From: Acidimicrobiia bacterium
Lineage (GTDB): Bacteria > Actinomycetota > Acidimicrobiia > Spongiisociales > UBA5794
Direction: 5' to 3'
DNA length: 59,322 nucleotides
Assembly (NCBI GenBank): GCA_026985095.1
Contig: JALSQW010000035.1
Span: 1-59,322 of the forward strand
In this document: positions 1 through 59,322 of the stretch, one piece after another
Position numbering within the stretch: the stretch's first letter is position 1
How the letters are laid out: the number at the start of each line of letters is the position of its first letter
Position numbers and translations under genes: made by a program
The notes under the pieces: model-generated
The model's database searches: none
Told to the model about the DNA's origin: nothing
The model's input: only the letters and a program-made list of their open reading frames with translations

Positions 1-96
1 GTCGGCGGCCGGCTCGTCGTCTTCGGCGGTCAGGACCAGTCCGACCCCTCGACGCTGCGATCGACCGATACGCTCTGGATCGAAACCGTCCCCTGA
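1..96 (+). CDS. C-terminal end of a kelch-repeat protein (partial)
   Basis: The frame is open from the window edge to a TGA at 94-96 and gives 31 residues. They include G-G-R-L-V-V-F-G-G, the double-glycine strand signature of a kelch beta-propeller blade, followed by a Trp near the end (L-W-I-E). Only the last blade is visible, so the protein's size, localisation and role cannot be judged. Kelch propellers usually mediate protein or glycan binding. The gene converges on the dehydrogenase that ends at 127. Confidence 0.55.
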   Translation, partial: VGGRLVVFGGQDQSDPSTLRSTDTLWIETVP

Positions 97-126
97 CGAG
101 CACCCGATGGAGCTCCATAGGGCGCC

Positions 127-1422
127 CTACAGCGCGACGACGTTGCCTCTGGCGATCCCCCGCCGGCGATATGCCCCCCGCGCATCGAACACGATCGGGC
201 CCGCGTCGGCGATCGCCGCATAGTCGATGACGTCGTGGTCGGTGAGCACGACGACGATCGCGAACCCCGACAGATCCCCATCCATCGACACCGCCGTGAA
301 GCCATGCGCCTCGATCCGCTCCTCCCCCACCACGGGGTCGAGAACCGAGATGACCGCCCCCTGCGCCTCGAGCTCATGTAAGACCTCGAGCGAGGCCGAC
401 TCGCGGTCATCGGCGATGTTCGCCTTGTACGAGATACCGACGCCGAGCACCTCGGTGCCGTACACCGGGAGACGCTGCTGGTTGATCAAGGACATGACGC
501 GTCGCGCCGTGTAGATCGGCTGGGAGAGGTTGACCTCCTCTGCCAGATCGATGAACCGGGTCGCGAACTTCGCTTCGCGGGCCCGCCAGGCGAGGAACTG
601 CGGATCGAGCGGAATGCAGTGCCCGCCGACACCTGGCCCCGGGTAGAACGGCTGGAAGCCGAACGGCTTCGTCGCGGCCGCGTCGATCACCTCCCAGATA
701 TCCAGGCCGAGCGCGTGGGCGAGCTGGCTCATCTCGTTCGCAAGACCGATGTTCACCGCCCGGTAGGTGTTCTCCAAGAGCTTCGCCATCTCCGCGACGG
801 CGGCCGACGACACGGGATGCACCGAGGCGATGATCCGCCGATACGCGGCTGCAGCAACCGCCGTCGACTGCTCGGTCACGCCTCCGACCAACTTGGGGAT
901 GTCTGCGGTCGCCAACTGGTCGCCGGGCGACACGCGCTCGGGAGAGAAGGCCACCCACACGTCCTCGTCGAGCCGCAACCGGCCATCCAAGACTGCAGGG
1001 ACCACGATCTCCTCCGTCGTCCCTGGATACGTCGTGGACTCCAGGGACACCAACATGCGGGGATGCGCAACCCGACGGACGACCTCCACCGCAGAGCGGA
1101 TGTACGAGAGGTCCGGTTCCCGGTTGCGACCCAAGGGGCTCGGCACACAGATGAAGATCGCATCGGCTTCCCGCAACCTGCCGGCGTCCGCCGTCAGCTC
1201 CAGGCGCGACGCGAGGGCGGAACGGAGCTCGGCGTCGGAAACGTCTTCGATGACCGACTCACCGTCGTTCAGACGCTCGATGTAGGCCTCGTCGATGTCG
1301 AACCCGATCACATCGAGACCGCTGCGGCAGGCGGCGAGCGCCAACGGCAACCCGATGTAACCGAGGCCGACGATGCCCGCCGTCCATGCCTCGTTCTCGT
1401 AGAACCCCGCGGCCTCGTGCAT
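127..1422 (-). CDS. Nucleotide-sugar (UDP-HexNAc) 6-dehydrogenase, WbpA/WecC type
   Basis: This 431-aa enzyme should oxidise the C6 hydroxyl of a UDP-sugar to a carboxylate in two NAD+-dependent steps, making a uronic-acid precursor for surface polysaccharide. A Rossmann motif G-x-G-Y-I-G-L-P lies near residue 20. The catalytic Cys is in G-V-G-G-H-C-I-P-L-D-P, the motif of the UDP-GlcNAc/ManNAc dehydrogenase group. Length is normal for the family. The open frame runs much further upstream, but homology starts at M-H-E-A-A-G-F, preceded by a G-rich stretch, so 1422 is taken as the start. No other polysaccharide gene is adjacent, so the exact substrate is unknown. Confidence 0.9.
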   Translation of the reverse strand: MHEAAGFYENEAWTAGIVGLGYIGLPLALAACRSGLDVIGFDIDEAYIERLNDGESVIEDVSDAELRSALASRLELTADAGRLREADAIFICVPSPLGRNREPDLSYIRSAVEVVRRVAHPRMLVSLESTTYPGTTEEIVVPAVLDGRLRLDEDVWVAFSPERVSPGDQLATADIPKLVGGVTEQSTAVAAAAYRRIIASVHPVSSAAVAEMAKLLENTYRAVNIGLANEMSQLAHALGLDIWEVIDAAATKPFGFQPFYPGPGVGGHCIPLDPQFLAWRAREAKFATRFIDLAEEVNLSQPIYTARRVMSLINQQRLPVYGTEVLGVGISYKANIADDRESASLEVLHELEAQGAVISVLDPVVGEERIEAHGFTAVSMDGDLSGFAIVVVLTDHDVIDYAAIADAGPIVFDARGAYRRRGIARGNVVAL

Positions 1423-1539
1423 CGCCCCCCCAAGAGTGTGACCTCGACCATACGATGATACGAGACGGTCGGGCGAATGGGACGCCGGCGGGTCGACGCG
1501 GCCTCGGCCGACCGGGGCGGGTCGTCTACGCTGCGGGTC

Positions 1540-2559
1540 ATGCGCGCATGGCAACTCCACGATACGACCGGACCCGAGAACTACTCCCTCGACGAGGTCC
1601 CCGTTCCCCAACCCGGCCCCGGCGAAGTGCGGATCGCCCTCGAGGTCGTCGCCATCAACCACCTCGATTTGTGGGTCTCGCGGGGACTGCCCGCACCGCC
1701 GACCCTGCCGTTCATCACCGGCGCCGACGGCACCGGGACCATCGACGCGGTGGGCGAGGGCGTGACCCGGGTATCGGTCGGCGACGAGGTGATCGTGGAC
1801 CCGTCGCTGTCGTGCGGGAGATGCCGCTCCTGCCTGGCCGGGGACATCGTCTACTGCCCCGAGTACGGGATCCTCGGCGAACATCATCCCGGGACCCTCG
1901 CCGAGTTCATCGTCGTCCCGGAGCGCAATGCGGTGCGACGACCCGCCGGCCTCGACCCGGAGGTCGCCGGATCCTTCGGTCTGGCCACCGGCACCGCCTA
2001 CCGGATGCTACGTCGGGCCCGGCTGACGGCCGGCGACGTGCTCCTGGTGGTCGGCGTCGGCGGTGGCGTCTCCAGCGCGGCCATGGCCCTCGGACGAGCG
2101 ATGGGGGCCCGGGTGTTCGTCACCAGCCGCAGCGACGACAAGATCGCCTGGGCCGTCGAACACGGCGCCGAGGCCGGCTTCGACTCCTCCGACGAGTTCG
2201 CCAAGGCGCTGAAGGCCGCCTCGGGCAGTTCCGCCGACGTGGTCGTCGACAACGTCGGCCCCGCCACCTGGGGCCAGACGATGCGGGCGGCCGGGCCGGG
2301 AGGTCGCATCGTCGTGTGTGGCTCCACCTCCGGGCCGAAGGTCGAGATCACCATGCCCGTGTTGTTCTTCAAGCAGCTCGAGATCATCGGCTCGACGATG
2401 TTCACCCACGGCGAGTTCGCCGAGGTGGTGGATCTCGTCGGCTCCGGCGCCGTCCGGCCACCGATCGACCGGACCTACGACTTCGCCCAACTCCCCGAGG
2501 CACTCGCCCGCATGGATGCCGGCGACCAGCTCGGCAAGCTGGCCTTCCGGGTCCGCTGA
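1540..2559 (+). CDS. Zinc-type alcohol dehydrogenase / quinone oxidoreductase (MDR family)
   Basis: A 339-aa medium-chain dehydrogenase/reductase. The N-terminal GroES-like domain has the structural-zinc Cys cluster C-G-R-C-R-S-C-(x7)-C at about residues 90-110. The nucleotide-binding domain follows, with a V-G-V-G-G-G-V-S motif near 170. This points to NAD(P)H-dependent oxidoreduction of an alcohol, enone or quinone; the substrate cannot be read from sequence. The start chosen is the ATG of M-R-A-W-Q, the usual N-terminus of this family; an earlier in-frame ATG would add 21 residues with no homology. It diverges from the sugar dehydrogenase and converges on the carboxylase operon, leaving 3 nt between stops. 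Confidence 0.85.
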   Translation: MRAWQLHDTTGPENYSLDEVPVPQPGPGEVRIALEVVAINHLDLWVSRGLPAPPTLPFITGADGTGTIDAVGEGVTRVSVGDEVIVDPSLSCGRCRSCLAGDIVYCPEYGILGEHHPGTLAEFIVVPERNAVRRPAGLDPEVAGSFGLATGTAYRMLRRARLTAGDVLLVVGVGGGVSSAAMALGRAMGARVFVTSRSDDKIAWAVEHGAEAGFDSSDEFAKALKAASGSSADVVVDNVGPATWGQTMRAAGPGGRIVVCGSTSGPKVEITMPVLFFKQLEIIGSTMFTHGEFAEVVDLVGSGAVRPPIDRTYDFAQLPEALARMDAGDQLGKLAFRVR

Positions 2560-2562
2560 ACC

Positions 2563-4550
<1,988 letters not shown>

Positions 4551-4551
<1 letters not shown>

Positions 4552-6158
4552 CAGTGCCTCCACACCCCGTACTCGGCGGTGCCCGCCACCGAGTTCGAAT
4601 GCACCGCCGACAGCGCCAATCCGAGCACCGTGCGGGAATCCCGGGGGTCGATGATGCCGTCGTCCCAGAGCCGTCCGGTGGCGAACAGGGCCGTCGACTC
4701 CCGATCGATCTGTGCTTCCAGTGCGGCGGTCTGGGCGGCGAGCTGCTCTTCGTCGATCTCGAGGCCGCGACGAGCCGCCGCTCCCCGACCGATGATCTCC
4801 ATGACCCCGGCGAGCTGCGTGCCGCCCATCACCGCGATCCGGTGGTTCGGCCAGGTGAAGATGAACCGCGGAGCGTAGGCGCGTCCCGACATCGCGTAGT
4901 TGCCGGCGCCGTAGCTGGCCCCGACCATGAGCACGAGGTGCGGTACCTCGGAGTTGGAGACCGCGTTGATGAGTTTCGCTCCGTTGCGGATGATGCCGCC
5001 CCGTTCGGCTTCGGAGCCGACCATGAAGCCGGTGATGTTCTGGAAGAACACGATCGGCGTGTCGGTCCGGTTGCAGAGCTGGATGAACTGCGCACCCTTG
5101 GCGGACTCCTCCGAGAAGAGGATGCCGTTGTTGGCGATGACCCCGACCGGGAACCCGCAGATCGAACCCCATCCGCACACGAGCTGGGTCCCGTAGAGGG
5201 CCTTGAACTCCTCGAGGCGGCTTCCGTCGAGGATACGGGCGAGGATCTCGCGTACGTCGAAGGGCACCCGAAGGTCGGCGGGGACGACGCCGAGGAGCTC
5301 GTCCGGGTCGTAGACGGGCGGATCGGAGGGTTCGGTGGGACCGGGGCCGAGCTTGCGCCACCGGAGGTGACGGACGATCCCGCGGGTGATCCGCAGAGCG
5401 TCCATCTCGTCGACGGCGAGGTAGTCGGCCAGGCCGCTGGTCCGTGCGTGCATCTCGGCGCCGCCGAGGGTCTCCTCGTCGACGACCTCGTCGATGGCCA
5501 TCTTCACCAGCGGCGGTCCTCCGAGGTAGGCGGTGCCGCGTCCCTGGACGAACACCGTGTAGTCGCTCATCCCCGGCACGTAGGCACCTCCGGCGGTGGC
5601 GGGACCGAAACCGACGGTGATGGTCGGGATCCCGGCCTTGGAGAGGCGGGTGAGGTGCCGGAACTGGGCGCCGCCGGGGACGAAGATGTCGGCCTGCTTG
5701 GGAAGGTCGGCGCCGGCGGACTCGTTGAGGATGATCAGCGGGAGCCGGTTCTCCCGCACGATCTCGAAGAGCCGCATCGACTTGGCCAGGGTCGTCGGGT
5801 TCGCCGAGCCGCCACGGACGGTCATGTCCGTCGCACTGACGGCGACCTCGACGCCTTCGACGACACCGATCCCGGTGACCACACCGCCGCCGAGCGGATC
5901 GCCGGTGCCCCAGCCGGCCAGCGGACTCAGCTCGAGGAACGCCGTGTGGGGATCGACGAGCGTTTCGATGCGTTCCCGGGCCAGCATCTTGCCGCGTTTG
6001 CGGTGGCGGGCGATGTACCGTTCACCACCGACCGTCGGGACCTTCGCCATCTCGGCTTCCACGGTCTCCCACAGCGCCACCATGGCCTCACGGTTCTCCG
6101 CGAACTGGGGAGCGCGCGGGTCGAGGCGGCTCCGCAGTTCCGTACCGATCGCGCTCAT
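4551..6158 (-). CDS. Acyl-CoA carboxylase beta subunit (carboxyltransferase), methylcrotonyl-CoA type
   Basis: This 535-aa carboxyltransferase moves CO2 from biotin to an acyl-CoA. It has two crotonase-fold halves. The oxyanion loops are seen at S-A-G-A-D-L-P and at F-F-Q-N-I-T-G-F-M-V-G. The stretch S-Y-G-A-G-N-Y-A-M-S-G-R-A-Y-x-P-R-F closely resembles methylcrotonyl- and geranyl-CoA carboxylase beta subunits more than propionyl-CoA ones. A GGAGGAG ribosome site at 6164-6170 is 5 nt from the chosen ATG; a longer in-frame start exists upstream but lacks this. It is the first gene of a two-gene operon with the alpha subunit and probably serves leucine or isoprenoid breakdown. The substrate is inferred. 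Confidence 0.92.
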
Positions 6159-6268
6159 CCCGGCTCCTCCCGACGCCATGCGAACATAGACCCGAGGGGC
6201 GTTCGGGGCCAACCGGCCACCTCGGCGTTCCGGCGCCTGCGCTGCGGTCGCCTGGTACGGTGCCCGGC

Positions 6269-7066
6269 ATGGTCCTCTCCCGCCTCCGTGCCGACCTCAT
6301 CGCCGAGCAGGAGGCGCTCGACGATCTCGTCGCGACCCTCGGGCCGGCCGACTGGTCTCGATCGACCCCGAGCGAGCCGTGGACCGTCGCCGACCAGATC
6401 TCCCACCTCGCCTATTTCGACCGCACCGCGGCGATGGCGATCACCGACCCGGAGGCGTTCGCATCCCATGCCGCGGAGCTGTGGGAGACGGTGACGAGTG
6501 GACGCAGTTCCTTCGACGATGCGACCCTGGCCTCCTCCCGCGGCTCCTCGGGTCCCGACCTGCTCGCCGGGTGGCGACGAGCACGCCGGGACCTGGCCGA
6601 GGCCGCCTCACGTCTCGCCGAAGGCGACCGGATCCCGTGGTACGGACCGTCGATGGGCGCCCGGTCGTTCCTCACCGCCCGGCTGATGGAGACCTGGGCC
6701 CACGGCCAGGACGTCGTCGACGCGCTCGGTGTCACCCGGGAGGCGACCGACCGGTTGGTCCACATCGCGCATCTGGGCGTGATCACCCGCTCGTGGTCCT
6801 CCACCAACCGGGGACTGCCCGCCCCGGGGTCTCCGGTGCGGGTCGAGCTGGCAGCGCCATCCGGCGCGACCTGGGTCTTCGGCGACCCGGCGGCATCCGA
6901 GTCGATCGTCGGGCCTGCCGAGGACTTCTGTCTCGTCGTCACGCAACGCCGACATGTCGACGACACGGGCCTCGTCACGACCCCGGCTGGGCGGGAATGG
7001 ATGCTCGTCGCTCAGGCCTTCGCCGGACCGCCGACGTCCGGTCCCGAACCCGGGACGCGACCCTGA
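6269..7066 (+). CDS. TIGR03084 family protein (DinB/mycothiol maleylpyruvate isomerase-like)
   Basis: 265 aa. The N-terminal half is a DinB-like four-helix domain of the MDMPI_N type, with W-T-V-A-D-Q-I-S-H-L and W-A-H-G-Q-D-V-V-D-A-L providing the conserved His positions that bind a divalent metal in relatives. The C-terminal half matches the extra domain of the actinobacterial TIGR03084 group. Relatives are thiol-dependent (often mycothiol) transferases or isomerases, but the reaction of this subgroup is not established. A GTG at 6260 could add three residues. The gene diverges from the carboxylase operon and ends one base from the convergent lipoprotein gene. Confidence 0.78.
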   Translation: MVLSRLRADLIAEQEALDDLVATLGPADWSRSTPSEPWTVADQISHLAYFDRTAAMAITDPEAFASHAAELWETVTSGRSSFDDATLASSRGSSGPDLLAGWRRARRDLAEAASRLAEGDRIPWYGPSMGARSFLTARLMETWAHGQDVVDALGVTREATDRLVHIAHLGVITRSWSSTNRGLPAPGSPVRVELAAPSGATWVFGDPAASESIVGPAEDFCLVVTQRRHVDDTGLVTTPAGREWMLVAQAFAGPPTSGPEPGTRP

Positions 7067-7067
7067 C

Positions 7068-8168
7068 TCAGCCGCACCGCTGCAGGTTCTCGGTCAGGTT
7101 CCGGTCGGCCAGCAGCACCGACACCCCGAGGTCGGCGGCCTGGGCGCACAGCGCGGGACTCAGCGACGTCATCCGGTCGGTGTACTCGGCGTCCAGGATC
7201 GCCTTGCCTGCGGCGTGGTACGGGGCCATGTCGGCACACCAACCGTCGTCGAAGCAGTCCTCGGTGATGGCGAAGTCGAACGAGCCGACCAGTCGGCCGA
7301 CCAGGTCCGGGGCGTTCTTCTGCGCCACCTTCAAGCCGCGCGCGTGTGCCTCGGAGGCGAACCAACGGGCGAAGGCGACGGCGTCGTCGGCGGTGAGCGG
7401 GAACCCGGTGTCCTCCCAGAAGGTGTCGATGTTGTCGGGCTCCACGGCCGAGAAGCCCTTCGCGACGCACAGGTCGAGCCGGGCCTGGAGGATCGGACCG
7501 AGAAGGTCGAGGCGGCGGATGTCCACGAACTGCTCGTCCCACGCATCCCAGGTGCGTCCCAGGATCTCGGGGGGATAGTCCCCCGCATCGGGCCGCCAAT
7601 CCTCGTACGTGCCGGCCGACAGGTAGCAGACCGTCGAGATGCCGGAGCGCTCGACCCGGCGGACCTCGGATGCCGGTGTGTCGAACAGGTCGACGTCGAT
7701 GACGTCGACCGCGACGTTCGGGATGTTGCCACCCTGGAGGAACCACGCCCAGGTGGCGCCGGTCGCCCAGGGAGAGGTGGTCGTGGGAACCGTGGTGGTG
7801 GTCGTGGAGGTGGAGCTGGACGTGGTCGTCGAGGTCGAGGTGGTGGGCGTGGAGGTGACCGTGGGAGCCGTGGTGGTGGTCGTGGAGGTCGTCGACGTGG
7901 TGACCGCGACGGTGGTCGTCGTGCCGATCGTCGTCGAGGTGGAGTCCACCGTGGCGGACGTTCCGGGCGCCATGGTCGTCGAGGCCATGGTCGTCGAGGA
8001 GGTCGACTCGGCGGTCGACTCGCCGACGGGCGAGGTCGACGACGTGGCGGTTCCCGACCGCGCGGAGGTCGTCACCGCCGCGCTCGGGTCGGTGACGGAA
8101 CTCGATCCCGAGCAGGCCGCCAGCGTCAGCATCACCGCGACGACGAGCAACGATCGACCTCGATCCAC
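7068..8168 (-). CDS. Lipoprotein with endo-alpha-1,4-polygalactosaminidase-like (GH114) domain
   Basis: 366 aa. A signal peptide ends in the lipobox L-T-L-A-A-C, so the protein is expected to be lipid-anchored outside the membrane. Roughly residues 22-130 are a Ser/Thr-rich low-complexity stalk. The rest is a TIM-barrel domain of the GH114 type, with V-E-P-D-N-I-D and A-I-T-E-D-C-F carrying the likely acidic catalytic residues. GH114 enzymes cleave galactosamine-containing polysaccharides; the true substrate here is unknown. A GGAGGAGGA site precedes the start. TTG at 8171 is an equally placed alternative to the GTG at 8168. Confidence 0.83.
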   Translation of the reverse strand: MDRGRSLLVVAVMLTLAACSGSSSVTDPSAAVTTSARSGTATSSTSPVGESTAESTSSTTMASTTMAPGTSATVDSTSTTIGTTTTVAVTTSTTSTTTTTAPTVTSTPTTSTSTTTSSSTSTTTTTVPTTTSPWATGATWAWFLQGGNIPNVAVDVIDVDLFDTPASEVRRVERSGISTVCYLSAGTYEDWRPDAGDYPPEILGRTWDAWDEQFVDIRRLDLLGPILQARLDLCVAKGFSAVEPDNIDTFWEDTGFPLTADDAVAFARWFASEAHARGLKVAQKNAPDLVGRLVGSFDFAITEDCFDDGWCADMAPYHAAGKAILDAEYTDRMTSLSPALCAQAADLGVSVLLADRNLTENLQRCG

Positions 8169-8229
8169 CAAGCCGTCCTCCTCCCTGTCGTTCCCTCATC
8201 GGCAGCCGCCTCGCCGGAACTGAGGGATC

Positions 8230-8583
8230 TCAGGACCCGGGTCCTCTCGACAGCCACACCGAGCCGAGGACGACGAGCCCCAGGATGGTCCCGAACGGCA
8301 GGTACCAGAGGCCGGCGACCGCCGTCGCGACCGCCAAGGCCCTCCACCACGCCACATCGACGACCGTCCCGACCCCCACGATCAGCCACGCCACTCCGAT
8401 GGTCGCGACCGCGACCTTCATGCCGGTGCTCGTCGGCTCGATGCCGGCTGCCGACGCCAGATCCGCCCACGGACCGAGCCGACCACCGAGGCGAACGTAG
8501 TCACCGACCAGCAGCGCCCGCAGACCGTCGAAGGTCATCCAGCCTCCGAGCACCACGCCGGCGACCGTCACGACCCACCGCAT
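8230..8583 (-). CDS. Small hydrophobic membrane protein, unknown function
   Basis: 117 aa with about four hydrophobic segments: an N-terminal one, two in the middle around A-T-I-G-V-A-W-L-I-V-G-V and A-L-A-V-A-T-A-V-A-G-L, and one near the C-terminus. I do not recognise a family. It starts 3 nt after the stop of the preceding 82-aa gene and is probably the last gene of the glutamate-dehydrogenase operon. Confidence 0.65.
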   Translation of the reverse strand: MRWVVTVAGVVLGGWMTFDGLRALLVGDYVRLGGRLGPWADLASAAGIEPTSTGMKVAVATIGVAWLIVGVGTVVDVAWWRALAVATAVAGLWYLPFGTILGLVVLGSVWLSRGPGS

Positions 8584-8586
8584 CGA

Positions 8587-8835
8587 CTAGTCACCCTCCA
8601 GTTCCCTGCGCATCCGTTCCCGCAGAAGGAACGGCAACGCGGCCATCGTCAGGAACGAACCCAGTGAGCCCACATCGACGAGCCGGCGATGGCCGTCGCC
8701 GTTGCGGACCACCAGACCGACCAGTGCGGCCATCTCCCCCACGAACACCCCGACGAGCACGCCGATCGCTGCCGCCGCCAGCAGCCACGCCAGGTACAGG
8801 GCAACGAGCTTGACGACCGACGACGGGTCCCTCAC
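8587..8835 (-). CDS. Small membrane protein (82 aa), unknown function
   Basis: The GTG start overlaps the stop of the glutamate dehydrogenase gene in a GTGA arrangement (8832-8835), which decides the start. The protein has a strong N-terminal transmembrane segment (residues about 9-30, L-V-A-L-Y-L-A-W-L-L-A-A-A-A-I-G), a second weaker hydrophobic stretch near 55-68, and a basic C-terminus. No family is recognised. The overlap and the neighbouring membrane genes suggest co-expression with the dehydrogenase. Confidence 0.6.
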   Translation of the reverse strand: MRDPSSVVKLVALYLAWLLAAAAIGVLVGVFVGEMAALVGLVVRNGDGHRRLVDVGSLGSFLTMAALPFLLRERMRRELEGD

Positions 8836-10226
8836 GCGTACTCCTGGTAGTAGCGGGCGATCTTGCCCAGGGCCAGGACGAACGCCGCCGTCCGCAGGTC
8901 GTCGACGTCGTCGCGGGATCGGAGGACCTCGCGGATGGTGGCGTACGACGTGCGCATCGTGTCGTACAGGCCCGATCTCACGAGGTTGAGCTCCGACTCG
9001 GATCGGAGCAAGGTCTCGGCGACCTCGGGAGGCACCGGATCGCCCGTCCGGGCGAACAGATCGAGGACGGACTCGGCCCGCAGCTCGGTGAGGCGCTGTT
9101 CGAGTCGACCGAACTGCATGTGCGCGAGGTTCTTGACCCACTCGAAGTACGACACGGTCACGCCGCCGGCGTTGAGGTAGAAGTCGGGGATGACCGTGAT
9201 CCCACGCGCCCGGAGGATCTCGTCGGCGGCGGCGGTGACGGGACCGTTGGCAGCTTCGGCCACCAGGCGAGCCTGGATCGAGGGGGCGTTGTCCCCGGTG
9301 ATCTGTCCTTCCATCGCCGCCGGGAGGAGGATGTCGCAGGGATGCTCGAGCACGGCCGCGCCGTCGTCGACGAACTCGGCGCCGGGGAACCCGACCACCC
9401 CGCCCGTCTCATCCATGTGGGCACGGAGCGCGGCGATATCGAGACCGGACTCGTCGATGACGGCCCCGTCGCGTTCGATGACCGCCACCACGAGCGAACC
9501 GTCCTCTTCGGACAGGAACTTCGCGGCGTGGAACCCCACGTTCCCGAGTCCTTGCACGACGACGCGGGCACCGTCGAGGCCCCGGTCGAGACCGGCGGCG
9601 GCGACGTCGTCGGGGTGGGAGAAGAACGCCTGGAGGCCGTACTGGACGCCACGGCCGGTGGCCTCGGTGCGGCCGTGGACACCACCCATGGCGACGGGTT
9701 TGCCGGTGACGCACGCCTCTGCGTCGACGTCCTCGGGATGCAGCCGACGGTAGGTGTTGGCGATCCAGGCCATCTCCCGTTCGCCGGTGCCCATGTCGGG
9801 CGCCGGGACGTTGGTGGCCGGGCTGAGGAAACCCTTCTGGTCGAGCTCCAGCGCGAAGCGGCGGGTGATCTGCTCCAGTTCGCCCTCGGTGAACTCACGC
9901 GGATCGATGCGAAGCCCGCCCTTCGAGCCCCCGAAGGGCACGTCGACGACGGCGCACTTGTAGGTCATCAGCGCGGCGAGGGCCTCGACCTCGTCCTCGT
10001 CGACGGACGGCGCGTACCGGAGGCCACCCTTGACGGGGAGACGCCACTCGGAGTGCACCGCCCGCCAACCCTCGATGACCCTCCATTCGTCACGCATCTC
10101 CACGGCGAACCGCACGTGGTACACCGCGTGACAGCCTCGGATCTCCTCGGCCAGCCCCGGCGGCAGATCGAGGAGGCTCAGGGCCCGATCGACCATGACG
10201 TTGACGTCATGGAGGAAGCTGCTCAT
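8832..10226 (-). CDS. Glutamate dehydrogenase (Glu/Leu/Phe/Val dehydrogenase family)
   Basis: 464 aa, a hexameric-type glutamate dehydrogenase interconverting glutamate with 2-oxoglutarate plus ammonium. The catalytic Lys region is V-P-F-G-G-S-K-G-G. The substrate-side K-G-G-L-R-Y and P-A-P-D-M-G-T motifs are present, and the Rossmann motif is Q-G-L-G-N-V-G-F. Cofactor choice (NAD or NADP) cannot be set with confidence. The ATG overlaps the stop of the upstream membrane protein (ATGA), so the start is well fixed despite a longer open frame. A second, shorter family member lies at 17669-18736 with a different operon role. Confidence 0.92.
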   Translation of the reverse strand: MSSFLHDVNVMVDRALSLLDLPPGLAEEIRGCHAVYHVRFAVEMRDEWRVIEGWRAVHSEWRLPVKGGLRYAPSVDEDEVEALAALMTYKCAVVDVPFGGSKGGLRIDPREFTEGELEQITRRFALELDQKGFLSPATNVPAPDMGTGEREMAWIANTYRRLHPEDVDAEACVTGKPVAMGGVHGRTEATGRGVQYGLQAFFSHPDDVAAAGLDRGLDGARVVVQGLGNVGFHAAKFLSEEDGSLVVAVIERDGAVIDESGLDIAALRAHMDETGGVVGFPGAEFVDDGAAVLEHPCDILLPAAMEGQITGDNAPSIQARLVAEAANGPVTAAADEILRARGITVIPDFYLNAGGVTVSYFEWVKNLAHMQFGRLEQRLTELRAESVLDLFARTGDPVPPEVAETLLRSESELNLVRSGLYDTMRTSYATIREVLRSRDDVDDLRTAAFVLALGKIARYYQEYA

Positions 10227-10666
10227 CGGGGCTGCGGGATGCGGACCGCGACACGCGACACCGACCCGAGGAGCAACGACACCACCACCGCATAGGTGAC
10301 CGCGTGCATCCCCGCCAGCCACGCCTTGCTCGCCATCGGCACATCCATCGCGAACACCGGACCGAGGCTGAGGACGAGGAACAGGATCGACAGCCATCCG
10401 AAGAACGCGGTCCCGCGAGGGACCGCCACGAGCAGGAGATGAAGGACGCCGGTCGCGACGATGCCCGCGACGAACGCCAACGCGAACGTGTTGAGGTACG
10501 GGAGCTCGGCGGGAGCCTGCGCTCCCGGCAGCGCCACCAGCACCTGGGATCCGACGAGGCTGCGCGCCACGAACAGGACGGTCATGGCCGCCAACCCCGC
10601 AACGACCGCGGTGGCTACCCCCGTCCCCCACAACCTCCCGCCGTCGACCTTCCAGTCACCCGCCAT
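10223..10666 (-). CDS. Four-helix membrane protein, DUF6069-like
   Basis: 147 aa with four hydrophobic helices at roughly residues 14-35, 60-80, 88-108 and 118-138. The spacing resembles the actinobacterial DUF6069 proteins of unknown function. An AAGGAAGGAG site lies 5 nt before the chosen ATG; an upstream ATG at 10693 lacks a comparable site. It overlaps the glutamate dehydrogenase start by 4 nt, so the two are probably translated together. Confidence 0.7.
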   Translation of the reverse strand: MAGDWKVDGGRLWGTGVATAVVAGLAAMTVLFVARSLVGSQVLVALPGAQAPAELPYLNTFALAFVAGIVATGVLHLLLVAVPRGTAFFGWLSILFLVLSLGPVFAMDVPMASKAWLAGMHAVTYAVVVSLLLGSVSRVAVRIPQPR

Positions 10667-10696
10667 GTCCACTCCTTCCTTCGAGCGTTCCACCCG

Positions 10697-11662
10697 TCAG
10701 CGCACCGCCAACACGAGCTTCCCGACGACCGTGCGATCCCCGAGACGTTCCATCGCCCGTCCGGCGTCCTCGAGAGCCAGCACGTCGCCGATGACCGGCG
10801 CCAGATCGCCACGAGCGACGAGGCCCAGCACCACGTCGAGGTTCCGCCGGTTGGCCGCCGGATCCTGCTGGGCGAACCGCCCCCAGAAGACGCCGATGGC
10901 CGTGGTCTCGTTGAGCAGCAGCCGGTTGGCCGGGATATCCGGGATCCGTCCCGAGGCGAATCCGATGACCAACATCCGCCCTTGCCACGCCATCGAACGG
11001 AGCGCCTGGTCGAAGGCGTCGCCGCCCACGGGGTCGTACAGGACGTCCGCTCCGCGGCCTCCGGTCAGGTGCTTCACCCGGTCCCGGAGATCGTCGTATC
11101 CGACCACCTCGTCGACGCCCTTGTCCCTGACCGCCTCGGCCTTCCACTCCGAGCCGACGGCCCCGATCACGGTGGCCCCGAGATGCTTGCCGAGTTCCAC
11201 CGCCACGAGCCCGACTCCGCCGGAGGCGCCGAGGACGAGGAGGGTCTCGCCCTCGGCGAGGGAGGCACGGTCGACGAGGGCGTGGTAGCCGGTGCCGTAG
11301 GCGATCGGGATCACCGCGGCCTGGTCGAAGCTCACGGCGTCGGGGAGGCGGAACACGGCGGTTTCGGGGGCGACGACGCGCTCGGCGTATCCGCCGAGCT
11401 GGACGAACGCCATCACCCGGTCGCCGACCGCCACCTGCGACACGCCATCGCCGACCGCGGCGACGACGCCGGCCACCTCGAAACCCGGTCCGAAGGGTGG
11501 TTCGGGCCGCATCTGGTAGCGACCCTGGATGAGGAGCAGGTCGGGGAAGTTGACCCCGGCCCGGTGGACGTCGATGAGGACCTCGCCCGGGCCGGTCTCG
11601 GGTTCGTCGACATCGACGAGTTCGAGGGGCCGACCGTAGTCGGCGACCTGCATGGCTCGCAT
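10697..11662 (-). CDS. Zinc-free NADPH:quinone oxidoreductase (MDR family)
   Basis: 321 aa. The N-terminal GroES-like domain lacks the structural-zinc cysteines. V-L-G-A-S-G-G-V-G is the nucleotide-binding motif of the quinone-oxidoreductase branch. The sequence V-N-F-P-D-L-L-L-I-Q-G-R-Y-Q is typical of this group. It should reduce quinones or enones with NADPH in the cytoplasm. The ATG at 11662 lies 2 nt after the stop of the DUF4870 gene; an in-frame ATG three codons later is possible. It is the second gene of the minus-strand operon. Confidence 0.87.
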   Translation of the reverse strand: MRAMQVADYGRPLELVDVDEPETGPGEVLIDVHRAGVNFPDLLLIQGRYQMRPEPPFGPGFEVAGVVAAVGDGVSQVAVGDRVMAFVQLGGYAERVVAPETAVFRLPDAVSFDQAAVIPIAYGTGYHALVDRASLAEGETLLVLGASGGVGLVAVELGKHLGATVIGAVGSEWKAEAVRDKGVDEVVGYDDLRDRVKHLTGGRGADVLYDPVGGDAFDQALRSMAWQGRMLVIGFASGRIPDIPANRLLLNETTAIGVFWGRFAQQDPAANRRNLDVVLGLVARGDLAPVIGDVLALEDAGRAMERLGDRTVVGKLVLAVR

Positions 11663-11664
11663 CG

Positions 11665-12054
11665 CTACTTCACGAACTGGACGTTGATCGGGTAGCTGTA
11701 CATCTCGCCATTGGCGGCTTTGATGCCGGCGATGATCGACAACACGAGCCCGCCGATGATCACGATCGGCAGCAAGATCACCCCGATGAAGACGATGAAC
11801 AGGAAGGCGCTCACGATCGCCGCGATGACCCACAGGATCTGGAAGTTGAGCGCCTGTTTGGCGTGATAGGTCACGAACGGGTCCTCGTCCTTCTTCACCA
11901 GGTAGATGACCAAGGCGCCGATGATGGCGAGGCTCACGATCGGCAGCAGATGCGCGGCGGCAGCCCACAGCCGGGAATCGGACGGAACCTGGGAAGGGTC
12001 GGTCGGGATGGTGTTCTGGTCGTCGGTGGGCGTCGACTCGTCCATGGGCTCCAT
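11665..12054 (-). CDS. DUF4870 / TM2-like membrane protein
   Basis: 129 aa. An acidic, Thr/Pro-rich N-terminal tail is followed by a helix at about 30-50, the conserved F-V-T-Y-H-A-K-Q-A-L-N-F-Q motif typical of DUF4870, and two further hydrophobic helices with a short C-terminal tail. Function of the family is unknown. A GAGGAGAGAGG ribosome site stands upstream of the ATG at 12054; the open frame continues far upstream but only this part has protein-like character. It is the first gene of the operon and diverges from nrtR. Confidence 0.85.
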   Translation of the reverse strand: MEPMDESTPTDDQNTIPTDPSQVPSDSRLWAAAAHLLPIVSLAIIGALVIYLVKKDEDPFVTYHAKQALNFQILWVIAAIVSAFLFIVFIGVILLPIVIIGGLVLSIIAGIKAANGEMYSYPINVQFVK

Positions 12055-12147
12055 GGCGTCCTCTCTCCTCGTCTCGCGAATACCCCCAACGGTACCGCAC
12101 ACCGGCGCCGCCGACGTGCCATGGGCCGCGAGCGATAGCATCGTGAC

Positions 12148-13050
12148 GTGGGTGCGGATCTCCTCGTCACGCTCGATGCCGTCATCGTCGCCGTCACCGG
12201 CGTGCAACCTCGGGTGCTCACGGTGGCGGGCACCCCTCCGGCGTTGCCGTCGGGACCGCTGAGCGTCGCCGACGACGAGACGCTCGAGCTGGGTATGCGG
12301 CGGGTCATCGGAGAGCAGACCGGGGTCGAGGTGGGGTACATCGAACAGCTCTACACCTTCGGCGATCGGGAGCGCATCCGGTCCCCGGGCGGCCCCCGGG
12401 TCCTGTCGATCGCGTACCTCGCCCTCGTGCGGGAGGCTTCGACCGCCCCCGAGGCGAGATGGATCGATTGGTACGCCCTGTTGCCGTGGGAGGATCACCG
12501 TGAGGGGGTCCCGGCGATCCTCACCGACCATGTCCTGCCGCGTCTGTCCGACTGGGCGGACCAGGACGTCGACCGGCGGGCACGGGTCTCGGTGAGCTTC
12601 GGGGTCGACACACCATGGGACCCGATCCGGGCCCTCGAGCGGTACGAGCTCCTCTACGAGGCGGGCCTGGTCGCCGAGGCGATCCGCGATCGCCGGGACG
12701 ACCGGCCGGTGCCACCCACCGGCGTCGAGATGGCATCCGACCATCGACGCATCTGCGCGACGGCCCTGGGACGCCTGCGCGGGAAGTTGACGTACCGACC
12801 GGTCGTCTTCGAGCTGATGCCCGACGAGTTCACCTTGTCGGAGCTCCAACGCACGGTCGAGGCGCTCGTGGGGCTACGTCTGCACAAGCAGAACTTCCGC
12901 CGGTTGGTGGACCGCGAGCACCTCGTGGAGGGGACCGGCCGTCACGCGCCGTCGACGGGCGGGCGCCCCGCCGAGCTGTACCGGTTCCGCCGCTCGGTGG
13001 TCGGGGAGCGCCCCCGACCCGGCATGCGCCTCCCTCCCTTCCGCGGCTGA
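12148..13050 (+). CDS. nrtR: NrtR-type Nudix/winged-helix transcriptional regulator of NAD metabolism
   Basis: 300 aa. Residues about 5-150 form a Nudix domain, but the Nudix box is degenerate (M-R-R-V-I-G-E-Q-T-G-V), lacking catalytic glutamates as in NrtR regulators that sense ADP-ribose without hydrolysing it. Residues about 165-235 form the NrtR winged helix (F-E-L-M-P-D-E-F-T-L-S-E-L-Q, then N-F-R-R-L-V). NrtR proteins usually repress NAD biosynthesis or salvage genes. Its position just upstream of nadABC, with a palindrome over the nadA promoter, supports that role. Start is a GTG. The shared strand leaves open whether nrtR is also autoregulated. Confidence 0.87.
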   Translation: MGADLLVTLDAVIVAVTGVQPRVLTVAGTPPALPSGPLSVADDETLELGMRRVIGEQTGVEVGYIEQLYTFGDRERIRSPGGPRVLSIAYLALVREASTAPEARWIDWYALLPWEDHREGVPAILTDHVLPRLSDWADQDVDRRARVSVSFGVDTPWDPIRALERYELLYEAGLVAEAIRDRRDDRPVPPTGVEMASDHRRICATALGRLRGKLTYRPVVFELMPDEFTLSELQRTVEALVGLRLHKQNFRRLVDREHLVEGTGRHAPSTGGRPAELYRFRRSVVGERPRPGMRLPPFRG

Positions 13051-13100
13051 CGACGCGACGACCCCTACGTTCGGGACGCCTCGCCGAACCGTGGGCCAGC

Positions 13101-13120
13101 GAACCCCCAACAGGGGGCTC
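13101..13120. repeat. Inverted repeat preceding the 37-bp array
   Basis: A short hairpin-forming sequence, five C, the loop AACA and five G, stands directly before the first unit of the repeat array. It may be a diverged partial unit. Confidence 0.4.
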
Positions 13121-13247
13121 CCCAACCCAGGGTTCACCACACCCCTAAAGGGGGCACCCCAACCCAGGGTTCACCACACCCCTAAAGGGGGCACCTCAAC
13201 CCAGGGTTCACCACACCCCTAAAGGGGGTTCCCCAACCCAGGGTTCG
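13121..13247. repeat. 37-bp tandem repeat array, copy 1 (three units plus a partial)
   Basis: Units run 13121-13157, 13158-13194 and 13195-13231, then a partial unit from 13232 to about 13247. Each unit holds two small palindromes: AACCC-A-GGGTT, and CCCCT-AA-AGGGG about 8 nt later. Units differ only in the last few bases. The array fills the gap between nrtR and the nadA promoter and ends just before the -35 element. The same repeat occurs at 28344-28508. There are no variable spacers, so it is not a CRISPR. Confidence 0.9.
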
Positions 13248-13255
13248 GGGCGCCC

Positions 13256-13284
13256 TTGCGGAGTGTCAGACTTCGTCCTATCCT
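13256..13284 (+). promoter_or_regulatory. Candidate nadA promoter
   Basis: TTGCGG at 13256-13261 and TATCCT at 13279-13284 are separated by 17 nt, the usual sigma-70-like spacing. The region is noticeably more AT-rich than its surroundings and lies about 40 nt before the nadA start. Confidence 0.5.
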
Positions 13285-13302
13285 GTGCATAAGTAATGCT
13301 CA
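13284..13302. promoter_or_regulatory. Candidate NrtR operator
   Basis: TGTGCAT and ATGCTCA flank a 5-nt centre (AAGTA). The half sites match at six of seven positions when one is reverse-complemented (TG-N-GCAT). The palindrome begins at the last base of the -10 hexamer and covers the likely transcription start, a position expected for repression of nadABC. Confidence 0.5.
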
Positions 13303-13322
13303 GATAGAGCAAAAGGATGGAT

Positions 13323-14285
13323 ATGACCCTCGATATCACCCACCGTCTCGACGGGGTCCTCCCCGACGTCGAGATCGCCGCCATCGCCCCCACCATCGCC
13401 GAGATCGAAGCCCTCAAGGACCAACGCAACGCCGTCGTTCTGGCCCACAACTACATGACGCCCGACATCTTCCACGGCGTCGCCGACGTCCGCGGCGACT
13501 CGCTGGCGCTGGCCCGGCGGGCCGCCGACACCGACGCCGACGTCATCGTCATGGCCGGGGTCCATTTCATGGCCGAGACCGCCAAGATCGTCAACCCGAA
13601 CAAGACCGTCCTCATCCCCGACCTCGAAGCCGGATGCTCGCTGGCCGACTCGATCACCCCCGCCGACGTTCGACTCCTTCGCGAGCGGTACCCCGACACG
13701 CCCGTCGTGACCTACGTCAACACGTCGGCAGCCGTCAAAGCCGAATGCGACATCACCTGCACGTCCTCGAACGCCCTCGAGGTCGTCGAATCCCTCGGCA
13801 CCGACCGGGTCATCTTCCTCCCCGACCGGTACCTGGGGCGGTGGGTCGCCTCCCAGACGGACGTCGAGATCGTCCTGTGGCACGGGAGCTGCGAGGTCCA
13901 CGAACGGTTCACCGGCGCCGAGCTCGCCGGCTACCGCCGCACGCATCCGGGCATCCGGATCATCGCCCATCCCGAATGTCCGCCCGACGTCCTCGCCGAA
14001 GCCGACTTCGTCGGATCCACCTCGGGGATGATCGACTGGGTACACACCGAACGACCTCGCCAGGTCGTCATGGTGACCGAATGCTCCATGGCCGACAACG
14101 TCGCCGTCGAAGCCCCGGCCACCGAGTTCGTGCGACCCTGCAACCTGTGCCCCCACATGAAGCGCATCACCCTCGCCGGCATCCGCGACGCCCTGCGCGA
14201 CCTCCGGCACGAGGTCGTCGTCGACCCCCGGATCGCCGTGCGCGCACGCCGGGCGGTGGACCGGATGCTGGCGGTGGGACGATGA
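13323..14285 (+). CDS. nadA: Quinolinate synthase NadA
   Basis: 320 aa. Condenses iminoaspartate with dihydroxyacetone phosphate to quinolinate using a [4Fe-4S] cluster. Cluster ligands are seen as Cys105 (L-E-A-G-C-S-L-A-D), Cys219 (H-P-E-C-P) and Cys276 (C-N-L-C-P-H-M). Other family motifs are A-H-N-Y and V-N-T-S-A-x-V-K-A. The ATG at 13323 has an AAAGGA site 5 nt upstream; the ATG at 13317 would add two residues and is less well placed. First gene of nadABC, overlapping nadB by 4 nt. Confidence 0.96.
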
Positions 14286-15799
14286 GCGAACGCACCATCG
14301 TCGTCGGAGCGGGCATCGCCGGGTTGACCACGGCCCTCACCCTCAGCAACTGCGTCGTACTCACCCGACCCGGCTTCGGCTCGAGCGAACTGGCCCAGGG
14401 CGGGATCGCCGCCGCGGTCGGCGAACACGACACCCCGCCGGCGCACGCCGCCGACACCCTGGCGGTGGCCGCCGGCATCGCCGAGGATCACGTCGCGGCG
14501 ACGATCACCGCCGAGGCGCCCGAGAGGATCCGCTGGCTCCAGGATCTCGGCGCCCGGTTCGATCGGGACGCCGACGGCCGACTCGCCCTCGGCCGGGAAG
14601 CGGGACATCGCCGACGCCGCATCGTTCACGCCGACGGCGACGCCACCGGCGCCGAGGTCATGCGAACGCTCACCGTCGCGGTCCAGCGGCGGGCCGACAT
14701 CACCGTCCTGGAAGGGTGGGACCTCGTCGACCTGCTCCGCACCGACGACGGAGTCGCCGGCGTCGTGGCGCTCGACCCCGCCGGCAGCGCCATCGCCCTG
14801 GCGGCCTCCGCCGTCGTGCTCGCCACAGGAGGGATCGGCGCGGCGTACCTGCACACCACGAACCCGCCGGAGGTAGCGGGCGACGGGCTCGCCGCCGCCG
14901 CCCGCGCCGGCGCCCGTCTCGCCGACCTCGAGTTCGTTCAGTTCCACCCCACCGCCCTCGCCGTCGCCGCCGACCCTCTGCCGCTGCTCACCGAGGCACT
15001 TCGCGGCGAAGGCGCGGTGCTGATCGACGACACCGGCCGCAGGTTCATGCCGGACATCCATCCGCGCGCCGAACTCGCACCACGCGACGTCGTCGCCCGG
15101 GCGATCTCCGCCAGGATCCGGGGCGGCGCCCGGGTCTTCCTCGACGCCACCGACGCCGTGGGCCGAGCGTTCCCCGAACGGTTCCCCACCGTCTGGGCGG
15201 CGGCGACCGGCGCCGGCATCGACCCCAGGTCCGAACCGATGCCCGTCACCCCCGCCGAGCACTACCACATGGGCGGGATCGCCACCGATGCCGACGGGCG
15301 CACCTCGTTGCCCGGCCTGTGGGCGGCCGGGGAGGTCGCCTCGACCGGCCTCCACGGCGCCAACCGACTGGCATCCAACTCGCTGCTCGAAGGCATGGTC
15401 GTCGGTGCCCACGTCGCGACGTCGATCCGGAGCGCCGGCCGGTCGATGCCCACCACCACCCTCCACGCACCCGTCGGCGCCTTCGACGTCACCCGCCCCA
15501 CTGGCGGTGCGAGCACCGACCGGGAGACCCTGTGGGATCACGTCGGGATCGTTCGCGACGCCGACGGGTTGACGACCGCGATCTCACGCTTCGACCGACC
15601 ACCAGGCTCCGACCTCCGGAGCCGGAACCTGCCCCTCGTCGGACGTCTGATCGCCGAAGCGGCGCTCGCGCGCCGAGAGTCCCGCGGTGCCCACCACCGG
15701 ACGGACCACCCGCATCCAGACCCGTCGATGGCGCGCCGCTCGTTCACCGAACCCGCACCGGCATCCACCGCCCCGGTCCGGCTACGGAACGCCGCATGA
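14282..15799 (+). CDS. nadB: L-aspartate oxidase NadB
   Basis: 505 aa FAD flavoprotein that oxidises L-aspartate to iminoaspartate, the substrate of NadA. The FAD motif G-A-G-I-A-G-L is at residues about 9-15. [17 protein letters not shown] and E-H-Y-H-M-G-G-I match the succinate-dehydrogenase-flavoprotein fold with the aspartate-oxidase signature. The C-terminal helical domain is slightly short and ends in a Pro/Ala-rich tail. ATGA overlaps join it to nadA (upstream) and nadC (downstream). Confidence 0.95.
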
Positions 15800-16641
15800 G
15801 CACCTGGGTCCCTCCCGGCACCGACCGGCTCCTCGAGATCGGTCTCGCCGAGGACCTCGCCACCGCCGGGGACCTCACGACCGACGCGGTCGTACCCGCC
15901 CATCTCACGCTGTCTGGGGCCCTCGTCGCCCGCCGCGCCGGGATCGTCGCCGGACTCGCCGCCGCGATCCGCGCCTGGCGACTCGTCGACCCGCTGGTCC
16001 ACGTCGACATCGTCGCACCCGACGGCGCTCAGATCGCCCGCGGCGCGACGATCGCCTTCGTCGAAGGCCCCGCCCGAGCGATCCTGACCGGGGAACGCCT
16101 GGCCCTCAACCTCCTCGGCCACCTCTCGGGGATCGCCACCGCCACCGGTGACCTGGTGGCGCTCGTCGCCGACACCGGCGCCGTCGTCGCCGACACCCGC
16201 AAGACGACCCCGGGCCTCCGGGCCCTCGAGAAGTGGGCGGTCAGGCTCGGTGGCGGCGCCAACCATCGCTTCGGGCTCCACGACGCGGTCCTGATCAAGG
16301 ACAACCACATCGCCGCGGTCGGCGGCATCACCGAAGCGGTCGCCGCCGCCCGGGCCGCCGTCGGACATCTCGTTCCCGTCGAGGTCGAGGTCGACAGCCT
16401 CACACAACTCGACGAGGCCCTCGCCGTCGGCGTCGACGCCGTCCTGCTCGACAACCTAGACCCGCCCCGTCTCGCCGAGGCGGTCGCGAGGATCGACGGC
16501 GCCTGCATCGCCGAGGCCTCGGGCACGATCACCGCAGAGACGATCCGCCAGGTGGCCGAGACGGGTGTCGACGTCATCTCGGTCGGATGGATCACCCACT
16601 CGGCCCCGGCCCTCGACGTCGGCCTCGACGTGGCCCCCTGA
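15796..16641 (+). CDS. nadC: Nicotinate-nucleotide pyrophosphorylase (quinolinate phosphoribosyltransferase) NadC
   Basis: 281 aa, full length. Converts quinolinate and PRPP to nicotinate mononucleotide and CO2. Substrate-binding residues are in D-T-R-K-T-T-P-G-L-R, followed by G-G-A-N-H-R-F-G-L and the catalytic K-D-N-H-I. The E-V-E-V-D and L-L-D-N motifs bind PRPP and metal. The start overlaps the nadB stop (ATGA), completing a translationally coupled three-gene pathway from aspartate to NaMN. Confidence 0.96.
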   Translation: MSTWVPPGTDRLLEIGLAEDLATAGDLTTDAVVPAHLTLSGALVARRAGIVAGLAAAIRAWRLVDPLVHVDIVAPDGAQIARGATIAFVEGPARAILTGERLALNLLGHLSGIATATGDLVALVADTGAVVADTRKTTPGLRALEKWAVRLGGGANHRFGLHDAVLIKDNHIAAVGGITEAVAAARAAVGHLVPVEVEVDSLTQLDEALAVGVDAVLLDNLDPPRLAEAVARIDGACIAEASGTITAETIRQVAETGVDVISVGWITHSAPALDVGLDVAP

Positions 16642-16712
16642 GCCCGTCGACCAGTGGCCCCGAGGCCGACGAGCTGCGCATGGGGCGACGTCGACCGGGA
16701 CCCGCGCCGACA

Positions 16713-16737
16713 CCGGGGACCCCTCAGGGCGCCCCGG
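16713..16737. terminator. Possible bidirectional terminator after nadC
   Basis: CCGGGG at 16713-16718 pairs with CCCCGG at 16732-16737 across a 13-nt loop that can partly pair. It lies between the convergent ends of nadC and the 16762 gene. There is no T run, which is common in high-GC genomes. Confidence 0.35.
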
Positions 16738-16761
16738 CGACCTCCGGTAAGAGGACGAGGC

Positions 16762-17514
16762 TCAGTTGCTGTAGGTCAACGCCTGGTGCGGTGCCCAGCG
16801 CGAGGCCGCCGCCATGTACCGGTCCCCGGCCTCCCCGAAATCTCCCCGTTCGAGCGCGAGCAGGCTCTGGCGAACGTCGGCGCACGACTCGTCCACGACG
16901 AGATCCCCGGGAGAGAACAGGTCCGCCACCGATCCGTAGTCGAGCTCGACGACCGCATCCCGTGGGAACTCGCCCAGCCAATGCTCCAGGTCCCGAACCT
17001 GATCGGCGATGTGCTCGGAGAACCCGGCATCGTCGAGCACACCCGCCGCCCACGCCACCCGGTCCACGGCATCGACGACGAACCCCCGATAGCGGATCGT
17101 GCTCCGCCCGTCCTCCACGGTGAAGTCCCGGTCCGACGGCAAGAAGGCGGCGAACCATCGCAACGGCACATGCCACGGAGAGCTCAGGATGTGCGAGCGG
17201 ATGTTCGGCGCGTCCTCCCGCAGCCGCGAGAGTTCCTCGACGTACCCCAAGATGGCCTGGTCGGTCATCAGCGGCAGCGTCGGGTACGTGTTGGTGAACG
17301 CCACGAGGCCCTCCAGCATCCGCAACCACGGGTACCGCGGGCAGGTGTACGAACGGCCTCCGTACTCGAGGGTGAAGGCGTCGTCGTCGAGCGGCTCGTC
17401 CCACACGAAATGGTCGCTGGCACGGATCACCCTGCGCTGCACGTCGACGTACGGAGGGACCGGCGGGACCGATCCGGCCGGTACGTAGACCCGGAGGTAG
17501 GCCGTCTTGATCAT
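16762..17514 (-). CDS. Conserved actinobacterial-type protein of unknown function (250 aa)
   Basis: No catalytic motif or membrane segment is evident. The protein is rich in aromatic residues and acidic loops (Y-P-T-L-P-L-M-T-D-Q-A, W-H-V-P-L-R-W-F-A-A-F) and looks like a soluble globular protein. The chosen start is the ATG of M-I-K-T-A-Y-L-R-V-Y-V-P; the open frame extends upstream, but that part is unlike protein and overlaps the divergent dehydrogenase gene. It diverges from the Leu/Val dehydrogenase and converges on nadC. I do not assign a function. Confidence 0.72.
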   Translation of the reverse strand: MIKTAYLRVYVPAGSVPPVPPYVDVQRRVIRASDHFVWDEPLDDDAFTLEYGGRSYTCPRYPWLRMLEGLVAFTNTYPTLPLMTDQAILGYVEELSRLREDAPNIRSHILSSPWHVPLRWFAAFLPSDRDFTVEDGRSTIRYRGFVVDAVDRVAWAAGVLDDAGFSEHIADQVRDLEHWLGEFPRDAVVELDYGSVADLFSPGDLVVDESCADVRQSLLALERGDFGEAGDRYMAAASRWAPHQALTYSN

Positions 17515-17668
17515 CTCGGTCGATGGTAGGAGACGCCTCGACGATACGCGACCCGATCCGCACCGAGGGGCTCGGGACCTCCGACCCGGTCCCCCGCCGA
17601 GCCATCCGAAGTAGAATCGGGGCGACCCAGAACGCGGCCCGTCGTGCGCGACCGAAAGGAGCACACCC

Positions 17669-18736
17669 TTGGGAGTATTCGATGCGATCGAGTCCCATGA
17701 GCAGGTCATCTTCGGCGTAGACGGCCGGAGCGGTCTCCGCACGATCATCGCCATCCACTCCACGGCACTGGGTCCCGCCCTCGGCGGGACCCGCTTCTAT
17801 CCGTACCCCTCCGAGGAGGCCGCGTTGACCGACGTGCTCCGCCTCTCGCGAGGGATGACCCTCAAATCCGCCGCCGCCGGCCTCGACCTCGGCGGCGGCA
17901 AAGCGGTCATCATCGGCGATCCGAAGACCGTCCGCAGCGAACGGCTCCTCCGCGCCTACGGCGGGGTCGTCGACTCTCTCGGCGGTCGGTACATCACCGC
18001 CGAGGACGTCGGCACCACCACCGAGGACATGGTGATCATCGCCAAAGAGACCCGCTGGGTCACCGGCCTGCCGATGGCTCACGGCGGCTCGGGTGATCCG
18101 TCGCCCGCCACCGCCCGCGGGGTGATGGCCGCCATGCGAGCCACCGCCGAACGCATCTGGGGAACCGACGAGCTCGCCGGCAGACGGGTCGCGGTCCAAG
18201 GCGTCGGCAAGGTCGGGATGAGCTTGGTGAAGCGCCTCACCGAAGCCGGTGCCGAGACCATCGTCGCCGACATCGACCCCGCGGCGACAGATCACGCCGT
18301 CGCTACCTACGGATCCAAGGCGGTCGAACTCGACGAGATCTTCGACGTCGAATGCGACGTGTTCGCGCCGTGTGCCCTCGGCGGGATCCTCGACGAGACG
18401 ACCATCCCGCGACTCCGCGCGCAGGCGGTGTGCGGATCGGCGAACAACCAGCTCGCCACCGACGACGATGCCGCCCGACTGGCCGACCGCGGCATCCTCT
18501 ATGCGCCGGACTTCGTCGTCAACGCCGGAGGGGTGATCAACATCGCCGTCGAGATGGAGGGCTACTCGGTGGAACGAGCCATGTCGATGGTCGACAAGAT
18601 CCGCGACAACCTGACCGCCGTCTTCGACACGGCCGAACGAGAGAAGGTCGATCCCAACACCGCCGCCGTCCGGTTCGCGCAGCGCAGGATCGACGAGATC
18701 GGCACGCTCCGTCTCCACCTCGAGGCGGGACGATGA
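17669..18736 (+). CDS. Leucine/valine-type amino-acid dehydrogenase
   Basis: 355 aa, the length of leucine, valine or phenylalanine dehydrogenases rather than glutamate dehydrogenases. It should deaminate a branched-chain amino acid to its 2-oxoacid with NAD+. Catalytic-lysine motifs are S-A-A-A-G-L-D-L-G-G-G-K-A and M-T-L-K. The Rossmann motif is Q-G-V-G-K-V-G. The start is TTG, supported by AAAGGAG 7 nt upstream and the conserved N-terminus G-V-F-D. Its stop overlaps the start of the E1 gene (ATGA), so the two reactions, deamination then oxidative decarboxylation, are coupled genetically. Confidence 0.9.
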   Translation: MGVFDAIESHEQVIFGVDGRSGLRTIIAIHSTALGPALGGTRFYPYPSEEAALTDVLRLSRGMTLKSAAAGLDLGGGKAVIIGDPKTVRSERLLRAYGGVVDSLGGRYITAEDVGTTTEDMVIIAKETRWVTGLPMAHGGSGDPSPATARGVMAAMRATAERIWGTDELAGRRVAVQGVGKVGMSLVKRLTEAGAETIVADIDPAATDHAVATYGSKAVELDEIFDVECDVFAPCALGGILDETTIPRLRAQAVCGSANNQLATDDDAARLADRGILYAPDFVVNAGGVINIAVEMEGYSVERAMSMVDKIRDNLTAVFDTAEREKVDPNTAAVRFAQRRIDEIGTLRLHLEAGR

Positions 18737-20784
18737 ACGAAAGGCACCATGACATGACCCTCGGACTGGACTCGATTCTCGATCACACGTCGCTCGGCCT
18801 CAGCGACGACGAGATCGTCGACATGTACCGCAAGATGCTGCTCGCCCGGAAGCTCGACGATCGGATGTGGGCCCTCAACCGGCAGGGCCGGGTTCCGTTC
18901 GTCGTCTCGGTCTCCGGCCACGAAGCCACCCAGGTCGGTGCGGCCTTCGCTCTCGACCCCGCCAGGGACTGGTCCCTGCCGTACTACCGCGACATCGCCT
19001 TCAACCTCGCTCTCGGAGTCAGCCCCAAGGACGTGTTCCTCGGCGTGTTCGCCAAGGCCTCCGACCCGGCGAGCGGCGGCCGGCAGATGCCCAACCACTG
19101 GTCCGAACCCGACCTCAACATCTTCACCCATTCGTCGGTGATCGCCACCCAGTTCCCCCATGCCTGCGGCATCGCCTCCGAGCTCGTCCGCAAGGGCAGC
19201 GACGGCGTCGTGTGCGTCTCGTCGGGTGAGGGTGCCACCTCGGAGGGCGACTGGCACGAGGCGATGAACTTCGCCGGCATCCACAAGCTCCCGATCGTGT
19301 TCCTGATCGAGAACAACCTGTACGCCATCTCCGTCCCGGCTGCCGAGGAGGTCGCCGGAACGGTGGCCGATCGGGCTCAGGGATACGGCATCACCGGTGT
19401 CGTCGTCGACGGCAACGACGTCCTCGCCGTGTACGGGGCGATGTCCGCGGCCGTCGAGCGGGCCCGCGCCGGGGAGGGACCGACCCTGATCGAGGCCAAG
19501 ACCTACCGCTACTACGCGCACACTTCCGACGACGACGACAAGCTCTACCGGACCCGGGAGGAGGTCGAGCTCTGGCGGCGGAAGGACCCGATCCCCAATC
19601 TCCGTCAGTACCTGGTCGAGAAGCGCCTCCTCGACGCCGCCACCGAGGCTCGCATCGACCGCGAGGTCGACGAAGCCATCGCCCGTGCGGTCGCCGAAGC
19701 AGAAGCGGCGCCCGACCCGACCGACGCCCTGAGCATGGTCTACGCCAACCCGGTGGCGCCCTCCGGCCCCGTCACCGAGGTGGAGGACGTCCCGGGGACC
19801 GAAACGGTCAACCTGATCACGGCCGTCAACCGCACCTTGCACGAGATCATGCGGGCCCACCCCGACACGGTCGTCTTCGGTGAGGACGTGGCGGACCCGA
19901 AGGGCGGCGTGTTCAAGGCCACGGTCGGCCTCACCGACGAGTTCGGGTCGGACCGGTGCTTCAACGCGCCGCTGGCCGAATCGGTCATCGTCGGGATCGG
20001 CGTGGGCGTGGCGGCGACGGGTGCCAAGGCGATCCCGGAGATCCAGTTCGCCGACTTCATCCACCCGGCGTTCGATCAGATCGTCTCCGAGGCGGCCCGG
20101 ATCCACTACCGGTCCAACGGCCGGTGGACGTGCCCGATGGTCATACGGACGCCCTACGGGGGCGGTATCCACGGCGCCCTCTACCACTCCCAGTCGATCG
20201 AGGCGTTCTACACCCACGTGCCGGGGCTCAAGGTCGTGGTGCCATCGACACCGGCCGACGCCAAGGGCCTCCTGTGGTCCGCGGTCGAGGATCCGGATCC
20301 CGTGATGTTCCTCGAACCGAAGAAGCTCTACCGGCTGGCACAGGGCGTCTTCCCCGACGGCGACTACCGGGTTCCCTTGGGCAAGGCGTCGTTGCGGCGA
20401 GCCGGAACCGACCTGACGATCATCGCCTACGGCACGATGGCGCACTTCGCCCTCGAAGCCGCCGAACGTCTGTCGACCGAGGGCATCGAAGCGGCCGTCC
20501 TCGACCTCCGGTCGTTGAAGCCTCTCGATTGGCCATCCATCGAGGCCCAGGTACAGGCGACCTCCAAGATCCTCATCGTCCACGAGGACAACGAGTTCGT
20601 CGGTTTCGGCGCCGAGATCGCCGCCCAGATCGCCGCCAAGGCCTTCGACTGGCTGGACGCTCCGGTGGAACGCTACGCGTCGCCGGACGTCCCGACGTTC
20701 CCGTACGCGGCGTCCCTCGAGGAGCAGGTCATCCCGTCTGTGGACGGCATCGTCGATCGCGCCCGCCGCCTCGCTCGCTACTGA
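18733..20784 (+). CDS. Fused E1alpha-E1beta 2-oxoacid (branched-chain type) dehydrogenase
   Basis: 683 aa. Residues about 1-340 are E1 alpha, with the thiamine-diphosphate motif around G-E-G-A-T-S-E-G-D-W-H-E-(x)-N. Residues about 355-683 are E1 beta, with F-G-E-D-V and the transketolase-type beta region through to the C-terminal transketolase domain. Both halves are normally separate genes; here a Pro/Glu-rich linker (about 330-355) joins them. It would decarboxylate branched-chain 2-oxoacids and transfer the acyl group to an E2 lipoyl protein. No E2 or E3 gene is nearby. ATG at 18733 overlaps the previous stop; an ATG at 18754 is an alternative. Confidence 0.92.
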   Translation: MNERHHDMTLGLDSILDHTSLGLSDDEIVDMYRKMLLARKLDDRMWALNRQGRVPFVVSVSGHEATQVGAAFALDPARDWSLPYYRDIAFNLALGVSPKDVFLGVFAKASDPASGGRQMPNHWSEPDLNIFTHSSVIATQFPHACGIASELVRKGSDGVVCVSSGEGATSEGDWHEAMNFAGIHKLPIVFLIENNLYAISVPAAEEVAGTVADRAQGYGITGVVVDGNDVLAVYGAMSAAVERARAGEGPTLIEAKTYRYYAHTSDDDDKLYRTREEVELWRRKDPIPNLRQYLVEKRLLDAATEARIDREVDEAIARAVAEAEAAPDPTDALSMVYANPVAPSGPVTEVEDVPGTETVNLITAVNRTLHEIMRAHPDTVVFGEDVADPKGGVFKATVGLTDEFGSDRCFNAPLAESVIVGIGVGVAATGAKAIPEIQFADFIHPAFDQIVSEAARIHYRSNGRWTCPMVIRTPYGGGIHGALYHSQSIEAFYTHVPGLKVVVPSTPADAKGLLWSAVEDPDPVMFLEPKKLYRLAQGVFPDGDYRVPLGKASLRRAGTDLTIIAYGTMAHFALEAAERLSTEGIEAAVLDLRSLKPLDWPSIEAQVQATSKILIVHEDNEFVGFGAEIAAQIAAKAFDWLDAPVERYASPDVPTFPYAASLEEQVIPSVDGIVDRARRLARY

Positions 20785-20887
20785 GGCGAGCTCCAGCGTC
20801 GAGGGGCCCTTCCCGCCGGCGTCCGACGCGGCGTCCACCTCCCCTCGGCGGAGAGTGGCGAAGGGGCTCGCTGCCTAACCTCGGGTC

Positions 20888-21754
20888 ATGACCGAGATCA
20901 GGCGAGCCCGCCCCGAGGACATCCCGACGATCGCGGCGTTCACCGAGCGGACGTTCGACTGGGGCGACTACGTCGCCGACCTTCTCCCCGGATGGCTGGA
21001 CGCGTCCGACGGTGCCGTGTTCGTCGCCGTCGACGACCACGACGTGCCCATCGCCATGGCCCGCGGCACGCTGCTGTCGCCCACCGAGGCGTGGTTCCAT
21101 GCTGCTCGGGTCCATCCCGATCATCGGGGCAAGGGGATCGCCGGCGAGTTGGCTCTAGTGCTCACCGGGTGGGCGTCCGAGCGAGGAGCCGACGTGGGCA
21201 GACTCCTCATCGAGGACTGGAACGAGGCGTCCCACCGGCAGGTGGCCAAGACCGGCATGCGACCCGTCGCCCGGTTCCACCGAGCCGAGCGCGCCGTCGG
21301 TGAAGCGTCGGTGCGTCCCGAGGGCAACGGCGGCAGGCGAGTCGCCCGCCCCGTCCGTACCCGCCTCGCCCGGTCCGCCGAGGCTCCCGCCGCCTTCGCC
21401 TCGTGGAGCGTCGGGCCGCTGGCCAGGCGCGCGCGGAACCTCTTCGCTCGGGGATGGTCGTTCCGGAGGTTGCGTGATCATGATCTCGTCGGCGCGGCCA
21501 AGGAGGAGACGTTCTGGGAGATCGGCTCTGGATGGGCGATCGTGCGCCCCTCGGGAGCATCGGTCGAGGTCGGTTGGGTGGAGACCCGACCCGACGAGGC
21601 TTTCGGGTTCCTGTGGGGTCTGGTCGACCTGGCCACCGAGACCGGGCGCGAGGAGCTGGTCGTGTGGCTCCCCGACGAGCGGTGGCTCACCAGGGCAGCG
21701 CAGCAGGTCGGCTTCGAGACCCGCGGCATGCAGGTCTACACCATCGAGCTGTGA
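20888..21754 (+). CDS. GNAT family N-acetyltransferase
   Basis: 288 aa. The N-terminal GNAT domain has the acetyl-CoA loop V-H-P-D-H-R-G-K-G-I-A-G-E-L near residues 78-91. After a basic linker, the C-terminal half (about 170-288) resembles a second, degenerate GNAT-like fold without a clear CoA loop. Acceptor substrate is unknown. It stands about 100 nt after the E1 gene and is likely a separate transcription unit. Confidence 0.83.
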   Translation: MTEIRRARPEDIPTIAAFTERTFDWGDYVADLLPGWLDASDGAVFVAVDDHDVPIAMARGTLLSPTEAWFHAARVHPDHRGKGIAGELALVLTGWASERGADVGRLLIEDWNEASHRQVAKTGMRPVARFHRAERAVGEASVRPEGNGGRRVARPVRTRLARSAEAPAAFASWSVGPLARRARNLFARGWSFRRLRDHDLVGAAKEETFWEIGSGWAIVRPSGASVEVGWVETRPDEAFGFLWGLVDLATETGREELVVWLPDERWLTRAAQQVGFETRGMQVYTIEL

Positions 21755-21777
21755 CAGCGTCGCGACCGACGTAGGAT

Positions 21778-21794
21778 ATGAGAACCATTCTCAT
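21778..21794. promoter_or_regulatory. Fur/Zur-like metalloregulator box
   Basis: A 17-nt near-palindrome: ATGAGAAC, a central C, ATTCTCAT; seven of eight positions pair. It lies 14 nt before the GTG of a metal-binding lipoprotein gene and overlaps a plausible -10 (TAGGAT at 21772-21777). Spacing and composition fit a Fur-family (Zur or Mn/Fe) repressor site. Confidence 0.6.
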
Positions 21795-21808
21795 TCCCAG
21801 GAGGCCTC

Positions 21809-22738
21809 GTGCGGCGCATCTTCCTCGTCTCGTCGATCCTGGCGCTGATCGCCGTCGCCTGCTCGCCCGCGACCGTCGGCGGCTCCCCTCGCGTGGTCGC
21901 CACCACCACGATCCTCGGTGACATCACGACCAACGTCGTGGACGAGTGCGGTCCCCTGGTGACCACCTTGATGCCCATCGGGCAGGATCCCCACGCCTTC
22001 CAACCGTCCGCCAACCAGGCGGCGACGATGCAGACCGCCGATCTCGTGATCGCCAACGGCCTCGACCTCGAACAGGGCCTCGACGACGTCCTCGCGAGCG
22101 CCGAACGCGAGGGAGTGCCCGTGCTCCGAGTCGCCGAACAGCTCGATCCGGTGCCCTTCGGCCGCCACTTCTCCGCAACGGAGCGACCCACGTCCCCAGG
22201 AACGCTCGATCCCCACGTCTGGCTCGACCCGATTCGGATGGCCGACGGCGTCGAACTCATCACGGCCGCCGCCATCGATCAGATGCCCGACCTCGAGGCA
22301 TGCATCACCGAGAGCGGTGACACCTACCGAGACGCGGTCGTCACCACCCACCAGCGCATCGAGGACATCCTGTCGGTGGTCCCCGACGAGCGGCGGGTGT
22401 TGGTCACCAACCACGACAGTCTCGGCTACTTCGCGGATCGCTACCGCTTCACGATCCTCGGCACCGTCGTCCCCAGCGGATCGACCCTGGCCGAACCCAG
22501 TCCCTCCGACCTGCGGGAACTGGTCGACATCATGCGGAGCGCACGGGCCGACGTCATCTTCGCCGAGACGACCGAACCCGCGCGCCTCGCCGAAGCCGTC
22601 GCCGCCGAACTCGGCTACCCGGTCGATGTGGTCGAGCTGTACACGGGATCGCTGGGAGCGCCGGGCTCGGGAGCCGACACCTACCTCGGGCTCCTCGAAA
22701 CCGACGCCCGCCGCATCGCCGACGCGCTGGGCCGCTGA
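21809..22738 (+). CDS. Zinc/manganese ABC-transporter substrate-binding lipoprotein (ZnuA/MntA family)
   Basis: 309 aa. The signal peptide ends in A-V-A-C (lipidated Cys18). The cluster A-I fold is marked by G-Q-D-P-H-A-F, D-P-H-V-W-L-D-P and N-H-D-S-L-G-Y-F, giving likely metal ligands His62, His136 and His202. The fourth ligand, usually an Asp just before S-L-G near the C-terminus, is Gly280 here. The His-rich loop of some zinc binders is missing. GTG start with AGGAGG 4 nt upstream. No permease or ATPase gene is adjacent, so partners must be encoded elsewhere. Probably repressed by metal through the upstream box. Confidence 0.88.
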   Translation: MRRIFLVSSILALIAVACSPATVGGSPRVVATTTILGDITTNVVDECGPLVTTLMPIGQDPHAFQPSANQAATMQTADLVIANGLDLEQGLDDVLASAEREGVPVLRVAEQLDPVPFGRHFSATERPTSPGTLDPHVWLDPIRMADGVELITAAAIDQMPDLEACITESGDTYRDAVVTTHQRIEDILSVVPDERRVLVTNHDSLGYFADRYRFTILGTVVPSGSTLAEPSPSDLRELVDIMRSARADVIFAETTEPARLAEAVAAELGYPVDVVELYTGSLGAPGSGADTYLGLLETDARRIADALGR

Positions 22739-22740
22739 CG

Positions 22741-23961
22741 TCAGCGCTCGGCGAGGGCCTCCCAGTACAGCTCGACGGGGTGGGCGACCCGGATCTCGGG
22801 TCCCAGGTGGCTGCGCATCTGCAGTTCACACCCGGGATTGGCCGAGGCGACGAGCGACACGCCGGCGGCCCTCACCTGATCGGCCTTCCGGCGACCGAGC
22901 TCGCCCGACGTCTCGGGATACGACAGCCCGTAGACACCGGCTGCACCACAGCACAGCGCCTGCTCGTCGATCTCGATCGGCTCGTAGCCTGCCGCGACGA
23001 GGACGGTGCGGGGCTCGGCGACGATGCGTTGGGCGTGACGGAGATGGCAGGGATCCTGCACGGCGACACGACCTCGGCCGGGCGGGAGCGTCGGGAGCGC
23101 TCCCTCGTCGATGAGGTGGGCGACGAACTCGGTGGCGTCACGGACCCGTGCAGCCAGGTCGCCGCCACCGTCGGTCCAATGTCCGTAGTCCTTCAGATGC
23201 GCACCGCACCCCGCGCTGTCGACGACGACCGCGTCGTAGCCGGCGAACGCCTCGACGTTGGCAGCAGCCATCCTGGCCGCGTCGTAGGCGGCACCGTCGT
23301 GGGCAGCCAGCGCGCCGCAGCACACCTGGCCGGCAGGGGCCTCGACCACGTATCCGGCGGTCCGGAGGATCTGGATGAGAGCCTCGTGGACGTCGGCGAA
23401 CCACGGATCCATCACGCAACCCGACAGCAACCCCACGGTGCCGACCGGCTCGCCGTCGGGCCGCCACGAGCGGCCCACCGTCGAAGGGACCGGCAACGGG
23501 ACGGTCCGCATCCCGGACGCCATCCGACCGGCTGCACCGGGGAGGAGTCTGGTCGCCCCCGACCGCTGGGCCACGGCGATACCCAACGACGCCAGATGGA
23601 CCGCCGGGCGAGAGGCCAGGGCCCGCCCGAGGACCAGGCGCCGGACGATGCGGCGCGGCTTCGGGTCGGCGGCGAGGATCTCGGCCCTGACCCCCTCCTG
23701 GAGCTTGCCGTAGGGCACCATCGACGGACACACCGCCTCACATGCCCGGCATTGGAGACAGAACGCCATCATCTCGAAGAACCGCTCGTCCATCTCGGCT
23801 TCACCGGCGCCGACGGCCGCCATCGCGGTGAGCCGTCCCCTCGGCGACGCCGTCTCGTCGCCGGTGAGGCGGAACGTCGGACAGAACGGCAGACACAGCC
23901 CACAGGTCACACACGAATCGAGCTCGGCTCGGTCGGGTGCCCACGGCGTCACCCACGGCAT
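22741..23961 (-). CDS. glcF: Glycolate oxidase iron-sulfur subunit GlcF
   Basis: 406 aa. Two [4Fe-4S] ferredoxin motifs are present: C-V-T-C-G-L-C-L-P-F-C-P (Cys17-Cys27) and C-L-Q-C-R-A-C-E-A-V-C-P. Two CCG domains follow (C-C-G-A-L-A-A-H and C-C-G-A-A-G-V-Y). It carries electrons from the flavin subunits to an acceptor during glycolate-to-glyoxylate oxidation. The start overlaps the glcE stop by one base (TGATG). Last gene of glcDEF. Confidence 0.93.
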   Translation of the reverse strand: MPWVTPWAPDRAELDSCVTCGLCLPFCPTFRLTGDETASPRGRLTAMAAVGAGEAEMDERFFEMMAFCLQCRACEAVCPSMVPYGKLQEGVRAEILAADPKPRRIVRRLVLGRALASRPAVHLASLGIAVAQRSGATRLLPGAAGRMASGMRTVPLPVPSTVGRSWRPDGEPVGTVGLLSGCVMDPWFADVHEALIQILRTAGYVVEAPAGQVCCGALAAHDGAAYDAARMAAANVEAFAGYDAVVVDSAGCGAHLKDYGHWTDGGGDLAARVRDATEFVAHLIDEGALPTLPPGRGRVAVQDPCHLRHAQRIVAEPRTVLVAAGYEPIEIDEQALCCGAAGVYGLSYPETSGELGRRKADQVRAAGVSLVASANPGCELQMRSHLGPEIRVAHPVELYWEALAER

Positions 23962-25094
23962 CAGAGGCCTCCCGGGAGCTTGCCGGGGTTGCAGATCCGG
24001 TGGGGATCGAACGCCTCCTTCACCCGCACCTGCAGTCCGTGGGCGACCGGCGGCGTTCCCCAGGGGTCCACGCCGGGGAGCGATCCCGGGGGAGCAGCCA
24101 GGACCACCATCGCGCCGCCGTGGCCCTCGGCCCAATGTCGAACCGCCACGACGTCCTCCGGGTCGCACGTCTCGAGCCCGAAGGTGAGCTCCCCGACGCC
24201 GTGCTGGGCACGCAACGGTGCCTCCGGGAACGCGGTGAGGATCATCCGCACCGCCCCGGCCAGGTGACGTGGCGCCACCCGCACCGAGAACCGCATGGCC
24301 GTGTCGATCGGATCGGGCCAGCGATGACCCGGCTCGGCGACGCCACCGAGCTCGTCGGATTGCGCCGCCACCTGTTCGGGGGTGCCGGTGAGGTAGACCG
24401 CCGCCCCACCTTCGGTTTCGAGGACCGCCAGCGGCCGGTAGGTCTCGGCGAGAGCCCCCTCGGGATCGTCGATCCTCACCGTCGCCGCGCCTCGTGGGAT
24501 GGGCCACAGCTTGAGACACACTTCACCGATGAGCCCGAGCGCACCCATCGATCCGACCGCCAGGCGTGAGAGGTCGTAACCAGTGACGTTCTTGACCACG
24601 CGACCGCCTGCCCTGACCACCTTGCCGTAGCCGGTCGCGAGGACGACCTCGAGCACACGGTCGCGGGTCGGGCCGTAGCGCAGGCGTCGGTACCCGCTGG
24701 CACCGGTCGCGACCACCCCTCCGACGGTGGCCGATCCGGGTGCCTCGGGCAGGATCGCCGATTGACCGTGGTCGGCCAGGAGCGCTTCCACGTCGGCGAC
24801 GGAGGCCCCGGCTTGGACCACCAGCGTCAGATCCTCGACCTGATGATCGACGATGCGGTTCATCGCCGACGTCGACAACCACACGTCGGGTTCGAGACGT
24901 CCGCCGAGGTCGAACCGGGAAGCGCCGCCGATGAACCCGACGACGATCCCGCGGTCTCCGGCGAAGGCCAGCACCTCGGCGGCCTCCTCGATCCGTCGCG
25001 GAGCGACGACCGGAACGTCCCCCGTCTCCGGCGGGAGGGACTCGGGACGGAGCCGTTCGAGGAGTCGAAGCGTGGCGGCGTCCAGGGTCGTCAC
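23961..25094 (-). CDS. glcE: Glycolate oxidase FAD-binding subunit GlcE
   Basis: 377 aa. FAD-linked oxidase domain of the PCMH type, with L-P-E-A-P-G-S-A-T-V-G-G-V-V-A-T and Y-G-P-T-R-D-R-V-L as flavin-contacting motifs. It is shorter than GlcD, as usual for GlcE. The GTG start is set by its 4-nt overlap with the glcD stop; an ATG upstream lies inside glcD in another frame context. It forms a complex with GlcD and GlcF. Confidence 0.9.
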   Translation of the reverse strand: MTTLDAATLRLLERLRPESLPPETGDVPVVAPRRIEEAAEVLAFAGDRGIVVGFIGGASRFDLGGRLEPDVWLSTSAMNRIVDHQVEDLTLVVQAGASVADVEALLADHGQSAILPEAPGSATVGGVVATGASGYRRLRYGPTRDRVLEVVLATGYGKVVRAGGRVVKNVTGYDLSRLAVGSMGALGLIGEVCLKLWPIPRGAATVRIDDPEGALAETYRPLAVLETEGGAAVYLTGTPEQVAAQSDELGGVAEPGHRWPDPIDTAMRFSVRVAPRHLAGAVRMILTAFPEAPLRAQHGVGELTFGLETCDPEDVVAVRHWAEGHGGAMVVLAAPPGSLPGVDPWGTPPVAHGLQVRVKEAFDPHRICNPGKLPGGL

Positions 25095-26515
25095 GAAGCC
25101 GCCCCGATGGTGGGTGCCCGGTCGAAGCATCGGGATCCCTCCGGCAGGATCTTGCCGGGGTTGAGGACCCCGTCGGCATCGAACGCTTCCCGCAGCCGAG
25201 CCTGCGCGTCGAGATCGTCGGGACCGAACACCAGGCCCATGAGGTCGCGCTTCTCCATGCCGATCCCATGCTCGCCCGAAAGCGACCCGCCCGCCTCGAT
25301 CGACACCCGGACCATCTCCTCGGCGGCGGCCAGCACCCGATCCAGCTCTCCGGGAACGGCTGAATCGAACGACACCAGCGGATGCAGGTTGCCGTCGCCG
25401 GCGTGGAAGACGTTGAGCAGCGAGATCCCGTACCGCTCTCCGATCTCGTAGATCTTCGACAGCACCTCGACGAGCCTGGTGCGGGGGACGACCGTGTCAT
25501 GGAGGTAGTAGTCCGGCGCGCTCTGGGCGATGGCGCCGAACGCCGACTTGCGGCCCTTCCACAGGAGTGCCCGCTCGGTCTCGTCCTTGGCGAGACGAAC
25601 CGTGGAGGCGTGGTTGCCTGCCGCGATCCGGGCGATCATGTCGGCTTCGGCCGCCACCCCGACGCCGTGCCCCGCGACCTCGGCGAGCAGAACCGCGGCG
25701 GCATCCGTCGGGTATCCGGCATGGACGAAGTTCTCGACGGCGCACACCATCGCCTGGTCCATCATCTCCAGGGCGGCGGGAACGAGACCCGAAGCGATCA
25801 CGTCCGAAACGGTCGCGGCGGCGTCCTCCACGGTCGGGAACCCGATGAGGAGCGTCCGGACGGCGGGTGGGGTCTCGGTGAGTTTCACCAGGACCCGGGT
25901 GACGATCCCCATGGTGCCTTCCGAGCCGACGACGACCGCTCGGAGGTCGAGCCCGACGGGATCCGGATGATCGCCGCCGACGACGACGACGTCTCCTTCG
26001 GCGGTCACCATCTCGATCGCCAGGATGTGGGCGACGGTCGTTCCCTCGGCCAGGCAATGGGGTCCGCCGGCGTTGGTGCCGACGTTCCCACCGATCGTGC
26101 ACGACTGTTGGGACGAGGGATCCGGAGCGAAATGCAGGCCGGTGGAGGCGAGATCCCGCGACAGGTCGAGGTTGATGAGGCCGGGTCCGACCCATGCGCT
26201 GCGGCTCACCTCGTCGACCTCGACGATCCGGTTCATCCGGGTCATGACCATCAGGACGGACGGCTCGATCGGGACGGCACCTCCGGCAAGGCCGGTGCCG
26301 GCGCCTCGCGGCACGACGGGCACCCCGGCGTTCCTGGCGATGCGGACACAGCGCGCCGTCTCCTCGGCGGACTCGGGGAACACGACGGCGGCGACCGGAC
26401 CGGTCTTGACCCCCGAGTCCTTGGCGAACACCCGCCGATCGAGCGGATGTGCCCGTACCCGGTCGCTTCCGACGACGCCCTCGAGCTCGGCGATCAGATC
26501 CATCGCCTGCAGCAT
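25091..26515 (-). CDS. glcD: Glycolate oxidase subunit GlcD (FAD-linked oxidase)
   Basis: 474 aa. The PCMH FAD-binding domain has V-P-R-G-A-G-T-G-L-A-G-G and the motif S-C-T-I-G-G-N-V-G-T-N-A-G-G-P-H. The C-terminal cap includes H-A-G-D-G-N-L-H-P and S-G-E-H-G-I-G. It oxidises glycolate or D-lactate-like 2-hydroxyacids. ATG at 26515 gives M-L-Q-A-M-D; the ATG at 26503 is equally possible, and neither has a strong ribosome site. First gene of glcDEF, divergent from the secreted repeat protein. Confidence 0.94.
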   Translation of the reverse strand: MLQAMDLIAELEGVVGSDRVRAHPLDRRVFAKDSGVKTGPVAAVVFPESAEETARCVRIARNAGVPVVPRGAGTGLAGGAVPIEPSVLMVMTRMNRIVEVDEVSRSAWVGPGLINLDLSRDLASTGLHFAPDPSSQQSCTIGGNVGTNAGGPHCLAEGTTVAHILAIEMVTAEGDVVVVGGDHPDPVGLDLRAVVVGSEGTMGIVTRVLVKLTETPPAVRTLLIGFPTVEDAAATVSDVIASGLVPAALEMMDQAMVCAVENFVHAGYPTDAAAVLLAEVAGHGVGVAAEADMIARIAAGNHASTVRLAKDETERALLWKGRKSAFGAIAQSAPDYYLHDTVVPRTRLVEVLSKIYEIGERYGISLLNVFHAGDGNLHPLVSFDSAVPGELDRVLAAAEEMVRVSIEAGGSLSGEHGIGMEKRDLMGLVFGPDDLDAQARLREAFDADGVLNPGKILPEGSRCFDRAPTIGAAS

Positions 26516-26633
26516 ACCGCCGGGTCCGAGGGCCGTTCCGGGACCACCGGCCGGTGCGGGGTTCCCGCCACATCGACATTTCGACTACCGTCAGTGGGGC
26601 GTCTACCACCGTTCGCGACCGCGGAGGCGTCTC

Positions 26634-28331
26634 ATGCCGTCCATCCCCCACCGGAGCCGACGCCGGGCCCTGTCCATCCTCGCCGCCTTCGTGGCGGCGA
26701 CCTCCCTGCTGAGCGCGGTTCCGGCCGCCGCCGCCGATGGCGTCGGACTCGTCGACCCCGCCACGGGACGGTGGCGTCTCCGCCAGGCGTCGGGCGCCAC
26801 GACGAGCTTCTACTTCGGCAACCCCGGAGACGTCCCGTTCACCGGCGACTGGGACTGCGACGGTGTCGACACCCCCGGCCTGTACCGGATCTCCGACGGC
26901 TTCGCCTACCTTCGCAACGCCAATATGGCCGGGGTCGCCGATATCTCCTTCTTCTTCGGCGACCCCGGGGACATCCCGATCGCCGGGGACTTCGACGGCG
27001 ACGGGTGCGACACCCTCGGCATCTACCGGGCGTCGACCCAGGAGTTCCACATCATCAACCGTCTCGGAACCGATGGCGGCGGGCTGGGCCGGGCCGACTA
27101 CTCGTTCGTCTTCGGGAACCCCGGGGACCAGCCGTTCGTCGGCGACTTCGATGGCGACGGCATCGACGAGGTCGGTCTCCACCGCGGGTCGACCGGATTC
27201 GTCTACTACCGAGACACCCTGACGGCCGGCACCGCCGACCACGCGTTCTTCTTCGGCGATCCGGGCGACCGTTTCGTCGCCGGCGATTGGGGACCCGCCG
27301 ATGGGGTCGACACACCCGGCATCTTTCGACCTCGGGACGCCGCCTTCTACCTCCGCTACGTCAACAGCGAGGGCACCGCCGATGAGACCTTCCCGATGGG
27401 CTCGTCGACATGGCTGCCGATCGCCGGCGAGTGGGGGAACCTCCCCACCCCGCCGTGCACGGTGTTCCCCGACGACAACATCTGGAACGCCCGGATCGAC
27501 ACCTTGCCGGTCGATCCCCGATCCGACGACTACATCGCCACGATCGGGGCCTCGACCACGCTCCACCCCGATTTCGGGTCCGGTGAATGGCCGCCCGGCT
27601 CGGGTTCCCCGATCGGGATCCCGTTCGTGACCGTCGACGGCGGACAGCCCGACGTGCCGATCATCTACACGGACTACGGCGACGAGAGCGACCCGGGACC
27701 GTTCCCGATCCCCGCCGACGCTCCGATCGAGGGCGGCTCCGGGGGGACCGGAGATCGTCACGTCCTCGTCCTCGACGACGAGGACTGCGTCCTCTACGAG
27801 CTGTACAACGCGTTCCCGCAGGCCGACGGCTCGTGGAACGCGTCGTCCGGCGCCCGCTACGACCTGCGTGCCAACGACCTGCGGCCTGACGGTTGGACAT
27901 CGGCCGACGCCGCCGGGCTCCCGATCCTGCCCGGCCTCGTCCGCTACGACGAGGTGGCCTCCGGCGAGATCACCCACGCCATCCGGTTCACTGCCGACCA
28001 GACGCAACGGGCGTACGTGTGGCCGGCCCGTCACTTCGCGTCCAGCATCACCGATCCCCGGTACCCGCCGATGGGGCAGCGCTTCCGGCTGAAGTCGAGC
28101 TTCGACACCTCCGGGTTCTCCCCGGAGGTGAAGGTCATCCTGGAGGCCTTCAAGCGCTACGGCCTCATCCTCGCCGACAACGGCTCGTCGTGGTTCGTCT
28201 CGGGCGCCCCCGACGATCGGTGGGACAACGACATGTTGCGCGAGCTGAAGTCCGTGCCAGGCAGCGCCTTCGAAGCCGTCGATGTGTCGTCCCTGATGGC
28301 CGACCCGAACTCAGCGAGGGTGACCCCCTGA
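26634..28331 (+). CDS. Secreted protein with FG-GAP/VCBS-like repeats and an unrecognised C-terminal domain
   Basis: 565 aa. A Tat/Sec-type signal peptide (R-R-R-A-L-S-I-L-A-A-F, cleavage about A-A-A-D near 35) is followed by about five repeats of some 45-50 residues. Each repeat has F-F-F-G-(N/D)-P-G-D, then G-D-(W/F)-D-G-D-G-(I/V)-D-x-x-G-(I/L)-(Y/F/H)-R, Asp-rich loops resembling calcium-binding integrin-like blades. Residues about 285-565 form a second globular domain with D-D-N-I-W-N-A-R-I-D and Y-D-L-R-A-N-D-L-R-P-D-G-W-T-S-A-D-A-A-G that I cannot name. A GGAGG site precedes the ATG. Likely extracellular and carbohydrate- or surface-associated, by inference only. Confidence 0.82.
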   Translation: MPSIPHRSRRRALSILAAFVAATSLLSAVPAAAADGVGLVDPATGRWRLRQASGATTSFYFGNPGDVPFTGDWDCDGVDTPGLYRISDGFAYLRNANMAGVADISFFFGDPGDIPIAGDFDGDGCDTLGIYRASTQEFHIINRLGTDGGGLGRADYSFVFGNPGDQPFVGDFDGDGIDEVGLHRGSTGFVYYRDTLTAGTADHAFFFGDPGDRFVAGDWGPADGVDTPGIFRPRDAAFYLRYVNSEGTADETFPMGSSTWLPIAGEWGNLPTPPCTVFPDDNIWNARIDTLPVDPRSDDYIATIGASTTLHPDFGSGEWPPGSGSPIGIPFVTVDGGQPDVPIIYTDYGDESDPGPFPIPADAPIEGGSGGTGDRHVLVLDDEDCVLYELYNAFPQADGSWNASSGARYDLRANDLRPDGWTSADAAGLPILPGLVRYDEVASGEITHAIRFTADQTQRAYVWPARHFASSITDPRYPPMGQRFRLKSSFDTSGFSPEVKVILEAFKRYGLILADNGSSWFVSGAPDDRWDNDMLRELKSVPGSAFEAVDVSSLMADPNSARVTP

Positions 28332-28343
28332 CCTACCGTCCCG

Positions 28344-28508
28344 CCAACCCAGGGTTCACCACACCCCTAAAGGGAGCTCACCAACCCAGGGTTCACCACA
28401 CCCCTAAAGGGAGCTCACCAACCCAGGGTTCACCACACCCCTAAAGGGGGGTCCCCAACCCAGGGTTCACCACACCCCTAAAGGGGGGTCCACAACCCAG
28501 GGTTCGCC
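28344..28508. repeat. 37-bp tandem repeat array, copy 2 (four units plus a partial)
   Basis: Units run 28344-28380, 28381-28417, 28418-28454 and 28455-28491, then a partial unit to about 28508. They contain the same two palindromes as the array at 13121: AACCC-A-GGGTT, and CCCCT-AA-AGGG(G). The first two units end in an AGCTCA variant; the last two end in GGGGTCC. The array fills the gap between two convergent genes. Confidence 0.9.
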
Positions 28509-28515
28509 AGACAGG

Positions 28516-29259
28516 TCAGTCGGAGCGCCACTCGGCGACTTCGAGGCCGAGGCCGAGGACGACGTCGAGGAAGGTCTCGGCGACGTCGTCCACGGTGATC
28601 ACGCCCCGTAGCTCCTCGAACGCCGGGTCGACCGCCACCAGAGCTCCGGCCGCCAACGCCAACGCCTCCAGGTGGGCGGCGTGGTCGGCGACCGCCACGA
28701 TCCGTTCGCGCGGGTGCTCGGTGGCCGCCACATGCACCACCGCCCCCGCCCACTCACCCTGCGTCGGCGCCGCGAACCGCCGCACGACACCGGACCGCGC
28801 CCGCTCCGCGGCCCACAGCGGTCCGACGGGATCGGGGAAGCGGCTCGGATGGCCACGCCGGAGCGGGCGGCCAGGCTCGGTCCACACGATGTCGATCGGG
28901 CTCCCCTCACCGGCCCCTGCCGCCTCATGAGCCGCCAAGGACGGTGCGATCGCCGATCCGAGGTTGGCACCGACCAGGACGGCCGCATCCACGGCGGCCT
29001 GGACCCCGGCGGCGGGACGATCCACCCACGTCACCGCGGGGATCCCAGCCTCCGCCGCCGCGGCGAGCACGTCCGACGGGTCCTCGGCGTCGGTCACCAA
29101 CACGTCGTAGGCCGACAGGTCGAGGACCCGGACCAGACGATCGTCCTCGTCCGACGGGTTCTGGTCCACGAGACCCAGGAGCTCCAGCGTCCGCTCGGCG
29201 AGGAGGATCCGCCCCGCCCTCGTTCCGACCTCGGACCGCTGATCCAGCGCGATCCTCAC
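28516..29259 (-). CDS. Hypothetical protein (247 aa)
   Basis: A Val/Ala-rich soluble protein with alternating beta-alpha character, for example Y-D-V-L-V-T-D-A-E-D-P-S-D-V-L-A-A-A-A-E-A-G-I-P-A-V-T-W-V, suggestive of a nucleotide-binding-like alpha/beta fold without a recognisable glycine loop. I do not recognise the family. The GTG at 29259 is set by a 4-nt overlap with the stop of a small upstream membrane ORF; the longer frame upstream is G/R-rich and not protein-like. Stop lies just after repeat array 2. Confidence 0.65.
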   Translation of the reverse strand: MRIALDQRSEVGTRAGRILLAERTLELLGLVDQNPSDEDDRLVRVLDLSAYDVLVTDAEDPSDVLAAAAEAGIPAVTWVDRPAAGVQAAVDAAVLVGANLGSAIAPSLAAHEAAGAGEGSPIDIVWTEPGRPLRRGHPSRFPDPVGPLWAAERARSGVVRRFAAPTQGEWAGAVVHVAATEHPRERIVAVADHAAHLEALALAAGALVAVDPAFEELRGVITVDDVAETFLDVVLGLGLEVAEWRSD

Positions 29260-29393
29260 GGCCGGCGCCGCTGGGTTGCCGGATGCCAGGTTCCGGAGAC
29301 CTCGGGCGGCTGTACCCGCCGACCGAGCAGCGCCACCACCGCCGCGGCCACCGCGGCAGCCACCACCACCAGTCCGAGGGTCCGCTGTCTCAC
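29256..29393 (-). CDS. Possible small membrane protein (45 aa)
   Basis: A GTG start at 29393 gives one strongly hydrophobic helix (L-G-L-V-V-V-A-A-A-V-A-A-A-V-V-A-L-L-G) with a basic, Pro-containing C-terminal tail. Its stop overlaps the start of the 28516 gene (GTGA), which is the main reason to believe it. No family is recognised and the ribosome site is poor. It could instead be the untranslated leader. Confidence 0.4.
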   Translation of the reverse strand: MRQRTLGLVVVAAAVAAAVVALLGRRVQPPEVSGTWHPATQRRRP

Positions 29394-29432
29394 CCACCCG
29401 ACGATAGCCCCCGGGATGACGAACGCGGCTAT

Positions 29433-29562
29433 GGTGGTGGTCCTCGGACGAACGTCCGAGCTCGCGCCGCGAGCGAAGTCCGGTGAGAACCCGGCGCTGT
29501 CCCGCAACTGTGAAGCCCCTCCGAGGGGACGAGCCAGGTCGCCTCGAGACGCGATGTGCGGC
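29433..29562 (+). promoter_or_regulatory. Cobalamin (B12) riboswitch
   Basis: The aptamer core is visible at about 29480-29512: CCGGTGAGAA, then CCGG, then GCTGTCCCGCAACTGT, which is the B12-box region. GAGCCAGGTCGCC follows as the GCCAGG-type 3' element at about 29530-29543. It lies about 70 nt before btuF and should lower expression of the uptake operon when cobalamin binds. The expression platform probably acts between 29560 and the ribosome site at about 29620. Confidence 0.92.
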
Positions 29563-29633
29563 CGAACCTTCGGAGGAGGGGTGAGGGCGTGGATCGTCGA
29601 TCGGCTCCTCCGCTGAGAAAGGAGAAGCCGAAG

Positions 29634-30632
29634 ATGACCAGACGCTCCACGATCGTCGCGGTCGTGCTGGCCCTGATCCTCGCTGCGTGCGGGGGGGCGG
29701 CCACGCCCAGCGCCACCACCGCGGTCGACCAGACCACGACGGTTCCGACGACGACGTCCACCACCCCGACGACGTCCACGACCACCACCACGGAACCCGA
29801 CGACGGGTTCCCGGTCACGATCGACGCCGCCAATGGGCCGGTCACACTGTCCGCCAGACCCGAGCGGATCGTCTCGATCTCGCCCACCGCGACCGAGATG
29901 CTCTTCGCCATCGGAGCGGGCGACCAGGTCGTTGCCGTCGACGGCCTCTCCACCTACCCGGATGACACTCCCGTCACCGACCTGAGCGGCTTCGAACCGA
30001 ACGTCGAAGCGATCTCGTCCTACGAGCCGGACCTCGTCGTCCTGTCCTTCGACCCGGGAGACGTGATCGACGGGCTCGACGCCATCGGGATCCCCGCGAT
30101 CCTCCAACCGGCCGCCGCATCCCTCGACGACACCTACACGCAGATCGAGCAACTGGGAGCCGCGACGGGCCGCATCGCCGACGCCGCCACGGTCGTGTCC
30201 CGCATGCAGAGCGACATCGACGCCATCGTCGCCTCGATGCCGCCGTTCGACGAGGCACCCACCTACTACCACGAGCTCGATCCGACGCTCTACTCGGTAA
30301 CGAGCTCGACGTTCGTCGGCGAGATCTACGGACTGCTGGGCCTCGTCGACATCGCCGACGCGGCGGACCCCGACGGCTACGGCTACCCACAGCTCTCGGC
30401 CGAGTACATCATCGAGCAGGATCCCGACTTCATCTTCCTGGCCGACACCAAGTGCTGCGGCCAAGACGCCGAGACGGTGGCCGCCCGTCCCGGATGGGCC
30501 GGGCTCACCGCGGTCCAAGAAGGTCGCGTCGTCGCCCTCGACGACGACGTCGCGTCCCGCTGGGGTCCGCGGATCGTCGAACTGCTGGCCACGATCGCCG
30601 ACGCCGTCGCGCAACTGGAGCCCGTCGGGTGA
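29634..30632 (+). CDS. btuF: Cobalamin ABC-transporter substrate-binding lipoprotein (BtuF-like)
   Basis: 332 aa. The signal peptide ends in the lipobox I-L-A-A-C. A Thr/Ser-rich tether (about 25-58) leads to a BtuF/FhuD-type helical-backbone binding domain with P-E-R-I-V-S-I-S-P-T-A-T-E-M-L-F and Y-E-P-D-L-V-V-L. The B12 riboswitch in its leader identifies the ligand as cobalamin or a precursor. AAAGGAG precedes the ATG at 29634. The stop overlaps btuC (GTGA). Confidence 0.9.
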   Translation: MTRRSTIVAVVLALILAACGGAATPSATTAVDQTTTVPTTTSTTPTTSTTTTTEPDDGFPVTIDAANGPVTLSARPERIVSISPTATEMLFAIGAGDQVVAVDGLSTYPDDTPVTDLSGFEPNVEAISSYEPDLVVLSFDPGDVIDGLDAIGIPAILQPAAASLDDTYTQIEQLGAATGRIADAATVVSRMQSDIDAIVASMPPFDEAPTYYHELDPTLYSVTSSTFVGEIYGLLGLVDIADAADPDGYGYPQLSAEYIIEQDPDFIFLADTKCCGQDAETVAARPGWAGLTAVQEGRVVALDDDVASRWGPRIVELLATIADAVAQLEPVG

Positions 30633-31678
30633 CGAGCACCACCACGCTCCGGCCCGCCCACCTGGATCTGCGCTGGTTCGCGGTCGCGCTGGGTCTCCTC
30701 GCCGGAGCGTTCCTGATCGGCGTCGTGATCGGCCCCGCCCACCTGTCGGTGGGCGGGGTCGTTCGCTCGGTCCTCGACCGTCTCCCGATCCTCCGTCTCG
30801 ACTCCGGCTTGACCGGACGCCAGGAGGCGATCCTATGGGAGATCCGGATCCCCCGGGTCGTCCTCGGTGGACTGGTCGGCGCCACCCTCGCCGGGAGCGG
30901 CGCCGCCTACCAGGGGGTGTTCCGCAACCCGCTCGCCGACCCGTACCTCCTCGGCGTGGCGGCAGGAGCGGGGCTCGGAGCGACGCTCGCCATCGGGTTC
31001 GGATGGGGCGGGGGATGGGGACCCTTCGCGCCACTCCCGCTCGCCGCGTTCGTGGGCGGTATGGCGGGCGTGGCACTGACGTACCTGATCGGATCGTCCG
31101 CGGGCAGGAGCACCCTGAGCCTCATCCTCGCCGGCGTCGCGGTGGCCTCCTTCCTCACCGCCATCCAGACCTTCGTCCAGCAACGGCGCTCCGAGACCCT
31201 CCGCGAGGTCTACGGCTGGATCCTCGGTCGTCTGTCGACCGTCGGATGGAACGAGGTTCTGCTCCTCATCCCCTACGCGCTGGTCGCCGCCATCGTCACG
31301 ATCGCCGGGAGGGGTCTCCTCGACATCCTGGCCGTCGGAGACGAAGAGGCGGCCTCGCTGGGTGTGGCCCCGGACCGGGTGAGGGCCGTCCTGATCGTCA
31401 TCGCCACCCTCGGGACCGCGGCGGCGGTCGCGGTCAGCGGCCTCATCGGGTTCGTCGGCATCATCGTGCCCCATACGGTCCGGCTCGTCGCCGGGAGCTC
31501 CTACCGGACGATCGTTCCCCTGTCGCTCGTCCTCGGCGCCGCCTTCCTCATCGGAGCCGACGTTCTGGCCCGGACCGTCGTCTCGCCCGCCGAGCTCCCC
31601 ATCGGGGTCGTCACCGCGTTCTTCGGCGCGCCATTCTTCGCGCTCGTCCTCCGCACCGCCAGGGGGACCATGTCATGA
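30629..31678 (+). CDS. btuC: Cobalamin ABC-transporter permease (BtuC/FecCD family)
   Basis: 349 aa with about ten hydrophobic helices. Family motifs include R-I-P-R-V-V-L-G-G-L-V-G-A-T-L-A-G-S-G-A-A-Y-Q-G-V-F-R-N-P-L-A-D-P and the coupling-helix region A-x-S-L-G-V. It forms the membrane channel with BtuD. The GTG start overlaps btuF by 4 nt and the stop overlaps btuD by 4 nt (ATGA), so all three are coupled under the riboswitch. Confidence 0.93.
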   Translation: MTSTTTLRPAHLDLRWFAVALGLLAGAFLIGVVIGPAHLSVGGVVRSVLDRLPILRLDSGLTGRQEAILWEIRIPRVVLGGLVGATLAGSGAAYQGVFRNPLADPYLLGVAAGAGLGATLAIGFGWGGGWGPFAPLPLAAFVGGMAGVALTYLIGSSAGRSTLSLILAGVAVASFLTAIQTFVQQRRSETLREVYGWILGRLSTVGWNEVLLLIPYALVAAIVTIAGRGLLDILAVGDEEAASLGVAPDRVRAVLIVIATLGTAAAVAVSGLIGFVGIIVPHTVRLVAGSSYRTIVPLSLVLGAAFLIGADVLARTVVSPAELPIGVVTAFFGAPFFALVLRTARGTMS

Positions 31679-32478
31679 CCTTGGAGGCGAGCGGACTCCG
31701 GGTCCGCTACGACGGACACACCGTTCTCGACGGCATCGACCTGGCCGTGGCCCCCGGGGAATGGGTCGGGATCATCGGGCCCAACGGCGCTGGGAAGACG
31801 ACCCTCCTCAAGGCGCTGGCGGGGCTCCTGACCGCAGAGGGCACCGTACGGGTCGACGGAGCAGACATCGAGGGTCTCTCCGGACGCCGGCGCGCCTCGC
31901 TGATCGCCCTCGTCCCGCAACGCCCGGTCCTGCCCGCCGGCACCCGTGTGCTCGACTACGTGCTGCTCGGCCGGACACCCCACGCCGGGCCACTCGTCGG
32001 GTTCGCCCGCTCCGACCTCGACGCCGTCGAACGGACCCTTCGGCGCCTCGATCTCCTGGCGTTCGCCGAACGGGACCTCGCGACGCTCTCGGGCGGCGAG
32101 CTCCGACGTACCGTCCTCGCCCGAGCTCTCGCCCAGGAAACGCCGGTGCTGCTCCTCGACGAACCGACCGCCGCCCTCGACGTCGGACGTCAGCAGGAGG
32201 TGATGGAGCTGATCGACGAGCTGCGCCACGAGCGCGACGTGGCGGTGGTCGGAGCACTCCACGACCTGACCCTGGCGGGGCAGTTCGCCGACCGACTGCT
32301 GCTGCTCGCCGGCGGCAAGGTCGTCGACGAGGGCCATGCCGGCGTCGTCCTCACCCCCGACACGATCCGGCGCCACTACGGAGCTCGCGTCAGGGTCGTC
32401 GACGATGGGACCGGCGGGATCGTCGTCATCCCCGTACGTGGTCACGTCACCGACCGGACCGACGCCGCCAGTCGCTGA
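31675..32478 (+). CDS. btuD: Cobalamin ABC-transporter ATPase (BtuD-like)
   Basis: 267 aa. Walker A is G-P-N-G-A-G-K-T-T at about residues 35-43. The Q loop is V-P-Q-R, the signature is L-S-G-G-E, Walker B is V-L-L-L-D-E-P-T-A-A-L-D, and a switch His follows in A-L-H-D-L-T. It powers uptake through BtuC. A short extra C-terminal tail follows the core domain. Third gene of the riboswitch-controlled operon. Confidence 0.92.
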   Translation: MTLEASGLRVRYDGHTVLDGIDLAVAPGEWVGIIGPNGAGKTTLLKALAGLLTAEGTVRVDGADIEGLSGRRRASLIALVPQRPVLPAGTRVLDYVLLGRTPHAGPLVGFARSDLDAVERTLRRLDLLAFAERDLATLSGGELRRTVLARALAQETPVLLLDEPTAALDVGRQQEVMELIDELRHERDVAVVGALHDLTLAGQFADRLLLLAGGKVVDEGHAGVVLTPDTIRRHYGARVRVVDDGTGGIVVIPVRGHVTDRTDAASR

Positions 32479-32485
32479 GCACCTC

Positions 32486-33226
32486 CTAGCCCAGGATCGT
32501 CGCGCCGAACGCCCGGCCGACGAGGTAGCTCAGAACCGCGCCGCCGAAACCGATCGCCAGGTTCTCCAGCCCCGACCGCAGCATGCTCCGACGCGTCATG
32601 AGGGTCTTCATGGCCCCGACGATGAACAGTGCGATCCCCGTCGCGGCCGCCGCCCACGCCAGACCCGACCCGGGCGATACGTCGAAGACGAACGGCAGCA
32701 CCGGCGGCAACGACCCGGCGATGAACAGCAACCCCGAGTAGACGGCGGCGACGTAGGGATTCCGCCGCTCATGCTCCACGATCCCGAACTCGAGGCCCGC
32801 CATCATCTGGATCATGGCCTCGTCGTTGCCATCGATGATCTCGACGACCGTCTCCAGCTCGTCCCCGGAAAGACCCATCGTGGTGAACATCTCGCGGAGC
32901 TCCTCGACCTCCCGGTCCCGATACCAACGGAGATGCTCGGCTTCGAGCTCCAGCTCGGCCTGGAACGCCTGGTCCTGCGACTTGGTGGCGAGGTACTCGC
33001 CCGCCGCCATCGAGATGGCCCCCGCCAACGCCCCGGCGATCCCGGCCAGCAGGACCTGCTCGGTGGTCATCGTGCCACCGACGACGCCGGCCACCAGCAG
33101 GAACATCGACACGAGCCCGTCGTTGACCCCGAGGATGATGTCCCGGAGGTACTGACGAGACCTCCCCAGGTGATCCCGATAGGGGGGGATCTGCACGCCG
33201 TCGGACCGGCTCGGAGAAGCGTCCAT
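32486..33226 (-). CDS. VIT1/CCC1 family metal transporter
   Basis: 246 aa. The family hallmark R-D-I-I-L-G-V-N-D-G-L-V-S is in the first helix. The sequence has about five helices, with a Glu-rich cytoplasmic segment between helices 2 and 3 (E-L-E-L-E-A-E-H-L-R-W-Y-R-D-R-E) that binds metal in plant and yeast relatives. Likely exports Fe2+ or Mn2+ from the cytoplasm. The start M-D-A-S-P is preferred over the upstream ATG because the extra residues overlap the divergent cNMP gene. Confidence 0.88.
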   Translation of the reverse strand: MDASPSRSDGVQIPPYRDHLGRSRQYLRDIILGVNDGLVSMFLLVAGVVGGTMTTEQVLLAGIAGALAGAISMAAGEYLATKSQDQAFQAELELEAEHLRWYRDREVEELREMFTTMGLSGDELETVVEIIDGNDEAMIQMMAGLEFGIVEHERRNPYVAAVYSGLLFIAGSLPPVLPFVFDVSPGSGLAWAAAATGIALFIVGAMKTLMTRRSMLRSGLENLAIGFGGAVLSYLVGRAFGATILG

Positions 33227-33271
33227 CGCCGAGGAGTCTACGCTCCGACGGTTCACGGTAGATTGGCGTCG

Positions 33272-33739
33272 ATGGACCGACGACCGACCGTCCTCGAACA
33301 GCAACTCCGCGCGCATCCCCTCGTGCGAGGGATGCCGGAGGAAGACATCTCGCGTCTCCTCGACGCGGCGGAAGCGGTCGAGTTCGAGCCGCTCGAGACG
33401 ATCTTCGAAGAGGGCGGGGAGGCGAGCACCCTCTACCTGATCCTCACCGGGGTCGTGGCGCTACGGGTCCAGCGCGGCCATCGCACCCCACGGAAGATCC
33501 AGTCGGTCCAGGAAGGCAGCGTTCTGGGATGGTCGTGGTTGTTCCCGCCGTACCGGTGGGAGTTCGAGGCGATGGCCGAGACCCCTGTGCGGGCCATCGC
33601 CATCGACGCCGGCACGCTTCGCGCCGAGTTCGACGACGACCCGGCCTTCGGCTACCGCTTCGTCGCCCGCATCGCCGAGGTGATGGCCAAGCGTCTTCAC
33701 GCCACCCGCAAGCAGGTCATCTCTCTCATGGGATCATGA
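33272..33739 (+). CDS. Cyclic-nucleotide-binding domain protein (Crp-like sensor, no HTH)
   Basis: 155 aa consisting of a single cNMP-binding beta-barrel (about 15-135). It has F-E-E-G-G-E-A-S-T-L-Y-L-I-L-T-G and a phosphate-binding-cassette-like loop containing G-S-V-L-G-W-S-W-L. There is no helix-turn-helix, so it is not a DNA-binding Crp. It could be a regulatory subunit. Its stop overlaps the aminotransferase start (ATGA), suggesting regulation of that enzyme, by inference. Confidence 0.8.
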   Translation: MDRRPTVLEQQLRAHPLVRGMPEEDISRLLDAAEAVEFEPLETIFEEGGEASTLYLILTGVVALRVQRGHRTPRKIQSVQEGSVLGWSWLFPPYRWEFEAMAETPVRAIAIDAGTLRAEFDDDPAFGYRFVARIAEVMAKRLHATRKQVISLMGS

Positions 33740-34956
33740 GCTCGATCGCCCCCTTCCTGCATCCCTTCGCCCCACCGGCGCGCCCCCGCGACCGGTTCCT
33801 GACGATCGTCTTGGGCGATGGGGCAACCGTCACCGACGACACCGGCCGCACCTACATCGACGCGATGGCATCGCTGTGGTACGCCAGCGTCGGATACGGA
33901 CGGGTCGAGATCGCCGACGCGATCGCCGCCCAGGCGCGTCGTATCGCCGGGTTCCACACCTTCACGAGCTTCACCAACGAGCCGGCCGAAGCCCTCGCCG
34001 CCCGGGTCGCCGCGCTGTCGCCCTTCGCGGAGCCTCGGGTGTTCTTCTGCCAATCGGGCTCCGAAGCCGTCGACACGGCGATGAAGCTCACCAGGATCGC
34101 CCACGGCCGCGCAGGTCGCTCCGGTCGGACGATCATCGTCGCCCGCGGGCGCGGCTACCACGGCGTCAACTACGGAGGGACGTCGATCTCGGGCCTTCCC
34201 GTCAATCGAGACGGCTTCGGCCCCTTCGTCGGCTCGACGATGACCGTCGACCCCGACGACCCCGCCAAGCTGGCGGCGGTGTTCGATGCCTTCCCCGGCG
34301 AGGTCGCGGCGGTGGTCGTCGAACCCATCCAGGGCGCCAGCGGCGTGTGGCCACCGCCACCCGGCTACCTCGAGGCGGTCCGGGTCCTGTGCGACGAACA
34401 CGGCGCCTACCTGGTCTTCGATGAGGTCATCACCGGCTTCGGGCGGCTCGGCCGGTGGTTCGGCGCCCAGCATTTCGGCGTCCAGCCCGACATGATCACC
34501 TTCGCCAAGGCCGTGACGAGCGGGTACGTGCCCCTCGGCGGCGTCATCGTCGGGCCGGCGATCCGTTCCGCTCTGGAAGCAGACGACGAGTTCGTGCTCC
34601 GCCACGGCTACACCTACTCGGGCCATCCGCTCGCTGCGGCAGCGGGGCTGGCGAACCTCGACATCATGGAGCGGGAACATCTCCTCGACCGCGTGCCGGC
34701 GATCGAGACCCGACTCGGCGGCGGCCTCCGCCGGTTCGCGGACGAAGGCCGGATCGCCGGCGTCCGCGGTGTGGGCGGCATGTGGGCCATCGCGATGGTC
34801 GATGGTGTCGACGAAGGCACCGTCGCCGTGAAGATGCTCGACCGGGGCGTCATCGCTCGGCCCGTTCCGGGGACCGTCACCTTCTGCCCGCCGCTGGTGA
34901 TCGACGACGATCAGATCGACGCCGTCCTCGACGCGGTCGACGGCGCCCTCCCGTAG
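33736..34956 (+). CDS. Class III omega-aminotransferase
   Basis: 406 aa PLP enzyme of the omega-amino-acid:pyruvate / GABA aminotransferase group. PLP Lys258 is in I-T-F-A-K-A-V-T-S-G-Y. V-F-D-E-V-I-T-G-F-G-R-L-G is the classic class III signature, and G-S-E-A-V-D-T-A-M-K-L binds phosphate. It would transfer an amino group from an omega-amino acid or polyamine product to pyruvate or 2-oxoglutarate. The semialdehyde dehydrogenase 75 nt downstream suggests GABA- or polyamine-type breakdown. ATG overlaps the previous stop. Confidence 0.91.
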   Translation: MSSIAPFLHPFAPPARPRDRFLTIVLGDGATVTDDTGRTYIDAMASLWYASVGYGRVEIADAIAAQARRIAGFHTFTSFTNEPAEALAARVAALSPFAEPRVFFCQSGSEAVDTAMKLTRIAHGRAGRSGRTIIVARGRGYHGVNYGGTSISGLPVNRDGFGPFVGSTMTVDPDDPAKLAAVFDAFPGEVAAVVVEPIQGASGVWPPPPGYLEAVRVLCDEHGAYLVFDEVITGFGRLGRWFGAQHFGVQPDMITFAKAVTSGYVPLGGVIVGPAIRSALEADDEFVLRHGYTYSGHPLAAAAGLANLDIMEREHLLDRVPAIETRLGGGLRRFADEGRIAGVRGVGGMWAIAMVDGVDEGTVAVKMLDRGVIARPVPGTVTFCPPLVIDDDQIDAVLDAVDGALP

Positions 34957-35031
34957 ACCCGGATCCGCGCCGTGCCGTCTCCGATACGCTGAGGGTGGCA
35001 GCCCCATCACGCATCGAGGAAGGATCTCACG

Positions 35032-36498
35032 ATGGCCGACCGTCGCTCCGAACTCTCCGACCCGGCACTGTTGCGGGACGCCGCGTACGTCGACGGTTCC
35101 TGGCAGCAGGCCCACTCCGGCGCCACCTACCCGGTGGCGGATCCGGCGACGGGAACCATCATCGGGTCGGTTCCGGCGATGGACGACACCGACACCCGCG
35201 CTGCGATCGACGCCGCCGACGCCGCCTTCGCCGGATGGGCGTCCCTCACCGCCGGCGAGCGCGGGACGCTGCTGCGCCGCTGGCACGACCTCATGCTCGA
35301 GCACGCCGACGACCTCGGTCTCATCATGACCTGGGAGCAGGGCAAGCCGCTGCGCGAATCGGTCGGCGAGATCCGCTACGGCGCCTCCTTCGTCGAGTGG
35401 TTCGCCGAGGAGGCCCGCCGGGCCGACGGCGCGATCATCCCGCCCCATCAGCACGACAAGCGCCTTCTCGTCCTCAAGCAGCCCGTCGGAGTCGCGGCCG
35501 CGATCACGCCGTGGAACTTCCCCAACGCGATGATCACCCGCAAGGCCGCCCCGGCGCTGGCCGCCGGATGCACGTTCGTGGTCAAGCCGGCCGGCGCCAC
35601 GCCGCTGTCGGCCCTGGCGCTGGCCGAGCTCGCCGACCGAGCCGGGATCCCCGCCGGTGTCTTCAACGTGGTCACCGCCGCCCGGTCCGGCCCGATCGGC
35701 GACGAGCTCACGACCAACCCCAAGGTGCGCAAGTTCTCGTTCACCGGCTCGACCCAGGTCGGCAAGCTCCTCCTCGAGAAGTGCGCCTCGACCGTCAAGC
35801 GCGTATCGATGGAGCTCGGAGGGAACGCCCCGTTCATCGTCTTCGATGACGCCGACCTCGACGCCGCGGTCGAAGGGGCCGTGATCGCCAAGTACCGCAA
35901 CGGCGGCCAGACATGCGTCTGCGCCAACCGGATCTTCGCCCAGGACACGATCTACGACGAGTTCGTCGCCAAGCTGGGGGAGGCCACCGAGCAGCTCACG
36001 GTCGGCGCCGGAACCGACACCGGTGTCGACATCGGCCCGCTCATCGACACGAGCGCCTTCGAGAAGGTCGGCCGGCTGGTCGCCGACGCCGTCGCCAAGG
36101 GGGCGAGGGTCATCACCGGAGGACGGCCCCACGAGCGGGGCGGGACGTTCTACGAGCCGACGGTCCTCGCCGACGTCGACGACGACATGGCGGTCGCCGT
36201 CGAGGAGATCTTCGGACCGATCGCTCCGGTGATCCGCTTCCACGACGAACAGGAGGCCGTCGCCGCGGCCAACGACACCATCTACGGACTCGCTGCCTAC
36301 TTCTACGCGGCCGACAACTCCCGGATCTGGCGAGTCACCGAGGGTCTGGAGTACGGGATGGTGGGCGTCAACACCGGCTTGATCTCCACGACCGTGGCGC
36401 CGTTCGGAGGCTGGAAGGAGTCGGGGATCGGTCGCGAGGGGTCCCATCAGGGCCTCGACGAGTACCTCGAGACGAAGTACGTCTGCATGGAGATCTGA
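35032..36498 (+). CDS. gabD: Succinate-semialdehyde dehydrogenase
   Basis: 488 aa NAD(P)+ aldehyde dehydrogenase. P-W-N-F-P-N-A-M-I-T-R-K, the catalytic Glu in E-L-G-G-N-A-P-F and catalytic Cys295 in G-G-Q-T-C-V-C-A-N-R match GabD. The C-V-C pair is typical of this group. It would oxidise succinate semialdehyde to succinate after the aminotransferase removes the amino group. A clear AGGAAGGA site precedes the ATG. Confidence 0.92.
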   Translation: MADRRSELSDPALLRDAAYVDGSWQQAHSGATYPVADPATGTIIGSVPAMDDTDTRAAIDAADAAFAGWASLTAGERGTLLRRWHDLMLEHADDLGLIMTWEQGKPLRESVGEIRYGASFVEWFAEEARRADGAIIPPHQHDKRLLVLKQPVGVAAAITPWNFPNAMITRKAAPALAAGCTFVVKPAGATPLSALALAELADRAGIPAGVFNVVTAARSGPIGDELTTNPKVRKFSFTGSTQVGKLLLEKCASTVKRVSMELGGNAPFIVFDDADLDAAVEGAVIAKYRNGGQTCVCANRIFAQDTIYDEFVAKLGEATEQLTVGAGTDTGVDIGPLIDTSAFEKVGRLVADAVAKGARVITGGRPHERGGTFYEPTVLADVDDDMAVAVEEIFGPIAPVIRFHDEQEAVAAANDTIYGLAAYFYAADNSRIWRVTEGLEYGMVGVNTGLISTTVAPFGGWKESGIGREGSHQGLDEYLETKYVCMEI

Positions 36499-36570
36499 TG
36501 CGGGCGTCTTCAGGTCGAGGTCGTTCGTGTCGATGAATCTCCGTACCGTTCCGCGTCCTCGGGGAGCCCG

Positions 36571-39420
36571 ATGCGCCAACCGATCCGACAGCTCCTCGAC
36601 GAGGCCGCAACGGTGCAGCGGGCACGGGTCGGGCTCGGAGAGGATCAACGACGTCGACTGACGACGCTGTGGCACCTCGGGCGCATCACGGTCGCCGGCG
36701 CCTTCGCCCTCCTGACGGTCGCCTTGGCGTTCGTCTGGCAGTGGCCCGAAGGGGTCGTCGTGGCCGGCATGTCCACGATCGCCGTCGCGGATTCGTTCCT
36801 GGTCGTCGCCTCCGGCACCCCCCGAACGCCGACCCGTTCGCTCATCATCGAGGCCGCCGTGGTCATCGGCGCCATGTACGTCGCCGACGTGCCCGAGGGC
36901 CCGGCGATGATGGGTCTGGCCTACCTGCTCGTCGTGATGGTCGTCCTGCTTCCCCAGCGGTACACCCCGGGGATGCTGATCGTGACGGCGGCCGCGTTCG
37001 CGACGACGTTCCTGTCGATGCGCGGCATCGTCGATCACGCCCTCTCGGACCCTCAGCGGATGTTCGTCGGGACCACGGTGGCGTCGGTGTACGCGGCCGC
37101 CACGCTGTCGTCGGCGATGCTGGTGATGCGAGTGGCGAACCTCGCCGAGGACGAACGCACCTACCGGCTCGACCTGGAACATGCCGTGGCGGAGGCCTCC
37201 CGCCGTCTCCTACGATCGACCGACGGCGACCCGCTGCTCGACGTGCTCGGCTTCCTCCGAGAGGCGGTCCACGCCGAGGCTGCCTACATCGAGCTCAACA
37301 CCGTCGGCCCCGACGGCCCCGCCAGCACCATGCTCGTCGAGGATCTCGCGCCAGGTGTACCCCCTGACCCGGAAGGGTTGTGGGACGAGGTGCCCTGGTC
37401 GCTGTTCCCCGAAGCCCATGAGGCGCTCGCCGCCGGCCATCCCTACGTGATGCGGGTTCAGGACCTCGACCACGAGGCGAAGGATCTCTACGTCCGATCG
37501 GATACGCAGACCGATCTCCTCCTCCCGATCGTCTCCGGCGGCTCGTGGGTCGGCTCCCTCGGCTTCACCGACATGCGCACGTCCCAGGAGTGGTCCGAGG
37601 GGAGCAAGCAGATCCTGCATACGGCTGCGGAGCTGATCGGCGCCTTCTGGGAACGGGAGGAGTCGCGGATCGCGTTGATCTCGGCCGTCGACGACTCCGC
37701 CCGCTGGGCTCGACTCCAGCAGACCCTCGCTCAGGCCTCCCGGGAGCTCTTCTCCGCCGAGGGCGACGGCGGGATCGAGCGAGCCCTCGAATCTCTCCTC
37801 CGCGCCGTCGCGGTCGACGCGATCCGGCTCGAGCGCAACCTCGAGGGTCCCGACGGTCCGACGGCTCGGCCGTTGCACGAGGCCCGCCGTGAGATGGTCC
37901 ACCTCGACCGGGGATGGCCCTCGGGCGCCCACCGGGAGTTCCCGTCGATCTACGGTCCCCTCGGCGAGGGGCGGGCCGTCCTGGTCTCGCCGACCTCGGG
38001 AAGCGGGGCCGACCAAGAGCTCCTCGCCGGCCTCGGGGTCGGCACGCTCCTCGGGGTCCCGGTGATGGCGGCGGGCCGATGGGTCGGATCGTTGGTGCTG
38101 TGGTCCACGGGGATGACCCAGTTCGACCCCGACGAGATCGCCGTCGTCGGGTCGATCGCCGACATGATCGGCATGGCGTGGGACCGCTCCCAGACCCGGC
38201 AACGGCTGATCGAGACCGTCGATCGGCTCGACACCCGGGTCCGCTATGAGGAGGCCGTCGCCCAGGCCGCCCGCGAGCTCCTCGTCTCCACCGACGAGCG
38301 GGCGATGGGCAGAGCCCTGGAGGCCTTGCTTCCGGCGACGGGCGCCCACGAGGTGAACCTCGTGGCCGAGCCTGTGGGGACCGGCCCGATGCTGATCGAA
38401 CGCGTCGGGGTGAACGAGGCGCTCCACGGTCCCCAGCCGTTCGCGGATCGGTGGCTGGTCCAGATGCTGCATGGGGCCGTATCCGAGCGGTTCGCGGTCG
38501 TGTTCCCTCGCCGCGACGAGCCCGACGGAGCGGACGGCACGTGGGGCAGGACCAGGCTCTATCTGCCGATCGGGTCCTCCGACACGCGATGGGGCTGGCT
38601 CGTGCTCGTCGACCACGCCATCGAGAGAACCTGGGCACACGAGGAGCTCATGCTCCTCGAGGCGGTGACCAAGATGCTCGGCGCGCATCTCGCACGCCGA
38701 GAGACGCTGGGGCGGCTGGAGGAGATCATCCGATCCAAGGACGAGCTCATCGCGGCCATCGGCCACCAGATCCGCACCCCGTTGACGGCCGTGCTCGGGT
38801 TCGCCGAAGCGCTCGCGGAACCAGCGACCGACCTGGCGGTCGACGAGCAAGCCGAGCTGGTGAAGATCGTCGCCGCCGAGTCGTCCCAGCTCGCCGACAT
38901 CGTCGATGACCTCCTCGTGTGCGCCCGCAGCGACATCGGCACGCTGCTGGTCCGTCGCCAGCCCGTGTCGGCCCGCGACGCGATCGACCAAGCGACCAAG
39001 CGCTACTCGGGCGACAAGGAGGTCCTCGTCGAAGGCGAAGACGTGAAGGTGCTCGCCGATCCGGCCCGGCTCAGGCAGATCCTCCGCCATCTCCTGTCCA
39101 ATGCCACCGAACACGGAGGCGACCGGATCGTGCTCCGGATGGTGACGGGTGACACGATGCACCACATCGAGGTCAGCGATGACGGAGCCGGCATCGACGG
39201 CGAGCTCGTCTCGGAGGCCTTCTCCCGCTTCGTCGGATCGTCCGGGTCCGGGGGCCGACCGGGTTCCGTCGGGATCGGTCTGGCCGTCTCGCTCCAGCTC
39301 GCCGAGCACATGGGCGGATCGTTGGAGTTCCGCCGGCAGGATGGATGGACCGTGTTCGACCTCGCGCTCCCCGCCTACCTGGACGAGGCCCACGTTGCCT
39401 ACCCGGGCTCGAGTACGTAG
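36571..39420 (+). CDS. Membrane-bound GAF-domain sensor histidine kinase
   Basis: 949 aa. About six hydrophobic helices occupy residues 35-195. Three GAF-like domains follow at about 205-360, 375-545 and 555-715. Then come a HisKA dimerisation domain with phospho-acceptor His732 (A-A-I-G-H-Q-I-R-T-P-L) and a HATPase_c domain (N box L-S-N-A-T-E-H-G, G boxes D-D-G-A-G-I and V-G-I-G-L-A-V). No receiver domain and no adjacent response regulator, so its partner is elsewhere. The 3' end overlaps the convergent nitroreductase by 22 nt. Confidence 0.9.
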   Translation: MRQPIRQLLDEAATVQRARVGLGEDQRRRLTTLWHLGRITVAGAFALLTVALAFVWQWPEGVVVAGMSTIAVADSFLVVASGTPRTPTRSLIIEAAVVIGAMYVADVPEGPAMMGLAYLLVVMVVLLPQRYTPGMLIVTAAAFATTFLSMRGIVDHALSDPQRMFVGTTVASVYAAATLSSAMLVMRVANLAEDERTYRLDLEHAVAEASRRLLRSTDGDPLLDVLGFLREAVHAEAAYIELNTVGPDGPASTMLVEDLAPGVPPDPEGLWDEVPWSLFPEAHEALAAGHPYVMRVQDLDHEAKDLYVRSDTQTDLLLPIVSGGSWVGSLGFTDMRTSQEWSEGSKQILHTAAELIGAFWEREESRIALISAVDDSARWARLQQTLAQASRELFSAEGDGGIERALESLLRAVAVDAIRLERNLEGPDGPTARPLHEARREMVHLDRGWPSGAHREFPSIYGPLGEGRAVLVSPTSGSGADQELLAGLGVGTLLGVPVMAAGRWVGSLVLWSTGMTQFDPDEIAVVGSIADMIGMAWDRSQTRQRLIETVDRLDTRVRYEEAVAQAARELLVSTDERAMGRALEALLPATGAHEVNLVAEPVGTGPMLIERVGVNEALHGPQPFADRWLVQMLHGAVSERFAVVFPRRDEPDGADGTWGRTRLYLPIGSSDTRWGWLVLVDHAIERTWAHEELMLLEAVTKMLGAHLARRETLGRLEEIIRSKDELIAAIGHQIRTPLTAVLGFAEALAEPATDLAVDEQAELVKIVAAESSQLADIVDDLLVCARSDIGTLLVRRQPVSARDAIDQATKRYSGDKEVLVEGEDVKVLADPARLRQILRHLLSNATEHGGDRIVLRMVTGDTMHHIEVSDDGAGIDGELVSEAFSRFVGSSGSGGRPGSVGIGLAVSLQLAEHMGGSLEFRRQDGWTVFDLALPAYLDEAHVAYPGSST

Positions 39421-39866
39421 AGACGGATGTTCCGGTCGGTCCGGGCGCGATACGTCTCGTAGGCGGGCCACACCGAGGAGAACTCACCCAGATAGCGTTC
39501 CCACTCCTCACCGTCGAGACGGCGGGCCCGCACCTCGACGGCCTGTCCCGAGATCTCCACGATGGCGTTCGGATCCGCCTCCAGGTTGTGGGACCACGCC
39601 GGATGACGGTCGGTACCGAAGTTCGTGGCCACCACGACGACGGCGCCGCCGACGCCGGGAACGTACAGCAGGGGAACGGTTCGCGGCTCGCCCGACCGTC
39701 TCCCGATCGTCGTGAGGTAGCACAGCGGCAGGTCGGTCCCGAGGCGGCTCGGAGCGAGGCGGCTCCCCTTGAACCGAAGGTCGAGGGGCGTCAACACGCG
39801 ACGTCCGAACCATGCGAATGCCCGCGTCCTGCCCCAACGCTCGAGCATGGCCCGGTAGAGGTTCAC
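39399..39866 (-). CDS. Deazaflavin (F420)-dependent nitroreductase family protein (DDN)
   Basis: 155 aa, split-barrel fold. L-T-T-I-G-R-R-S-G-E-P-R-T-V-P-L-L-Y and A-T-N-F-G-T-D-R-H-P-A-W-S-H-N-L-E-A-(x)-P are the DDN family motifs that bind F420. The physiological substrate is usually unknown (quinones or nitro compounds). GTG start overlaps the stop of the S10 peptidase gene by 4 nt. Confidence 0.89.
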   Translation of the reverse strand: MNLYRAMLERWGRTRAFAWFGRRVLTPLDLRFKGSRLAPSRLGTDLPLCYLTTIGRRSGEPRTVPLLYVPGVGGAVVVVATNFGTDRHPAWSHNLEADPNAIVEISGQAVEVRARRLDGEEWERYLGEFSSVWPAYETYRARTDRNIRLYVLEPG

Positions 39867-41368
39867 GCCGTCGCCGCGGCGATGAATCCCACCAGGTCGC
39901 TCCTGAGCCGCTCCAGGGACGGACGATGGACGTACATCATGTGGCCCGCCTCGAAGTAGGAGAGGGCGACGTTGTCCATCAGCTCGGGCTCGAGACCGAG
40001 ATGCGAGAAGGTGTAGTCGGTCGCCGAGTACGGCGTGCCGAGGTCGAAGTACCCGGACGCCACATAGACCTTCATGTGGGGGTTGCGGGTCATGACCGAC
40101 CGCAGGGTCTCGGACACGTCGACGAAGGCGTTCTGGAAGTCCTCGTAGTTCCAGGGCCAGACCTTCGGATTGAGGATCTCGTAGGGGAGATCCGATTCGT
40201 AGGCGAGATCCCGCCGGACGTAGTCGTTGAGCATCGACGAGTAAGCGCCCAGCAGCGCGTCGATCGCCGGGTCGTGCTCCAGCATCGATCCGACCTTGAA
40301 GCGGTCGACGCCCTTGTACCGGCTGTCGAGGCGACCGACCGTGTAGCCCTCGTCGCGGAGGAGCTCCTTCATGAAATGGAACTTCTCGACCCGTAGATCC
40401 GACAGCAGCACGAACCGCTTCGACAGGCCGGTGAACCGCGCCACCTGCTCGGCGACCTCGTCGCGTTCGGCCTCGGTGATCCGAGATCCCTTCCACAACG
40501 CCTGCTGGTAGGGCCCGGCAGCGTACGCCTCGACCGCCCGAAGGAGCTCGGGAAGCGGCAATGATTGGAGCGGATCTCGCAGCTTCTGGTGGTACCAGGC
40601 CGTCGCCGCGTACACCGGCAGGTACAGCAGGTAGGGCAGATCGTTGCCCCGATGGAACGTCCAGGTCTTGGAGTCCATCCCGACGGTCTGGAAGTTGAGC
40701 ACCGACGAGATCAGCATGACCCCGTTGAGAGCCAGCCCGTAGCGCTCCAGGAGATGACCGGCGAGCCCCGCCGAGCGGGTCGTGCCGTAGGACTCGCCGA
40801 TGACGAACTTGGGCGAGGCCCACCGGGCGAACCGGGTCAGGTAGAGGCGGACGAAGTCGCCGACCGACTCGATGTCCTTGGTGAAATGGTGGTAGCTCTT
40901 GGCTTCCTCCTCGGGGATCGCCCGCGAGTAGCCGGTCGAGATCGGGTCGATGAACACGAGGTCGGCCACATCCAGGATGGAGGCGTCGTTCGGGATCAAA
41001 CGTCCCGGCGGGGGACCGGCGTTCCCTTCGTCGTCGAGGGCGATCCGTCGAGGCCCCAACATGCCGAGGTGCAGCCACACCGACGACGAGCCGGGCCCGC
41101 CGTTGAACGCGAAGACGATCGGGCGGGTGGCCGGATCGTCGATGTCGTCGCGGGTGTAGGCGGTGAAGAAGAACGATGCCTTCTTCTTGCCTTCCTCCTC
41201 CTTGAGCAGGATCCGGCCCGCGGTGGCGGTGTACGAGAAGGTCTCACCGCCGATCGTCGCGGTATGACGGGTCGCGGAGAGGTGCTCCTCGTGATGTGGG
41301 GGCGGCTCGGGTTTCGTCTCGTCTTTGGCGTCGTCGGCCGTGGTCGCGGTGGAGGGGTCGTCGGTCAT
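39863..41368 (-). CDS. S10 family serine carboxypeptidase-like protein
   Basis: 501 aa alpha/beta hydrolase. F-N-G-G-P-G-S-S-S is the oxyanion region. The triad is Ser193 (G-E-S-Y-G-T), Asp442 (G-Y-F-D-L-G-T) and His476 (A-G-H-M-M). No signal peptide is evident, unlike eukaryotic S10 enzymes, but bacterial members often look like this. The acidic, Pro/His-rich N-terminal 30 residues are likely disordered. It would remove C-terminal residues from peptides. Coupled to the DDN gene. Confidence 0.88.
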   Translation of the reverse strand: MTDDPSTATTADDAKDETKPEPPPHHEEHLSATRHTATIGGETFSYTATAGRILLKEEEGKKKASFFFTAYTRDDIDDPATRPIVFAFNGGPGSSSVWLHLGMLGPRRIALDDEGNAGPPPGRLIPNDASILDVADLVFIDPISTGYSRAIPEEEAKSYHHFTKDIESVGDFVRLYLTRFARWASPKFVIGESYGTTRSAGLAGHLLERYGLALNGVMLISSVLNFQTVGMDSKTWTFHRGNDLPYLLYLPVYAATAWYHQKLRDPLQSLPLPELLRAVEAYAAGPYQQALWKGSRITEAERDEVAEQVARFTGLSKRFVLLSDLRVEKFHFMKELLRDEGYTVGRLDSRYKGVDRFKVGSMLEHDPAIDALLGAYSSMLNDYVRRDLAYESDLPYEILNPKVWPWNYEDFQNAFVDVSETLRSVMTRNPHMKVYVASGYFDLGTPYSATDYTFSHLGLEPELMDNVALSYFEAGHMMYVHRPSLERLRSDLVGFIAAATA

Positions 41369-41378
41369 GGAGGGGACC

Positions 41379-42845
41379 CTACCCGTCGTCGTCTCCGTCG
41401 CTGCCCAGGTTGAGGTAGATGTGCTTGATCTCGAGGAAGCTCTCGATCCCTGCCTTCCCCAGCTCGCGCCCGATCCCCGATCGCTTGAAGCCGCCCCACG
41501 GCGCCTCGACCGGCGCCGGTTGGGAATCGTTGATCCACACGATCCCGGCCCGCAGCGCCCGCGACACCCGCATGGCTCGGCCGATGTCCGAGGTCCATAC
41601 CGAGGCCGCCAGGCCGTACGGCGAGTCGTTGGCGATGGCGATGGCCTGGTCCTCGTCGTCGAACGCGATGACGGCCATGACCGGGCCGAAGATCTCTTCC
41701 CTGGCGATCGTCATGGAGTTGTCGACGTCGACGAAGATGGTCGGCGGGACGAAGAACCCGCCACGTCCGACCAGCGCCTCGGGGACGGCGCCTTGATAGG
41801 CGATGGTGGCGCCTTCACGCCTGCCGATCTCGACGTATCGCTGGATGCGGTCGCGGTGGCGAGCCGACACGACGGGACCCATGGACGCTTCGGGGTCCAT
41901 GGGGTCGCCGATGCGGATGTCTTCGGCGTGTGCCTTCATGGCGGCGACGGCCTGTTCGTAGATGTCCCGTTGGACGAGGACCCGGGAGCCTGCAGAGCAG
42001 ACCTCACCCTGGTTGTAGAAGACCCCGAAGGCGCTCGCCTCGAAGGCCGCATCGAGGTCGGCGTCGGAGAACACGATCGACGGGGACTTGCCGCCCAGTT
42101 CGAGGGTGACCCGCTTCAGCGTGTCGGCGGCGACCCGCTGGATCTCCTTGCCGACGGCCTCCGAACCGGTGAACGACACCTTGTCGACGCCCCGGTGGGC
42201 CACCAGCGCCGCACCGGCCTCGGCACCGAGCCCGGTGACGAGGTTGAACGCTCCGTGTGGAACGCCGACATCGTCGATGATGGCGGCCAGGGCGATGGCC
42301 GTGAGTGGCGTGTCCTCGGCCGGCTTCAGGATCACCGGGCATCCGGCGGCGAGAGCCGGAGCGACCTTCTGAGCCGCCATGAGGATGGGGAAGTTCCATG
42401 GGGTGATGAGCGCCGAGACCCCGACCGGCTCGTGGACGACGAGCGAGATGGCCTCGGGCCCGACCGGGGGGATCGACCCGTCGACCTTGGTCGCCCACCC
42501 GGCGTAGTACTCGAACATGTAGGCGGCCTCGTCAACGTCCTCGTAGGCGTCCTCGAGGCGTTTCCCGACGTCGGTCGCCTCGGTCGTCGCCAGCTCGTCA
42601 CGGCCTCGGCGGATCGCTTCGGCGACGGCGAGGAGCAACGTTGCTCGGTCTCGGGGCGGGACCGCCGCTCCCCAGCCGCGGTCGAACGCCCGCCGGGCGG
42701 CAGCGACCGCGGCGTCCACGTCGGCCGCGGTGCCGCGGCCGAACGCCGCGATCACCTCCCCGGTCGCCGGGTTCCTCGTCTCGAGTCGCGCTCGGTCGAC
42801 GGGATCCACCCACCGTCCGTCGATGTACAGCCGATGCACCTCCAC
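41379..42845 (-). CDS. NAD(P)+-dependent aldehyde dehydrogenase
   Basis: 488 aa. P-W-N-F-P-I-L-M-A-A-Q-K, E-L-G-G-K-S-P-S (catalytic Glu) and F-Y-N-Q-G-E-V-C-S-A-G-S-R (catalytic Cys) are all in place, closest in style to betaine- or phenylacetaldehyde-type dehydrogenases. The substrate is not resolvable. GTG start follows GGAGG by 5 nt; a second GTG two codons later is possible. It diverges from the AI-2E transporter gene and stands 10 nt before the S10 gene, likely one operon. Confidence 0.89.
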   Translation of the reverse strand: MEVHRLYIDGRWVDPVDRARLETRNPATGEVIAAFGRGTAADVDAAVAAARRAFDRGWGAAVPPRDRATLLLAVAEAIRRGRDELATTEATDVGKRLEDAYEDVDEAAYMFEYYAGWATKVDGSIPPVGPEAISLVVHEPVGVSALITPWNFPILMAAQKVAPALAAGCPVILKPAEDTPLTAIALAAIIDDVGVPHGAFNLVTGLGAEAGAALVAHRGVDKVSFTGSEAVGKEIQRVAADTLKRVTLELGGKSPSIVFSDADLDAAFEASAFGVFYNQGEVCSAGSRVLVQRDIYEQAVAAMKAHAEDIRIGDPMDPEASMGPVVSARHRDRIQRYVEIGRREGATIAYQGAVPEALVGRGGFFVPPTIFVDVDNSMTIAREEIFGPVMAVIAFDDEDQAIAIANDSPYGLAASVWTSDIGRAMRVSRALRAGIVWINDSQPAPVEAPWGGFKRSGIGRELGKAGIESFLEIKHIYLNLGSDGDDDG

Positions 42846-42957
42846 GCGCGCTCCTCCGTGTCGTGTCGGGATCGATGATGGCAGACTCCCGACGGGCCGG
42901 GATCCTCGGAGCCGACCGGGTCGGCGCCTACACTCGCCGCGACCCAGGAGCCGAGCC

Positions 42958-44145
42958 GTGTCCGACGCAACCGAGCCCGCCCCGGCGAGACGCTGGAGCC
43001 CCCAGACGAAGCTGGCGGTCGCCGCCGTCCTCGCCGTCGGCACCGTGTACGCCCTGTATCTGGCTCGGGGGGCGATGGGGCTGGTCGCCGTCGCCGGACT
43101 CATCGCCTTCCTCCTCGCTCCGGCGATCCGCTTCGGTCATGAGCGTCTCCTTCTGCCCCGGACCGCGTCGCTGCTGGTCGTCTATCTCCTCGCCCTCATC
43201 GCCGCCACCGCCATCGGGGTCCTGGTGGCGGCGGCGACGGTCAAGTCGCTCCAGCAGATGGACCTCCCCGGGATGGCGACCGACGTGCGGGAGTGGCTGC
43301 TGCGCCTCTCTCAGGAGTGGCGGTCGGTGACGATCCTCGGGGTCACCATCGACCTGTCTGCGGTGATGGACGCCCTCCACGACACGTTGACGAGCCCCGG
43401 TGGCGGCGGCAACCCGGCGGGTCCGCCCACGATCGGCCTCGATCCGGAGCGGATCGGGGCGTTGCTCACCGGCCTCATCGGCAGCGCCTACTCGGTGCTC
43501 GCCACCGTGATCGGCCTGTTCATGTCGTTCATCGTCACGTTGCTCGTGGCGATCTACTTCAACGCCGACTCGAAACGCATCTACGAGGGGACCCTGTCGA
43601 TGGTCCCGGAGGGATATCGAACCGAGGCGATGCGGTTGGCGAAACGCACGAAGACGATCTGGACCGGCTACCTGTACGGTCAGCTCCTCAACTCGATCAT
43701 CACCGGCTTCATGGTGTTCGTCGTCCTGGCGGCGATCGGACTGCCGGGAGCGTTCCTGATGGGCCTCATCATGGCGCTGCTCAACATGATCCCCACGTTC
43801 GGTCCGATCTTCGCCGCCGTCCCCGGGATCCTGGCGGCGCTGGTGAGCGGAAGCACCCGACTCGACATGTCGAACCTCGGCTTCACGCTCCTGGTGACGA
43901 TCATCTACGTCGTCGTGGTGCAGCTCCAAGCCAACCTCATCGCGCCGCGGGTCATGGGGTCGGCGGTGCAGCTGCGACCCGTCACGATCATCGTCGGCCT
44001 CATCGTCGGCGTCGGAGTCGCCGGCCTCCTCGGCGCCCTCCTGGCGGTGCCGGTAATCGCCACCATCAAGACCTACGCGCTGTACCTGTACGACCGGGTC
44101 ATCGACCGCGACCCTTTCCTGAGGGATGGTCTCGCCGACTGTTGA
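42958..44145 (+). CDS. AI-2E family transporter (UPF0118/PerM)
   Basis: 395 aa with about eight transmembrane helices: two pairs at the N-terminus, a soluble loop at about 100-165, and a C-terminal helical block containing G-P-I-F-A-A-V-P-G-I-L-A-A-L. Family members are putative exporters or antiporters; the cargo here is unknown. GTG at 42958 is supported by AGGAG 7 nt upstream. It stands alone between divergent and co-directional neighbours. Confidence 0.88.
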   Translation: MSDATEPAPARRWSPQTKLAVAAVLAVGTVYALYLARGAMGLVAVAGLIAFLLAPAIRFGHERLLLPRTASLLVVYLLALIAATAIGVLVAAATVKSLQQMDLPGMATDVREWLLRLSQEWRSVTILGVTIDLSAVMDALHDTLTSPGGGGNPAGPPTIGLDPERIGALLTGLIGSAYSVLATVIGLFMSFIVTLLVAIYFNADSKRIYEGTLSMVPEGYRTEAMRLAKRTKTIWTGYLYGQLLNSIITGFMVFVVLAAIGLPGAFLMGLIMALLNMIPTFGPIFAAVPGILAALVSGSTRLDMSNLGFTLLVTIIYVVVVQLQANLIAPRVMGSAVQLRPVTIIVGLIVGVGVAGLLGALLAVPVIATIKTYALYLYDRVIDRDPFLRDGLADC

Positions 44146-44231
44146 ACCGTCACCTGGGCGTCAGATCACCGGGACCCCCGGCCTCGTCGCAGGTTCCCTC
44201 GACGATGGCATCGAGAGAGGAAGCCACGACC

Positions 44232-45056
44232 GTGCGATTCGTCACCTACAACGTCCACTATGGCCAAGGCCGCGACGGCCGGTTCGATCTCGATCGGATC
44301 GCCGCCGCGGTCGACGGAGCGGACGTGATCGCCCTCCAGGAGGTGGAACGCTTCTGGCCACGGTCGGGCCACACGGATCAGGTCCAGACGCTCGCCAAGC
44401 TCCTCCCGGAACATTGGTGGGTGTACGGCCCGAACATCGACCTGGCCTCGCCGATGGGGTTCCCCGGTGAAGCCGCCGACCGTCGCCGCCAGTTCGGCAA
44501 CATGCTCTTGTCGCGTTGGCCGATCGCGTCCTCCCGCAACGTGCCGTTGCCTCGGGGGGCGCGGGTCGGCCGAACGATGCAACGGGGAGCGTTGGAGGGC
44601 ATCGTCGACGCCCCCTCGGGCCCGCTCCGGGTCTATTCGACCCATTTCGACTACCGGTCCGCCGACACCCGGGCCCTTCAGTTCGAGATGCTCTCGTCGT
44701 GGCTCGCAGCCGCCGACCCGGCGGACGCGCCGTGGGCCGGCGACCATCCCGACGGCGCCGACGGGTGGCTCGTCGGCGACGAACCTCCGATCCCGCAACG
44801 AGCGGTGGTCATGGGCGACCTCAACATCGCCGCGAACAGCGCCGAGTACGACCGGACGTTGGGGGCCTCGAGCGGGCTCCACGACGCCTGGGTGCTCGCC
44901 GGCGGCGCACGCGACGTCGAGTCGAAGCACGGTTCAGGGAGGATCGACCATGTCCTCGTCACCGCGGGACTGACCGGCGCCGTTCGCCGCGTGTGGATCG
45001 ACGACGCGGCGGCCGGCTCGGACCATCAGCCCCTGTGGGCGGACCTGGAGCTCTGA
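44232..45056 (+). CDS. Endonuclease/exonuclease/phosphatase family hydrolase
   Basis: 274 aa, DNase I-like fold. R-F-V-T-Y-N-V-H-Y-G, I-A-L-Q-E-V-E (metal-binding Glu), M-G-D-L-N-I (catalytic Asp/Asn) and the final S-D-H-Q-P-L (Asp-His) mark the active site. No signal peptide. It may act on phosphodiesters or lipids; the substrate is unknown. GTG at 44232 starts at the fold; an ATG at 44205 would add nine residues and cannot be excluded. Confidence 0.85.
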   Translation: MRFVTYNVHYGQGRDGRFDLDRIAAAVDGADVIALQEVERFWPRSGHTDQVQTLAKLLPEHWWVYGPNIDLASPMGFPGEAADRRRQFGNMLLSRWPIASSRNVPLPRGARVGRTMQRGALEGIVDAPSGPLRVYSTHFDYRSADTRALQFEMLSSWLAAADPADAPWAGDHPDGADGWLVGDEPPIPQRAVVMGDLNIAANSAEYDRTLGASSGLHDAWVLAGGARDVESKHGSGRIDHVLVTAGLTGAVRRVWIDDAAAGSDHQPLWADLEL

Positions 45057-45122
45057 AGACGCGGGTCCGGGACCGGACATGTCTGTCCGCTATCGGAGCG
45101 TCTCCGATAGGGTGGATTCGGG

Positions 45123-46751
45123 ATGGACGGCACACCGACGGGAGGCGTTTCGGCTCCGGTTCGCGGCTTGGTGGCGGCCGGATTGTCGGCGCTCGTCCCC
45201 GGCGGGGGACAGTGGTACGCGGGTCGGAGGGTGAGGGCGGTCGCCGCCTTCGTCCCGTTGCTTCTCGCCGGCGTGTTCGCCGCCTCGTTGCTCCGAGGCG
45301 GCACCGTCGCCGCCGCTGCCCGGCTCGTCGACACCCGTATGCTCCTGGTCGTCGCGCTCGGTTCCCTCGCGGTCGCCCTGTGGCGGGCAGCGGTCGTCGT
45401 GGACGCCTACCGGGTCACGACCCCGCGGCGGTACCGCAGCAGCTCGCTTCCGGTCCAGATCGGCGTCGGTCTCCTGGCGGTGGTCGTCGCCGTCCCCCAC
45501 GTCGTCGGCATCGCCTACGCCTTCCGCGCCCGCCGCTTCCTCGAGACGGTCTTCACCGCCGACGATGTCGACCTGTCTCCCTCGGTCGCACCGCCCGAGG
45601 TCGGTCTCGATCCTCCGTTCCTGTTCCTGTCCCGCCAGACGACCGCGGTGGGCGCCCTCCATCGGTTCTTGCCCGGCGACGATCAGCAGGGGGCCTTCGA
45701 CGACCCCAGGCCGCTGCGATCCTTGTCGAGGTACCTGCCGCTGAAGGAACGGCTCCCGCAGGATCGACTGACGATCCTGCTGGTCGGTGGGGACGCCGGG
45801 CCTGGGCGCGAAGGGCTCCGCACGGACACGATGATCGTCATGACCGTCGACCTCGAGACCGGAGCGACGGCGTTGTTCGGACTGCCCCGGAACTTCAAGG
45901 AGGTACCGTTGCCGCCGGGCCTGCGCCGCTCGTTCATCGGCCTCGAGAAGCGGGTCAGGGAGTACGACCTGACCGACGCCGACGGCGACGGCTATCCGGA
46001 CGCGTGGACCGACCTCGATGGGGACGGCATCCCCGACGAACCGCCGTTCGAATCCTGCAAGTGCTTCCCCGACATGTTGAACAAGGTCCACCGCGAGACC
46101 GAGGACTGGACCGACCGGTACCCGAACACCCCCGATCCGGGGATGGCGGCCTTGCGCGACGTCATCTCGTACCTCATCGACCTCCCCATCGACTACTACG
46201 TGCTGGTCGACATGGGTGCCTACGTCGACCTGATCGACGCCATCGGCGGGGTCGACGTGCTCGTCGACAAGCCGATGCACGTGACAGTGTCTGCGCCGAA
46301 GGAAGGCTCACCCAAGGCGTCGATCTCGGTCGAGCCGGGATGGCATCATCTGGACGGCCTCGAGGCGCTGGCATGGTCCCGCTGGCGGCGCGGGTCATCC
46401 GACTACGCCCGCATGAAGCGGCAGCGGTGCCTCGTGCGGTCGGCGATCGCCAACGCCGATCCGCTGGATCTGTTCCGCCGCTTGCCGGCGATCCTCGACG
46501 TCCTCGAGGACTCGGTCGTCACCGACGTTCCGCTGAACGCCCTGCCCGACCTGGTGGAGCAACTGGCAGGAATCGATTTCGACGACATCACCACCGTGGG
46601 GTTCGTCCCGCCGAGGTACAACACCGGCCGAACGCCGAAGCGGTATCCCATCCCGAACGTCACCCGCATCCGGCGGACGGTCGACATGGTCCTCGCCGGG
46701 GACACGAGCCCCGGGTCGACGTCGGACGGCACCTCGGAGTGCGGCTTCTGA
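45123..46751 (+). CDS. LytR-CpsA-Psr (LCP) family protein with calcium-loop-like insert
   Basis: 542 aa. The N-terminal part has two or three hydrophobic helices plus a G-G-G-Q-W-Y-A-G-R segment reminiscent of TM2-type domains, then a further helix near 115-135. The LCP domain starts about residue 220 (L-T-I-L-L-V-G-G-D) with R-T-D-T-M-I-V-M-T and G-L-P-R-N. These enzymes transfer polymers from lipid carriers to peptidoglycan. Unusually, an Asp-rich stretch at about 283-310 (D-A-D-G-D-G-Y-P-D, then D-L-D-G-D-G-I-P-D) resembles thrombospondin-3-type calcium loops, with a C-K-C nearby, inserted inside the LCP core. Confidence 0.86.
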   Translation: MDGTPTGGVSAPVRGLVAAGLSALVPGGGQWYAGRRVRAVAAFVPLLLAGVFAASLLRGGTVAAAARLVDTRMLLVVALGSLAVALWRAAVVVDAYRVTTPRRYRSSSLPVQIGVGLLAVVVAVPHVVGIAYAFRARRFLETVFTADDVDLSPSVAPPEVGLDPPFLFLSRQTTAVGALHRFLPGDDQQGAFDDPRPLRSLSRYLPLKERLPQDRLTILLVGGDAGPGREGLRTDTMIVMTVDLETGATALFGLPRNFKEVPLPPGLRRSFIGLEKRVREYDLTDADGDGYPDAWTDLDGDGIPDEPPFESCKCFPDMLNKVHRETEDWTDRYPNTPDPGMAALRDVISYLIDLPIDYYVLVDMGAYVDLIDAIGGVDVLVDKPMHVTVSAPKEGSPKASISVEPGWHHLDGLEALAWSRWRRGSSDYARMKRQRCLVRSAIANADPLDLFRRLPAILDVLEDSVVTDVPLNALPDLVEQLAGIDFDDITTVGFVPPRYNTGRTPKRYPIPNVTRIRRTVDMVLAGDTSPGSTSDGTSECGF

Positions 46752-46754
46752 CCG

Positions 46755-47384
46755 TCAGTACGCGCAGCGGAGGCTCTCGGGGGCGCGGTTGCGGTAGGTG
46801 TCGATGAAGTCGGAGAGTTCCGTGTCGGCCCCGTCGTAGGACTTGATGCGGGTCCAGGCGGTGGCGACGACGGGAGCATCGAGCCTGCGGTTGGGGGAGA
46901 GGATGACCCGGTCGTCGAACCCGTCCACGATCTGACGGAGCGCCGAGACGGTGGCGTCGCCGACATCGGGGCGGTACCAGATGACCACCGTGCCGTGCTC
47001 GAGGGAGTGGACGGCGAACTCGGCGGGGATCTCCTGATCGAAGATGCCGCATCTCGCGGAGCTGGCGCTGTGGCTTCCGCTGGTGGGTGTGGCGGTTCCG
47101 TAGGGAACGGTCTGCCCGTTGGCGACGTGGGTGCGGCCCAGGTTCGCTTCCTTGACGACGCCGGGGAGCTCGGGGGGGACGGCCTTTCGGACGATGACGA
47201 GCCCCAACGCGCCGACGACGACCGCACCGGCGGTACCCATGGCCATCCGGCGGAGCAGGCGCTTGCGTTCGGCCCGTCTGCGTGCGTCGGCTTCGGCCTT
47301 CTTGCGTTCCTCGCGACGTGCCCGTTTCCGTGCCTGCTTGTCGGGGTCGATCGGCTTCTTCCCGGATCCCTGCCTCTTGGCCAC
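46755..47384 (-). CDS. DUF3105 family membrane-anchored protein
   Basis: 209 aa. A highly basic N-terminal 45 residues (Lys/Arg-rich cytoplasmic tail) precedes one transmembrane helix at about 48-65. The extracellular domain has Y-G-T-A-T-P-T-S-G-S-H and H-S-L-E-H-G-T-V-V-I-W-Y, the DUF3105 motifs. Function is unknown. The GTG start follows an AGGAGCAGG site. Stop lies 3 nt from the convergent LCP gene. Confidence 0.87.
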   Translation of the reverse strand: MAKRQGSGKKPIDPDKQARKRARREERKKAEADARRRAERKRLLRRMAMGTAGAVVVGALGLVIVRKAVPPELPGVVKEANLGRTHVANGQTVPYGTATPTSGSHSASSARCGIFDQEIPAEFAVHSLEHGTVVIWYRPDVGDATVSALRQIVDGFDDRVILSPNRRLDAPVVATAWTRIKSYDGADTELSDFIDTYRNRAPESLRCAY

Positions 47385-47554
47385 ACCTGCTCCTCACGCC
47401 GTCGTTCGTCGAACCGTCGGGGTGGGCAACGGTCCGTGGGCTCACGCCATTCCGGCCACGGTACCTCCGATCTTCCGGGAGGGGACGTGGAACCGCGCGT
47501 GGCCGGCTGTGACGCGATCGCCGGGGCGGGGGCGTCTCCGGGTAGCCTGCGGCC

Positions 47555-48700
47555 ATGAAGCCGTCACGCCGGTCCGAGGTCGCACCGTTCTTCGTCATGG
47601 AGATGATGAAGGCCGCCGACGAGCGGGCGTTGACGGGCGTCGAGGTGCTCCACCTCGAGGTCGGCCAGCCGACCACCGCGGCGCCCGAAGGCGTTCGGCG
47701 GGCCGCGGTGGCGGCGCTGGCCGACGATCGGCTCGGCTACACGCCGGCGCTGGGGATCGACGAGCTGAGGGAACGCATCGCCCGCTGGTACGACGAGCGG
47801 TACGGGGTGATCGTTCCGACCGATCGGGTGGCGGTGACGGTGGGCGCGTCGGGAGCCTTCGTGCTGGCTGCCATCGCCGCCTTCGACGTGGGGGCGCGGA
47901 TCGGGATCACCGCGCCGGGCTACGCGGCGTACCGCAACATCCTGTCGGCCCTCGATCTGGAGGTCGTGTCCGTCGAGGTGGATGCCACGACCCGCTTCGT
48001 CCCGACCTCCGCGCGGCTCGACGCGGCGCTTCCCCTCGATGGCCTGGTGGTGGCGTCGCCCTCCAATCCGACCGGAACGATGCTGACCCGCGATGAGCTG
48101 GCCACCGTGGTGCGCTGGTGCGCCGAACACGACGTCCGCCTCGTGTCCGACGAGATCTACCACGGCATCTCGTACGGGGCCGAGGAGGTCACCGCCGTGG
48201 AGCTGTGGGACGAGGCGATCGTGATCCAGTCCTTCTCGAAGTACTTCTCGATGACCGGGTGGCGCCTGGGATGGTCGGTCCTGCCCGAGGGGTTGGTCCG
48301 TCCCGTCGAGCGCCTCGCCCAGAACCTGTTCATCTCGGCCCCGACGTTGTCGCAGCTCGCGGCCGTGGCCGCCTTCGATTGCACGGAGGAACTGGACGAG
48401 AACGTCGTCCGCTACCGGGAGCGCCGCCGGATCCTCCTCGAGGGACTCGCCGCGGCCGGGATCGACGAGGTGGCGCCCGCCGACGGAGCGTTCTACGTGT
48501 ACGCCCGCATCGACCATCTCGGCGATGCGACGGCACTGTGCCGGCGTTGGCTCGACGAGCTGGCGATCACGGCGACACCGGGGGTCGATTTCGACCCGGA
48601 CGGCGGTCACCGGTGGGTGCGGTTCTCGTATTCGGAGTCGACCGGCCAGATCACCGAGGCGGTGCGACGCTTGGCGGCGTGGACCCGGGATCGGTCCTGA
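47555..48700 (+). CDS. Class I/II PLP-dependent aminotransferase
   Basis: 381 aa, fold type I, of the aspartate-aminotransferase superfamily. S-P-S-N-P-T-G-T, S-D-E-I-Y-H and the PLP Lys in S-F-S-K-Y-F-S-M-T-G-W-R-L-G-W identify it. The sequence is full length. The amino donor cannot be stated from sequence. The next small gene (ACT-like) begins 5 nt after its stop, suggesting amino-acid-responsive control, by inference. Confidence 0.9.
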   Translation: MKPSRRSEVAPFFVMEMMKAADERALTGVEVLHLEVGQPTTAAPEGVRRAAVAALADDRLGYTPALGIDELRERIARWYDERYGVIVPTDRVAVTVGASGAFVLAAIAAFDVGARIGITAPGYAAYRNILSALDLEVVSVEVDATTRFVPTSARLDAALPLDGLVVASPSNPTGTMLTRDELATVVRWCAEHDVRLVSDEIYHGISYGAEEVTAVELWDEAIVIQSFSKYFSMTGWRLGWSVLPEGLVRPVERLAQNLFISAPTLSQLAAVAAFDCTEELDENVVRYRERRRILLEGLAAAGIDEVAPADGAFYVYARIDHLGDATALCRRWLDELAITATPGVDFDPDGGHRWVRFSYSESTGQITEAVRRLAAWTRDRS

Positions 48701-48705
48701 ACGCC

Positions 48706-49098
48706 GTGGCGGGTGAGACCGACCTTCGCCGGATGCTGTCGTCGCTGACCGCGACGGTGAGGGAGGGGACGTACGCCGTAGCCCGAGCCGACGAGCCGGT
48801 GGCGTTGGGTGGCGGGGTCGAGGCGCTGGTGGTGGAGGACGAGGGGGTGACCGTGGTGGCCCGGATCGAGGTCGCCGCCGGCCGCGGGTGGGAGGTGGGG
48901 TTCGTGGGAAGGTGGCTGACCCTCGACGTGCACAGCTCGCTCGAGGCGGTCGGGCTGACGGCCGCGGTGTCCGCCGCCCTCGCCGAACGTGACGTCCCGT
49001 GCAACGTCCTGGCCGGCCTCGTCCACGATCATCTCCTCGTCCCGACCGATCTCGTCGACGAGGCCATCGCCGCCATCGCCGGGCTGCGGGAACCCTGA
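48706..49098 (+). CDS. ACT-domain-like amino-acid-binding protein
   Basis: 130 aa resembling small proteins of the CASTOR-like/ACT type: A-G-E-T-D-L at the N-terminus, then a first half with E-G-T-Y-A-V-A-R, and a second half with L-T-L-D-V-H-S-S-L-E-A-V-G-L-T-A-A-V-S-A-A-L-A and C-N-V-L-A-G-L-V-H-D-H-L-L-V-P. The GTG at 48706 matches the usual N-terminus; GTG 48679 inside the aminotransferase gene is an alternative. Likely a ligand-sensing protein. Confidence 0.75.
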   Translation: MAGETDLRRMLSSLTATVREGTYAVARADEPVALGGGVEALVVEDEGVTVVARIEVAAGRGWEVGFVGRWLTLDVHSSLEAVGLTAAVSAALAERDVPCNVLAGLVHDHLLVPTDLVDEAIAAIAGLREP

Positions 49099-49179
49099 AC
49101 CGGGCCATGCCCCCGTTCTCGTCCCACCCCGCGTGTAGGTTCGGATGAGGGGGACGGCGCACGCAAAGGAGACGACGCC

Positions 49180-49989
49180 ATGGCCTATCCGAATGGTCTG
49201 TTCTCGTGGACGGACATCTCACTTCCCGACCCGCGCGAGGGGAGCCGCTTCTACACGGAGCTCTTCGGCTGGGAGGCGGCCGACCAACACGGCCCTGACG
49301 ACGAGTACGTCTACACGATGCTGTCCAAGGACGGCAAGACGGTCGCCGGCCTCGGCTCGCAACCGCCCGGCGCGGCGGATCGGGGGATCCCTCCGATGTG
49401 GACCTCGTACGTGACGGTCGACGACCTCGACGCGGCCGTCGGACGGTGGACGGCGGCGGGCGGATCGGTGCCGATGGCGCCGATGGAGATCATGTCGGCC
49501 GGCAAGATGGCCGTCGTCGCCGATCCCGAAGGCGCGGTCCTCGCCCTGTGGGAAGCCGGGGTCCACGCGGGAGCGGAGCTGTTCAACGCCCCCGGCGCCA
49601 TGACCTGGAACGAGCTGAACACCCGCGACTCGGCGGCGGCGCGTCGGTTCTACGGCGAGGCCTTGGGCTGGGGGTTCGAGCTCTTCGGCGGTGGCGACGC
49701 CCCGGGCGAGTACTGGCTGATCACCGTCGACAAGCCGGCCGGCGACCCGTTGGCCGCAGACACCTACAACGGCGGCGTGCTGACGATGGACGACAACTGG
49801 CCGGCCGAAGTCCCGCCCCACTGGATGGTGTACTTCAACGTCGCCGACGTGGACGAGACGATCGAGCGGTTGAAGAACCTGGGAGGGTCGGTGTCGGTGC
49901 CGGCGTTCGATACGCCGGCGGGCCGGATGGCCGTCGTGGGCGACCCGCAGGGCGGCACGTTCTCGATCATCGCTCCGCCGACGGCCTGA
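49180..49989 (+). CDS. VOC (glyoxalase/dioxygenase fold) protein with two domains
   Basis: 269 aa with two tandem VOC modules, about 6-125 and 138-265. Both contain F-Y-(T/G)-E-(L/A)-(F/L)-G-W, and both end with (A/V)-D-P-(E/Q)-G-(A/G). Members include glyoxalases and antibiotic-binding proteins; this resembles the two-domain '27 kDa antigen'-like actinobacterial group of unknown function. AAAGGAG lies 8 nt before the ATG. Confidence 0.87.
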   Translation: MAYPNGLFSWTDISLPDPREGSRFYTELFGWEAADQHGPDDEYVYTMLSKDGKTVAGLGSQPPGAADRGIPPMWTSYVTVDDLDAAVGRWTAAGGSVPMAPMEIMSAGKMAVVADPEGAVLALWEAGVHAGAELFNAPGAMTWNELNTRDSAAARRFYGEALGWGFELFGGGDAPGEYWLITVDKPAGDPLAADTYNGGVLTMDDNWPAEVPPHWMVYFNVADVDETIERLKNLGGSVSVPAFDTPAGRMAVVGDPQGGTFSIIAPPTA

Positions 49990-50011
49990 GACGGGCGGGT
50001 CGACGGGAAGG

Positions 50012-51058
50012 TCACCCTTCGGGCCACGACCGCCCGTCGGGGAACAACCGCTCGAAGTCCTTCGGGAACATGGTGAAGGCGGGGAGCCGGTCGAGGACCC
50101 TCCCCGCCATGAGGCCCGATCGGGCGATCCCGCGGAGCGGGTCGAAGACGGTGCCGGTGCGGCGGTCGACGAGACCGTCGGCGGCCCTCTCGAGGTCGAC
50201 GACGGCGTCGCCGACCCGACGGGAGTACACGGCCCATCGGTTCGGATCGTCGGGGTCGACGACGACGGCGATCTCGATCCCGGCCACCACGTCGTCGACG
50301 ACCCCCGCGTCGCGCAGGACGGTCACGTCGTAGGAGACCACCTCGGTACCGAGGTCGACGACGATCGCCATCATCTCGAGCCCGACCGCGAGGCGCCGCC
50401 CGGGGGCGTCGAGAGCCACTGTGTCGGGATGCTGCGTCGTCCATTCCGCCCAAGTGGTGAGGGTCGACGGGACGAGGGCGAGCCGGGAACCGGTGAGGGG
50501 GCCGGCGATGGCTTCCCCGGTCGGTTGACTCCAGATCGACCCGGTGGCGTGATCCCACCAGGTCATCGCGTTGAGGTAGAGGGCTCCTTGGTTGCCGAGG
50601 ACGAGGGCCTCCCCGTCGAGTTCTCGGCGATGGACCATCGCCGTGCCGCACAGCGGTCACCACGAGACGAGGATCGGCGCCCCGTCGAGCGAGTCGATCA
50701 CCATCTCCCGCCGGTCGAGGAACCCGACCGGATAGGCCTTGGCTTCCCGTTCGCCGGCGACGCCGATGACCAAGGTCTCCGGGTCCCATCCGGCGTCGGC
50801 GGCCGAGACGAACATCGGGTCGTAGACCGGTGGGATCTGGTCTCGACCGAGAAGTGGGCGGTACCCGGCGGGGAGCGTCTCTCCGGCGCGTATAGGGTCG
50901 TACACCGCACCGGGATCGACGGTCGCCGACACGCCGCCACCGGCGATCCGCGGCGCCGAACCCGACGGCCCACCCGCCCGTCCTGCCGCGATCGCGACAC
51001 CGACGGCCGCCACCGCGACGAGGCCCAGGACGAACGTGATCTTCCGATCGGCACCCAT
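50012..51058 (-). CDS. DUF3179 family protein with in-frame TGA, candidate selenoprotein
   Basis: Read through a TGA at 50657-50659, the frame gives one 348-aa DUF3179 protein. It has an N-terminal hydrophobic anchor (about 7-26), then R-E-M-V-I-D-S-L-D-G-A-P-I-L-V-S-W, the TGA at codon 134, and P-L-C-G-T-A-M-V. The second part has Y-L-N-A-M-T-W-W-D-H-A-T-G-S-I-W-S-Q and T-T-W-A-E-W-T-T-Q-H-P-D-T. In the family the TGA position is the first Cys of W-C-P-L-C, so insertion of selenocysteine would give a U-x-x-C pair with Cys137. Both halves are in the same frame, and the downstream half has no ribosome site or signal of its own. Role of DUF3179 proteins is unknown. A nonsense mutation or sequencing error is the alternative. 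Confidence 0.75.
50625..50643 (-). promoter_or_regulatory. Candidate bacterial SECIS hairpin
   Basis: In the mRNA sense the sequence is CGGCGATG, loop GTC, CATCGCCG: a perfect 8-bp stem with a 3-nt loop that begins with G. It starts 13 nt after the TGA, with the loop 21 nt after it. Bacterial SECIS elements are described as lying just downstream of the UGA, with a short loop and a G among its first bases. The hairpin sits inside the coding frame, as expected in bacteria. Confidence 0.65.
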
Positions 51059-51263
51059 GCCCAGGCAACGCCCCCGAGCCCCTTCCGGTTCACACCCTGT
51101 CACCGATGCGACACATGAGCGCGGTCGAGGAGGTTCTGAACCATGGGGCCGATGGCCACGAGACGACGTCACCGGCCGGTCTTGCACGTCGGAGGTCATC
51201 GTGGTGCAATGGTCGTGCAGACGGTCGGGCATCCATCGTGCCCGCCACGCGAAGGGACCCGCG

Positions 51264-52139
51264 GTGATTCCTCGACGCTCTCGGTGGATCGGCGAGCACC
51301 CCCTCGTCGCCTACTTCGTGTTCGCGTTCTCGATCACGTGGATCATGATCCTGCCCTTGGCCCTGTCCGCCCACGGCCTCTTCCCCTTCGTCGTGTCCGA
51401 GCAGTGGCACTTCCTCGGTGCATCGGGACCGATCGGCGCGGCGTTCATCGTCACGGGCGTCGCCGACGGGAAGGCGGGGGTCATCGACTCGGTCCACCGG
51501 CTGACCCGACGGCGGGTCGCGGCCTCCTGGTTGCTCGTCTCTGGCCTCAGCCCCTTCGCGATGTTCGCGGTCTCGGTGCTCGCCGTCGGTCTCTTCGGAG
51601 GAACATGGCCCGCCTTCGGGGAGCTCAGGTCGGGCGAGTACGCCACTTGGGCGTGGGTCGGCGGTTCGCTGCTGTCGGCGATCGCCTACGGCGTCGGTGA
51701 GGAGGCCGGATGGAGAGGGTTCGCCCTCCCGAGGCTCCAGTACGGTCGCAGCGCGCTGCGGGCGACGTTCACCCTCTCGATCCTGTGGGGTCTGTGGCAC
51801 GTACCGATGTTCTTCTACCGGTTCGAGTTCGGTGTCGGGCAGGTCGTGGGGTTCTTCGTCGGCCTGTTCGCCGGCGCCATCTGGCTGACGTTCCTGTATA
51901 ACTCGACCGCCGGCGCGACGTCGATGGTGGCGCTGTGGCATACGGGCTGGAACATCGTCAACATCGTCGGTCTCGCCGTCTCGGTGGAGGTCGTCTCCCT
52001 GATGAGCGCCATGGTCATCGTCTTGGCGGTGATCATCGTCATCGCGGCGGGCCCGGCGCGACTGTCCCGTCGCCCCAAGCACACGATCGCCTCCACCGCT
52101 CGGCCCACCGAGCCGGACGGTCGGCGGAGCCGCCGGTGA
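51264..52139 (+). CDS. CPBP family intramembrane metalloprotease (CAAX-like)
   Basis: 291 aa with about eight hydrophobic helices. The active-site motifs are E-E-A-G-W-R-G-F, W-H-V-P-M-F and W-H-T-G-W-N, giving Glu/His metal ligands. Members process prenylated or bacteriocin-related proteins, or are simply of unknown role. GTG at 51264 is favoured by AAGGGA just upstream; the longer frame to the left overlaps the divergent DUF3179 gene. Last chromosomal gene before the integrated element. Confidence 0.86.
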   Translation: MIPRRSRWIGEHPLVAYFVFAFSITWIMILPLALSAHGLFPFVVSEQWHFLGASGPIGAAFIVTGVADGKAGVIDSVHRLTRRRVAASWLLVSGLSPFAMFAVSVLAVGLFGGTWPAFGELRSGEYATWAWVGGSLLSAIAYGVGEEAGWRGFALPRLQYGRSALRATFTLSILWGLWHVPMFFYRFEFGVGQVVGFFVGLFAGAIWLTFLYNSTAGATSMVALWHTGWNIVNIVGLAVSVEVVSLMSAMVIVLAVIIVIAAGPARLSRRPKHTIASTARPTEPDGRRSRR

Positions 52140-52157
52140 CGGCCCGGCGGCTCCGCC
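52123..52157 (+). terminator. Strong hairpin at the end of the CPBP gene
   Basis: GGCGGAGCCGCCGG (52123-52136) pairs perfectly with its reverse complement at 52144-52157 across a 7-nt loop that contains the stop codon. This 14-bp GC stem has no T run after it. It could terminate transcription from either side. Confidence 0.55.
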
Positions 52158-52198
52158 CTGGAAGCACGCGGAACCCCGTGCGCTAGGGGTTTCGTCGC

Positions 52199-52243
52199 TG
52201 GGCCCACCTGGATTTGAACCAGGGACCTCGTCCTTATCAGGGA
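52199..52243 (-). other. 3' half of tRNA-Ile(GAU), attachment site
   Basis: On the minus strand the sequence holds the anticodon loop CTGATAA (anticodon GAT), the variable region GAGGT, a complete T arm CCTGG-TTCAAAT-CCAGG, and the acceptor 3' strand TGGGCCC plus discriminator A. The D arm and 5' acceptor strand are replaced by unrelated DNA. The anticodon stem pairs at four of five positions, so the junction lies in or near that stem. This is the usual scar of integrase-mediated insertion at a tRNA 3' end. Confidence 0.82.
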
Positions 52244-52283
52244 TGATCAGGGGGTTCGGCGGTGTCCGGTGATTCGGCGAAAA

Positions 52284-52300
52284 CCCTTGCGCCGCAAGGG
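52284..52300 (-). terminator. Intrinsic terminator for minus-strand transcripts
   Basis: CCCTTGC and GCAAGGG form a 7-bp stem with a 3-nt loop. On the minus strand it is followed by TTTT (from AAAA at 52280-52283). It would stop transcripts coming leftwards from the LuxR-type gene and the toxin remnant. Confidence 0.55.
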
Positions 52301-52378
52301 ATTCTCGTGTTCATCGACTTGCGTTGATTTGCACCGTTTTTCGTTCTCGTGTGCACGCGGTCGACCGTGATCGGTCAG

Positions 52379-52602
52379 CCGATCTCGTAGCGCGGGGATG
52401 GTACGTCACCACAGCCCGCGTGCCCTCGTAGACGCCGAGGCCACGAAGACCCCCGAGCCCGACCACCTCGTCAAGACGTTGCTCCAGCAGCGCGACCGAA
52501 AGTGAACTGACGCCGATTGCGGGCCGCCTCGACGTCATGGGTGATGGGCACCCATGTCCTCCTCAGTCCAGACTCGGGAACGCGGCGAGGATCTCCCCAC
52601 TC
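52379..52602 (-). pseudogene. Remnant of a DUF433-DUF5615 toxin-antitoxin module
   Basis: Bases 52379-52535 match the toxin's 3' half at 55448-55660, with an internal deletion that removes the region equivalent to H-V-L-L-R-C-H-Q-L-E and breaks the frame. Bases about 52554-52602 match the antitoxin's 3' end at 55857-55905 (G-x-I-L-A-A-F-P-S-L). The toxin's 5' half is missing. The piece lies between the attachment site and the LuxR-type gene and looks like debris of an earlier copy. Confidence 0.7.
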
Positions 52603-52603
52603 C

Positions 52604-52900
52604 TCATCGGCCGTTCCTCCGTGTCGTTGGCGCGGCACCGCTCCGGCTGATCCTCGGGCCCGCGAGGATGTCGTCGACGGTCACGATGCCCGCGAGCGCG
52701 GCGAGCGCGACAGCCTGGGAGCGAGAACCGACTCCGAGCGCACGGTAGAGGTCGGCGATGAGACGCTGAAGGTGACGCAGGGAGTACCCCTCCTCGGTTG
52801 CCAGACGCTGGAGAGTGACCCCAGCGGCGAGGCGCTGAAGCCAACGCCGTTGCTCGACCGTGATCTGAAGCTGCGACTGCGTGCCCGCGGAGCGTGCCAT
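52604..52900 (-). CDS. Small LuxR/GerE-type helix-turn-helix protein
   Basis: 98 aa, almost entirely a LuxR C-terminal-like domain (about 15-75): I-T-V-E-Q-R-R-W-L-Q-R-L-A-A-G, then S-L-R-H-L-Q-R-L-I-A-D-L-Y-R-A-L-G-V-G-S-R-S-Q-A-V-A-L-A. There is no receiver or ligand domain. A GAGAGGAG site stands 6 nt before the ATG, which fixes the start inside a longer open frame. It is divergent from the secreted protease gene and could regulate it or the element; this is inference. Confidence 0.75.
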   Translation of the reverse strand: MARSAGTQSQLQITVEQRRWLQRLAAGVTLQRLATEEGYSLRHLQRLIADLYRALGVGSRSQAVALAALAGIVTVDDILAGPRISRSGAAPTTRRNGR

Positions 52901-53081
52901 CGAGAGCTCCTCTCCAGGTCCCGGGTTCCTTACCCGTTCTGAGTCCGGAGAGCTCCAAGCGTATCGCCTTGCTCTCGAATAGTTCGTCGAGGGGGCGTCT
53001 CTGGCTCCGGTCCGGTGGTCCGAAGACTCCCTGAAGATGTCGTAGATGCGCCAGCAGGGCCCGTGATACGTTCTCAGCGGA

Positions 53082-54191
53082 ATGGCGTACCTGGGACGGC
53101 TTCGGTGGTGGTCCACGATCGTGTTGTCGATCGTGACGGCTGTGGCACTCCCCAACATCCCGGCCGCCGGCTTCCCTCAGCCGGGACTCGGCGCTTCGTG
53201 CGAGAACGCCTGGATCACCTACTGGTTCCAGAACAGCTGGGTGTGGACGAGTAGCCAACTCGACGAAATCAGAGACGGGTTCGGGGACTGGCGGGCACCA
53301 CGTGACTGGGACGGCGACCGCGTCATCAAACAGATGGACGAGGTTTCCTCGAACGGAAAGGTCAAGGTGGTTGGGGTCTCACCAGGCTACTTCGGGGACC
53401 CATCGCAGCTCGGCTCGGCCAGCTGCGGCGACCCGTCGACCATCCTGCTGCGATACGACCAAAGCGGCAACGCTCTTGAGCATCTGGCTCGGCACGAGAT
53501 GGGCCACGCTCTCGGGATGCACCACACGGGTTCCACGGACTCGTTCGGTGGCCCGATGGAGACGATGGCAACATGCATCTCCTTCGGATCAACGAGTCTC
53601 TCCCAGGACGATGACGGACACGTTGTGTACCACCACGGTGATCTGAATCCCGAGACGATCCACGCGAACGCCGGGTTCGAGACCGGAACGTCATGGTGGG
53701 GTACGAGTTCCGTGAGCAGCTTCTACACGTCGACGTATCAGCCCGAGGACGGCTCTGCGGCAGGTCGATTCCGTCCCAGCAGCGACGACGGCTACATCTA
53801 CCAGAGCATGAACTTCGCAGCGGCGCAAGGAAGGAAGGTCGATGCTCGCACGAACATCCGAAAGGTGTCCTCCCAATCTACGTACGGAAGGGTCCGGCTG
53901 GAACTCCTCGTCCGACACGTCGTCTACGGCACCGGAGAGTGCGCCGACGAGTTTGTCACCGGAAAGGACCAGAACGTCCGGAGCTCCTGGACCACCTGGT
54001 GGATCGCGAGAGCCGCAGATCGGTATCCGACGGCGTCGTGGGCGATCCTCGATACGACGGCGTACACGCTGCCCACGTCCTATGACGCTACGGATCTTCG
54101 TGTGCGCGTGAAGAGCAGCGTCCGGTACTCGAGCACGAGCAGTCTTGCGACGATCGCGGTGGACACGACCAGGGCGAGGGACCGCTCGTGA
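53082..54191 (+). CDS. Secreted matrixin-like zinc metalloprotease
   Basis: 369 aa. A signal peptide (about 1-30, cleavage near P-A-A-G) precedes a metzincin domain with H-E-M-G-H-A-L-G-M-H-H at residues 138-148 (zinc ligands His138, His142, His148; catalytic Glu139) and a Met-turn-like M-E-T-M-A-T-C after it. Residues about 190-365 form a beta-rich, Ser/Thr/Tyr-rich domain (N-A-G-F-E-T-G-T-S-W-W) resembling a carbohydrate-binding module. It should cleave extracellular protein. Stop overlaps the lipoprotein gene (GTGA). Confidence 0.83.
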   Translation: MAYLGRLRWWSTIVLSIVTAVALPNIPAAGFPQPGLGASCENAWITYWFQNSWVWTSSQLDEIRDGFGDWRAPRDWDGDRVIKQMDEVSSNGKVKVVGVSPGYFGDPSQLGSASCGDPSTILLRYDQSGNALEHLARHEMGHALGMHHTGSTDSFGGPMETMATCISFGSTSLSQDDDGHVVYHHGDLNPETIHANAGFETGTSWWGTSSVSSFYTSTYQPEDGSAAGRFRPSSDDGYIYQSMNFAAAQGRKVDARTNIRKVSSQSTYGRVRLELLVRHVVYGTGECADEFVTGKDQNVRSSWTTWWIARAADRYPTASWAILDTTAYTLPTSYDATDLRVRVKSSVRYSSTSSLATIAVDTTRARDRS

Positions 54192-55381
54192 TTGTGTCCC
54201 GGGGTCGCCTGAGGGTTGCGCTGGTCGCGCTCGGCCTGATCGCCGCCGCGTGCACCGGACCGATCGACGTGACCTCCAAAACGTCAGGGCCTCCGGCTTC
54301 GTGGGTCGATCGGGGCGCTCCGTCGTCGGTGACGCCAAGGACAGCTGGTCAAGCGCGGGGTCCCATCGGGTCGATCCCACTCGCTCTGCGAGAGCGGCTC
54401 GTCGACGCATGGGTTCGCGGTCCGGGTGACGGCTTGGCGGCGGCGATAGGATCCGGCCAGACCCCAGACGAATACCGCGTGTGGGTCCGGGCAGGCGCAT
54501 GGCAGGACATGACGCCCATCGGCGGTGCCGAGGTCGCTGCTGACGACCTCATCGAGTTCCCGGCTGTGGCACCGTTCCTGGACGAGCTCCCCCAGCTTGC
54601 TCGTGGATCTCAGATCATCTTCGGCCTCCACCGGCGTTCCATCCAACAGGACGGGAAGTCGATGACCGTGTGGCTCATCGAGGTCGTGGCACTGGAACAG
54701 GCAGAGGATCTCACGTTCCTCTGGAACTGCAACGGCACCCTGGGGACGTGCACGAACGCGGATTGGAGCGGCGTGCGCGCGTTCCTCTCCGAGAAGTTCC
54801 CGGACCGACCCTTGACGGAGACCCTGGATCTCCTGTACGACGGATCACCCCTGCTCGACGAGCTCATCGCCGTGTCTGCTCCCGGGGAGCCCCAGGCGTC
54901 GTGGGAGGACCAGGACCCGTGGAATCGGGTCGTGGATCCCGACGAGACGCCTCCGGAGATCCTGGATGCCCTCGAGCCGTTCGCCATTGGTCTGGAAGTG
55001 GACGAATCGCTCGCTGGTGCCCTGAGCAAGGCAGGATGGGGGATCTGTACTCGGAGTTCGATGGGATGGAACCCGTGTGTTCCTACGGAACTCGTCTTGG
55101 AAGGAACCGGACCCATACCCCTCGATGGGTTCGCCGTGCCTGGCGAACCGGTCGAAGTCTGGTTGGTACCGAATCCGGACCAATTGGCTCCGGGTGAGAT
55201 CGCTGACATTGCTGCCGGTCAAGCCACGTTTCTCGACAACGCTGTGGGACCTGTGGGGACCTTCCGTGTCGGACCGGAGACGATCGCGCGGATCGAAGGC
55301 ACGCCACCCGAATCCATCGACGTTGATACACTCCGCACGGCTCTCGCCAACAAGAACATCCGGCTGGTGGTGGAACGCTAG
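54188..55381 (+). CDS. Lipoprotein of unknown function coupled to the metalloprotease
   Basis: 397 aa. The signal peptide ends in the lipobox I-A-A-A-C, so it is surface-anchored. The rest is acidic, with a Cys pair in W-N-C-N-G-T-L-G-T-C and another in G-I-C-T-R-(x7)-C; no family is recognised. The GTG start overlaps the protease stop by 4 nt, so the two are made together. It may be an anchor, inhibitor or substrate-binding partner for the protease; this is a guess from position only. Confidence 0.72.
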   Translation: MIVSRGRLRVALVALGLIAAACTGPIDVTSKTSGPPASWVDRGAPSSVTPRTAGQARGPIGSIPLALRERLVDAWVRGPGDGLAAAIGSGQTPDEYRVWVRAGAWQDMTPIGGAEVAADDLIEFPAVAPFLDELPQLARGSQIIFGLHRRSIQQDGKSMTVWLIEVVALEQAEDLTFLWNCNGTLGTCTNADWSGVRAFLSEKFPDRPLTETLDLLYDGSPLLDELIAVSAPGEPQASWEDQDPWNRVVDPDETPPEILDALEPFAIGLEVDESLAGALSKAGWGICTRSSMGWNPCVPTELVLEGTGPIPLDGFAVPGEPVEVWLVPNPDQLAPGEIADIAAGQATFLDNAVGPVGTFRVGPETIARIEGTPPESIDVDTLRTALANKNIRLVVER

Positions 55382-55447
55382 CCCTTCAGCTCTACGGCAT
55401 TTCGTCGCTCGTGCCCACCGTGAGTGCACGCGGTCGACCGTGATCGG

Positions 55448-55812
55448 TCAGTCGATCTCGTAGCGCGGAGGCCAGGACGTCACCCCGGCCCGCGTGACCT
55501 CGTAGACGCCGACACCTCGAAGCCGCACGAGCTTGACCACCTCGTCGAAATGCCGCTCCAGGAGTGCGACCGCCTCGAGCTGGTGGCACCTGAGCAACAC
55601 ATGGCGGCCGAAGGTGAACCGGCGCCGACGGCGGGTCGCGTCGACGTCGTGGGTAATGAGGACCGCGTGCCGGTCATCGGCGTAGATGGCCACCGCATCG
55701 TCGTCGGCTCCTCCGAGCCCCTCTCGACGACGCTCCAGCATTCGTGGCCTCGCTGACGGAGAAACGTGCCGACCGCTCTTGCGTCGACGTCCTCGTCGAG
55801 GACGAAGCGCAT
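55448..55812 (-). pseudogene. DUF5615 (PIN-like) toxin with a one-base frameshift
   Basis: The start M-R-F-V-L-D-E-D-V-D-A-R-A-V and the later G-L-G-G-A-D-D-D-A-V-A-I-Y-A-D-D-R-H-A-V-L-I-T-H-D-V-D belong to one DUF5615/COG4634 protein, a PIN-like RNase fold, but lie in two frames. The gene is 365 nt, one short of 122 codons, and the switch occurs at a run of four G (plus-strand 55718-55721), so one base is missing there. It directly follows the antitoxin gene (TAG-ATG adjacent). The break may be real inactivation, a programmed shift or a sequencing error. Confidence 0.72.
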
Positions 55813-56445
55813 CTACGCCACGGCGGACGCAGCGGACTTCACCGCCTCGATGTCCTCCTCGGTCAGGCTCGGGAACGCGGCGAGGATCTCCTCGGTGCTC
55901 TTGCCTGCTTCCAGGTAACCCCTGACCGCCTCGACCGGCACTCGCGTCCCACGGAACACCGACTTGGAGGCCTGCACCTTGCGGCGCTTCTCGATCATCC
56001 CGGCATCGGCCTCCCGTCGGCCAAGACGCTCCCGCACGCGGAGACGAATCTCTTCGAGGTTGATGACCTGGATGATCAGTCCTTGGAACGGACGTCCCGA
56101 TTCCTCCCAGGTCCCGTCCGGGTGTTGGAACAGAACCCGCTCACCGGAGCGGGCGAACCTCAACTCGCGGAGCGGCGCCTCGTAGCCCTGGTCCCGGAGG
56201 TAAGCAAGGATGTGCCGGATCTGCTGAAGCGACACCCCCTGGTGTCGGAGCTCCGCAGCCACCGCGAGCTCGACAAGACGCGCCAGGGAGTACAGACGCA
56301 CGATGTTCCGCGGACTGATCTTCCGCTCGACGTCGGGGGTGATGAGATCGGTCTTCTCCCAGTACCGAAGACGATGACGGCTGGTCCCGGCGATCTCTGC
56401 GGCGCGCTTGTCCGATACCGCGGTTCTGTCGTCGGTGAAGGTCAT
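55813..56445 (-). CDS. MerR-like HTH plus DUF433 antitoxin/regulator
   Basis: 210 aa. The N-terminal MerR-type winged helix (about 8-75) has the motif A-E-I-A-G-T-S-R-H-R-L-R-Y-W-E-K-T-D-L-I-T-P. The C-terminal DUF433 domain (about 150-210) has F-R-G-T-R-V-P-V-E-A-V-R-G-Y-L-E-A-G-K-S-T-E-E-I-L-A-A-F-P-S-L. DUF433 paired with DUF5615 is a predicted toxin-antitoxin arrangement; the HTH half would autoregulate the pair. AGGGAG precedes the ATG. Confidence 0.84.
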   Translation of the reverse strand: MTFTDDRTAVSDKRAAEIAGTSRHRLRYWEKTDLITPDVERKISPRNIVRLYSLARLVELAVAAELRHQGVSLQQIRHILAYLRDQGYEAPLRELRFARSGERVLFQHPDGTWEESGRPFQGLIIQVINLEEIRLRVRERLGRREADAGMIEKRRKVQASKSVFRGTRVPVEAVRGYLEAGKSTEEILAAFPSLTEEDIEAVKSAASAVA

Positions 56446-56575
56446 GCGGGCTCCCTGTCCTGCGAGTCCGAGCCTACCGGGAGGGACCGACACCCGAACG
56501 GATTCCACACATCGTTGGCCGATTCCGAGCTCCGGTCTGAACGATCCCCGAATCCGTCTCGATCGACACGCGCGG

Positions 56576-57085
56576 CTACCGGGCCCTGCCGGCCAGGCCG
56601 TGGCAATGCTTGTACTTGAGTCCTGACCCGCAGGGGCAACGCTCGTTGCGGCCGACCTTCCGGTCGACGACCTGCGGTCGGCGGATCCTCGATGCCTCCT
56701 CGAATCGCTGTGCTCGCACGTGGAGCTCACGCTCCCGGATGCGGAGTCGCTCGGACCAGTCATGGAGACGCTTCTCGGTAGCCGCGAGATCGCGTTCCCG
56801 TTCGGCAAGCTGGGTCGCGCGAGCAGCCAACCGCTCCTCGGCACGTCCTGTGTAGAGACTCCCCGAGTCGCCGGCGGCCTCGCCGACGACTGTGGAGAGT
56901 TCGTGGTTGACGAGGCCAGCGATGGCCTCGCCCATGGTCAGGCCGATCACCTGGCAGTACCTCCGCCACGTCGACCAGGCGGCGTCCGCCAGGGGGACCT
57001 TGACCACTTGGGTGCCGCCGGCGTGTTCGAGCTCGGCGAAGATCCGGCGGTCGATCTTCGCCAGCCTGCCTCGGTCGAGGGCCAT
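56576..57085 (-). CDS. SEC-C motif protein with coiled coil
   Basis: 169 aa. A DNA- or helix-rich N-terminal part (about 1-65) is followed by a long charged coiled coil (about 75-140, L-A-A-R-A-T-Q-L-A-E-R-E-R-D-L-A-A-T-E-K-R-L). A C-terminal SEC-C zinc-binding motif has G-R-N-E-R-C-P-C-G-S-G-L-K-Y-K-H-C-H-G. SEC-C tails bind zinc and often other proteins or ribosomes. AAGGAGGTG lies just before the ATG. Two palindromes upstream suggest tight control. Confidence 0.83.
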   Translation of the reverse strand: MALDRGRLAKIDRRIFAELEHAGGTQVVKVPLADAAWSTWRRYCQVIGLTMGEAIAGLVNHELSTVVGEAAGDSGSLYTGRAEERLAARATQLAERERDLAATEKRLHDWSERLRIRERELHVRAQRFEEASRIRRPQVVDRKVGRNERCPCGSGLKYKHCHGLAGRAR

Positions 57086-57100
57086 CGTTTCACCTCCTTG

Positions 57101-57131
57101 GTCAACCAGTTGACCGGTCGCAACTTGTTGC
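57101..57131. promoter_or_regulatory. Two adjacent palindromes upstream of the SEC-C gene
   Basis: GTCAAC-CA-GTTGAC (57101-57114) and GCAAC-TT-GTTGC (57120-57131) are separate perfect inverted repeats, 16 to 46 nt before the SEC-C start codon. They share the half-site CAAC, and the spacing puts both on one side of the promoter. They look like operators for an unknown regulator, possibly the SEC-C protein itself. Confidence 0.5.
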
Positions 57132-57559
57132 AGGTGCGTGTGTCTCGGGGGCCTTCGGTTCGGGAGGAACTCGGATTCCTGCGATACGAGTCCGTACACC
57201 GTGTCAGGCCCACTCTGCGGTCTCGCGGGCTCGATGATCCGCTAGGGGTGCTCCAAGAGGCTCTCAGCGGGCGTGGTTATCGGCTCGAAGCTCCGTGACT
57301 GGGCGAGGCATGGGGCTCACGGCGATTCGCGTGGTCGGCCGAGGGTGCCTTGGGGTCCGGAGACGCCGGTTGCCCGCTTCCGACGCGCGGGCCGGTCCCA
57401 CCGACCGGTCCCGCCGGGTGCTGCGACCGGCGGGACCGATGGCACTCGCTTGTCACCCATCTGGAGTCGTCTTGGAGTCGGCACGGGAGATCCTCTCGAA
57501 CGAACACCGTCATAGCCGGCTCGTACATTCGAGGAACGGGAGCGAGAGAGGAGCGAACC
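57132..57559. other. 428-nt gap between the SEC-C gene and the integrase
   Basis: No convincing gene is seen; open frames here are short or antisense and lack ribosome sites except the integrase's own. The region is likely promoter and regulatory DNA for the divergent SEC-C gene and integrase. Confidence 0.4.
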
Positions 57560-58696
57560 ATGGGCGCCGTCGCCAGAGTCACCCACAGATCGGGCCGGAA
57601 GGTCTGGCAGGCCCGCTGGCGGGATCCGTCGGGCCGGCAGCGGGCGAAGAACTTCAACCGGAAGGTCGACGCCGAGCGGTACCTGCTCGCCATGGAGGCC
57701 GACAAGCTCCGCGGCCGGTACACCGACCCGCGGCTGGCCAAGACGCCGTTGGCGGACTGGATGGCCGAGTACCAGGGGACGAGGGTGAACCTGGGAGTGC
57801 AGACCCAGGCGAGGGACGAAGCGACGATCCGGAACCACATTCTCCCAGAGTTCGGCACTTGGGCGATCGGCAGCATCCAGCCCATCCACGTCGCCCAGTG
57901 GGTCGCCGATCTCGACGCCCGCGGGTACGCGCCGGCGACGGTCCGCAAGGCCTATCAGCTCCTCGCCGCAGCCCTTGACGCTGCCGTCGAGTCCGGGCTC
58001 CTTGCTCGGTCACCTTGCCGAGGGGTGAAGCTGCCGAAGCTGGCCTCTCAGGAGATGCGCTTCCTGGACCCGGCGGAGATCAACCAGCTCGCCGAGGCGA
58101 TGGACCCTCGGTACTCGGCGATGGTCCTCACCGCCGCCTACACGGGTCTCCGCTTCAGCGAGCTGCGGGCGCTCCGCGTCGACCGGCTCGATGCGCTGCG
58201 GCGCACGATCCGGGTGACCGCGTCGCTCGTCGAAGCGAGAGGGCAGTTCTTGTTCGTCGAGCCCAAGTCGGAAGCCTCATGTCGCACGGTTCGGGTGCCG
58301 GCGTTCCTGGTGGACGTCCTCGCCGCCCACCTGGCGACCCACGCCGACGGCTCCGGGCTCGTGTTCTCGGCACCGAACGGGGGCCCGGTCCGACGGAGCA
58401 ACTTCCGGCGCCGGATCTGGCTTCCGGCCGTCGCGGCCTCCGTGGGGCAACCCTGCACGTTCCACGATTTGCGGCACTCCCACGCCGCGCTGCTCATCGC
58501 CCAGGGCGAGCACCCGAAGGTCATCCAGGAGCGCCTCGGTCATGCCTCGATCAAGACGACCCTCGACACCTACGGGCACCTGTTCGAAGGCCTCGACGAG
58601 GCCGCCGCCGACCGCCTCGAGGTGACCTACGCCTCTGCCGGCATCGGAGAAACCCGCCGAGAGGAGACGTTACTCGTCTCACATCCAGGCCTCTGA
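57560..58696 (+). CDS. Tyrosine recombinase/integrase
   Basis: 378 aa phage-type integrase. The N-terminal AP2-like DNA-binding part (about 1-55) and SAM-like core-binding domain (about 65-150) precede the catalytic domain. Catalytic residues are Arg198 (T-G-L-R-F-S-E-L-R), Lys236 (E-P-K-S), His302 and Arg305 (H-D-L-R-H-S-H), His328 (L-G-H-A-S-I-K-T-T) and Tyr338 (D-T-Y-G-H). GAGAGGAG stands 6 nt before the ATG; an upstream frame extension lacks homology. It would catalyse insertion and excision at the tRNA-Ile site. Confidence 0.93.
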   Translation: MGAVARVTHRSGRKVWQARWRDPSGRQRAKNFNRKVDAERYLLAMEADKLRGRYTDPRLAKTPLADWMAEYQGTRVNLGVQTQARDEATIRNHILPEFGTWAIGSIQPIHVAQWVADLDARGYAPATVRKAYQLLAAALDAAVESGLLARSPCRGVKLPKLASQEMRFLDPAEINQLAEAMDPRYSAMVLTAAYTGLRFSELRALRVDRLDALRRTIRVTASLVEARGQFLFVEPKSEASCRTVRVPAFLVDVLAAHLATHADGSGLVFSAPNGGPVRRSNFRRRIWLPAVAASVGQPCTFHDLRHSHAALLIAQGEHPKVIQERLGHASIKTTLDTYGHLFEGLDEAAADRLEVTYASAGIGETRREETLLVSHPGL

Positions 58697-58868
58697 GAGA
58701 GCGGCGCTCGAGGAACGTCAGGCCGTCGGGGACGTCGACGCCTCCTCCCCGCATGCACTCGGCGATCCGCTCGGCCTCCGTGGCTTCCTCCTCCGCCGTG
58801 GGACCGTGCTGGCGGGTAGTACTCCTGGCGGCACTCCCTGACGCCCGGATCCTCTTCGAGTCTCTGTG
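58697..58868 (-). pseudogene. Decayed copy of the right-edge hypothetical gene
   Basis: Minus-strand translation gives V-R-E-C-R-Q-E-Y-Y in one frame and, after a shift, A-R-Q-H-G-P-T-(x)n-C-M-R-(x)-(x)-G-(x)-(x)-V-P-(N/D)-(D/G)-L in another. Both match the intact protein at 59000-59322. The frame breaks near 58810. It appears to be an inactivated partial duplicate next to the integrase gene. Confidence 0.45.
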
Positions 58869-58999
58869 AGGTGGTAGATGGTCGGGTGGGTGATGCGGCG
58901 AAGCGTCGCCCACCCGACATCCCGCTGGCGGTCTTCGCTTCGATCGACGAGGGCGCCGTGTACGTCGATGTCTCGGTCCCGAACACCTCTCGTACCTGC

Positions 59000-59322
59000 C
59001 TAGCGTTCGGTCTGATCCCAACATTCCGAGGCGATCCTGGGATCGAAGTCGGCGAGGAAGCCGAATGCCTCGTATTCGGCTGCTACGTGGGGAAGGTCGT
59101 TGGGAACACTGAAGCCTCGGGAGCGCATGCAGTCGGCGGCGCGTTCAAGATGCTCTGCGATCTCGCGTAGTGTGGGCCCGTGTTGGCGGGCGTATACGGC
59201 TGCTACGGCTAGGTAGTACTCCTGACGGCACTCTCGGACGATCCGGTCTTCGGCCTCTTCGGGAAGGTCCGACGCGACGAAGATGCTCTCTCCCCCTCGC
59301 GGCTGAAGTTCGTAGTCGGTGA
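59000..59322 (-). CDS. Hypothetical protein (partial; start outside the window)
   Basis: Minus-strand codons from 59320 down to a TAG at 59000-59002 give 106 residues without a stop. They include E-E-A-E-D-R-I-V-R-E-C-R-Q-E-Y-Y-L-A-V-A-A-V-Y-A-R-Q-H-G-P-T and C-M-R-S-R-G-F-S-V-P-N-D-L. The N-terminus lies beyond the window. A related, broken copy lies at 58697-58868. No family is recognised. It belongs to the integrated element. Confidence 0.55.
   Translation of the reverse strand, partial: TDYELQPRGGESIFVASDLPEEAEDRIVRECRQEYYLAVAAVYARQHGPTLREIAEHLERAADCMRSRGFSVPNDLPHVAAEYEAFGFLADFDPRIASECWDQTER

Follow-up and report, generated by a model that had tools for sequence, protein, structure and literature searches.

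A palindromic array between nrtR and nadA

The window, a stretch of 59,322 nucleotides, carries a tandem array of short palindromes between an nrtR-like gene and nadA, and a second array downstream. The features are as follows.

12148–13050, + strand: nrtR-like regulator gene (PF21906 NrtR_WHD, E = 2.8e-20)
13086–13101, + strand: end-unit palindrome E1, GAACCGTGGGCCAGCG, an imperfect relative of the core
13105–13116, + strand: end-unit hairpin, CCCCAACAGGGG
13124–13245, + strand: tandem array of four AACCCAGGGTT cores and three CCCCTAAAGGGG hairpins at 37-bp spacing
13294–13315, + strand: palindromic TAATGCTCA..GAGCA box upstream of nadA, seen by eye
13317–14285, + strand: nadA (PF02445, E = 6.6e-114)
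28346–28504, + strand: second array, flanked by two convergent genes; five AACCCAGGGTT cores with a pitch of 37 bp

The original prediction described three 37-bp units and a partial one, each with compact palindromes. The array is real: exact cores lie at 13124–13134, 13161–13171, 13198–13208 and 13235–13245 with a pitch of 37 bp throughout, and each core pair encloses one hairpin (C4-N4-G4; at 13142, 13179 and 13216). Its extent was drawn too narrowly, since a diverged end unit continues it leftward from 13086. When one mismatch was allowed, the 12-mer core was found nine times in the whole window, compared to 0.07 expected from shuffles. Of the occurrences of the E1 motif in the 1.29 Mb examined, 24 lie no more than 150 bp from one of 78 arrays and two lie elsewhere.

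The array is intergenic, as had been proposed, with nrtR stopping at 13050 and nadA beginning at 13317–13323. It was also placed just before the nadA −35 element. The candidate promoter, with TTGCGG at 13256 as −35 and TATCCT as −10, was read by eye; a consensus scan for sigma-70 at nadA gave no site. The palindromic box is probably an NrtR operator, a name that we infer. By eye, similar TAATGCTC..GAG boxes are found in most of the relatives' nadA upstream regions that lack an array.

Copies across the genome

In its own genome, G000 (2.93 Mb, 70 contigs), the window makes up contig C35. The second array confirms that the unit recurs 15 kb away, although its units are not all identical to those at nadA, being the same or differing by a few bases. 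The predicted proteins on either side of it (26634–28331, + strand; 28516–29259, − strand) have no Pfam match. A 30-mer of the unit (at most three mismatches) matched G000 80 times and a shorter motif (at most two mismatches) 251 times, while the reversed-pattern controls gave no match in either search. The paired core, AACCCWGGGTT, a hairpin of about 25 nt and AACCCWGGGTT again, occurs 112 times. The possibility that the unit occurs nowhere else is thus clearly contradicted, as dispersed copies are present in its own genome and in relatives.

At least 41 clusters were tabulated in G000 (at most one mismatch, among the matches listed), every one of them between predicted genes. Genes were called with a codon-pair model trained on DNA fetched around the listed arrays. 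In this fetched DNA, eight cores fall within predicted genes, all in the sister species G037 and none in G000. Clustered cores outnumber single cores (149 versus 3 in G000, 60 versus 4 in G019, 93 versus 2 in G037), a ratio that is biased by the fetching of DNA around known arrays.

Many contigs end in or beside arrays (G037 C14, C63, C80, C87, C180, C185 and C220; G000 C19/C32, C53/C38 and C23/C21), suggesting that the repeat fragments assemblies, and in the cell the arrays may exceed their assembled length. From the comparison with G037, the contig-end pairs C19/C32 and C53/C38 are probably one array each; that C23/C21 is likewise one array is a guess.

Architecture and distribution in the order

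Among the 138 genomes of the order, 31 have the exact paired core (20–30 between the two copies), compared to 1 of 257 in the rest of the class. The pattern misses diverged copies, and the figure of 31 possibly overcounts the family, as several f2 genomes (G052–G055) have close-packed palindromes in another layout. In these genomes, the AACCCWGGGTT palindromes stand about one base apart, for example AACCCTGGGTTTAACCCAGGGTT.

Several other genera, with G117, G119, G123 and G112 as examples, have a single element as the basic form: AACCCAGGGTT, a hairpin of about 25 nt and AACCCTGGGTT, together a 47-bp inverted repeat with arms that are palindromic in their own right. In the fetched loci, cores follow one another at 36 bp in 9 of 12 genomes (G019 with one spacing of 35 bp), at 37 bp in 100 of 109 units in G000, and at 35 bp in G051 and G120. 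Tandem growth by 36–37-bp units is seen in genus g1 and in G019, and many neighboring cores in the G000 and G019 arrays are in direct order. Some 62-bp spacings in G037 arrays, such as L126 8637 and L128 (C163:11354), arise from a further E1 end unit (GAACCGTGGGCTGGC or a similar one) that begins within the array. These internal E1 units look as if elements had inserted into or joined one another.

Copies in Actinomycetota bacterium HKST-UBA45 were judged uninformative, with the 30-mer pattern occurring once and the looser pattern twice, beside a tRNA gene. Here (L061 2090–2300), AACCCAGGGTTC and a C4..G4 hairpin form part of a longer repeat directly behind the tRNA gene, in two copies only.

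Inspection of 20 elements of 47 bp from 15 genomes, chosen by equal length and often symmetric ones rather than at random, revealed ends that are invariant save for the center base and an interior that varies. Interior cells are paired in 87% of cases, compared to 74% after shuffling. Cells with a double change number 60 versus 25.5 in shuffles, and the covariation score is 0.314 versus 0.106, a signal that drops clearly after a shift of one column. Counted by pairs instead of cells, double changes (10 versus 9.2) are not above shuffles. The inner hairpin is genome-specific, and its pairing is kept via compensatory change. Fold energies are −52.4 kcal/mol (z −14) for the G117 element and −42.8 kcal/mol (z −10) for the G119 element. 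The window unit folds far more weakly (−20.7 kcal/mol, z −1.9), indicating that the tandem form is less symmetric.

Concerted evolution at shared loci

G000 and G037 have arrays at 14 common loci. Between the two species, interiors at the same locus are no more alike than those at different loci (0.41 versus 0.40), whereas interior similarity reaches 0.63 within G000, 0.69 within G037 and 0.86 within one array. Positions are therefore held in common while interiors have been replaced by each species' own type, which is concerted evolution, by conversion or repeated re-insertion. For five more array contigs of G037, nothing corresponding was present in the fetched DNA of G000. In G019, compared only where G000 had been fetched, 1 of 22 clusters lies in the same gap (C64 versus C18:27950).

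G037 carries an array upstream of nadA with its own interior and in the same orientation. No core was found within 420 bp upstream of nadA in the 12 other genomes of the family with a nadA match, and by eye seven of these 12 have nrtR directly upstream of nadA. A nadA match was obtained in only 14 of the 50 genomes of family f1 (36 without), so that in this family either de novo NAD synthesis or the detection of it is patchy.

Position beside gene ends

Mapping the copies against gene ends revealed that they lie preferentially just behind stop codons. The share of clusters with at least one neighboring stop codon is 32 of 35 in G000 (among the matches listed), 10 of 12 in G037, 17 of 18 in G019 and, for seven other genomes, 18 of 20. 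From cluster to stop, median distances range from 11 to 13.5 bp (13.5 bp in G000, 12 bp in the seven other genomes). As background, a gene 3′ end adjoins 176 of 274 G000 gaps of at least 60 bp, giving an excess at p = 2.5e-4 in G000; this background contains the array gaps themselves, and clusters at contig ends without two neighbors were left out. The excess is significant in G000, G019 and the seven other genomes, and not in G037 (p = 0.14). Convergent gaps are over-represented (11 of 35 array gaps versus 34 of 274), whereas divergent ones are scarcer than in the background (3 of 35 versus 98 of 274).

These positions would suit bidirectional transcription terminators or protectors of mRNA 3′ ends that are kept behind stop codons, and the very stable folds of the G117 and G119 elements point the same way. 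We consider this reading possible but doubtful as an account of the arrays. Independent terminators would not share a genome-specific interior, or switch together to the type of their species. At C32:34939, a hairpin of ordinary appearance already stands between the gene end and the array (by eye). Array strand follows replication and ignores gene strand, as described below, although, being palindromic, the element could be active on either strand. At the nadA array itself, no intrinsic T-tract terminator was detected, the sole hit being at 13297–13311, outside the array. Together with the absence of a core in 12 relatives and the gene-independent strand, this speaks against one of the three roles first suggested for the array, that it is there as a tandem terminator insulating nadABC from nrtR. 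A terminator, insulator or RNA-protection effect is possible from the position but would be secondary.

Orientation and replication

Orientation was counted for 36 unambiguous arrays in G000, among the matches listed, after five single or mixed clusters had been dropped. Neighboring arrays on a contig have the same orientation in 18 of 19 pairs, a value reached by 9 of 200,000 label shuffles, in a test that is weakened by arrays 1–3 kb apart, perhaps local duplicates, and by three split arrays counted twice. The sole discordant pair lies on C23, between 57 and 154 kb, and spans the origin genes (dnaA/rpmH) at 67–76 kb. On this contig gyrB, dnaA and rpmH were read by sequence motif, and further genes, which we take to be gyrA, recF and dnaN, were named from the usual gene order at origins. 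On either side, AACCCAGGGTTC is directed towards the origin. Replichores are known directly for C23 only. GC skew agrees with array orientation in G000 (p = 0.0024) and G019 (p = 0.005), and this agreement fails in G037 (p = 0.30). Base composition linked to replication could account in part for the polarity of the C-rich strand. Array strand matches that of the neighboring gene in 32 of 67 comparisons in G000, indicating that transcription does not set array orientation. In G000, array orientation follows the direction of replication and not the gene strand. The rule is not strict, since at two of the 14 loci in common with G037 the array is inverted against its genes: C35:28346 (the second array of the window) and C19:34472.

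KOPS, the FtsK-orienting sequences, have a strand polarity from origin to terminus. The part of this pattern observed in G000 is polarity around the origin and within contigs. The arrays might be read as binding targets, oriented with replication, of a conserved protein, of the KOPS kind or in nucleoid architecture, and a protein-binding array was among the roles first suggested. Besides the polarity in G000, the invariant cores would fit such a protein, the 11-bp palindrome being unchanged order-wide at a fixed 35–37 bp spacing while the interior varies. Several observations make this reading unlikely. There are only about 35–40 array loci in 2.9 Mb, among the matches listed, and the exact pair is missing from 107 of 138 genomes of the order; an essential role in segregation is therefore improbable. 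The origin contig C23 itself bears six clusters, with no enrichment shown at the terminus, two of the 14 shared loci are flipped, and nothing about a binding site calls for a hairpin interior peculiar to each genome.

A role in regulating nadABC, with the array bound by NrtR or another regulator or setting read-through from nrtR, is highly improbable: in G000 and G037 alike the array does separate nrtR from the nadA promoter, but it is absent before nadA in the 12 other family genomes, the TAATGCTC..GAG box is kept in most of them (by eye), and the same unit stands at dozens of unrelated loci. The repeat is not a nadABC-specific feature.

A probable REPIN-like element without the usual transposase

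REP and REPIN elements are explained by RAYT transposases, and precise excision is reported for REPINs. We found no match to the Y1 transposase family (PF01797) in G000, in a search whose controls, including E. coli, were positive. Among the genomes of the order, 1 of 138 has a match, and that one lacks the paired core. Mobilization by a RAYT or IS200 enzyme was rejected because of this absence in G000 and in 137 of 138 order genomes. Carriage by phage or plasmid was rejected because no match was obtained in viral contigs, plasmids or phages, although the two BLAST searches may have lost power to low-complexity filtering. A CRISPR array was rejected because the segments between cores resemble each other within an array (score 0.86) and are not unique spacers. 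Rfam gave only sub-threshold matches at the window array and only tRNAs in six other loci. As to a MITE, which has terminal inverted repeats and a target-site duplication, inverted ends are present, and by eye no target duplication was seen in the 20 loci inspected; comparison of close relatives yielded no empty site.

Of the three roles first suggested, a REP-like element is the best supported, as the repeat is dispersed, intergenic, order-wide and hairpin-forming. We therefore favor, with a probability of roughly 0.7, a REPIN-like dispersed non-coding hairpin repeat without the usual transposase, probably copied via single-stranded DNA at the replication fork and tandemly expanded at this locus. 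Two near-perfect 11-bp AACCCWGGGTT palindromes at fixed spacing around a variable hairpin would fold as a whole into one long hairpin. Since the Y1 family is missing, we infer a route through fork single-stranded DNA with a putative end-recognizing factor: copies would spread or convert one another on the exposed lagging-strand template, and a putative conserved factor would read the AACCCWGGGTT ends. Together, such a route and such a factor would explain the polarity and the genome-wide homogenization. At nadA, the element would have inserted, and be tolerated, in the spacer that separates nrtR from the nadA promoter.

A more general form of this reading can be offered only tentatively. An order-wide class of REPIN-like elements might spread or homogenize without a Y1 transposase, using lagging-strand single-stranded DNA and the fork or annealing machinery of the host in a recombineering-like conversion. 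This would leave hairpin arrays of fixed orientation that expand in tandem, with concerted interiors and constant AACCCWGGGTT ends. If true, a homogenized family without RAYTs and with replication polarity would represent another way to copy short palindromes chromosome-wide. The role of fork-exposed single-stranded DNA in the spread of small repeats becomes testable by genome comparison, and copies that point the same way relative to replication hint at the mode of spread of such elements.

Relation to known repeats

Searches of the open literature on the likely taxon or Actinobacteria, the core letters, REP, orientation or replication returned no description of this repeat. The architecture is that of a REPIN; new are the lack of a known transposase, the order-constant ends and the replication polarity in G000. 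In the sections of the REPIN report used here, REPINs are REP doublets that form hairpins in Pseudomonas fluorescens SBW25, and their spread is attributed to Y1 transposases, the RAYTs (PMC3116915). On that description the repeats share inverted conserved palindromic ends, a variable spacer in which length and hairpin capacity matter, frequent compensatory changes, occurrence as doublets and not singlets, and extragenic dispersal, sometimes in ordered clusters. The differences are that REPINs are tied to RAYTs (PMC3116915), which are essentially absent here, that spacing here is 35–37 bp, about half of the 71 or 110 bp of REPINs, and that the ends here are constant across an order while orientation follows replication in G000.

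The REP/BIME elements associated with TnpA-REP, in the excerpts of PMC6006769 that treat them, are likewise intergenic palindromes, sometimes in arrays. Y1 enzymes require single-stranded DNA, of which the lagging strand is an important source, and IS200/IS605 elements target the lagging strand (PMC6006769); the mechanism proposed above would borrow from these enzymes. By contrast, the hairpin of canonical REPs is accompanied by a GT[AG]G foot, which was not seen by eye beside the cores here, and no REPtron-like Y1 gene was found here; atypical REP subclasses without this foot exist (PMC6006769). The Bordetella BRE, according to the portion of PMC3110155 considered, resemble the present repeat as intergenic GC-rich repeats with a tandem copy number that varies between related species, and differ from it in being 75–91 bp long and in an orientation that is not aligned with the replication fork.

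The palindromic ends of the present repeat are like those of elements derived from IS200/IS605, which are associated with palindromes, have palindromic ends and move in a manner linked to replication; unlike these, it stands in a genome, G000, without a Y1 transposase. At C64:26963 in G000 (L098 8946–8985), one isolated core, beside an E1-like end, is enclosed in an inverted repeat that is perfect over 31 bases, GGGCTCCCCGAACCC-A-GGGTTCGGGGAGCCC.

Follow-up and report, generated by a model that had tools for sequence, protein, structure and literature searches.

A DUF3179 gene with an in-frame TGA, very probably encoding a selenoprotein, in an Acidimicrobiia bacterium

We report that a DUF3179 gene in the 59,322-nucleotide stretch of DNA analysed here (the window) is, with a probability of about 95%, a genuine selenoprotein gene. 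The ribosome very probably reads its internal UGA as selenocysteine (Sec), given the Sec genes of the host genome, a TGA column shared with relatives, hairpin codons that are frozen, stem pairs that are kept and the Sec/Cys changes seen on the tree.

The gene, its internal TGA and the host genome

The gene is read in the direction 51058 to 50012. The features referred to below are as follows (all on the minus strand):

50012..51058, minus strand: very probable DUF3179 selenoprotein gene, 348 aa (read-through match to PF11376 of 167.5 bits; 138 genomes of the host's order contain 44 subfamily copies)
50014-50012, minus strand: last TGA, the real stop codon
50657..50659, minus strand: in-frame TGA, very probable Sec codon for residue 134, where UxxC begins (column with 82 TGA, 3 TGC and 1 TGT)
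50648..50650, minus strand: codon of Cys137, the putative resolving Cys of UxxC (no variation among 40 and among 60 aligned rows)
50625..50643, minus strand: probable bacterial SECIS hairpin (stem of 8 bp, loop GUC, 13 nt between UGA and stem; conserved stem, within published bSECIS limits)
50984..51049, minus strand: predicted N-terminal transmembrane helix or signal anchor, residues 4-25 (hydrophobic; AlphaFold helix of low confidence, pLDDT about 41-54)
50411..50812, minus strand: repeat 1, residues about 83-216, predicted Rieske-like beta fold with UxxC (model pLDDT 95.8; Rieske matches)
50024..50368, minus strand: repeat 2, residues about 231-345, same predicted fold, no CxxC (hhalign to repeat 1; Rieske ferredoxin match)

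The sole interruption of the DUF3179 frame is the TGA at 50659-50657, which takes the place of the first Cys of the W-C-P-L-C motif. Reading through it yields 348 aa with U134 and C137 (W-U-P-L-C at 133-137, in the context ...ILVSWUPLCGTAMVHRR...), so that the second Cys is kept, as an earlier reading of the sequence alone had noted. That reading also described two collinear halves in one frame, split by the TGA alone, and named no strand. Pfam supports this: DUF3179 (PF11376, gathering score 27) matches the read-through protein at 167.5 bits (6e-49); the separate halves score 42.1 and 88.1 bits. This identifies the halves as collinear parts of one protein. An NCBIfam search assigned no family to the protein.

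The perfect 8-bp hairpin with loop GTC, proposed to begin 13 nt after the TGA, was found at 50643-50625 (CGGCGATG-GTC-CATCGCCG); its loop begins about 21-22 nt after the TGA and its fold energy is -11.7 kcal/mol. The limits for bSECIS elements, as stated in PMC13188914, are a loop of 3-9 nt, a stem of 4-16 bp, a G in the first two loop positions, a distance of 16-37 nt from the UGA and at most -7.5 kcal/mol. With 3 nt, 8 bp, GUC, 21 nt and -11.7 kcal/mol the DUF3179 hairpin lies within every one of them. In the GC-rich window DNA, a perfect stem of at least 8 bp occurs in the permitted range at 0.6% of random positions. The hairpin of a single gene is not evidence on its own, since 9 TGA triplets of the window (in any frame) precede such a stem and the fold z-score is just -1.5. 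It is the TGA column in 82 of 86 copies, together with the frozen hairpin codons in 40 TGA copies, that places the hairpin far beyond chance. SelB and Sec-tRNA would bind the hairpin starting 13 nt after the UGA, and insertion of selenocysteine would then give the 348-residue protein; actual insertion at residue 134 is very likely.

The host genome, 2.93 Mb in 70 contigs and rated 100% complete, contains the complete Sec machinery that the sequence-only reading had proposed to look for: SelB (294 bits) adjoins SelA (402 bits) on one contig (C23), SelD is matched at 396 bits, and SelC, the tRNA-Sec, scores 73.6 bits and is called tRNA-SeC by ARAGORN. The SelD gene carries an in-frame TGA of its own (L018:1532-1534) with a hairpin, GGCGCAG-GTC-CTGCGCC, about 26 nt downstream, which has the same G-GUC-C top as the DUF3179 hairpin; SelD is a second selenoprotein of this genome. 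As selA is found above the cut-off in 110 of the 138 genomes of the host's order, SelA presence discriminates little. Three TGA copies lie in genomes without a full selA, all of which are at most 75% complete. Separately, the selA match of genome G055 (G055:C24:10358-11668) has one in-frame TGA, which may be an error.

A genome-wide reassignment of TGA, for instance to Trp, is extremely improbable. Nothing was found in its favour, the gene itself stops at a TGA where its relatives stop, SelA, SelB, SelD and tRNA-Sec are all in the genome, and the aligned relatives have Cys, not Trp, at this position.

The motif column and the hairpin among relatives

In the first sample, 138 genomes of the host's order, the column was read in 44 distinct subfamily copies, giving 40 TGA, 3 TGC and 1 TGT. 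A scan of named genomes enlarged the set to 86 copies, with 82 TGA and 4 Cys codons at the one column, so that the suggested alternation of TGA and Cys is indeed found. The scan was seeded by peptide patterns (including TAMVHR), which biases it toward the subfamily but toward no codon. Hosts of the 86 copies are mainly Acidimicrobiia MAGs and also Chloroflexota; Nitriliruptorales and Spirochaetaceae are each the label of a single record. When 396 genomes were drawn evenly from the host's phylum, the subfamily turned up in just 6, with TGA in 5 of these. The tree of copies requires four separate Sec/Cys changes, at least three of which are forced by well-supported branches. One genome (G020) carries a TGA copy and a TGC copy (L058) side by side.

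These counts bear on whether the TGA is merely a nonsense mutation or a sequencing error, and the gene a pseudogene or an artefact. The assembly is admittedly a draft of 70 contigs. Nonetheless, an identical TGA column recurs in 82 copies from many assemblies, and the remaining frame is open and conserved; the conservation of the column refutes this explanation, to which we assign a negligible probability.

It might also be argued that two proteins are made, the first ending at the TGA and the second re-initiating at ATG 50638 (a codon that sits within the hairpin), as each of the 40 TGA copies from the host's order has an in-frame ATG 18 nt past the TGA. We consider this very improbable: a ribosome-binding site, already noted as absent in the earlier reading, is not visible upstream of ATG 50638, four relatives have an unbroken protein with Cys at the column, and the break would split one folded repeat. 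Moreover, the frozen stem codons and the Sec genes would be left unexplained.

Decoding as selenocysteine, on the other hand, agrees with the way the hairpin is conserved as RNA. Across the 40 TGA copies from the host's order the hairpin codons are frozen whereas synonymous codons elsewhere vary: ACG, GCG and CAT are each used in 40/40 (against 29/147, 40/118 and 9/56 for the same amino acids in the surrounding codons), CGC in 39/40 (20/77), and a further stem codon is GTC in 35/40 (93/165) and GTT in 5/40. Outside Chloroflexota each stem pair is retained in 73-75 of 75 TGA copies. At locus L147 the hairpin reads CGGGAATG-GTC-CATTCCCG, with two pairs altered on both sides, a compensatory change seen once. 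Most Chloroflexota TGA copies have another hairpin in the corresponding position behind the TGA, of 6 bp and with a loop of 8 nt (it is the predominant form among L169, L171-L174 and L177).

Three of the four Cys copies show an eroded hairpin; the TGC copy L058 retains the hairpin with one G-U pair, as expected for a recent change (as if from Sec to Cys). A generic stem search on the Cys paralogues was noisy. Overall, the hairpin is kept in TGA copies and eroded in most Cys copies. All checks run among those that the sequence-only reading had proposed turned out as it expected, and its central claim of a selenoprotein form of DUF3179 stands on TGA in 82 of 86 copies, frozen hairpin codons and the presence of Sec genes.

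Predicted fold, neighbourhood and possible role

The AlphaFold model of the whole protein (pLDDT 87.7) consists of the N-terminal helix and two repeats; repeat 1 modelled alone reaches pLDDT 95.8. By sequence comparison the two repeats are homologous (hhalign probability 97.9%, E 4.8e-13). In VIA-align searches the best match of the repeat 1 model has Z 8.3 (97 aa, 3.5 A) and all 50 rows among the matches listed are Rieske domains; for the repeat 2 model the best match is a Rieske ferredoxin with Z 9.2 (92 aa, 3.2 A), and again all matches listed are Rieske. Foldseek E values of the repeat models against Rieske domains are weak (0.05 and 0.19), and comparing profiles of the repeats with those of Rieske domains taken from related genomes gave no significant similarity; the likeness is therefore taken as a fold lead. 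The Pfam search of the protein gave no match to PF00355 (Rieske), and our searches found no solved structure among its relatives by sequence. In the models each DUF3179 repeat appears to resemble a Rieske domain or Rieske ferredoxin in fold, but the protein differs in being duplicated, in having no profile similarity and in the absence of the CxH...CxxH ligand motif from the aligned sequences of both repeats.

The UxxC links two strands of repeat 1 in the model and is confined to that repeat, repeat 2 having no Cys pair; its position would correspond to that of cluster loop 1. A real selenoprotein could use UxxC to bind a metal or metalloid instead of for redox catalysis, as both repeats resemble Rieske cluster domains and loop 134-137 connects two strands like cluster loops do. 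We regard this as rather unlikely. The Rieske motif is missing, just two Cys/Sec ligands are available (both in repeat 1), and the CcdA/TlpA neighbourhood of some relatives suggests thiol redox.

CcdA/DsbD_TM genes are near 8 of 80 loci and TlpA-like genes near 7 of 80, in about five lineages; in the loci inspected they are convergent to the DUF3179 gene. Both types occur at L107, L112, L114, L121, L147, L150 and L176, where an MFS gene is present in 6 of 7 clusters. Such neighbours hint at an envelope thiol relay. Beside the DUF3179 copy of the window no CcdA/TlpA genes were seen; the genes next to it encode a glyoxalase-family protein and an Rce1-like protease. A small membrane protein is encoded 3' of the Sec-DUF3179 gene, in the same orientation, at 18 of 80 loci (L107, L117, L122 and 15 others); the one tested, from L117, has no Pfam match.

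A redox role in the envelope is the reading we favour, with reasonable though not high confidence. The protein, probably membrane-anchored and facing the outside of the cytoplasm, would carry U134 and C137 as a selenol/thiol pair within repeat 1, the earlier of the two Rieske-like beta repeats, neither of which has a [2Fe-2S] ligand motif. The pair would most likely cycle between an Se-S bridge and the reduced form, and the protein would act on envelope thiols or small oxidants as an oxidoreductase, perhaps fed through a CcdA/TlpA-type relay. The gene structure, the TGA column, the conserved hairpin, the Sec machinery and the repeats in the models are what has been shown; that the protein is exported, has selenol/thiol redox chemistry and has such partners is our inference. 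A bolder and tentative idea, which we consider possible but doubtful, is that DUF3179 has a Rieske fold in duplicate whose iron-sulfur cluster has been lost and whose cluster loop 1 has given way to a UxxC/CxxC pair; the protein would then be a selenol/thiol oxidoreductase of the envelope that does not have the thioredoxin fold.

Relation to known DUF3179 selenoproteins

One statement of the sequence-only reading, that no DUF3179 selenoprotein was established to its knowledge, has to be corrected. DUF3179 (pfam11376, UxxC/T) appears among the predicted prokaryotic selenoprotein families in the reviews PMC9312934 and PMC13188914, and the former credits it to Zhang and Gladyshev 2007 (Olavius algarvensis symbiont). 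Judged by its description in the reviews, that protein is alike in belonging to the same Pfam family and in having Sec first in the same short motif; it stems from the study of a deltaproteobacterial symbiont, whereas the protein of the window belongs to a subfamily from Acidimicrobiia (Actinomycetota), whose SECIS is its own and nearly invariant. The NCBI product name 'DUF3179 domain-containing (seleno)protein' is also already on public records (hits H13 and H19), which are haloarchaeal and 32-34% identical over residues 54-216 only. As selenium-containing DUF3179 members were known before, we describe a new family member and not a new kind of selenoprotein.

New are the largely Sec-based Acidimicrobiia/Chloroflexota subfamily, its SECIS, with an unusually clear conservation pattern, and a structural lead. 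Genes of this type are prone to annotation as two fragments or as pseudogenes. Three papers in the literature searched name DUF3179, and none of the text consulted assigns it a function. The Rieske-like fold together with the CcdA/TlpA neighbourhood provides a concrete, testable idea of its role. For the organisms, the results mean that a mostly uncultured actinobacterial order routinely uses selenocysteine in a probable envelope protein.
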